Part shown: positions 1-32,027 of the stretch, in pieces
Layout of the letters: every line of letters starts with the position of its first letter
Position numbering within the stretch: the stretch's first letter is position 1
DNA from: an uncultured Rubrobacteraceae bacterium
GTDB lineage: Bacteria; Actinomycetota; Rubrobacteria; Rubrobacterales; Rubrobacteraceae
Length of the DNA stretch: 32,027 nucleotides
Reading direction: 5' to 3'
Assembly (NCBI GenBank): GCA_902806085.1
Contig: CADCVH010000066.1
Location: 1-32,027, forward strand
Made by a program: the position numbers and the translations under genes
The notes under the pieces: generated by a model
Database searches by the model: none
Told to the model about the DNA's origin: nothing
Seen by the model: only the letters and a program-made list of their open reading frames with translations

Positions 1-317
1 CTCGCCGAACTCGAAGCGGTGCAGCCCCGCGGGCGGCCCGCCCCCCTCCGGGAGGTCCCCGGGGGCGGCGAGGACCGCGCGGAACACGACCGGCCGCTCC
101 TCCTCGCGCAGCAGGCTCGCCTGGTAGCAAACCGAGAACAAAGTCCCCAGGGACGCCTCGTCGGGGGCTTCGGTCGGCCCGTATCCGGGATCGTCGGCAC
201 CCCCCGCGCGTGGTCCTCCCAAGACTCGCGCACGAAGCGCGCGAGGTCTTCCGGGTAGGCGTGGGCGTCTTGCGGGCCTTCCACGCAGCGCCCGGCCTTC
301 GTCCTCGCCATCGCCAT
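1..317 (-). pseudogene. Partial unknown protein with a one-base frameshift
   Basis: A minus-strand reading frame starts at ATG 317 (or 311) and runs off the left edge. The first part reads as good coding sequence (HAYPEDLARFVRESWEDHARG). The rest (GYGPTEAPDEASLG, then SVCYQASLLREEERPVVFR) is in another frame. The switch falls on a run of six C at 200-205; one more base there would restore a single frame. The text faintly resembles DACNV-type sensor domain proteins, but that is recall only and I would not name a function. The start lies 14 bases downstream of the cupin stop, so the two may be co-transcribed. The frameshift could be real or a homopolymer sequencing error. Confidence 0.5.
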
Positions 318-331
318 CTAGCGCCCCCGAG

Positions 332-742
332 TCAGCGCCGCGACGGGGCGGCCGGTGGTCCCTCCCGGTACTCCTTGTCGGTCACCTTCGCCCCGAACCC
401 GACGCCCCCTTCCTGGATGGCGAAGTAGGTCATCGCCTGATCGGGCGTGGCGCCCTCCCAGTGCCTCTGCCCGGGCGGGAACCAGACGACGTCGCCGGCG
501 CGGATCTCGACGATCTCCTCGCCCTCGCGCTGCGCCCAGCCCACGCCGCCCGTCACGACCACCGTCTGGCCGAGCGGGTTCACCTTCCAGGGCGTGCGCG
601 AGCCGGGGTCGAAGACGGCGGTCGCGCCGGACAGCCGGCTCGGCGCGGCGCGCTGGAAGTAGTCTCTGATGTAGACGTCGCCCGTGAAGGTCGACTCGGG
701 AGGCCTGTTGGCCGGCGAAGAGCCGTTGCGGTAGATCTGCAT
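332..742 (-). CDS. Cupin protein, (R)-mandelonitrile lyase-like
   Basis: A 136-residue single-domain cupin starting at ATG 742 behind a GGAGAC ribosome site. It has the hallmarks of the mandelonitrile-lyase/carboxymuconolactone-type small cupins: an N-terminal FTGDVYIRDYFQ strand, PLGQTVVVTGGVGWAQREG, the GDVVWFPPGQRHWEGATP block and a C-terminal KVTDKEY. Relatives usually have a metal-binding H-x-H before PLGQ. Here that site reads KVN (residues 53-55), so two expected ligands are missing; Gln59 and His94 remain. It follows the aldo/keto reductase on the same strand after a 157-base gap that holds a hairpin, so co-transcription is possible but not certain. The substrate is unknown. Confidence 0.85.
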   Translation of the reverse strand: MQIYRNGSSPANRPPESTFTGDVYIRDYFQRAAPSRLSGATAVFDPGSRTPWKVNPLGQTVVVTGGVGWAQREGEEIVEIRAGDVVWFPPGQRHWEGATPDQAMTYFAIQEGGVGFGAKVTDKEYREGPPAAPSRR

Positions 743-877
743 GGTCGTCTCCAGTTCTTTGGTTTGCGCCAGAAAGGGGCGGCGATGGGGGTCCGTCCGG
801 CGGTGGCGATGAGGCGGCGGATCGGGGCGGGCCCGCGGGGGCCGTCGCGGGTTCGTCCCCCGCCGGGCCGCTCCGAC

Positions 878-898
878 GGAGGCGCGGTACTCGCCTCC
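878..898 (-). terminator. Hairpin after the aldo/keto reductase
   Basis: GGAGGCG (878-884) pairs with CGCCTCC (892-898) around a 7-base loop, directly after the aldo/keto reductase stop at 900-902 on the minus strand. No T-run follows, so it is a candidate weak terminator or mRNA-end stabiliser. Confidence 0.35.
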
Positions 899-899
899 C

Positions 900-1763
900 T
901 CACCTCTCTTCGGTCTCCGGATCGCCGCCCCACAGCCGCCCGCCGGAGCGGCCCAGGGAGGTGATGGCCCGCAACTCGTCCTCGTCCAGCTGCAGGCGGC
1001 CGAGCCGCAGGTTCTCGCGTTGGCGCTCGGGGTCGGAGGACCGCGGGATGGGGATGCAGCCGAGCTGCTGGTGCCAGCGCAGGACGACCTGCGCGGGGGT
1101 CGCGCCGTGCCGCCGCGCCGCGTCGGTGACCGGCTCGGCGGCCAGGGTGGCGCGGCCGCCAAGCCCCAGGGGGCTCCAGCTCTGCGTCCGGATGCCGAGT
1201 TGCCGGTGCAGGGCGCGCGCCCGCTCCTGCGGGAAGTGCGGGTGCAGCTCGATCTGGTTGATGGCGGGCACCTCCCCGGTCGCGTCGACGATGCGCTCGA
1301 GGTGGTTGGCGTTGAAGTTCGACACGCCGATCGAGCGGACCTCGCCGTCGGCCCGGGCGTCGACCAGCGCGCGCCACGTGTCGACGTAGAGGCCCAGCCG
1401 CGGGTTCGGCCAGTGGATGAGGTACAGGTCGACGCGCTCGAGGCCGAGGCGGTCGAGCGACGCGCGGACCGAGCGTCGGGCGGCGTCGTAGCCGTGCCCG
1501 GGCCTCCGGATCTTGGTGGTGACGACGATCTCATCCCGGGGGACGCCGCTCTCCCGGACGGCGCGGCCGACCTCGGCCTCGGTGTCGTAGCCGACGGCGG
1601 TGTCCAGCAGGCGGTAGCCGGAGGCCAGCGCGCGGGACAAGATCCCGACGCCGCGGTCGCCCTTGAACCCGAAGGTGCCCAGGCCGAGGGCCGGGATGGC
1701 GGTGCCGTCGTTGAGCCGCAGCGGCTCTGCGGCGGCGAGGGCGGTGCGGCGGACGTTGGGCAT
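900..1763 (-). CDS. Aldo/keto reductase
   Basis: A 287-residue NAD(P)H-dependent oxidoreductase of the AKR (TIM-barrel) family, close in style to 2,5-diketo-gluconate reductases. The catalytic tetrad is visible: Asp54 and Tyr59 (LLDTAVGYD), Lys84 (VTTKIR) and His117 (LYLIHWPNP). The SIGVSNF signature and the C-terminal cofactor loop IPIPRSSDPERQREN are also present. I chose ATG 1763 because AAGGAAACG lies at ribosome-site distance and the protein then starts at the usual place. An upstream ATG at 1859 would add a low-quality leader and lies inside the operator region. It is divergent from the TetR gene and is its likely target. The physiological carbonyl substrate cannot be read from sequence. 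Confidence 0.92.
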   Translation of the reverse strand: MPNVRRTALAAAEPLRLNDGTAIPALGLGTFGFKGDRGVGILSRALASGYRLLDTAVGYDTEAEVGRAVRESGVPRDEIVVTTKIRRPGHGYDAARRSVRASLDRLGLERVDLYLIHWPNPRLGLYVDTWRALVDARADGEVRSIGVSNFNANHLERIVDATGEVPAINQIELHPHFPQERARALHRQLGIRTQSWSPLGLGGRATLAAEPVTDAARRHGATPAQVVLRWHQQLGCIPIPRSSDPERQRENLRLGRLQLDEDELRAITSLGRSGGRLWGGDPETEER

Positions 1764-1843
1764 CTTGCCGTTTCCTTGGATCGTTGGAGGGCCGGTCGGA
1801 CCGCCAGCCGCTCCCAGATGGGCGCCCGCCCGCCCGGTCGTGA

Positions 1844-1896
1844 TGTCGTAGCGCGACATGGCGACACTATACCATGGCCCTTGTCGCACTGCGACA
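1844..1896. promoter_or_regulatory. Twin TetR operator between divergent genes
   Basis: Two copies of the inverted repeat TGTCG-N5-CGACA lie between the aldo/keto reductase and TetR starts. TGTCGTAGCGCGACA is at 1844-1858 and TGTCGCACTGCGACA at 1882-1896, 38 bp centre to centre. Same half-sites, same spacing and the divergent TetR context make this the likely binding site controlling both directions. Confidence 0.75.
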
Positions 1897-1919
1897 TCGG
1901 GGCTGGTAGGATGGTCCTC

Positions 1920-2507
1920 ATGCCGAGATGGGAACCGCACGCCAAGGAGCGGCTGGAGTTGGCGGCCCTGGACCTCTACGCGACGCGGGGCTACGACGCC
2001 ACGACGATCGGCGACGTCGCGGCCCGCGCCGGCGTGACGAGCCGGACCTACTTCCGCTACTTCCCGGACAAGCGGGAGGTCCTGTTCGGCGGCGCGGACG
2101 AGCTGCGCGACCGGATCTCCCGCTCGCTGCGCGACGCCCCCGCGGACATGCCCCCGCTGGCCGCCGCCCTGCACGCCATGGGCGCCTGCGAGGACCTGTA
2201 CCACCCGCGCGAGCACGGGCGCCTGCGCCGGCGCGACGCCGTCATCGGCACCTCGGGCGAGCTGCAGGAGCGCGAGGCGCGCAAGCTCGCGTCCATCGCC
2301 GCGGTCGTGGCCGGCGGGCTCGTCGAGCGCGGGGTGGATCCGGACGGCGCCCGGCTGGTCGCCGACCTCGCCCTGGTCGCCTTCAAGCGGGCCGCCCGGC
2401 TCTGGATGGACGACCCCGCGACGCCGTACGCGGTCCTACTCCACCGCGCCGCCGCGCAAGCCCGGGGGGTCCTCACGGCGCAGACGCGCGACGCGGCGAT
2501 GCAATAG
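1920..2507 (+). CDS. TetR family transcriptional regulator
   Basis: A 195-residue TetR/AcrR-type repressor. The N-terminal helix-turn-helix is clear: ALDLYATRGYDATTIGDVAARAGVT, then SRTYFRYFPDKREVLF (residues about 15-55). The C-terminal ligand domain has the usual weak conservation. ATG 1920 gives the standard short leader MPRWEPHAKERL; ATG 1911 in the same frame is an alternative adding three residues, and neither has a perfect ribosome site. It is transcribed away from the aldo/keto reductase, with two matching inverted repeats in the shared gap. It therefore probably represses itself and the reductase, perhaps with the cupin behind it. The inducer is unknown. Confidence 0.9.
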   Translation: MPRWEPHAKERLELAALDLYATRGYDATTIGDVAARAGVTSRTYFRYFPDKREVLFGGADELRDRISRSLRDAPADMPPLAAALHAMGACEDLYHPREHGRLRRRDAVIGTSGELQEREARKLASIAAVVAGGLVERGVDPDGARLVADLALVAFKRAARLWMDDPATPYAVLLHRAAAQARGVLTAQTRDAAMQ

Positions 2508-2518
2508 TGACGCAGTAG

Positions 2519-2735
2519 TCATGCGTCGAACCGGGCATCGGGCTCGATGCCGCAAAGTCGGTCATAACGGCGGTAGACGTCAAACTCGTCGCGCGCATCT
2601 GCGGTTCTCCGCCTTGCCGCACCCGGTGGCGGCGTCATCGACGCCGCCGGCCGCCCGCTCGGGCACGGGGACGTCGAAGAGCACCAGGGGTCGGATCCGT
2701 TCGTAACGCTCCTGCTCGCGGGCCACTCAAAGGGC
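2519..2735 (-). pseudogene. Decayed N-terminal fragment of integrase-type transposase
   Basis: Reading the minus strand, residues [23 protein letters not shown] (about 2655-2725) match the N-terminus of the plus-strand relic at 3315 (EQEEYERIRPLVVFGEPVPERAA). Further on, YRRYDRLCGIEPDARFD (to the stop at 2519-2521) recalls the helix-turn-helix stretch YRRIAAFREEGMASLF after a frame change. It is therefore a second, inverted, heavily decayed copy of the same transposase, with only the DNA-binding end left. Confidence 0.6.
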
Positions 2736-2817
2736 GGGTGAACCCGTTCCGGTAGTACTCGGACCCCGACCCCGACACGACGATCAAGAACAGGCCCGGG
2801 AAAGGCAAGGAGCAGGA

Positions 2818-3162
2818 ATGTGCGAGTTTCTAACAGAAGCGCAGAGGTCCTCCTACGGTCGCTTCGCCGGCGAGCCCACAAACGAGCAGCTCGCGAGATA
2901 TTTCCACCTCGACGACGAGGACAAGCGGCTCGTGGCCCGTCGCCGCGGGGACCGCAACCGCCTCGGCTTCGCCCTCCAGCTCGCCACGGTGCGATTCCTC
3001 GGCACGGTCCTCGCCGATCCGTCCGACGTGCCGGGAGGGGCGGCCGACTACGTGGCGGCCCAGCTCCGGGCGGACGCGTGCTCCCTCGCGGACTACTCGG
3101 AGCGCGGCCCCACCCACAACGAGCACGCCGCGGAGATCCGGCGAGTCTACGGCCAGACCTAG
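2818..3162 (+). pseudogene. Tn3-family transposase, N-terminal remnant
   Basis: An intact ATG with AAGGAGCAGGA in front opens 114 residues that match the N-terminal DUF4158 region of Tn3-family TnpA proteins: [17 protein letters not shown], then [38 protein letters not shown] and [11 protein letters not shown]. Full Tn3 transposases are close to 1000 residues, so nearly nine tenths, including the DDE catalytic domain, is gone. The frame ends at TAG where relatives continue YGYRDF. No resolvase or terminal repeats were recognised. It sits between two relics of another element, so the area has taken repeated insertions. Confidence 0.8.
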
Positions 3163-3314
3163 CCAAAAACCTTGCAACGCCCGCGCGGAGCCGGGCCCGG
3201 CAGAACGCGTCCTCGGGCCTTTCGCGCCGAAATCCTGAAATCGTCCGAACTGGCCGCAAACCACCACTCGTGGCATCCTTCGCTTCTCACACATGGCTCT
3301 CTGGAGGGGGAAGC

Positions 3315-4192
3315 ATGGGAAGGCGGAAGAGGCGTCGCTTAGATCGGACCCACGAGTGGGAGCAGATCGAACTCCCGTGCGCGTGGGACGAGCAGGAGGA
3401 GTACGAGAGGATCAGGCCGCTCGTGGTCTTCGGCGAACCGGTACCCGAGCGGGCGGCCGAGACACGGACCTCAAAACGCACCCTCTACCGGAGGATCGCC
3501 GCCTTCCGTGAGGAGGGCATGGCAAGCCTCTTCTCTTCGCCCAAGGCCAAGCGCAGGGTGCTACCGCCCGCGATCCGCAGGAAGATCGTGGACCTCAAGG
3601 CCGAGCACCCGCCGCTGAACCTGGAGGAGAAAGCCAACGTCTGCGGGGTGCTCCTCGGTCGCAGGCCCGACGGCCGCACCGTCAAGGCCGTGCTCGAGGA
3701 GCCCGCCATCCCGCGCAAGCTCGTCAGGCGCTTCGAGCCCTACCACGAGATCCCCGACGACCGGTGCGCCACCACCCGATCGACCTCTCCTGCGCGTTCT
3801 TCTCCACCATGCTCGCGCGCAGGCTCGACGCCTCCGGCGACGCCTCCGGCTACGCCCGCGTCAAGCATTGGCGGATCTACGCCTAGGAGAGGCTCGCCCG
3901 GTGCGAGGTCGTCGTCTGGCTCGGCGACGGGGAGATGGCCGTGGAGCACGGGGGCCAAACCCTCTCGCGCTACGACGTCTCGCTCTCGCGGGAGGCCAAG
4001 CTCGAGGCCGTGACGAACCCGCGCCTGTTCGCCACCCCGTATCGGACGGCGCAGCCGAAGCTCTTCGCTCTGGAGGCCCTCGGCGGCGGCGGGTGGCTCA
4101 AGGCGCTCCGCCTGGAGGGGTACGCGATCCACACCCGTCGTCGTCCCGACGCCCTGCAGCAGGCGCTCTTCCCCTACCTAGAGGCGCTTTAG
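3315..4192 (+). pseudogene. Integrase-type transposase with deleted core and nonsense codon
   Basis: The N-terminal part (from ATG 3315 behind GGAGGGGG) has a helix-turn-helix region (SKRTLYRRIAAFREEGMASLFSS, then RRPDGRTVKAVL) ending at EPYHEIPDD near 3765. Beyond it, in another frame, lies the C-terminal part: AFFSTMLARRLDA, then GGQTLSRYDVSLS, TNPRLFATPYRTAQPKLFALEALG, GGWLKALRLEGYA and FPYLEAL. From memory of the family (helix-turn-helix plus rve integrase core), the whole catalytic core should lie between them and has been lost. TAG at 3884-3886 also replaces an expected Glu codon. Two other relics of this family lie at 2519 and 20998. Confidence 0.75.
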
Positions 4193-4246
4193 GCGCAGAC
4201 CTCGACGAGCGGGCCCGGTCGTGAGCGCAGCGACGGTTCACGCGGC

Positions 4247-4627
4247 TCAGCTCTGCAAGCGGCGGTCGTAGTCCAGCTGATGAGCCCTGATCTCGTCCGC
4301 GCGGGCGACCGCCCAATCGTACAACTGGCCAAGCGGCTCTCGAAGCGATCGACCAAGCGGGGTGAGGGAATACTCCACGCCGATAGGCGAGGTCGGCAGC
4401 ACACGGCGCTCGATCATCCCGTTGCGCTCGAGGCGGCGCAACGTCTGAGTCAGAACCCTCTGCGTCACGCCCTCTAGGCGGCGCTTGATCGCATTGAATC
4501 GGCTGGGCCGTTCAAGCAGCACCGCCATGACCATCACGGACCACTTGTCGCCGATCTGGTCGAAGACCGGGCGACTAGGGCAATCGGACCGGAGGACAAT
4601 CCCCGTGTCGACATCGGAACTAGACAT
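4247..4627 (-). CDS. HxlR family transcriptional regulator
   Basis: A 126-residue winged-helix protein of the HxlR/MarR-like group. The typical layout is visible: an N-terminal Cys in DCPSRPVFDQIGDKWSVMVMAVLLERPSRFNAIKRRLEG, the recognition helix VTQRVLTQTLRRLERNGMIERRV and the wing IGVEYSLTPLGRSL. I chose ATG 4627 because GGAGG stands 8 bases before it; in-frame starts further up (ATG 4645, TTG 4660) lack such a site. It is divergent from an enoyl-CoA hydratase-like gene 118 bases away and is the obvious candidate regulator for it. HxlR proteins often sense electrophiles or quinones through the N-terminal Cys. That function here is inference. Confidence 0.9.
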   Translation of the reverse strand: MSSSDVDTGIVLRSDCPSRPVFDQIGDKWSVMVMAVLLERPSRFNAIKRRLEGVTQRVLTQTLRRLERNGMIERRVLPTSPIGVEYSLTPLGRSLREPLGQLYDWAVARADEIRAHQLDYDRRLQS

Positions 4628-4745
4628 GCCAGTATCCTCCACCATCCTTACTATGCTCAAAGTGCGTTATTGACCTTGAATCCTCGACGCGCGACACTGA
4701 GTCTACATCACCGACCTAGCACAACCGGAAAGGACGGACAGCTCC

Positions 4746-5579
4746 ATGACGGACGACAACTACACGACCCTACGAGTGAGCCGCGAGACCGGCATCGTCC
4801 GCGTCACCATCGACAACCCTCCGGTCAACGTCCTGAACGTCGCGCTCATGACCGAGCTTCGAGACCTGCTGACCGCGCTGCGGGACGACGAGTCGGTTCG
4901 GGTGATCGTGTTCGACAGCGCCGACCCGGAACTTTTCATCGCCCATGTCGACATGACCATCGGCGGCGAGATGGACGCCCTGCAGGAGCTCGCGACGGAC
5001 GATCCGGAGGGCACCAACGTCTTCCAGGCCCTCGGGGAGCTGCTCCGGCATCAGCCGCAGGTGACGATTATCAAGCTCGCCGGCATGGCGCGGGGCGGCG
5101 GGGCGGAGTTCGTTGTCGCCGCCGACATGGCGTTCGGCGCAATCGGCCGCGCCGGAATCGGCCAGATCGAAGCCCTCATGGGCATCGTTCCCGGCGGTGG
5201 TGGAACCCAGTACCTCGCGAACCGGATCGGCCGCAATCGCGCTCTGGAAGCGGTGTTGGGTGCCGAACTTTACGACGCCGAGACGGCCGAGCGCTACGGA
5301 TGGATCAACCGGGCTCTTCCCGCTGCCGAGCTCGATGACTTCGTCGACCGCATCGCCCGCAACATAGCCATGCTGCCCGATGGTGTTGTCGAGGCGGCCA
5401 AGCGCGCCATCGTGCCCGAGGAACTGGCCGAAGGCCTCCTGCGAGAGAACGAGGCGTGGGCAGGTCAGATCGGCCGGCCCGCGGCCGAGCGGTTGATACG
5501 CGGCGGACTGGCCCACGGTGCCCAGACCCGCGACGGCGAGCGCGATCTGGAGGGCCTGTTCCGGCGACTGGCCGGATAG
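4746..5579 (+). CDS. Enoyl-CoA hydratase/isomerase (crotonase) family
   Basis: A 277-residue crotonase-fold protein acting on acyl-CoA thioesters. Visible landmarks are the N-terminal VRVTIDNPPVNVLN, the first oxyanion-hole segment KLAGMARGGGAEFVVAADMAF (110-130) and GIVPGGGGTQYLANRIG (147-162). Glu142 (QIEALMG) and Glu168 (RALEAVLG) fall where the two catalytic glutamates of rat enoyl-CoA hydratase lie, so hydratase activity is plausible. The family also covers isomerases, dehalogenases and hydrolases. ATG 4746 follows AAAGGACGG. It stands alone, divergent from the HxlR gene, with no other fatty-acid gene nearby, so a detoxification or side-chain role under HxlR control fits as well as beta-oxidation. 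Confidence 0.9.
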   Translation: MTDDNYTTLRVSRETGIVRVTIDNPPVNVLNVALMTELRDLLTALRDDESVRVIVFDSADPELFIAHVDMTIGGEMDALQELATDDPEGTNVFQALGELLRHQPQVTIIKLAGMARGGGAEFVVAADMAFGAIGRAGIGQIEALMGIVPGGGGTQYLANRIGRNRALEAVLGAELYDAETAERYGWINRALPAAELDDFVDRIARNIAMLPDGVVEAAKRAIVPEELAEGLLRENEAWAGQIGRPAAERLIRGGLAHGAQTRDGERDLEGLFRRLAG

Positions 5580-5919
5580 GACCCGGATGAGGGCCCCACC
5601 TGCTCGGCGGTGTCCTTTTCACCGCGTTGGCGCGCGGCTCGCCGACGTCACCGGCTGCCGACGTGGTCGATCGCCACCGCTCAGAACCCTTTTTCGGACA
5701 GTTTCCTTCCGCGCACTCCGGTGAATAAGGGATTGGCCGCTTGCCCTTCAGACCGACTCCTTAACCCTGCGACGCATGGCTGTCGATGGCTTGACGGTCC
5801 AGGTAGAGGTAGTCGGTGCTCTCCGGCTCATGAATGCGCGGTTTGTGTTTCCGTGGTGGGCCGCCACGGCCGCGTTTGCTGTCATCGTAACTCCACCCAC
5901 GGGTCGCACACATAACGAG
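5580..5919. other. Stretch without a recognisable gene
   Basis: No frame here has both a ribosome site and recognisable protein text. On the minus strand 5751-5925 reads [27 protein letters not shown] and [17 protein letters not shown], which looks like a genuine protein tail but matches no family I can name. It joins the IS5-type relic to its right. Confidence 0.4.
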
Positions 5920-6072
5920 CAGGTCTGGTTGGTCGAGCGGACCTTCGCTTGGCTGGGGCTCTCGCGCAGGTTGGCGAAGGACCACGAGAGGCTGCCGGAG
6001 ACGGGGGAGGCGATGATCCTCTGGTCCATGAGCCGCATCATGCTGCGCAGGCTGGCCGGTGCGGCACACTGA
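5920..6072 (+). pseudogene. IS5-type transposase C-terminal remnant (left arm)
   Basis: The residues [32 protein letters not shown], then [13 protein letters not shown], match the C-terminal end of IS5-family transposases, where [19 protein letters not shown] is the conserved block around the last catalytic Glu. Everything upstream of about 5920 is unrelated. It faces an almost identical tail on the other strand at 6172-6325. Confidence 0.75.
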
Positions 6073-6313
6073 AATGGCCCAAAGAGGCCTAGACATGCGG
6101 CTTCGCGGCCTATTGCAAAACAGTTTTTAGAGGGAGTTTGGCAAACACGAAACGGAGGCGAGATCGGTCTCATGCCGCCCGCGCCAGCCTACGCAGCATT
6201 AGCCTACTCATGGCGCCGTAGATCATCGCTTCCGCCGTCTCCGGCAGCCTCTCGTGGTCCTTCGCCAACCTGCGCGAGAGCCCCAGCCAAGCGAAGGTCC
6301 GCTCGACCAACCA
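5926..6313. repeat. 79-bp identical inverted repeat
   Basis: Positions 5926-6004 and 6235-6313 (reverse complement) are identical over 79 bases and remain similar for about 60 more, with 230 bases between. The arms are the C-terminal coding parts of two IS5-type relics pointing toward each other. Near 6105-6125 the text GGCCTATTGCAAAACAG looks like an IS end. Confidence 0.85.
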
Positions 6314-6605
6314 CCCCGCAGGGCGCTTTCGTGATGCAGCAGTCTACCGCCAATTCGGAGGGCTCCGGGCCCACGATCCGGTCGTAGGCGTCTAGCGTCA
6401 TCTTGCGCAAAGCGTCGATCACCCCGGCCTCGATCCACTCGTAGGCGCAGCCGAAGACCAACACCTGCACCAGCTTCTCGAAGACCAACCGGCCCGGGAC
6501 GTTAGGACGGTGGCAACCGAGCGGGTGGTTCGCCTCCCTATCTGGCAGCAGGACGGCGAGTTGTTCCCAGGTGGGCTCGATGATGTATGGTGGGAGCGCG
6601 GGCAC
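6172..6605 (-). pseudogene. IS5-family transposase with internal deletions
   Basis: From GTG 6605 (ribosome site AGGAAGGG) the protein opens PALPPYIIEPTWEQLAVLLPD, then CHRPNVPGRLVFEKLVQVLVFGCAYEWIEAGV and [16 protein letters not shown]-like text, typical of IS5-family N-termini. Between CAYE and WIEAGV a short in-frame stretch seems missing compared with relatives I remember. After KAPCG it switches frame into [47 protein letters not shown], the family C-terminus, so the central catalytic region is deleted. N- and C-terminal parts may even come from different IS5 subgroups. It cannot make an active transposase. Confidence 0.75.
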
Positions 6606-6722
6606 GGGCGGACCCTTCCTGTTCGGGAAGCGTAGAGGACTCCCCGGATCGTGGAGCATCCGTGCCCGCTTTACCCACATAAGCGTTCCCTATTGGCGGA
6701 GCTTCTTGAGAAGGAGTACCGT

Positions 6723-7436
6723 ATGACGGGAACCGACGACGCCGCCCTGAGGGCGGAGCGGTCCGACCCCAACACCGAGGTGGCGGTCTTGCTGCACGAC
6801 GGCGTGACCGCGCTCGTCGCCATCGGCCCGTACGAGATCCTGGGGGGGATGCCCGGCGCGGAGGTGAAGTTCGTGGCGAAGGCGCCGGGGCCGGTAAGGA
6901 CCGACTCGGGGTTCCTCTCGCTGACGGCGGACTACCCCCTCGACAACGTTCCCGAACCGGACGTGCTGCTCGTCCCGTTCTTGGGCCCGGCCGCGATGGG
7001 CGACGAGCGGTTGCTGGCGTGGATCCGGTCGGCGCACCGGACATCGCGGTGGACGACCTCGGTATGCGCGGGCTCCCTGATGCTCGGGGCGGCCGGGCTG
7101 CTCGACGGCCTGCGGGCCACGGGGCATTGGGTGACGAAGGACATACTCGAAAGCTTCGGGGCCACGTACGTCCCCGACGAGCGGTACGTGCGGCAGGGCA
7201 GGATCGTCACCGCCGCGGGCGTCTCGTCGGGCATCGACATGGCCCTGTACCTCGTGGGCGAGATCGCCGGGGCCAAGGAAGCCCGGGTCCGACAGCTCAT
7301 GACGGAGTACGATCCGAAGCCCCCGTTCGACGCCGGTTCGGCCGCCAAAGCCGATCGGGAGGTCGTCGAGCTGGCCGCCGCCCGCTACCGGGGGTTGGTC
7401 GGCGGGTTGTCGGCCGAGAGGGGCGCGCGGCCGTAG
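6723..7436 (+). CDS. DJ-1/PfpI family protein, isonitrile hydratase-like
   Basis: A 237-residue class I glutamine-amidotransferase-like protein of the DJ-1/PfpI superfamily. The nucleophile-elbow Cys115 sits in TTSVCAGSLMLGAAGLLDGLRATGHW, the pattern seen in isonitrile hydratases and in the ligand domains of FtrA/GlxA-type regulators. No helix-turn-helix is present, so it is the stand-alone enzyme type. The other typical block, VTAAGVSSGIDMALYLV, follows at about 160-176. ATG 6723 has a very good AAGGAG site; an upstream in-frame ATG (6651) overlaps IS debris and is rejected. It is isolated between IS relics, so its partners are unknown. Isonitrile hydratase, glyoxalase or chaperone activity cannot be told apart by eye. 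Confidence 0.88.
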   Translation: MTGTDDAALRAERSDPNTEVAVLLHDGVTALVAIGPYEILGGMPGAEVKFVAKAPGPVRTDSGFLSLTADYPLDNVPEPDVLLVPFLGPAAMGDERLLAWIRSAHRTSRWTTSVCAGSLMLGAAGLLDGLRATGHWVTKDILESFGATYVPDERYVRQGRIVTAAGVSSGIDMALYLVGEIAGAKEARVRQLMTEYDPKPPFDAGSAAKADREVVELAAARYRGLVGGLSAERGARP

Positions 7437-7861
7437 GGTCGGGGCGGACACGGGATGGTTCGCCCGCCCAGTTCGGCCAGACAAACCGGCTCGGTCGTTG
7501 GGAGGACCACAGAAGCAATATAACTTGCTTGAATGCTCGTACCCGCAGACAGTCCTGTGCGCGACGAGTTCAAGCCCCGCACCGGCGCGGTCCTGTTTGA
7601 CGACGAAGCCGAAGATAACCTGGCTGGCATCCTACGACCCTCGGCGACCTCGCGATCGTTCGCAGAGACGCGAAAACGGCGTAGATGAGCTTGTTTCCGG
7701 TACCCGGCGTCACGGGGCGGAACCGTCGCGATCTCCCTGATAAGGAAGAGGTCGCCTGTAGTGCTCAGGCAGGCTCACACAGTACGATTGCTCGTCTGTT
7801 GGGAATCGTCCAGCAGAGATGCGGCGTGTCAGCAGTAGGAGCGACACGGCCCGATACTCGG
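7437..7861. other. Stretch without a recognisable gene
   Basis: I see no established gene here. A 51-codon frame at 7533-7688 (MLVPADSPVRDEFKPRTGAV, then DDEAEDNLAG) has coding-like composition but no ribosome site and no family I recognise. The right edge is the break point of the truncated PLP enzyme. Confidence 0.35.
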
Positions 7862-8142
7862 CTGATGGCCGCCATCCCGCTGGCGAAGCTCGTCGAATCC
7901 TCCGCACCTTCGAGCGCCCGGACCTTCTCCTCGAAGGCCCGGGTCGTGGGGTTCGTGTTGCGGCTGTAGATGTGCCCCTCGCGTTCGCCGAGGGCGACGG
8001 CCGTCCACCCGTCCAGGTCGTCGTAGCCGAACGGGATGCTCTGCACGATGGGCACCTGCGTAGCGCCCTCGACGAGGTAGTCCTCCTCTCCGGCCCACAC
8101 GGCCTTCGTCGCGGCGTGCTCCGCCCCGGATAAGTCCCTCAC
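7862..8142 (-). pseudogene. Truncated Cys/Met-metabolism PLP enzyme
   Basis: A GTG start at 8142 behind AAGGAG opens about 93 residues of a cystathionine gamma-synthase/O-acylhomoserine sulfhydrylase-type protein: VPIVQSIPFGYDDLD, then EGHIYSRNTNPTTRAFEEKVRALEGAE and SFASGMAAIS. This covers the substrate-loop YSRNTNPT and the SGMAAI turn of the PLP-binding domain. Similarity stops near 7862 and the frame runs on into unrelated text to 7765. Family members are about 400 residues and need the downstream PLP lysine, so this is inactive. It lies 42 bases after the M20 amidohydrolase on the same strand, so it was probably once the last gene of that operon. Confidence 0.8.
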
Positions 8143-8184
8143 GGTCTCGTCTCCTTAAGGCGCGTACCCCACGCCGGTCGAGAT

Positions 8185-9381
8185 TTATGCGTCTTGCCGG
8201 TTCGTCGCCGCGCAGGCGGCCACGAAGGCTACCGCCTGGGCGCGGGCTACCGCCTCCACCGCGGGGCCCGGCGGGAGGAATCGCGGGTGGTGGAGGGGGA
8301 GTTGCTCCGTGCCTGCGGCGTCCTTGAGGCCTACGAAACACATCAGCGTGGGCGCGACGCGGCCGTAGAAACCGAAATCGTCGGAGCCACAGGTCCGCAT
8401 CACCGGCGCGAGGTCAAGGCCCGCCCGGGGCACGAGCGCGCCCGCCGCCTCGGACAACGTGGGGTCGTTGACGGTCGCCGGCTCACCCTCGATCACCTCC
8501 ACCTCCGCCACGCAACCGAAGGCGTGGGCCGTACCCTCGATAAATTCGCGCGCGGCCGTCCGCAGCGGTTCGCGGTCCCGCGCGTCCAGCACGCGCAGCG
8601 TGCCTCCCGCTTCGGCGAGTCGGGGGATGACATTCTCCGCGGTGCCGGCGCGGAGCCAACCCACGGAGAAGACCGCCGGGTGGGTGGGATCCAGCCTGCG
8701 GTTCACCAGCGTTTGGAGCCCGACCACCACGTGCGAAAGCACCGCTATCGGGTCGTTGGCCAGGTGAGGGTAGGCACCGTGGCCGCCGCTTCCTTCGATG
8801 CTGATGCGAAAGTTGTCGCAGGAGGCATTGATCGGCCCCGGTCCCGCGCTCACGGCGCCCCAAGGGACGTCTGGATGCACGTGCGCCCCGACCACGGCCG
8901 CTACGTCCCCGATCAGATCGCCCTCCTGCACGATCATCTCCGCCCCGGACGGATACGCCTCCTCGCTCGGCTGGTAAAGCGCGAGGAACCGCCTCGGCAG
9001 CAGATTCTCGACGCGCCCGGCGGCGCGGAACAGCGCGGCGAGGGCGGCCATGTGCACGTCGTGGCCGCAGGCGTGCATTTGGCCGTTCGTCGAGGCGAAG
9101 TCCACGCCGGTCTCCTCTTTCAGGGGAAGGGCGTCCAGCTCCGCGCGTACCGCCACCGCCGGCGTTCCGTCGGGCCCGACTCGTGCCCACAACCCCGTCC
9201 CGGCGAGCCGGCCCGAATCTGTTGCCCCGAGGAAGCCGGCGAGCAGGTTCGCCGTTCTCCTCTCCTGGTGGGCGAGCTCCGGGTTGGCGTGCAACGCCTC
9301 GCGTAGCTTGAGGGCCGCCGGAAGCTCGTCCCCCAGGGCGTCCAGGAGGACCCAAAGGAGTTCTTCCGGTGGACCGTCCAT
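8185..9381 (-). CDS. M20 family amidohydrolase/peptidase
   Basis: A 398-residue metal-dependent aminoacylase of the M20D (HipO/AbgB/IAA-amino-acid hydrolase) group, which cleaves N-acyl amino acids. Motifs are in order: LHANPELAHQE (29-40), VAVRAELDALPLKEETG (77-92), HACGHDVHMAAL (103-114) with the metal-binding Cys/His pair, YQPSEEAYPSGAEMI (136-150) and GAHVHPDVPWG. The C-terminal SDDFGFYGRVAPTLMCFVG and LHHPRFLP complete the site. I chose ATG 9381 because AAGGA lies 6 bases before it; the frame extends further up without support. It is co-directional with the FluG-type amidohydrolase 80 bases upstream. It probably releases an amino acid or carboxylate from an amide made or imported by this cluster. 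Confidence 0.92.
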   Translation of the reverse strand: MDGPPEELLWVLLDALGDELPAALKLREALHANPELAHQERRTANLLAGFLGATDSGRLAGTGLWARVGPDGTPAVAVRAELDALPLKEETGVDFASTNGQMHACGHDVHMAALAALFRAAGRVENLLPRRFLALYQPSEEAYPSGAEMIVQEGDLIGDVAAVVGAHVHPDVPWGAVSAGPGPINASCDNFRISIEGSGGHGAYPHLANDPIAVLSHVVVGLQTLVNRRLDPTHPAVFSVGWLRAGTAENVIPRLAEAGGTLRVLDARDREPLRTAAREFIEGTAHAFGCVAEVEVIEGEPATVNDPTLSEAAGALVPRAGLDLAPVMRTCGSDDFGFYGRVAPTLMCFVGLKDAAGTEQLPLHHPRFLPPGPAVEAVARAQAVAFVAACAATNRQDA

Positions 9382-9461
9382 CCTCGATCCTTCCGAAGTG
9401 CTAGACCGTATTCTGTCAGGTGTGGTTCTTCCCGGCTTGTGCGTCATCCTCCTTGCCGTCC

Positions 9462-10640
9462 TCAGCCCAGGCCGTAGAGTTCGCGCGCGTTGTCCGAGAG
9501 GATCATGGCGGCGGCCTGCGAGGCTTCCGTCTCAGAGAGGGTGCCGAGGTCGACGATCTCCTCCAGGGCTAGGGCCAGGGCCCGCTTGCCCAGCTTCGCC
9601 CCCGTGTAGTTGATCTCCGGCAGCGTGTAGCCGTCTGAGCCGTAGACCACCTTGGAGACGGGGGCCATCTCCAAGACCTCGCCCACGATCCTTCGCGCGG
9701 CGCTGCCGGCGAACGGGATGCCCTCGCTCAGGTCGCAGTACACCCTCGGAAGAACGTTCGCCATGTAGCCGGCTTCGCCGTGGTACGGATAGCCGGCATG
9801 CACCAGAAGGACGCGGCACGAACGGAACGCCGGGAAGCGCAGCAGGTCCATCAGGTAGGCGGGACGGCACCTGAGCAGGTTCACCTCGCGGTCGCCCATA
9901 CCGGTGTGGACCTGCATCGGCACGTCGTGGTCCATGCAGAGCTCCAGGGCGCGGCAAAGGAGGTGGTCGCGGAGCTTCTTCATAGCGTTTCCGCCCGTGC
10001 CGCGCCTGATAGCGTCCACCGCCTGGTAGCCCTGGTCGCGCGTCCGGCTTAGCGGGGAGACGTCCAACCCGGTCCTGTAGGCGATAACGGACTTGAGCCC
10101 CCTGTACCCGCCCCGGCCCAGGGCGTCTGAGGTCACCTGCTCGAACCTTTCGAGGAACTCACGCGGTCCGACGTCCGTCTTTAGCAACTCCGCGATCAGC
10201 GGCTCGATCCTAAAGAGCGGAACCACCTCCACGGGAAGCTCGGCATCCACCTCCGCGGGGTTCAGGGCCGGCTGCGGGTTGCCGAAGTCGAGGACGAGGG
10301 TGGTGAGGCCGGCGTCACCGTACAGGCGCCCCACGTAGCCGGCGTAATCCTTCTCGACGGCCTCGTTGCGTTTCTTCAGAACGGCGTCGAAGTCGGGCTC
10401 GACGCCGAAGAAGCCGGCCAGGTCGTGGACCATGCGCCTGAAATACAGGGTGTCGCGTTTGGTGCGCAGGAGTTCGGACCTCACCTCCTCGTCGAAGTCC
10501 ACGCCCCCCTCCTCCATATACTCTCCGGACCCGCCGCCGAACGCGGTCATGTCGGTGAACTGCTCGGCCGTCACCGGCCCCCTGTCCAGGAAGGGGTGGC
10601 AATGCACGTCCACCACCGGAAGATGCGCCACGTCCAACAC
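9462..10640 (-). CDS. Amidohydrolase, FluG N-terminal-like
   Basis: A 392-residue TIM-barrel amidohydrolase (PF04909 group) resembling the N-terminal half of fungal FluG. The metal site starts with VVDVHCHPF (His13 and His15). It continues with the PMQVHTGMGD block, LLVHAGYPYHGEAGYMANVLPRVYCDLSEGIPF and the late VVYGSDGYTLPEINYTGAKLGKRALA with the catalytic Asp. GTG 10640 is taken as start: it lies 2 bases after the stop of the glutamine-synthetase-like gene and has GGAGG 10 bases upstream, so it is translationally coupled. Together the two genes look like a split FluG. The likely reaction is hydrolysis of a gamma-glutamyl amide or related intermediate; this is inference. Confidence 0.9.
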   Translation of the reverse strand: MLDVAHLPVVDVHCHPFLDRGPVTAEQFTDMTAFGGGSGEYMEEGGVDFDEEVRSELLRTKRDTLYFRRMVHDLAGFFGVEPDFDAVLKKRNEAVEKDYAGYVGRLYGDAGLTTLVLDFGNPQPALNPAEVDAELPVEVVPLFRIEPLIAELLKTDVGPREFLERFEQVTSDALGRGGYRGLKSVIAYRTGLDVSPLSRTRDQGYQAVDAIRRGTGGNAMKKLRDHLLCRALELCMDHDVPMQVHTGMGDREVNLLRCRPAYLMDLLRFPAFRSCRVLLVHAGYPYHGEAGYMANVLPRVYCDLSEGIPFAGSAARRIVGEVLEMAPVSKVVYGSDGYTLPEINYTGAKLGKRALALALEEIVDLGTLSETEASQAAAMILSDNARELYGLG

Positions 10641-10642
10641 CC

Positions 10643-11983
10643 TCAGTTCGCCTCCAGGTAGGCGGCGCGCTCCCACGGGTGGACGTGCAGGCCGTACTGG
10701 AGCTGCTCGTGACGTTTGACGAGGAGAAAGTGCCTCAGGGCCTCCCCGCCGACGGCGCCCGCGACGACCGGGTCCCCCTCCAGGGCGTCGAGCGCCTCGG
10801 GGAGGCTGCGGGGGAGGTCCTTGATGCCGGCTTCCCTGATCTCCTCCGGCGTCGCGTGCCCGATGTCCTTCTCGAAGGGCGGGCCCGGGTCGGTCTTCTG
10901 GCGGATGCCGTCGAGGCCGGCGGCGAGGAGGCCGGCGAGAAAGAGGAACGGCTGGCAGGTGTTGTCCCCGGAGCGGTGCTCGATGTGGCGGCGCCGGCCA
11001 CTGCCGGGGATCCGGACCGCGCCGGACCGGTTCCTGCGACCCCAATAGGCGTTCCCGGGCGCCCACGTGCCGGGCTGCAGGCGCTTGTAGCCGTTGGGGG
11101 TGGGGGAGCCGAGGCCGGTCAGGGCCGCCGAATGCTCCAGGATGCCCCCCATAAAGTGCCGGCCCGCCTCGGAGAGCGAGTCTTCGTCTTCATCCGAGGG
11201 CGTCAGGTCGCGCTCGCCCGTCGCGGACCACAGGCTCAGGTGGACGTGCAGGCTGTTGCCCGGCCACTCGGCGTAGACCTTCGGCATGAAGGTGGCGACG
11301 AACCCGGTCGCGCGCGCCGCGTCCCTGATCACCTGGCGCAGCGAGAGGTAGTCGTCCACGGCCTTTATGGGGGAGGCGTGGCGGGCGGTGATCTCGTACT
11401 GCCCCGTCCCGTACTCTTTATCTAGTTGGGAGACCTCGACGTCCATCGCGCCCAGGGTCTCCACCACCTCGCGCGCGAACCCCGCGGCGAGCGCGAGCCC
11501 GTCCTGGGAGAACATCTTCGCCCGGTTGGCCGGCGCCCAGCCGTCCTGCCCGTCGGGGGCGACGAGGTAGAACTCCGGTTCGAGCGCCGCCATGGCGGAG
11601 AAGCCCTCGCTGCGCAGGTCCTCGACCGCGGCCAACAGCCGCGTGCGGGGGCATCCTTCCCACGGGGAGCCGTCTTCGTTGCGCATCCACGTGTGCACCC
11701 GCGCCGTCCGCGGGTACTGCGGCATGACGGAGTAGCTGTCCGGGTCCGGGACCGCGAAAAAGTCCCCCGAGTCGGCGAGCAGGTGCGCGCCCGGCGGCTG
11801 GTGGTCTGTCGCGTCGAAGTTCAGGTTCGCCCGCGCGAAGGCTATGCCGTCTTCGACGGCGCCGCGAAAGCGACCCTTTGGCACGCTCTTCGCCCCCGCC
11901 ACGCCGCCGTAGTCGTGGTAGGTGACCCAGAGGTGCTCGACGTTGTCTTCCTGCAGCCTCCCCAGCAACTCCTCTGTCCCCAC
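10643..11983 (-). CDS. Glutamine synthetase-like gamma-glutamyl ligase
   Basis: A 446-residue GS-fold protein starting at GTG 11983 with AGGAG in front. Active-site landmarks are present: LEPEFYLV (134-141), KEYGTGQYEI (189-198), FMPK (232-235), NSLHVHLSL (243-251) and KRLQPGTWAPGNAYWGRRNRSGAVRIP (about 304-330). The sequence is shorter and more divergent than housekeeping GlnA. It matches the group that ligates glutamate to amines other than ammonia (IpuC, PuuA and the FluG C-terminal half). It is coupled to the FluG-type amidohydrolase behind it. Its presence in a transporter/hydrolase cluster suggests an amine-catabolic role rather than ammonia assimilation. Confidence 0.92.
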   Translation of the reverse strand: MGTEELLGRLQEDNVEHLWVTYHDYGGVAGAKSVPKGRFRGAVEDGIAFARANLNFDATDHQPPGAHLLADSGDFFAVPDPDSYSVMPQYPRTARVHTWMRNEDGSPWEGCPRTRLLAAVEDLRSEGFSAMAALEPEFYLVAPDGQDGWAPANRAKMFSQDGLALAAGFAREVVETLGAMDVEVSQLDKEYGTGQYEITARHASPIKAVDDYLSLRQVIRDAARATGFVATFMPKVYAEWPGNSLHVHLSLWSATGERDLTPSDEDEDSLSEAGRHFMGGILEHSAALTGLGSPTPNGYKRLQPGTWAPGNAYWGRRNRSGAVRIPGSGRRRHIEHRSGDNTCQPFLFLAGLLAAGLDGIRQKTDPGPPFEKDIGHATPEEIREAGIKDLPRSLPEALDALEGDPVVAGAVGGEALRHFLLVKRHEQLQYGLHVHPWERAAYLEAN

Positions 11984-12138
11984 AAACGCTCCTGACTCTG
12001 ATCTACCGCCGATTGCTGGCCCGATGCGTCGCCGTAGCTACCCGTCGAGCCTCACCCCGTCGTAGGAGAAACCCACGCGGGTGCCCCTTCACACAGGGCC
12101 CGAACGCCCCGCGCCATCTTACTCTTGGCAGGCTCCTC

Positions 12139-12156
12139 GCGGGAGGTCGATCCCGC
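12139..12156 (-). terminator. Hairpin after the permease
   Basis: GCGGGA (12139-12144) pairs with TCCCGC (12151-12156) 20 bases past the permease stop on the minus strand. No clear T-run follows. It could limit read-through from the permease into the GS-like gene. Confidence 0.35.
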
Positions 12157-12175
12157 AAAGAAGGGCCGGACCCGT

Positions 12176-13621
12176 CTACGGGGCCGCTACCTCGCCCGCG
12201 GAGATCTCCTCGCGCTGCTGACCCGGCTTGGCCGCGTCTCCGAAGGCCCGGTACCTGGCGGCCACGAGGCGCACCGTCACGTAGTAACCCGCTCCGGTTA
12301 GGATCAACGACGAGAGGGTTTGTATGGTCACGGCCGGCAAGAGCATGTAGATGCCGAAGCCCAGCACGGTCCAGACAACGGCGATGGGGTTGAACCCTCC
12401 CACGTACCAGTAAGACAGGTTGCGGTCGAACAACGCCAGCACGTCGAGCCTCATACGTTTGACGAACAGGTAGTCGACGATCAGCACGCCCGCGATGGGG
12501 GCGAAGAAGTTGCCCATTATCGTCATGAAACCGGTGTAGCCGTTCACCACGTCGGGGAAGACCGAGAGGCCAACGCCGATCGCGCTCACGATCAGGGTCG
12601 TCCAGAACCTGCCCAGCCCCGTCAGCAGGTTCGCCAGGGAGAGACCACCGGTGTACAGGTTGAGAACGTTGATGGTCCAGTTGTCCAGCACGAGGACCAG
12701 CAGGGCCAGGAAGAACACCAGGCCGCTCGTCGTTATCTCCGGGATCAGCTCGAAGGGATTGGACACCCTGCCCAGGGTGGCCGCCGCCGCGTAGGCCCCG
12801 AGGGCTGCCGAAAACACGGTTCCGACGATGGCGGCGGCCATCGTGCCTATCCACATGTCCAGCCGCGTTCTCGAGTAGCGGCAGAAGTCCGCCGCGTCGG
12901 TGATCATGGAGAACCAGGCGGCCGCGATGGAGTTGAGCCACACGACCAACACGGCCCACTGCCAACCGACCTCACCCTCGTAGCCGAGGACCGCACCCGG
13001 CGCGAAGTTCGGATCGTCGTAGGTTGCCAGCAGATAGAGGAGGAAGAGCAGGATGACCACCTTAAGCGGAAACGCCACCCTGGAGAGCGTCTTGAGCGTG
13101 CCGTAGCCGACGAGCGCGACCAGAACCTGAAGGACGGCGAAGACCAGGCTCACCGCCACGAGGGAAAATTCGACCCCCAGCCACGCGTTCAGTATCGCGG
13201 TGATGCCAAGCGCCCCGGCAAGGGTCTGGAACGCGAACCAGTAGACGGAGGAGGCCGCCCTGAAGACCGACAACAGCCACTGCGAGCCCCGGATGCCGTA
13301 GATGGCCCGGGTCGCCACCATCCCGGGAAGGCCGTAGTCGACGCCGACGGTAGCCATGACTATGTAAGCCCCGAAAGCGATCGCGATGCCCAACACCATC
13401 GCCGTCATCGCGGCCCAGAACGAGAGGCCCGCCGCCACGGCCAGCCCGCCTATAAGGATTATTCCCGGGTTGAGCAGGAAGTTCACGATGATGAGGAAGA
13501 GGTCGTACCACCTGACAGTCTTGAGCTCCTCCGGGATCGGCTCTATGCCGAACTGCTCGACGCCCCGCGGTTGGCGGTACTTGCGGGCTAGCCGACCCTC
13601 TAATGACGCATCTCCTGCCAT
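12176..13621 (-). CDS. NCS1 family permease (nucleobase/hydantoin type)
   Basis: A 481-residue membrane protein with about 12 hydrophobic segments, belonging to the nucleobase-cation-symport-1 family (uracil, cytosine, allantoin, hydantoin and thiamine transporters). Family marks are the N-terminal RWYDLFLIIVNFLLNPGIILIGGLAV, then GLPGMVATRAIYGIRGSQWLLSVFRA, the LNSIAAAWFSMITDAADFCRYSRTR segment and the late GNFFAPIAGVLIVDYLFVKR. ATG 13621 has an excellent GGAGGAG site. The gene lies between an M20 hydrolase and the GS-like gene. Its upstream region carries two TAGTATA half-sites also found at the GntR operator. It most likely imports the nitrogen-containing substrate of the whole cluster. 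The exact substrate cannot be read. Confidence 0.93.
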   Translation of the reverse strand: MAGDASLEGRLARKYRQPRGVEQFGIEPIPEELKTVRWYDLFLIIVNFLLNPGIILIGGLAVAAGLSFWAAMTAMVLGIAIAFGAYIVMATVGVDYGLPGMVATRAIYGIRGSQWLLSVFRAASSVYWFAFQTLAGALGITAILNAWLGVEFSLVAVSLVFAVLQVLVALVGYGTLKTLSRVAFPLKVVILLFLLYLLATYDDPNFAPGAVLGYEGEVGWQWAVLVVWLNSIAAAWFSMITDAADFCRYSRTRLDMWIGTMAAAIVGTVFSAALGAYAAAATLGRVSNPFELIPEITTSGLVFFLALLVLVLDNWTINVLNLYTGGLSLANLLTGLGRFWTTLIVSAIGVGLSVFPDVVNGYTGFMTIMGNFFAPIAGVLIVDYLFVKRMRLDVLALFDRNLSYWYVGGFNPIAVVWTVLGFGIYMLLPAVTIQTLSSLILTGAGYYVTVRLVAARYRAFGDAAKPGQQREEISAGEVAAP

Positions 13622-13674
13622 CGTGCTCCTCCTCGTCACGTCCCCTACGCTTCGATGCCCCCACCCTGGAAGGA

Positions 13675-13695
13675 TAGTATAAAGTAGATAGTATA
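13675..13695. promoter_or_regulatory. GntR half-sites upstream of the permease
   Basis: TAGTATA occurs at 13675-13681 and again at 13689-13695 in an AT-rich patch about 55 bases before the permease start. The first is followed by AAGTA exactly as in the 17-bp palindrome at 15973-15989. On the minus strand TATACT-like hexamers here could serve as the permease -10 box. Confidence 0.6.
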
Positions 13696-13841
13696 ATATT
13701 TTATTTGGCGAGTCAAAAGCAGGGGTCAGGGGTCGTGACGCGGCATGCCGGAGGGGGAAAAGGGTCCGGCGCCGTCCGCAACAGGACCTTCGGTACGAGA
13801 TTTGCTCCAGGGATCCCCCTGCAAGGGTTAGTTGCGGGGGG

Positions 13842-15167
13842 TCACCTGGTGCCGCAGTAGCCGGCGGCGGCTGCCACGTACGCTTTGGCGGCGTCGACGA
13901 TCGAGTCCGCTTCGACCCACTCATCCGCGCCGTGGAGGCCGGCCCCGGATGGCCCGTGTATCACGGGGGTGATGCCTTCGCCGGCGTAGTGGGCGCCGTC
14001 GCAGACGGCGGGGAAGCCGGTGAGGTTGGCTTGCTTACCCTGCGCGGCGCGTTGCCGCTTGATGAGCTCGACGAGCGGGTGGTCGGCCGGCGTATCGAAC
14101 GGCGGGAAGTAGAGGTCGGCGAGGTTCCAACGCACCGACGGCGGATGCTCGCGGAGCCAGGTGTCCTGCATGGCCCAGTGATGGACGAACTCCTCGAACT
14201 CCTTACGCACCGACTCGGAGGTCTCCGTGGGCAAGAACTTGAGATCGAAGTCGACCACGGCGACGTCGGGCGTGATCGCGGGGTTCGTCATCACAGCCGG
14301 CAGGCCTTCTTCGTCGAGTCCGGAGCCGACACGCACGACGCCGGGGTTGATGGTGTTGATGCCCAGCGGCAGCAGCGGATGCGCGGGTTTGCGGCGGCCC
14401 CAGTCCCGCTCGAGGCGGCCCACGGCCTCTATGAAGCCGGCCGCGAGCTCCGCGGCGTTGACCCCCGCATTGTCGCGTTCGGGTCCGAGAGGTTGAGGGT
14501 AGATGTCCCTGTAACGCCAGCCCGAATGGGCGTTGCGCCCGCGGATGGTTACGCGCACCCACTCCAGCCCGCCCTCGGCCGTCATGATCTCGCCCTCCGT
14601 GGGTTCGGCGATGATCGCCGCCGAGGCATGCCGGCCACGTTGCACAAGATCCCTCGTCCCGAAACCGCCGGCCTCCTCGTCCACCGCGCTGTGGATCTCG
14701 AAGCGGCCTTCGAGCTCGACGCCGCAGTCGTGCAACGCCCTGGCCGCCGCGATCGCGGCGGCGACGCCGGCCTTCATGTCGTAGGAGCCGCGCCCGAAGA
14801 TTTTGCCTTCGCGCGCCTCCGCCCCGAAGGGGTCCACCGACCAGGCCGACAGGTCGCCGACCGGCACGACGTCGACGTGACCGTTGATGATCAGGCTGCG
14901 CTCGTCCGAACCCTCGTGATGGCCGTACACGTTCGGCCGGCCCGGGAAGACGTCGTAGGACTCCACCGCCATGCCGGCCGCCTCGAGCTGCTCGGCCACG
15001 ACGCGTTGGACATCCGCCTCCCGGTTGATCTCCTCGCCGACCTCGAACTTGGGGTTCACCGACGGTATGCGCACGAGCTCCCTGGCAAGTTCGACCACGA
15101 AGTCGCGGTCCTCTTCTACGCGCCGGATAGCCCTCTCAGCGGCCGAGCCGTTCTCCCCGTCCTCCAT
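13842..15167 (-). CDS. M20 family deacylase, ArgE/DapE-like
   Basis: A 441-residue zinc hydrolase of the ArgE/DapE/ACY1 group. Metal and catalytic residues are recognisable: INGHVDVVPVG (His97, Asp99), FGRGSYDMKAGVAAAI (Asp130), SAVDEEAGGFGT (Glu164/Glu165), IIAEPTEG and the late HGPSGAGLHGADEWV. ATG 15167 follows AAGGGGG. It stands between the GntR regulator (89-base gap) and the permease on the same strand. Such proteins remove acyl, succinyl or carbamoyl groups from amino acids. With an NCS1 permease next door, an N-carbamoyl or N-acyl amino acid is a reasonable guess, but only a guess. Confidence 0.92.
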   Translation of the reverse strand: MEDGENGSAAERAIRRVEEDRDFVVELARELVRIPSVNPKFEVGEEINREADVQRVVAEQLEAAGMAVESYDVFPGRPNVYGHHEGSDERSLIINGHVDVVPVGDLSAWSVDPFGAEAREGKIFGRGSYDMKAGVAAAIAAARALHDCGVELEGRFEIHSAVDEEAGGFGTRDLVQRGRHASAAIIAEPTEGEIMTAEGGLEWVRVTIRGRNAHSGWRYRDIYPQPLGPERDNAGVNAAELAAGFIEAVGRLERDWGRRKPAHPLLPLGINTINPGVVRVGSGLDEEGLPAVMTNPAITPDVAVVDFDLKFLPTETSESVRKEFEEFVHHWAMQDTWLREHPPSVRWNLADLYFPPFDTPADHPLVELIKRQRAAQGKQANLTGFPAVCDGAHYAGEGITPVIHGPSGAGLHGADEWVEADSIVDAAKAYVAAAAGYCGTR

Positions 15168-15205
15168 GTGCCCCCTTGCCTATTACCGTCGATCCGACAA
15201 CTACG

Positions 15206-15220
15206 CCCCCGATGCGGGGG
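15206..15220. terminator. GC hairpin between the GntR and M20 genes
   Basis: CCCCCG-ATG-CGGGGG is a perfect 6-bp stem with a 3-base loop, midway between the GntR stop and the M20 start. It has no T-run. It may act as an attenuator or weak terminator separating the two transcripts. Confidence 0.35.
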
Positions 15221-15256
15221 AAGCCCGTCAACACGCCTTCACGGGTAGCGGCAGCG

Positions 15257-15973
15257 CTACTTGGAGCCGTTGGTTGCTGCACCTTCCTGTGCCAGGTTTT
15301 TCGGGACGGTGCGGAGCACTTCGCGCAGGTGCTCCTCCAGCGCGCCCACCGCGCCGTCCGCTTCACGCCGCCGGCAGAGGTCGAGTATGTGACGGTGCTC
15401 GCGTTGCGCCTGATCCTTGACGTCGAGCAGCAGGGCCGCGTAAACCCTGAGGTAGCGTTGGAATGACGTGTGCAACGATTCTATGGTCGCCAGGAGGCGG
15501 GGGCGGTTCGCCGGGGCGAGGAGCGCGCGGTGGAACTGCCAGTTCAGGGCGTCGTACTCACCGACGCCCTCTTGTTCCAGATCCAACCCGGCCTGGTCCA
15601 GTATCTTCGCCGCGCCCAACAAATCTTCTTCGGTCATTCGCGAAACGGCCAGCCCGAGGGCCAGAGGCTCCAGGACGACGCGCATCTCCATTATCTCCAC
15701 GGCCTCCTCGTAGCGGATGCTGGAGACCTCCGCGCTGTGGTGGGGACGGAAGGTCACGAGCCCCTCGCCCTCCAGCTGCTTCAAGGCTTCCCGCACGGGG
15801 ATCTTGCTAACCCCGAACTGCCTCGCTATGGCATCCTGCTTGAGCTGCCGGCCGATCTCCAGGCGTCCCCCCAGGATGGCCTTGCGCAACGTGCCGGCCA
15901 CCATGGCCTGGGCCGTCCTGTAACCTCCGCCGCTCTCCGCAGCCAACTCTTCCCAACTCAACATGTTAGTCAT
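15257..15973 (-). CDS. GntR family regulator (FadR/FCD subfamily)
   Basis: A 238-residue regulator. The N-terminal winged helix reads VAGTLRKAILGGRLEIGRQLKQDAIARQFGVSKIPVREALKQLEGEGLV (25-73). A helical FCD ligand domain follows, with EIMEMRVVLEPLA, YDALNWQFHRALL and EHRHILD carrying the usual Asp/His metal ligands. ATG 15973 (or ATG 15964) has no ribosome site, and a TATACT hexamer ends directly before it, so a leaderless or near-leaderless mRNA is likely. The start codon touches the 17-bp inverted repeat, so the protein should block its own promoter and the divergent amidohydrolase pair. It is the probable regulator of the surrounding catabolic genes. Confidence 0.92.
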   Translation of the reverse strand: MTNMLSWEELAAESGGGYRTAQAMVAGTLRKAILGGRLEIGRQLKQDAIARQFGVSKIPVREALKQLEGEGLVTFRPHHSAEVSSIRYEEAVEIMEMRVVLEPLALGLAVSRMTEEDLLGAAKILDQAGLDLEQEGVGEYDALNWQFHRALLAPANRPRLLATIESLHTSFQRYLRVYAALLLDVKDQAQREHRHILDLCRRREADGAVGALEEHLREVLRTVPKNLAQEGAATNGSK

Positions 15974-15989
15974 AGTATAAAGTATACTA
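15973..15989. promoter_or_regulatory. GntR operator, 17-bp perfect inverted repeat
   Basis: TAGTATA-AAG-TATACTA is symmetric in all 7 + 7 arm bases and lies at the start of the GntR gene, in the gap to the divergent amidohydrolases. It contains TATACT in both orientations, so operator and both divergent -10 boxes may overlap. The half-site recurs before the permease. Confidence 0.75.
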
Positions 15990-16047
15990 AGTTATTGGAG
16001 TTTAGCGGTGACCCGGATCGCGTTGGACGGGGACGGTTGGAGAGAAC

Positions 16048-16815
16048 GTGGACATCATAGACTCGCACGCGCACGTAGACGAGTACGAGGCCTTCGGCTG
16101 GTACGATCCTCCCGAGACGCTGGTAGGGTTGTTGGACGAGGCTGGCATCGCCCAGGCCGTGGTCATGACCTACGCGGATGCGCCGGTTCTCAAACCGGAC
16201 GCGCTGCGCTATCTCTACGAGGCTTGCAAGAAGTATCCGGACCGGCTGATCCCTTACGCGCGCATAAACCCGCACGCTCCCAACGCCGCCGATCTGCTCG
16301 GTGAGGCGATCGTCGACCTCGGCATGAAGGGCTTGAAGATCCACCAGGAGAGCGCCATGGCCGCCGCCCACCACGACTCGGTGGTGCGTCTGGTGAAGAA
16401 GGCCGCCGAGTTCGGCGCCCCTACCCTCTTCCATTCGGGCGACGAGCAACTGAGCCTGCCGTTGCAGTTCGCGAGGCTCGCAGAGGCGGCGCCCGAGGCC
16501 ACGATAATCCTGGCCCACATGGGCGGGTACCATCACACCGAAGACGCTATCGGTGTCTGCGAAAAGTACGAGAACCTGCTTCTTGACACCTCGGCCTGTC
16601 CCTACCCGGACAGGATCGGGGAGGCGGTAGGTCGGGTAGGCGCGCATCGGGTGCTCTTCGGGAGCGACGGTCCGGGCTGTAATCCCGAATTGGAGCTGCG
16701 CAAGATGTCGTACGTGGGGTTGACGGAGAGGGATGAGAGGCTCGTGCTCCACGACAACATCGCGTCGATACTGGAGAGGGTGAGGCACGCGTATCCGGGG
16801 GAGCCGGTCCGGTGA
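16048..16815 (+). CDS. Amidohydrolase family protein (PF04909 type)
   Basis: A 255-residue TIM-barrel metal hydrolase or decarboxylase starting at GTG 16048 behind GGAGAG. A full set of metal ligands can be seen: MDIIDSHAHVDE (His7, His9), TLFHSGDEQ, IILAHMGGYHH and the late VLFGSDGPGCNP. GMKGLKIHQES is the family's barrel strand. Relatives include 4-sulfomuconolactonases, gamma-resorcylate decarboxylases and cyclic amide hydrolases. It is divergent from the GntR gene, shares its operator region, and overlaps the next gene by four bases. It is therefore likely induced with the permease and hydrolases on the other strand. The substrate is unknown. Confidence 0.9.
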   Translation: MDIIDSHAHVDEYEAFGWYDPPETLVGLLDEAGIAQAVVMTYADAPVLKPDALRYLYEACKKYPDRLIPYARINPHAPNAADLLGEAIVDLGMKGLKIHQESAMAAAHHDSVVRLVKKAAEFGAPTLFHSGDEQLSLPLQFARLAEAAPEATIILAHMGGYHHTEDAIGVCEKYENLLLDTSACPYPDRIGEAVGRVGAHRVLFGSDGPGCNPELELRKMSYVGLTERDERLVLHDNIASILERVRHAYPGEPVR

Positions 16816-17561
16816 TCCTCGACGGCCTTGCTATGGTGGGCGACTCCGTCAACGGCTACGGTTTGGGCGTCGAAGAGCTGCTCGCCTCGATGACCACGAG
16901 CGGGATCGACCGCTGCGTGGTAGCCCCGGCCTTGCCTGAGGATTACGGGCTGGAGACCCGGAACGATGCGGTGGCCGCCTCACAGGAGAGGTACCCAGAA
17001 CGGTTGATCGGCCTCTGCCGACTGGACCCGAGACGGCGAGAGGGGGCCATCGCGGAGCTCCGCCGTTGCGTCCTGCGCCTGGGCCTGAAAGGTTTGATGC
17101 TGCATCCGATGGAGGAAGGCTACAGGGTCAACGAGCCGTACGTCGGGCGGGTGCTCGAGGAGGCCGGTTCGCTTGGAGTGCCGGTCGTGGTCGCCGCCGG
17201 ATACCCCTGGGTATCCCACGCCTTGCAGGTCGGCTCCGTCGCCCACCAGGTTCCGGAGACCACCATCGTCATGACCCACGGGGGCCACATAAATATCAGC
17301 GGCCTGGCGCAGGCGGACGCTTTGCTGGCGCTACGGGGGCACGAGAACCTTCACATCTGCACAAACGGGGTGTACCGGCAAGACTATCTGGAGGAATGCG
17401 TGGCCTCCCTCGGCGCCGGAAGGGTTCTCTTTGCTAGCATGTCCCCCGTATTCCATCAGGGCTTCGAGCTCGATCGCGCCCGCGCGATCAGAATGGACGA
17501 GTCAGACCGGTCCCTGGTGCTTGGCGAAAACATGCTCCGTCTCTTGGGTGACGACTCGTAA
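16812..17561 (+). CDS. Amidohydrolase-like protein lacking metal ligands
   Basis: A 249-residue paralogue of the preceding protein, starting at GTG 16812 inside its stop (GTGA overlap), so the two are translated together. The fold text is kept: VEELLASMTTSGIDRCVV, then YPERLIGLCRLDPRRREGAI, LGLKGLMLHPMEEGY and TTIVMTHGGHINI. The metal site is nearly gone. The N-terminal D-x-H-x-H is replaced by ILDGLAMVGDS, the middle His by VVVAAGYP and the final GSD by FASMSP; only THGGH remains. It may be a catalytically dead partner of the first amidohydrolase, a heterodimer subunit, or an enzyme with a changed mechanism. Confidence 0.88.
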   Translation: MILDGLAMVGDSVNGYGLGVEELLASMTTSGIDRCVVAPALPEDYGLETRNDAVAASQERYPERLIGLCRLDPRRREGAIAELRRCVLRLGLKGLMLHPMEEGYRVNEPYVGRVLEEAGSLGVPVVVAAGYPWVSHALQVGSVAHQVPETTIVMTHGGHINISGLAQADALLALRGHENLHICTNGVYRQDYLEECVASLGAGRVLFASMSPVFHQGFELDRARAIRMDESDRSLVLGENMLRLLGDDS

Positions 17562-17576
17562 ATCGGCCCTCCGATT
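17561..17576 (+). terminator. Hairpin after the amidohydrolase pair
   Basis: AATCGG-CCCT-CCGATT begins at the last base of the second amidohydrolase stop codon. It is a perfect 6-bp stem without a T-run; weak terminator candidate. Confidence 0.35.
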
Positions 17577-17741
17577 GTAAGCAGGGTCCGGCGGGGGTGC
17601 TCCCGGGTTGTCCCGGCGCGAGAAGAGAGTAAGAACTCGCAAACCGGCGCAAGATTTCCCGGCGCCCGCTTGACCTACGACGAGCGCCTGCACGGAGGCC
17701 GAAGCCCGCGAGCGTACCTGGGCAAGGCTCACGCGCCTCCG

Positions 17742-18221
17742 CAGACACCACCAAGGTCGCTGGGTACAAGAGGTCGCGGGATCCCGGCTGGCAGGGGAGA
17801 CGTGGGGAAGAGGGGCTCAAGATACTGGCGCCGATCTTCCGCACCGTCGACGACGAAGATAGCGGCAAGAAGACGCGCGCTCCGCTCCTAGGTCGTCAAG
17901 GTCTTCGACGTCTCCCAGACCGATCCCCCGTCCCCGGCGCCCCCGCCGCCCCCGCCGGAGAGACCCAAGCCGAGGGCCCTCCGAGGCAACACTGACGCGG
18001 CACGGGCTCTCGGGCGTTCTCTGCTCGACTTTTGCGAGTCCGAGGGCGTGCCGGTCTCGGAGGACGACGCGGAGCTCGACAGGCTCTTCCCGGACGCCAA
18101 CGGCGTCTACATGTCGCGGGAGAAGCGCATAGTTCTCAGGAGCGCCCTCTCGGCCGACGGGAGGGCGAGGACCCTCACCCACGAGCTAGCCCACCACCTG
18201 CTCCACCGCATCCGGCGATAA
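17742..18221 (+). pseudogene. ArdC/ImmA-like antirestriction or metallopeptidase relic
   Basis: From about 17742 the text VAGYKRSRDPGWQGRRGEEGLKILAPIFRTVDDEDSGKK resembles the ArdC-like block GRQVRKGEKGIKILAPV. Past 17890, in another frame and right after an in-frame TAG, it continues VKVFDVSQTDPPSP, a proline-rich linker, LLDFCESEGVPVSEDD, NGVYMSREKRIVLRSALS and a zinc-peptidase helix LTHELAHHLLHR ending at TAA 18221. Such proteins (ArdC N-terminal domain plus ImmA/IrrE-type peptidase) travel on plasmids and integrative elements. The frameshift and the missing N-terminus make it a pseudogene. It marks a decayed mobile element beside the catabolic cluster. Confidence 0.65.
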
Positions 18222-18264
18222 TGTAGCAGCTCTGTATTCTCCCGGAGTTGATCGACGGGACAGG

Positions 18265-19161
18265 TCACCCGTTGCCATCTTCGAACCGCATTCCCATCGC
18301 CGTCCGCCCGGATCTCTGGAGCCAGGCATCGAAGTTCAGCAACCCGGGATGCGTTTTGCGCAAGCCGTCGATGTCCGCGGCACCGGCCAAAGGCCCTTGG
18401 TCGACCAGTCTAACCAGCTTTTGCAGGAAGTCGTTGCCTTGAAGGACCTCATCCGGAAAGCGGCGGTACGAGATGGCCCGATTGGCCGCGCGACCGAACT
18501 TGGCGGCGAGATCATCACCGGTGACACTGTCACCGGCAAGCTCGAGGGTCCGGCCACGATAGGCGGCTCGATCGGCGAAGATGTCGGCGGCGATCTTGCC
18601 TATATCCTCAACGGCGATGAACTGCATGGCTTGATCTGGCCTCATAAAGAAGGTCAGCCTGCCTTGCGCGACCCCGAAATCCGGCACGAGCAGGATCTCC
18701 ATGAAGGTGCTCGGCCTGAGAATGGTGCTGTCGATCGCGAGGCCGCGGACGTGGTCCTCCACCCGCGATTTGCTCTCGAAGTGGCCGACCCCCGTCTTGG
18801 AGCCGGCCGCGTTGGACGAAGAGTAGACGAGGTGCTCAACGCCCGCGTCCATCGCCGCATCCGCCACCGTCTTACCGAAACGCACTTCATCGGCGTCGCT
18901 AACGTCGTACACGAACTGGCCCGAACTCGGCAGAACGCTGAAGACCCCGTATGCGCCGGCCACCGCGGCACGCACGGACGCGGTATCGGCGAGATCGCCT
19001 CGCACCGTCTCGATGCCCGCGGCCGACAACGCCCGAGCCTTGGGGCTGTCAGGGTCGCGCACCAAAGCCCGGACATGCCAGCCGTCTTCCTTGAGTGCCG
19101 CGGCGACCGATCCCCCCTGCTGTCCGGTAGCACCAAGCACCAACACCGCTTTATCGCCCAC
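18265..19161 (-). CDS. NmrA-family NAD(P)-binding protein
   Basis: A 298-residue atypical short-chain dehydrogenase of the NmrA/HSCARG or NAD(P)H:quinone oxidoreductase type. The Rossmann motif VLVLGATGQQGGSVAAAL (6-23) is followed by HVRALVRDPDSPKARAL, the D-L-A segment GDLADTASVRAAVAGAYGVF and VEHLVYSSSNAAGSKTGVGHFESKSRVEDHVRG. The active-site Tyr-x3-Lys of classical SDRs is absent, as usual for this group, which may act as redox sensors rather than enzymes. GTG 19161 has GGGAG five bases before it. It stands alone with no obvious operon partner. Confidence 0.9.
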   Translation of the reverse strand: MGDKAVLVLGATGQQGGSVAAALKEDGWHVRALVRDPDSPKARALSAAGIETVRGDLADTASVRAAVAGAYGVFSVLPSSGQFVYDVSDADEVRFGKTVADAAMDAGVEHLVYSSSNAAGSKTGVGHFESKSRVEDHVRGLAIDSTILRPSTFMEILLVPDFGVAQGRLTFFMRPDQAMQFIAVEDIGKIAADIFADRAAYRGRTLELAGDSVTGDDLAAKFGRAANRAISYRRFPDEVLQGNDFLQKLVRLVDQGPLAGAADIDGLRKTHPGLLNFDAWLQRSGRTAMGMRFEDGNG

Positions 19162-19545
19162 CTTTTCTCCCTATCGTGCTGTTCAGCTGTCACGACTATT
19201 GACCCGTCAGGTACTGGCTACGGGCGACTCCCGGAAACGGGGGTCGGCGTCTCGCCGCCCGGGACTCCTCTCATTAAGGCAAAGCTCCCTCCGAGCGAGC
19301 GTCACGAGGGCGTTTTCGAGGACCGGAAAGATTACACGTCGTGCGCGGGTTTGCGGCAAACGATGCTGCGCGCCTGGCCAACGGAATCGAAGGGCCGGTC
19401 TGACACCCCTTACCCACCCGTTCGTGTCCTCGGTAGTGCCCCTCCCAGAACCGCCAGACTTTGCCGTCTGCGCCACGAAGCTTATCGTTCACAGCGTTTT
19501 CCTCCCCGAGAATCCGCGGGCGCCTCTTCGAAGCCGAGGCCGACC
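19162..19545. other. Stretch without a recognisable gene
   Basis: I find no frame with both a ribosome site and family resemblance. A minus-strand fragment near 19440-19490 (NDKLRGADGKVWRFWEGHY) reads like protein but breaks down at once. The cyclase gene ends at the right edge. Confidence 0.4.
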
Positions 19546-20430
19546 CTAGTCCCGGCGAACCGGGGAGACGGCGAACACCCTCGTGGGGCCTCCGCTTCCG
19601 CCCTCGTGCTTGGGGCCGCCGACGATGATGGTCGCACCGGAAGCGTCGACCTCGCCCAGGTTCGCTATGTTCTCCAGGCCGTACTTCCCGGCCGGCAGCG
19701 CCGTGCGATGGACCTCGATCTCCGTGGACACGCCGCGGTCCAGGCTAATGGTATCAACCCCGAGGCCTACGATGCTCCGCCTGCGGACGAGGAACTCTCC
19801 GGCCTCTGGCGTGAAGGCGGGGAAGTGCAGCGTCCCCGAGGCGTCGGCGTTGAGGAACGAATCGGGGTCGGAGAGACGCTCCTCCCAGCCCGAGTACATG
19901 GCGACGAACGCGCCCTCGGGCAGCCGGCCGTGCCGCCTCTCCCACGCGCGGATGTCGTCCACCGTGACCCCGGCGTCCTCGTCGGAGGCCGCCCTCCTGG
20001 AGATGTCTACCACGGCCAGGGGCGCGAAGAAGTCCTCCGCCGGGAGCTGATCGGTGGTCAACCCGCCGTTGGATGCATGGAACGGCGCGTCGATGTGCGT
20101 GCCGATGTGCTCCCCGTAACGAAGAGCATAGGAGTTGAGGCCGTCTTCCTCGACGGTGGTGTTCACCTCTATCTCTAACGGGTCCTGCCCAGGGTACACC
20201 GGGAAATTCGGCCCGTGGGTGTGCGTGAGGTCCCGGACCTCGAACGGGCCGCCCAGCGCGCCCACGGCAGCGGTCTGCGTGGCGCCGGCCGGTTGCGTGG
20301 CGGCGCTCTGCGTCCGCGCGCAGCCGGCCGGCGCGACTATGCCGGCGATCGCCGCCGCTCCCGCCAAACCGAAGAATTTACGTCTGCTGAGGGATGCTCC
20401 GGCCCGATCCATCATCCGCGGTGAACACAT
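19546..20430 (-). CDS. Cyclase family protein (kynurenine formamidase-like), Tat lipoprotein
   Basis: A 294-residue protein of the PF04199 cyclase/kynurenine-formamidase family, with ATG 20430 behind AGGAGAG. The N-terminus is an export signal: SRRKFFGLAGAAAIAGIVAPAGC (15-37), with a twin-arginine motif and a lipobox (APAG-Cys37). The enzyme probably sits outside the cell, attached to the membrane. The catalytic metal site HIGTHIDAPFH (108-118) is intact, preceded by LTHTHGPNFPVYPG. VDTISLDRG and the C-terminal ANLGEVDASGATIIVGGP are also family blocks. Cytosolic relatives hydrolyse formylkynurenine or cyclic esters and amides. An exported version suggests action on an environmental substrate. 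An 11-bp repeat box lies 250 bases upstream. Confidence 0.9.
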   Translation of the reverse strand: MCSPRMMDRAGASLSRRKFFGLAGAAAIAGIVAPAGCARTQSAATQPAGATQTAAVGALGGPFEVRDLTHTHGPNFPVYPGQDPLEIEVNTTVEEDGLNSYALRYGEHIGTHIDAPFHASNGGLTTDQLPAEDFFAPLAVVDISRRAASDEDAGVTVDDIRAWERRHGRLPEGAFVAMYSGWEERLSDPDSFLNADASGTLHFPAFTPEAGEFLVRRRSIVGLGVDTISLDRGVSTEIEVHRTALPAGKYGLENIANLGEVDASGATIIVGGPKHEGGSGGPTRVFAVSPVRRD

Positions 20431-20997
20431 ACTCTCTCCTCTTGTCTAGGGTTGCGCAAGTACACGAAACGTCTGTCTTTCCATGCCAGCGCCGCTTCGC
20501 TGACGCGCTCTACACCTCCGGCTTGTTGCCCACTACTCCCATCGCCCGAGGACTTGCTCGGGTTCTCTCCATCGATTACCTCCTATCCGACGGTTACTCA
20601 CGCGGACCGACCTCCTGCGGGAACTCTTGCCACCGGCGTCCGAAAGCACCCGTCCCAGTCGAACTCCTGAGCCTCCGCCGGACACGCTACCGCCGCAGCG
20701 TGACGAGGGTGTGAAGAGGACGTGACGGGCGAAGGGCGCACCGGTACCCTGCCGGCGAGGCGAGTGGGCATTGGGCTTATCGGTTCGTAGCTTCGCGGAT
20801 GGGGACCTGCATCTATTCGCGGCTCAAGAGCTGCTCCGCTTCCGAGGTCGCGGCGATGATCGGGGGTTGGTGCGCCACTCGAGGGACAAATTCGGCCATA
20901 AATAGCGCACCGTATGACCGCAGCCGAGCCTGGCAATAACCGCGAAAGTCCCCGCGTCCCTCCGACTGGCTGGAAAGCCCCGGAAGCGGCATTTTCC
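20431..20997. other. Non-coding stretch upstream of the cyclase
   Basis: No gene was recognised. It contains the minus-strand repeat box at 20684-20729, and its right part leads into a transposase relic. Frames on both strands are short and unlike known proteins. Confidence 0.4.
20684..20729 (-). promoter_or_regulatory. 11-bp tandem repeat promoter box (cyclase)
   Basis: Read on the minus strand: CCCGTCACGTC, CTCTTCACACC and CTCGTCACGCT (20729 down to 20697), then 7 bases (GCGGCGG) and TAGCGT (20689-20684). Unit length, order and the 7-base gap equal those before the aldolase and the sulfotransferase. It points to the cyclase lipoprotein 254 bases downstream. Confidence 0.6.
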
Positions 20998-21231
20998 CGT
21001 TCCACGCAACGCTCTCTGGCCGGCGCTCCGAAGCTGGGATCGGTTACGAACCCCCACCTGTTCGAGACCAGGCGCAGATCCCCGCAGCCTGAGCTATTCG
21101 CCCTCCAAGACGCGCTCGGCGACGCGGACTGGCTGATGAAAGCCCTTGCGTCGGACGGCTACGCTGGTAGGTCTCGTGGCGGGCCCGAGACGCCGTAGGG
21201 CGTTTTGTTCTCCTACCTGGGGGCGCTTTGG
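20998..21231 (+). pseudogene. C-terminal relic of integrase-type transposase
   Basis: Residues APKLGSVTNPHLFETRRRSPQPELFALQDALGDADWLMKALASDGYAGRS, then FSYLGAL, line up with the end of the relic at 3315-4192 (AKLEAVTNPRLFATPYRTAQPKLFALEALGGGGWLKALRLEGYA, then FPYLEAL). TAG at 21196-21198 interrupts it and the natural stop has become TGG. Only the C-terminal 70 or so residues survive. Third copy of this family in the window. Confidence 0.7.
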
Positions 21232-21369
21232 GGGTCGTTCGCCGTGCCCTTCCGGCTGCGGGTTGTGGTCGCTCGGGGTCTCACGCGCCCGCCCCTTCCA
21301 CGTTGCCCTGGCGCTGCGGATCCGGTGGTGATCCGCGACTGCCGCGCGGTTCGTTCCCGGCACCTCCCG

Positions 21370-21828
21370 CTAGCGGACCCTGGTCGATATCGCCTCGTAT
21401 CCACCGCCGTCCGGGTAGTGCCAGGCACCCTTGAGGACGTTTCCGTCTTCGCTCAGGCTGCCCTCGTAGTAGGCGGGAGAGCCTCTCTCGCCGAACCAGA
21501 TCGTTAGAGTGTCCCCCCTAAGCTCGTAGGTGTAGTCGAGGGTGTCGCCCGTGTGGGAGTAGAAGCGGCTCTTTATGTCCGCGCTCGGCTCCTGTCCCAG
21601 GGGACGCTCGTGGCCGATGACCTCCATGCCCTTGGCCTCCTCCCCGAGGTCGATGCGCTGTATCAGGAAGAAGCCGCCCTCCATCCACTCGTAGGTCACC
21701 GTCCCACGCGTGTCCCCCGAGAGCTCCCACGTGCCGACCAGCCTGTCGAGGGCCCTGAGACCCGGACTCGGCCCTTGCGTCCCCCGCCCGTAACCCGGAA
21801 CGTCGTTGGTGTTGCCGTTGTCCGCCAT
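21370..21828 (-). CDS. DUF1579-like hypothetical protein
   Basis: A 152-residue soluble protein with a lipocalin-like pattern common in actinobacteria: LDRLVGTWELSGDTRGTVTYEWMEGGFFLIQRIDLG, then GMEVIGHERP, SRFYSHTGDTLDYTYELRGDTLTIWFGERGSPAYYEGSLSEDGN and GAWHYPDGGGYEAISTRV. The function is unknown; such proteins often accompany ArsR/SRPBCC genes. I chose ATG 21828 (AAAGGG in front); ATG 21849 is an in-frame alternative. It is the last of four co-directional genes, 98 bases after the DoxX gene, so it probably belongs to the ArsR-controlled operon. Confidence 0.85.
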   Translation of the reverse strand: MADNGNTNDVPGYGRGTQGPSPGLRALDRLVGTWELSGDTRGTVTYEWMEGGFFLIQRIDLGEEAKGMEVIGHERPLGQEPSADIKSRFYSHTGDTLDYTYELRGDTLTIWFGERGSPAYYEGSLSEDGNVLKGAWHYPDGGGYEAISTRVR

Positions 21829-21926
21829 TGCTTTCCCTTTCGACTCCATCTCTTCAACGACACCCGGCGGCGGCGAACCGCGACGGGGGCGCCGCGCTGG
21901 GCGCCGTCCCTCGCTTGAGCCCGCTC

Positions 21927-22364
21927 TCAGCTCCGGAGTCTCGCGCGGACCCCCGAGAGCAGGGACCGCGTCCGTCCCCGCCGGCCATAGGCGACCAGGC
22001 CGCTCACCAGCAACAGGACGATCGGGAGCAGCGGGCTCGCGCCGAGGACGAGCGCGTTGGTCAGGGCCGCGCCCGCCATCAGGCCGATCAGCCCGAGCGC
22101 CGCCGGCCCGGAGAGGCGCGGGATCAGCACCCCGACGGCGCCGGCGAGTTCGAGCGCCCCGACCACGTACCTGAACCACTGGCCGATGCCGATCGTGGCG
22201 AACATCTCCGCCATCGCCGTGTCGCCACCCACCTTGGCCAGCCCCGCCATCGCGAACACGAGCGCCAGCAAAACCTGGAGCGCCCACAGCACGATGTTCG
22301 CGGCGCGCCCCCTGCTCGTCGCCGGCGCGGCCGGTGTCCCGCTCGTGGTACCGATGTCGCCCAC
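21927..22364 (-). CDS. DoxX family membrane protein
   Basis: A 145-residue membrane protein with about four hydrophobic helices: NIVLWALQVLLALVFAMAGLAKV (24-46), then IGQWFRYVVGALELAGAVGVLIP, ALGLIGLMAGAALTNALVLG and LLPIVLLLVSGLVAYGRRG. FAMAGLAKVGG and GALELAGAVGVLIP are the DoxX-like signature. GTG 22364 has an AAGGAGG site. It lies 94 bases after the SRPBCC gene in the ArsR operon. DoxX proteins are linked to redox homeostasis and quinone-related functions in other bacteria; no specific reaction can be assigned here. Confidence 0.88.
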   Translation of the reverse strand: MGDIGTTSGTPAAPATSRGRAANIVLWALQVLLALVFAMAGLAKVGGDTAMAEMFATIGIGQWFRYVVGALELAGAVGVLIPRLSGPAALGLIGLMAGAALTNALVLGASPLLPIVLLLVSGLVAYGRRGRTRSLLSGVRARLRS

Positions 22365-22458
22365 AACGTCCTCCTTCTCGGGTCCTGCATCCCGCCCGAC
22401 CTCGTATCCGCCGAGTCTTCACTTCCTGGCGGCCGTGGTTCGCCCTGTAGGCGCGTGC

Positions 22459-22944
22459 TCAGCAAAGCGAGATCGCGACCCGCTCCAGCAGGTCCATCCC
22501 CTCCTGCATGCCGGCCTCCATCCCGGAGGCCATGTGCGCGTCGCGGTCCTCCTTGCTCGCGTGCTGGACGAGCACCGTCAGGGTCGTGCGCCCGCCAGTC
22601 TCTGCGAACGTGACGGTGTTCAGCGCTTCGCCCTCGGGCATGCCCTCGTAGACCTCGGTTGAGACGATCCGCTCGTCCGGGACGATCTCGCGGTACTCCC
22701 CGCGAAACGCGACCTCAAACCCGCCGTCCGTCACCATCGCGCATCGCCACGCGCCGCCGACGCGCAGGTCGATCTCGGCCACCGTCGTCGTGCCCTGGTC
22801 TCCGCCCCACCAACGCCTGACCAGCTCGGGCGTGGTCCACGCCCTGTACACCAAGTCTTTGGGCGCATCGAACTCCCGCGTAATGAGGATCTGCTCGTCC
22901 CTGGGGAGCGTCACCGTCGCCTTCCCGCTACCCGTCACTTCCAT
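22459..22944 (-). CDS. SRPBCC/AHSA1 family protein
   Basis: A 161-residue START-like fold protein of the AHSA1 group: ITREFDAPKDLVYRAWTTPELVRRWWGG, then VDLRVGGAWRCAM-like text, GEYREIVPDERIVSTEVYEGMPEGEALNTVTFAE and GRTTLTVLVQHASKEDRDAHMASGMEAGM. These proteins have a hydrophobic ligand cavity; most are uncharacterised. Its start (ATG 22944) overlaps the end of the ArsR gene by 17 bases, the classic ArsR-SRPBCC pair known across actinobacteria. This shows translational coupling and a shared regulator. A small hydrophobic ligand sensed by the pair is possible but unproved. Confidence 0.92.
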   Translation of the reverse strand: MEVTGSGKATVTLPRDEQILITREFDAPKDLVYRAWTTPELVRRWWGGDQGTTTVAEIDLRVGGAWRCAMVTDGGFEVAFRGEYREIVPDERIVSTEVYEGMPEGEALNTVTFAETGGRTTLTVLVQHASKEDRDAHMASGMEAGMQEGMDLLERVAISLC

Positions 22945-23302
22945 CCCCTTCCTCCTCCCGCTTGAGTTCCTCCAACACGTCGTCCATTCGGTCGAACCGC
23001 TGCGCCCAGAAACGCTCGTAGCCCCGCACCCAGTCGTGGACGGGCTTGAGGGCTTGGGCGTTGAGCCGGTACAGCCGCCGCCGTCCCTCCCCGCGCACCT
23101 GTACCGCCCCGACCTCCCGGAGCACCCGCAGGTGCTTGGACACCAGCGGCTGGGACATCCCGAGCCGGCGTACGAGCTCGCCCACGGGGCGCTCCCCGGA
23201 GGCGAGGAGGTCCAGGATCTCCCGCCGCCGGGGCTCGGCCACCGCGTTGAACGCGTCCGTCGTAGTCGCCGCCCGTACCACGAAAGGATTATACATAACC
23301 AT
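22928..23302 (-). CDS. ArsR family transcriptional regulator
   Basis: A winged-helix repressor of 124 residues from ATG 23302 (122 from ATG 23296; TTG 23317 also possible). The DNA-binding domain is clear: FNAVAEPRRREILDLLASGERPVGELVRRLGMSQPLVSKHLRVLREVGAVQVRGEGRRRLYRL. No metal-binding cysteines are present, so it is not a metal sensor; it belongs to the SdpR-like group paired with SRPBCC proteins. There is no ribosome site, and both ATG codons lie inside a perfect 16-bp palindrome, so translation is probably leaderless and the protein should repress itself directly. First gene of an operon with SRPBCC, DoxX and DUF1579-like genes. Confidence 0.9.
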   Translation of the reverse strand: MVMYNPFVVRAATTTDAFNAVAEPRRREILDLLASGERPVGELVRRLGMSQPLVSKHLRVLREVGAVQVRGEGRRRLYRLNAQALKPVHDWVRGYERFWAQRFDRMDDVLEELKREEEGDGSDG

Positions 23303-23310
23303 ATGGTTAT
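23295..23310. promoter_or_regulatory. ArsR operator, 16-bp perfect palindrome
   Basis: ATAACCATATGGTTAT is a perfect palindrome that contains the candidate ArsR start codons at 23296 and 23302. Binding there would cover the transcription start. The AT-rich flank supplies a TATATA-like -10 box on the minus strand. Confidence 0.75.
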
Positions 23311-23613
23311 ATATCAAGACTCCATGGCGGTCCGGATCCGCTCGTCCGTGCGGTGCCCCCGTATCGCGACGGGTGAAGAGGCAAACATCGTGGGTCGCCG
23401 GGCCGTCGCCGCCCCGCTTGACGTCCGAGAAGCTGAACCCTACGACGTTCGTCGTCTTGCATAGGAATGGCCTTCAAGGGGCGTTCGGGCGGCCGATCGG
23501 CCGATGCCAGTCATCTTTGCTACCCGAGCATGCTGCAGGTGGCAACACGAACCGCATGGTCTCTCACCAGGGCGCACATTTCGCCGACATGAGGCCGGCG
23601 GAGAACTTTCCCG

Positions 23614-23635
23614 GTTCTGACGGGAGCATGACGGG
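23614..23635 (-). promoter_or_regulatory. Degenerate 11-bp repeat pair
   Basis: On the minus strand CCCGTCATGCT and CCCGTCAGAAC follow each other at 11-bp spacing, like the other boxes. However, the sequence 7 bases on (GTTCTC) is no -10 hexamer and no gene follows. Possibly a decayed box. Confidence 0.35.
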
Positions 23636-23905
23636 GCATGATGAACGAAAGACTTTCCCTGCTACGAGAGGCGGATACGAGCATCGCAGCGCTTCTGTGG
23701 CGGCGCTTGCGGTCTTACCCGCCGGGTTCCCCAGACCCATGAGAAACCGGCGGCGGGTCCGGGCTTCTGACGGTCCTGGCTCCGCGCGGGCGGGGTTACT
23801 GGCCGGGGCTCTGCCGTGGAATGGGAAAACGGCGGAGTATCCGGTCGTCTGCACCGCCTTCGCTCCCCGCGACTCCGGGGCCTCCCCGGCCCCTTGCGCC
23901 GTGCC

Positions 23906-23951
23906 CTCGCAACGCCCCCGTCACGCCCCCGTCACGCCAGGGCGGTACCCT
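23906..23951 (+). promoter_or_regulatory. 11-bp tandem repeat promoter box (aldolase)
   Basis: CCCGTCACGCC occurs at 23917-23927 and 23928-23938, with a weaker third unit (CTCGCAACGCC) at 23906-23916. Seven bases (AGGGCGG) follow, then TACCCT at 23946-23951. The aldolase start is 182 bases on. Spacing resembles sites of OmpR/PhoB-type activators, whose 11-bp repeats abut the -10 box. Confidence 0.65.
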
Positions 23952-24132
23952 TGGCTACGTTGCTCAGGCACGCAGACTCCGGAGGTTTGGCCATCCCGAC
24001 GAGCACGAGATCCGCCCGTTCCCCGTCGGGGCTCCCGGCCGTCCCAAAACTCCCTAGTCGCGAGGCTTCGGGCTTCGGTTCTGGGCCTACGTTTTGCGCA
24101 ACGGACCTGCGGGATGAGGAGAGGAGAGCCGG

Positions 24133-25158
24133 ATGAACCTTCGGATGCTAGAGGAGACCGCAAAGGAGCTCGTCTCGCCGGGGCGGGGACTACTCGCCGC
24201 GGACGAGAGCTTCGGGACCATAGGGAAGCGGTTCGAGGCCGTCGGCATAGAGGCCGGCGAGGAGAATAGGCGGGCCTACAGGGAGATGCTCTTCACGACC
24301 GAGGGCATCGGGGAGTACCTCTCGGGTGTGATCCTCTTCGAGGAGACCCTCGAGCAGAGAGCCTCGGACGGCAGGACGCTGCCGCGGGTGCTCCTCGACC
24401 AGGGCGTCATCCCCGGCATCAAGGTGGACAAGAGCACCGTGCCCATGCCCCTCTCCCCGGACGAAAAGTTCACCCGGGGCCTCGACGGCCTGGACGAGAG
24501 GATGGCCGAGTACAGGGAGACGGGCGCCCGCTTCGCCAAGTGGCGGGCGGTCATCACCATCGGCAACGGGATACCCACGGAGGGCTGCATCGAGGCGAAC
24601 GCCCGCTCGCTAGCACTCTACGCGGCCTTCTGCCAGGAGCACGACCTCGTCCCCATAGTCGAGCCGGAGGTCCTCATAGACGGCGACCACTCCATCGAGG
24701 ACTGCTACGAGACGACCGAGCGGGTGCTGCACGCCACGTTCCAGGCCCTCTACGAGCAGAACGTCGAGTACTCCGGGATGCTCCTCAAGCCGAACATGGT
24801 CATCCCGGGCAAGGAGGCCAAACGGCAGGCGGGCGTGGAAGAGGTGGCCCGGGCCACCGTCGAGTGCCTGCTGAGAACCGTGCCGGCGGCGGTGCCCGGC
24901 ATCGTTTTTCTCTCAGGAGGCCAGGGCGTGACCCAGGCCACGGCCCGTCTAAACGCCATGAACTCCGCGTACGGGGATTCGCCGTGGGAGCTCTCCTTCT
25001 CCTACGCCAGGGCGCTGCAGGAGCCGCCGATGGAGATCTGGAAGGGCCAGACCGGAAACGTCGAAGAGGCGCAGAAGGCTTTCCACCACCGCCTCAAGAT
25101 GAACGGGGCGGCGCGAAGCGGCACCTACTCGGAGGAGATGGAAGGCGAGGCCGCCTAA
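24133..25158 (+). CDS. Class I fructose-bisphosphate aldolase
   Basis: A 341-residue Schiff-base aldolase that splits or forms fructose 1,6-bisphosphate in glycolysis/gluconeogenesis. Landmarks of the animal/plant-type class I family are GRGLLAADES (18-26), VILFEETL, PGIKVDKS, AKWRAVITIG (135-144), VPIVEPEVLIDGDH (173-186) and the Schiff-base Lys219 in GMLLKPNMV. The FLSGGQG phosphate loop and the ALQ-PPMEIWKG C-terminal block follow. ATG 24133 sits behind GGAGAG. It is a single gene with a long leader, preceded by an 11-bp repeat box and followed by a strong hairpin. Phosphoketolase and acetate kinase downstream suggest linked control of sugar-phosphate flow. Confidence 0.95.
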   Translation: MNLRMLEETAKELVSPGRGLLAADESFGTIGKRFEAVGIEAGEENRRAYREMLFTTEGIGEYLSGVILFEETLEQRASDGRTLPRVLLDQGVIPGIKVDKSTVPMPLSPDEKFTRGLDGLDERMAEYRETGARFAKWRAVITIGNGIPTEGCIEANARSLALYAAFCQEHDLVPIVEPEVLIDGDHSIEDCYETTERVLHATFQALYEQNVEYSGMLLKPNMVIPGKEAKRQAGVEEVARATVECLLRTVPAAVPGIVFLSGGQGVTQATARLNAMNSAYGDSPWELSFSYARALQEPPMEIWKGQTGNVEEAQKAFHHRLKMNGAARSGTYSEEMEGEAA

Positions 25159-25172
25159 GGGAACAGCCGCGG

Positions 25173-25204
25173 GGGCAAGCACCGCACCACCGGCGTGCTT
25201 GCCC
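25173..25204 (+). terminator. Hairpin after the aldolase
   Basis: GGGCAAGCAC (25173-25182) pairs perfectly with GTGCTTGCCC (25195-25204) around a 12-base loop, 15 bases after the aldolase stop. No T-run, as is frequent in GC-rich actinobacteria. Confidence 0.65.
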
Positions 25205-25510
25205 TACGAGACCGGGTACAGCGGCCACAAGCAACGGGGTCCCCTACGGTTGCGACGCGGCGAGCCGCTTGACCTCGGTGACCGACCGCGGCGACCGACC
25301 GGGCGGGCGCAGAGACCGCTTACTCCCACGACGCCCTCGAGGGCCGACGAAGGTCGCCCACCCGAACGGCGCTGCCGTCGCCTACCCCTGCCACGACAAC
25401 TCGAACCCGACATCCTCGACCGTCGGCATGACCGCCACCGACTACTCCTACGCCGCCGTCGTGGTCGCGCAGATGACGACCGGGGCGATGCGGACCTTCC
25501 ACGCGAGGTG
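25205..25510 (+). pseudogene. RHS/YD-repeat protein fragment
   Basis: Several YD-repeat blocks can be read with frame changes: NGVPYGCDAASRLTSVTDRG, then TAYSHDALEG in a second frame, then KVAHPNGAAVAYPCHDNSNPTSSTVG and ATDYSYAA. The pattern Y-G/S-x-D-A-x-x-R-L-T, then V-x-x-PNG, is the hallmark of RHS/YD repeats, which form large shell-like toxin-delivery or surface proteins. Only about two or three repeats survive, without start, toxin or export part. No other RHS or secretion gene lies in the window, so this is an isolated scrap. Confidence 0.6.
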
Positions 25511-25919
25511 TTTTGGGCGGAGAGCGCCGCGATGCCGTAGGCAGCGTCGTCGGTCGGTCGGACGCCACGCGGGGCCTGACGGACGCCCAACTCCTGAACC
25601 GTGTTCGGAAGGCTAAAGCGCCAGGCCGGCACGAGCAAAGACAACCACCTACCCCTACGCCGGCGTCTTTGCAGGGACGGCCTCCGGCGCCGCGCGCCGA
25701 TGGTAGGCCACGCCGCGGACGAGCAGCGGTACCCCGGGCGTGGGGAACGCCGGAGAAGAGAAGCCGATGAGGAGGACGGGTCCGGGTGCGCGCGGAATGG
25801 AGGTCGGGCGGGACCCTTCCTGAGGCGGTCTTGTCTCGGACGTGGTTCCGGTCGGTCCACCGGATCGCGAACCTGCTCGCGCCTCGGGTGTCCGGGCATC
25901 GTAGCGTTCGAAGGTCCCG
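25511..25919. other. Stretch without a recognisable gene
   Basis: Between the RHS scrap and the sulfotransferase promoter box I see no protein of known type on either strand and no strong repeat. Confidence 0.4.
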
Positions 25920-25965
25920 CCCGTCACGCCCCCGTCACGCCCCCGTCACGCCAGGACGGTAGCCT
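25920..25965 (+). promoter_or_regulatory. 11-bp tandem repeat promoter box (sulfotransferase)
   Basis: Three perfect copies of CCCGTCACGCC lie end to end at 25920-25930, 25931-25941 and 25942-25952. They are followed by 7 bases (AGGACGG) and TAGCCT at 25960-25965. The sulfotransferase ATG is 72 bases further. Best example of the motif in the window. Confidence 0.7.
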
Positions 25966-26037
25966 GGGCCGGTCGTAACCTCCCAGCCGAAGCCGGACGA
26001 TCCGGTGGCATCCGGCGCGACAGAGAAAGGAGGGGCC

Positions 26038-26943
26038 ATGACCGGAAAGATCTCCTGGCCGGAAAAGACCCGCGAGATGCACAACCACCACTTCGACTCG
26101 ACCATCTGGAACGAGCTCGGGTTCCGCGACGACGACGTAGTCATCGCGACCTACGCCAAGTCCGGCACGACCTGGGTGCAGCAGATCACGGCCCAGATGC
26201 TCTTCGGCCCCGACCCCGACTTCGAGGTGGCCGGGATCTCCCCCTGGCTCGACCTGCGCGTCCCCCCGAAGGAGGTGAAGCTGCCGGAGGTCGAGGCGCA
26301 GACGCACCGGCGGGTCCTCAAGACGCACCTCCCCCTGGACGCCCTCGTCTTCTCCCCGAGGGCGAGGTACGTCTACGTCGGGCGCGACGGGCGCGACGTC
26401 TTGTGGAGCCTCTACAACCACCACGCCAAGGCCAACCAATTCTGGTACGAGGCGGTAAACGACACCCCCGGGCGCGTCGGGCCGCCCATCGAGCCGCCCA
26501 CGGGCGACGTCCACAGGTACTTTCGCGAGTGGCTGGAGGGGGACGGCTACCCTTTCTGGCCGTTCTGGGAGAACGTGCGTAGCTGGTGGGGGTTCCGCGG
26601 GCTGCCGAACGTCATGTTTTTGCACTTCGACGACCTCAAGCGCGACATGCAGGGGGAGATGCGCCGCGTCGCTTCGTTCCTCGACATACCCATCGACGGG
26701 ACACGGTGGGAGGAGACGGTCGAGTACTCCTCCTTCGACTGGATGAAGCGGCACGCCGAAAAGAGCGCCCCCCTCGGGGGCATCGCCTGGGAGGGGGGCG
26801 CCCGGACCTTCATCAATCAAGGTACGAACGGCCGCTGGAAGGAGGTGCTCACGCCGGAGGACGTCGCCGGGTACGAGGCGCGGGCCGTACAAGAGCTAGG
26901 GCCCGAATGCGCGCGGTGGTTGGCGACCGGAGGGGAAGTCTAG
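26038..26943 (+). CDS. PAPS-dependent sulfotransferase
   Basis: A 301-residue sulfotransferase (Sulfotransfer_1 fold) that would transfer sulfate from PAPS to a hydroxyl or amine acceptor. The 5'-phosphosulfate loop YAKSGTTWVQQ (39-49), LKTHLPLD (94-101) with the catalytic-base region, the 3'-phosphate motif YVGRDGRDVLWSLYNHH (113-129) and the C-terminal NQGTNGRWKEVLT (the G-x-x-G-x-x-K loop) are all present. ATG 26038 has AAAGGAGGGG. Acceptors in this family range from steroids to glycolipids and cannot be read here. The following gene is an O-methyltransferase 171 bases on, hinting at small-molecule tailoring. It has the best copy of the 11-bp repeat box. Confidence 0.92.
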   Translation: MTGKISWPEKTREMHNHHFDSTIWNELGFRDDDVVIATYAKSGTTWVQQITAQMLFGPDPDFEVAGISPWLDLRVPPKEVKLPEVEAQTHRRVLKTHLPLDALVFSPRARYVYVGRDGRDVLWSLYNHHAKANQFWYEAVNDTPGRVGPPIEPPTGDVHRYFREWLEGDGYPFWPFWENVRSWWGFRGLPNVMFLHFDDLKRDMQGEMRRVASFLDIPIDGTRWEETVEYSSFDWMKRHAEKSAPLGGIAWEGGARTFINQGTNGRWKEVLTPEDVAGYEARAVQELGPECARWLATGGEV

Positions 26944-27114
26944 GGCTTCCGGCGCCAGTCCATGACCCTTCGGTCATCCGTCGCGCCGGGGCGTTGCCCT
27001 TCGTGGCCTTTGGGCAAGCCGGTTCGCGCCAGGCCGCGATGCGCCGGTTTCGGAAGGTTGACCGCCGAAGACCACGCCCCCTCGTCCCCGACTTCGCCGC
27101 GCTAGGAGGCCGAC

Positions 27115-28146
27115 ATGAGCGACGAACCGCAGCATTCCGTCGAAGCACCGCCGCACGTCCGGCTGGTCCAGATGGCGAGCGCGTACTGGGTGTCAAAAGT
27201 GGTGTACGCCGCGGCCAAGCTGGGGTTGGCCGATCACCTGGCCGCCGGTCCCAGGGACGCGGCCGAGCTGGCGACCCTCACCCGCGCCTACGCGCCCTCG
27301 CTCCACCGCCTGATGCGGACCCTGGCCGGCGTGGGGCTCCTGAGCAAAGATGGGCAGGAACGGTTCGCCTTGACACCTTTAGGGGCGGCGCTTCGGACGG
27401 GCGCGCCCGGCTCGGCGCGCGCCAGCGTGCTCACCCTGAGCGGCCCGTGGTTCGTGGAGTCTTTCGAGCAGATACTGCACTCGGTCCAAACGGGTAAGCC
27501 CGGGTTCGAGGAGGCCAGGGGCATGCCGATCTTCGACTACCTGACCCGGCACCCCGCGGAGGCGGCCTCGTTTGTCGAAACCATGGTCGGCTTTCACGGC
27601 CAGGAGCCGCCCGCCGTCGCGGCTGCCTACGATTTCTCCGCCGTGGGGACCCTGGTGGACGTCGGGGGCTCGGGCGGCAGCATGTTGGCGGCCGTTCTGC
27701 CCCGCTATCCCGAACTCCGCGGCGTCCTGTTCGACCAGCCGCACGTCGTGGCGGGCGCGTCCGCGTTCCTCCAGGCACGGGGCATCGCGGACCGCGTGGT
27801 CACCCGGGGCGGCGATTTTTTCGAGGCGGTTCCCGCCGGGGGCGACGCCTACCTGCTGTCCCACGTCATCCACGACTGGAGCGAGCAGCAGGCGCTCACC
27901 ATCCTGCGCAACGTCCGCCGGGCCATCACGCCCCGGGGCCGGCTGTTGATCGTCGAGATGGTCCTGCCCGACGACGATGCGCCGCATCCGGGCAAGATGC
28001 TCGACATGGTGATGCTGACCGTGAGCGGAGGCCAGGAGCGGACGGCGGCCGAGCACTCGGCCTTGCTCGACCGGGCCGGGTTTCGCCTCGTGCGCGTGGT
28101 ACCCACCCGTTCGGACGCCAGCGTGGTCGAGGCCGCGCCCGCGTGA
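27115..28146 (+). CDS. O-methyltransferase (class with dimerisation domain)
   Basis: A 343-residue SAM-dependent methyltransferase of the plant-COMT/hydroxyneurosporene type. The N-terminal helical dimerisation domain reads QMASAYWVSKVVYAAAKLGLADHL (19-42), then LHRLMRTLAGVGLL. The SAM motif VDVGGSGGSMLAAVLPRYP (181-199), the FDQPHVV acid loop (206-212), GDFFEAVPAGGDAYLLSHVIHDWSEQQ with catalytic His253, and LLIVEMVLPDD follow. ATG 27115 has AGGAGG. Family members methylate hydroxyls on aromatic or polyketide-like compounds. Its stop overlaps the next small gene (GTGATGG), linking it to acetate kinase in an odd operon. A secondary-metabolite or carotenoid role is inference. Confidence 0.92.
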   Translation: MSDEPQHSVEAPPHVRLVQMASAYWVSKVVYAAAKLGLADHLAAGPRDAAELATLTRAYAPSLHRLMRTLAGVGLLSKDGQERFALTPLGAALRTGAPGSARASVLTLSGPWFVESFEQILHSVQTGKPGFEEARGMPIFDYLTRHPAEAASFVETMVGFHGQEPPAVAAAYDFSAVGTLVDVGGSGGSMLAAVLPRYPELRGVLFDQPHVVAGASAFLQARGIADRVVTRGGDFFEAVPAGGDAYLLSHVIHDWSEQQALTILRNVRRAITPRGRLLIVEMVLPDDDAPHPGKMLDMVMLTVSGGQERTAAEHSALLDRAGFRLVRVVPTRSDASVVEAAPA

Positions 28147-28352
28147 TGGCCGGGAGTCGATCAGCCCGCCGCCGAAGCCGCGACGCCGGGCGCCTCGATC
28201 GCCAGATAGAAAGCTGGTGGCGCGACCGGGGCGACGTTTCGATCAAGCCCGAAGTCGTCGAGAAATTGGTCGACGCGGAACTCGGATCGTTTAACCTGTC
28301 CCGTCTGCCCGAGCAACGCGATGAGGTGGGAAACCGAGGAGAGGCGCGATGA
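28143..28352 (+). CDS. Small hypothetical protein between methyltransferase and acetate kinase
   Basis: A 69-codon frame whose start (GTG 28143 or ATG 28146) overlaps the methyltransferase stop and whose TGA overlaps the acetate-kinase ATG (ATGA). The C-terminal half, DRQIESWWRDRGDVSIKPEVVEKLVDAELGSFNLSRLP, looks coded: acidic and amphipathic, with a helix-like repeat of VV-KLVDAEL. The N-terminus is Arg/Ser rich and less convincing. No family is recognised. Four-base overlaps on both sides favour a real translated gene or a coupling leader for acetate kinase. Confidence 0.5.
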   Translation: MMAGSRSARRRSRDAGRLDRQIESWWRDRGDVSIKPEVVEKLVDAELGSFNLSRLPEQRDEVGNRGEAR

Positions 28353-29614
28353 ATAGGCAAGGGACGGTTCCGAGAGACGAGCGGCTTGGATCCACTTCGG
28401 GGAGGGTGGGAAGCGTTGTGGGCGCCCGGCGTCTTCTCACGATCAACACAGGGTCGTCCAGCCTCAAGGCCGCCCTGTACCGCCTGCGGGAGGGCGCGAC
28501 GGAGGCCCCAGAGCTCCGGGCGGAGGCGAACAGGATCGGGGGCCGGGGCGGCCTGCGCCTTACGGACGCCCGCGGCGAGACCCTCGACGAGCGCCGGGAC
28601 GACCTGCCGGACCACGCCGCCGCGCTCGACGCCCTGCTGGGTCGGCTGCGAGACCGTGGGCTCGACCGGGACGACGTGTTGGCGGCGGTCGGGCACCGGA
28701 TCGTCCACGGCGGGGACCGCCACCGCGAGCCGCAAATGCTCGCCCCCGGGGTCGTCGCAGATCTCCGGTCGCTGGTGCCGCTCGACCCCAACCACCTCCC
28801 CCAGGCGATCGCGGCGATCGAGGCCGTGGCCCGCGCCTACCCGGCGGTCCCGCAGGTGGTTTGCTTCGACACCGCGTTCCACGGCCGGATGCCCCGCGTC
28901 GCGCGGCTCTACGCGCTGCCGCGAGATCTCGCGGAGGAAGGCGTCGTCCGCTACGGTTTCCACGGCCTCTCCTACGAGTACGTGATGGATGAGCTGCGCA
29001 AGGTAGACCGCGAGGCGTACGACGGGCGCGTCGTCGTCGCCCACCTGGGCAACGGCGCGAGCATGGCCGCCGTGAAGGAGGGCGTCGGCGTGGACACGAC
29101 CATGGGGTTCACCCCGACCGGCGGGCTCCTGATGGGGACGCGCAGCGGCGACCTCGACCCGGGCGTGGTTCTCTTCTTGCTGGAGCAGCGGGGCCTGACC
29201 CCGCCCGAGGTGGCCGATCTCGTCAACAAGCGCGCCGGCCTCCTCGGGGTCTCGGGGACGACCTCTGACATGCGCGAGCTGCTGGACCGCGAGGCGAACG
29301 ACCCGCGCGCGGCCGAGGCGGTCGAGCTCTTCTGCTACCAGGCGAAGAAGTTCCTGGGCGCCCTTGCCGCCGCCCTCGGCGGGCTCGACGCCCTCGTCTT
29401 TACGGGAGGCATCGGCGAGCACTCGGCGACCGTGCGAGGGCGCATCTGCGAGGGCCTCGGGTTCCTCGGCGTCAGGCTCGACCCCGAGGCCAACGCGTCC
29501 CACGCGCCGGTCATCTCCGGCGACGATGCCGCGGTGTCCGTCCGCGTCGTGCCCACCGACGAAGACCTGATGGTCGCCCGGCATACAAGAAGGCTAATCG
29601 AGCAGGAACGTTGA
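28349..29614 (+). CDS. ackA: Acetate kinase
   Basis: A 421-residue ASKHA-fold kinase that makes ATP and acetate from acetyl-phosphate. Sequence marks are [16 protein letters not shown] (29-44), [21 protein letters not shown], the [10 protein letters not shown] signature, [27 protein letters not shown] and [17 protein letters not shown]. The family normally begins just before the NTGSSSLK block; here ATG 28349 (good GGAGAG site, stop overlap with the small gene) adds about 27 residues. GTG 28418 is an alternative start giving the usual length. The phosphoketolase gene begins 17 bases downstream, so the two enzymes are made together. Confidence 0.95.
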
Positions 29615-29631
29615 GCAGAGAGGAGCAGAGC

Positions 29632-32027
29632 ATGTACCATTTCGACCCGACCATCTCCAGCGCCGTCGAGGGATCTCCGCCGCCGAGAACGCCGGCCGAG
29701 GGCCCGCTCTCGGCGGAGCAACTCGCCGGGATACACCGCTACTGGCAGGCCGCCAACTACCTCACCGTGGGCCAGATCTACTTGCAGGACAACGCGCTCT
29801 TGCGCGAGCCACTGGATCCTTCGCACATAAAGCCGCGCCTGCTCGGGCACTGGGGCACCTCGCCGGGCCTGAGCTTCGTCTACGCCCACCTCAACCGCCT
29901 GATCCGGCAGCACGACCTCGACGCCATGTTCCTGGCCGGTCCGGGTCACGGCGGGCCGGCCGTCCTGGCGCACGTGTACCTCGAAGGCGCCTACTCCGAG
30001 GTCTACCCTGAGGTCTCGCAAGACGCCGCGGGGATGCGGCGGCTCTTCAGGCAGTTCTCGACGCCGGGCGGCATCCCGAGCCACGTGAGCGTGCCGACGC
30101 CGGGCTCGATCCACGAGGGTGGCGAGCTCGGCTACGTCCTCTCCCACGCCTTCGGCGCCGCCTTCGACAACCCCGACCTCCTCGTCGCCGCGGTGGTCGG
30201 AGACGGCGAGGCCGAGACGGGACCGCTGGAGGGCTCCTGGAAGTCCATCAGCTTCCTCAATCCGGCGCGCGACGGCGCCGTCCTGCCCATCCTGCACCTC
30301 AACGGTTACAAGATCGCCAACCCCACCGTCTTGGGACGCTCCTCCGACGACGAGGTCCGCAAGCTGCTCGAAGGGCACGGCTACGAGGTCCACTTCGTCG
30401 CGGGGGACGACCCGCCCGCGGTACACCAGGCCCTCGCCGCGACGCTGGACGCCTGCCACGAGAGCATCCGGACCATCCAGCACGAGGCGCGCGAAGGGAA
30501 CCCCGCCGCCTCGGGCCGGCCGCGCTGGCCCGTGATCGTGCTGCGCACCCCCAAGGGGTGGACCGGCCCCGCCGAGGTGGGCGGCCTGCCGGTCGAGGGC
30601 ACGTTCCGTTCCCACCAGGTGCCGCTGTCGAACGTCCGGTCCGACCCGGAGCAGCTCGCGATGCTGGAGGAGTGGATGCGCTCCTACGGGCCGGACGAGC
30701 TCTTCGACGAGGGGGGGCGCCTGATCCCCGAGATCGCAGCCCTCGCCCCCGAGGGGGACCGGCGCATGGGCGCGAGCCCGCACGCCAACGGCGGCAGGGT
30801 CCTCGAGGACCTCGACCTGCCCGACTTCCGCGACTACGCGCTCCCGGTCGAGAAGCCCGCCACCGAGCGCCACGAGTCGACCCGCAAGCTGGGCGAGCTT
30901 CTGCGCGACACCTTCTCCCGGAACGCCCGGCAGCGGAACTTCCGGCTCTTCTGCCCGGACGAGGTCAACTCCAACCGCCTGGGCGCCGTCTTCGAGGTCG
31001 AGGACCGCTGTTTCGTCGGCCCGACGATACCGGGCGACGACCACGTCTCCCACGACGGCCGGGTCTTTGAGGTCCTCTCCGAACACCTGTGCGAGGGCTG
31101 GCTCGAGGGCTACCTCCTGACCGGGCGCCACGGGCTCTACGCGACCTACGAGGCCTTCGCCATGGTCTCGGCCTCCATGACCGCCCAGCACACCAAGTGG
31201 CTCGAGGAGGCGATCAACCTCCCCTGGCGCGAGCCCGTGGCGTCCCTGAACGTCCTTCTGTCCTCGACCGCCTGGCGCAACGACCACAACGGCTTCTCCC
31301 ACCAGGGGCCCGGGCTCATCGACGTCATGCTCTCCAAGAGGGGCACCGTCGCGCGCATCTACCTGCCGCCCGACGCCAACACCCTGCTCTCGGTGGCCGA
31401 CCACTGCCTGCGCAGCCGCAACTACGTGAACCTGATCGTCATAGACAAGCAACCCCAACCCCAGTGGCTGGACATGGAGTCGGCGATAGAGCACGCCGCG
31501 CGCGGCGCCTCCGCGTGGGAGTGGGCCTCCAACGTGCCCGAAGGGGAAGAGCCCGACGTCGTGCTCGGTTGCGCCGGCGACGTGCCCACTCTAGAGACCG
31601 TGGCCGCGGCCCAGTGGCTGCGGGAGCACGCGCCCGGTCTCAAGGTGCGCGTCGTGAACGTCGTGGACCTCATGACGCTCTTCCCGCGCGAGTTCCACCC
31701 GCACGGCATGGACGAGAGCCGCTTCGTCGAGCTCTTCACCGCCGGCAAGCCCGTGGTGTTCGCCTTCCACGGCTACCAGAGGGCGCTGCACGAGATCGTG
31801 CACGGCCACGTGCGCCCGGACCGCTTCCACGTTCGCGGCTTCAACGAGCAGGGCACGACGACGACGCCGTTCGACATGGTCGTCCTGAACGGCATGAGCC
31901 GCTACCACCTGGCCGCGGAGGCCCTGAGGCGCTCCGCGGGCCGGGAGAACAGCACCCCGACCCTGATCTCGAAGTGCGAATCGCTCATCGCCCAGGCCAC
32001 GGCCTACTCCAGGGAGCACTTCGAGGA
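29632..32027 (+). CDS. xfp: Phosphoketolase (Xfp type), cut by window end
   Basis: A thiamine-diphosphate enzyme that splits xylulose 5-phosphate and/or fructose 6-phosphate with phosphate into acetyl-phosphate and a shorter sugar phosphate. ATG 29632 follows AGAGGAGCAGAGC. The frame is open for 798 codons to the edge, and the family is about 800 residues, so little is missing. Marks are [16 protein letters not shown] (73-88), [10 protein letters not shown] (101-110), [63 protein letters not shown] (143-204, TPP-binding GDGEAETG at 190-197) and [29 protein letters not shown] and [12 protein letters not shown] lie in the later half. It is directly coupled in position with ackA. Confidence 0.95.

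Follow-up and report, generated by a model that had tools for sequence, protein, structure and literature searches.

A single large AfsR-like protein is the probable activator of about two dozen 11-bp direct-repeat promoters in a Rubrobacteraceae genome

SARPs have been studied mainly as activators of antibiotic clusters in Streptomyces. The "pho boxes" of PhoB/PhoP-type regulators, in E. coli and in Streptomyces, are 11-bp direct repeats close to the -10, and are read by an OmpR-type winged helix. For SARPs, the operator rule is direct repeats 11 bp (or 22 bp) apart, with 8 bp between the 3' repeat and the -10 (PMC10936776). The afs box of AfsR in Streptomyces coelicolor has two 11-bp direct repeats where a good -35 is lacking, the second of them 8 bp away from the -10 (PMC10936776). 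The operator of PimR is made of three heptameric direct repeats (CGGCAAG) with 4-bp spacers, does not overlap the -35, and serves a single antibiotic-cluster target (PMC5930380). Searches of the literature on Rubrobacter SARPs, on a Rubrobacter response regulator with a direct repeat, and on large SARPs in oxidative stress found nothing relevant.

The DNA analyzed here, "the window," is a stretch of 32,027 nucleotides that makes up an entire contig (C66) of an uncultured Rubrobacteraceae genome of 4.41 Mb in 133 contigs. Three of its genes are preceded by repeats of the kind just described (Table 1). At all three sites the 11-bp unit is the heptamer GTCACGC, or a near copy, followed by 4 bp, and the last heptamer lies exactly 8 bp 5' of TAnnnT; the resulting layout, heptamer-4 bp-heptamer-8 bp-TAnnnT, has the spacing of a SARP operator. 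The original prediction spoke of two or three units per site. There are three at each, the outermost aldolase unit and two of the cyclase units being near copies. Its 7-bp spacers are alike only in part once all sites of the genome are compared, the G at -14 alone being strongly kept (22 of 24), and its word "unlinked" is loose for window sites that all fall within 5.3 kb, with other sites on more than a dozen contigs. Within the window, the 20-mer CGTCACGCCCCCGTCACGCC with up to three mismatches has four matches, coming from two of the sites, against 0.06 expected from shuffles, and none of 100 shuffles reached that number.

Table 1. Repeat sites, their target genes in the window, and the candidate regulator cluster (window positions unless a contig is named)
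Feature	Position	Strand	Basis
Sulfotransferase site: CGTCACGCCCC CGTCACGCCCC CGTCACGCC AGGACGG TAGCCT	25922-25965	+	read directly
Three 11-bp units 5' of sulfotransferase gene	25922-25952	+	read directly; PWM score 58.5, top of all sites
GTCACGC heptamers of sulfotransferase site	25923-25929, 25934-25940, 25945-25951	+	read directly
-10-like hexamer TAGCCT, 8 bp past last heptamer	25960-25965	+	read directly; genome-wide spacing 13 vs 0 control
Sulfotransferase gene, start 73 bp past -10	26038-26943	+	Pfam PF00685, E 9.7e-45
Aldolase site: CGCAACGCCCC CGTCACGCCCC CGTCACGCC AGGGCGG TACCCT	23908-23951	+	read directly
Three 11-bp units 5' of aldolase gene, the first a near copy (CGCAACGCCCC)	23908-23938	+	read directly; PWM score 54.7
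-10-like hexamer TACCCT	23946-23951	+	read directly; genome-wide fixed-spacing scan
Class I fructose-bisphosphate aldolase gene, start 182 bp past -10	24133-25158	+	Pfam PF00274, E 4e-136
Cyclase lipoprotein site: CGTCACGTCCT CTTCACACCCT CGTCACGCT GCGGCGG TAGCGT	20727-20684	-	read directly
Three degenerate 11-bp units 5' of cyclase lipoprotein gene	20697-20727	-	read directly; PWM score 49.2
-10-like hexamer TAGCGT	20684-20689	-	read directly; genome-wide fixed-spacing scan
Putative cyclase gene, signal/lipoprotein-like start, 254 bp past -10	19546-20430	-	Pfam PF04199, E 7.2e-39
Large AfsR-like SARP, 1268 aa: OmpR-like DNA-binding domain, BTAD, AAA ATPase, TPR	C104:3506-7312	-	domain matches
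OmpR/PhoB-type response regulator	C104:7845-8540	-	
Partner histidine kinase	C104:8537-9799	-	

About two dozen promoters with the window-type motif are scattered across this genome. The repeat pair of CGTCACGCCCCCGTCACGCC, again with up to three mismatches, gave 39 matches genome-wide, and the pair followed by CGGTAnnnT at fixed spacing gave 13, the cyclase site included; a degenerate form of the pattern gave 24, one of them a register-shifted overlap of another site. The reversed control gave 0 in each case. With two more sites taken from the 39-match scan, and with C38 and C68 sharing one promoter sequence, the outcome is a working set of 24 distinct sequences at 25 places. Please note that these genome-wide counts come from pattern searches, and that the contigs retrieved are a selection.

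The logo of the 24 sites consists of 11-bp units with the core T-C-A-C-G-C, the G at -14, and TAnnnT. Little or no variation is seen at the core T, A, and C or at the TA...T of the -10, most of these being positions that the search pattern favored; the third, upstream repeat is clearly conserved although the pattern did not demand it. Together with the hexamer, the G at -14 forms GnTAnnnT, an extended -10 feature. No TTGACA-like -35 hexamer is present at the usual spacing in the three window sequences or in the logo: the repeats themselves lie over the -35 region, as in SARP operators.

Twenty of the 24 sites lie outside called genes and no more than 300 bp from a same-strand start, compared with 7.5% of random positions (binomial 2.5e-19, with the sites taken as independent). 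Genes were called with a simple GC3-based caller, so single gene starts may be wrong; of the three sites placed "inside" genes, two seem to be there because the gene start was called too far upstream. The prediction of one shared, oriented promoter class, in which an 11-bp direct repeat abuts the -10, is borne out by these counts; scatter inside genes, or a lack of orientation toward starts, is not what the genome scan returned.

In addition to the class I aldolase, sulfotransferase, and cyclase genes of the window, the targets include a glucokinase gene and, behind it, genes for a peroxiredoxin/cold-shock fusion, transketolase, transaldolase-PGI, a HAD-like gene, and a 6-phosphogluconate-dehydrogenase-like gene. 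Redox-type targets elsewhere are OsmC, ferritin-like, AhpC/redoxin, molybdopterin oxidoreductase, and F420H2 quinone reductase genes. Others encode cupins, DoxD, luciferase-like proteins, GMC and FAD oxidoreductases, SDR, alcohol dehydrogenase, ABM, an EF-Ts-like protein, and a CRP-like regulator. Read from these annotations, the theme appears to be redox defense combined with sugar and pentose-phosphate supply, and the "functionally odd" membership first ascribed to the regulon fades, since the family annotations lean to redox and sugar metabolism. No antibiotic biosynthetic cluster was found as a target location, the targets being dispersed redox and sugar genes, and no phosphate genes are among the targets assigned to families.

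Repeated sequences of this kind could also be copies of a spreading element with no regulon behind them, and three groups of sites do have flanks in common: C68:6274, C38:54, the window aldolase, and C68:11287; the window sulfotransferase and a site on C108; and sites on C33 and at C104:356. About 6 of the 24 are promoter copies, leaving roughly 18 to 20 independent sites. Against a spreading element, any two sites share on average 67% identity across the 45-bp motif and 29-31% across the flanks, the placement 5' of genes is correct in all but four cases, and the box before glucokinase is kept in three species despite diverged surroundings. We demoted the mobile repeat on its unrelated flanks, although some sites are true copies, and give it hardly any credence.

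The copies can be followed in some detail. The aldolase promoter with its 5' leader (window 23918-24040) has about 84% identity over some 125 bp to the segment at C68:6274 (L070), which is in turn 100% identical over 127 bp to that at C38:54 (L076). The three precede unrelated genes and are copied promoter-leader segments. Similarly, the sulfotransferase promoter (window 25893-25970) shares 87% identity over 78 bp with the promoter of an FAD oxidoreductase gene at C108:32942 (L079). An ISL3-type transposase gene (L070:9451-11037) lies between two motif sites on C68, and might help to explain the copied segments.

The relatives that carry names belong to the AVDCRST series of uncultured Rubrobacteraceae MAGs. 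G000 is the genome of the window, and G003 and G004 are two genus mates. Before the glucokinase gene of both genus mates the box is kept with a diverged letter (ATCACG) in diverged surroundings; comparison of the sequences marks it as a phylogenetic footprint in three species. The glucokinase gene of G001 is without a box. A homologue of the molybdopterin oxidoreductase lies inside the glucokinase operon in G003, and on another contig, with its own box, in G000. The RTMACG form of the pattern has 19 matches in G000, four in G004, and two in G003, with single matches in two of the other 57 genomes. An exact-pattern scan of named GTDB genomes, a set from which the genome of the window may be missing, gave no match.

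Most likely, the repeats are read by an OmpR-type winged helix. As predicted, the candidate regulator lies outside the window: it is a SARP gene on contig C104, directly downstream of genes for a histidine kinase and a response regulator. The same contig carries the glucokinase gene and a motif-bearing small gene, as well as a glucokinase gene fragment (C104:3099-3301) that is probably a pseudogene. The kinase-response regulator-SARP cluster adjoins motif-bearing genes in G000, G003, and G004, the three genomes with the motif, the SARP gene of G004 running off its contig end.

The C104 protein has the build of a large SARP, with an OmpR-type DNA-binding domain followed by BTAD (PF03704, E 2.1e-16) and a C-terminal half with nucleotide-binding and TPR matches (PF13191, E 1.1e-25; TPR_12). 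When its SARP domain and relatives were used as a profile, AfsR was matched at E 1.5e-9, and EmbR was matched also. In an AlphaFold2 model (pLDDT 83.8), the predicted fold of the domain is that of AfsR and EmbR, AfsR chains being matched at TMt 0.75-0.78. The base contacts of the AfsR recognition helix, T88 and R92, align with Ser66 and Gly70. The lack of the base-contacting Arg92 counts against this SARP as reader, as do the copied sites and the relatedness of the genomes. DNA specificity may differ from that of AfsR, and T88 and R92 are not required for family membership. The residue at the Arg92 position was also tried as a predictor of the heptamer letters, and gave no consistent rule.

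Set beside the described systems, the locus resembles AfsR in its SARP domain with nucleotide-binding and TPR regions, and in repeats that replace the -35 at 8 bp from the -10; it differs in having three repeats of another sequence, about 24 dispersed redox and sugar promoters, and no conserved Arg92. With PimR and the SARP-LAL type it shares three heptamers with 4-bp spacers and a large SARP with an ATP-binding C-terminal half, but the heptamer is GTCACGC, the repeats take the place of the -35, and the targets are many and dispersed. The pho boxes are similar in their 11-bp direct repeats near the -10 and their winged helix, and differ in that no phosphate genes are found among the family-assigned targets and the distribution here follows SARP genes, not the response regulator.

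That distribution was followed through the AfsR-like SARP paralogs of G000 (C53), G003 (C175), G005, G010, and G034, which have GCMACGC boxes nearby with identical spacing. This pattern, defined partly on G000, G005, and G034 and not on G003, G004, and G010, is present in each of the six genomes that hold an AfsR-like SARP of this clade and in 1 of 54 others (60 genomes). The Fisher value for this co-occurrence, 1.4e-7, overstates independence because the MAGs are related to one another and differ in completeness. No SARP paralog of the clade is farther than about 3.5 kb from its nearest box. In the surroundings of 79 SARP loci from GTDB genomes, the 11/8 spacing gave 11 matches, all in Rubrobacteraceae, and 34 other spacings gave four altogether. 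More distant SARPs, mostly of Chloroflexota, are without ACGC-type boxes nearby, and the motif form is therefore limited to Rubrobacteraceae in this sample. Several of the paralog boxes stand 5' of a small gene of the "EExWRRF" type, a relative of the motif-bearing small gene of C104. This small, box-bearing family recurs near AfsR-like SARP genes (L069:438-911, L136:8253-8750, L167:434-811, and L211); its proteins have no Pfam match above the cut-off, and are possibly a dedicated SARP target or partner.

A PhoB-like response regulator had been proposed as the reader. The one on C104 might bind the sites, with the SARP only a neighbor or acting elsewhere: it belongs to the SARP's cluster, which adjoins motif-bearing genes in all three genomes, and so may be what reads the GTCACGC form. 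PhoB-type regulators likewise use 11-bp repeats near the -10, as in the E. coli phoA layout, and in each of the three genomes with the motif the response regulator has a wing Arg where the motif-less orthologs have Trp. However, orthologs with 68-78% identity in G001, G022, G031, and G035 (those of G001 and G022 cut by contig ends) occur with no motif match in their genomes, which are partial, so that absence is no proof. Motif and response regulator thus seem not always to go together, and this distribution led us to demote the response regulator as reader. Moreover, the same layout with a diverged heptamer is found near SARP paralogs that have no kinase or response-regulator gene in the flanks read. 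By PWM, C104 is the only retrieved response-regulator locus with a strong motif site upstream. The original assignment is probably wrong, as the geometry is that of the SARP operator rule (PMC10936776) and the motif tracks SARP genes better; we consider the response regulator an unlikely reader.

Less likely still is another protein of the same genome: the second AfsR-like SARP (C53), which is a 47-49% paralog of the C104 SARP, a short SARP (C51), or one more of the ten OmpR-type response-regulator genes. The box beside C53 is GCCACGG/GCCACGC and not GTCACGC, and in the relatives ATCACG lies beside the C104-type SARP (G003, G004) and GCMACGC beside the C175 SARP (G003). Two nearly identical OmpR-type response regulators of this genome, on C111 (L050) and C73 (L051), represent a recent duplication.

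We consider it likely, judging from sequence, that the repeats are SARP boxes of the large AfsR-like SARP, and that they define a redox and sugar regulon of about 24 promoters that has partly grown by promoter copying. SARP monomers would bind next to one another on the 11-bp repeats, where a -35 element would otherwise stand, and would direct sigma region 4 and RNA polymerase to the -10 with its G at -14. We infer that the C104 SARP binds and activates these sites; its signal may be fed by the adjacent histidine kinase and response regulator. Its physiological role would be to activate redox genes (OsmC, peroxiredoxin, ferritin-like, F420 quinone reductase, and molybdopterin oxidoreductase) along with a sugar/pentose-phosphate arm comprising the glucokinase-transketolase-transaldolase/PGI operon and the aldolase. 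The broader proposal, to which we give an even chance, is that AfsR-like SARPs of Rubrobacteraceae are redox and sugar regulators with a heptamer for each paralog (RTCACGC vs GCMACGC) in the same 11-bp/8-bp geometry, one regulon having reached some two dozen promoters partly by segment copying.

If true, Rubrobacteraceae have a large SARP regulon with dispersed members, and the family can work as a general metabolic regulator. The operators and their paralogous readers would then be natural material for learning how SARPs choose their DNA, and the copied promoters would show one way in which a regulon can grow. As a separate observation, the window closes (28349-32027), downstream of the sulfotransferase gene and an O-methyltransferase gene, with genes for acetate kinase and phosphoketolase, the latter reaching the end of the contig; they are a phosphoketolase pathway pair.
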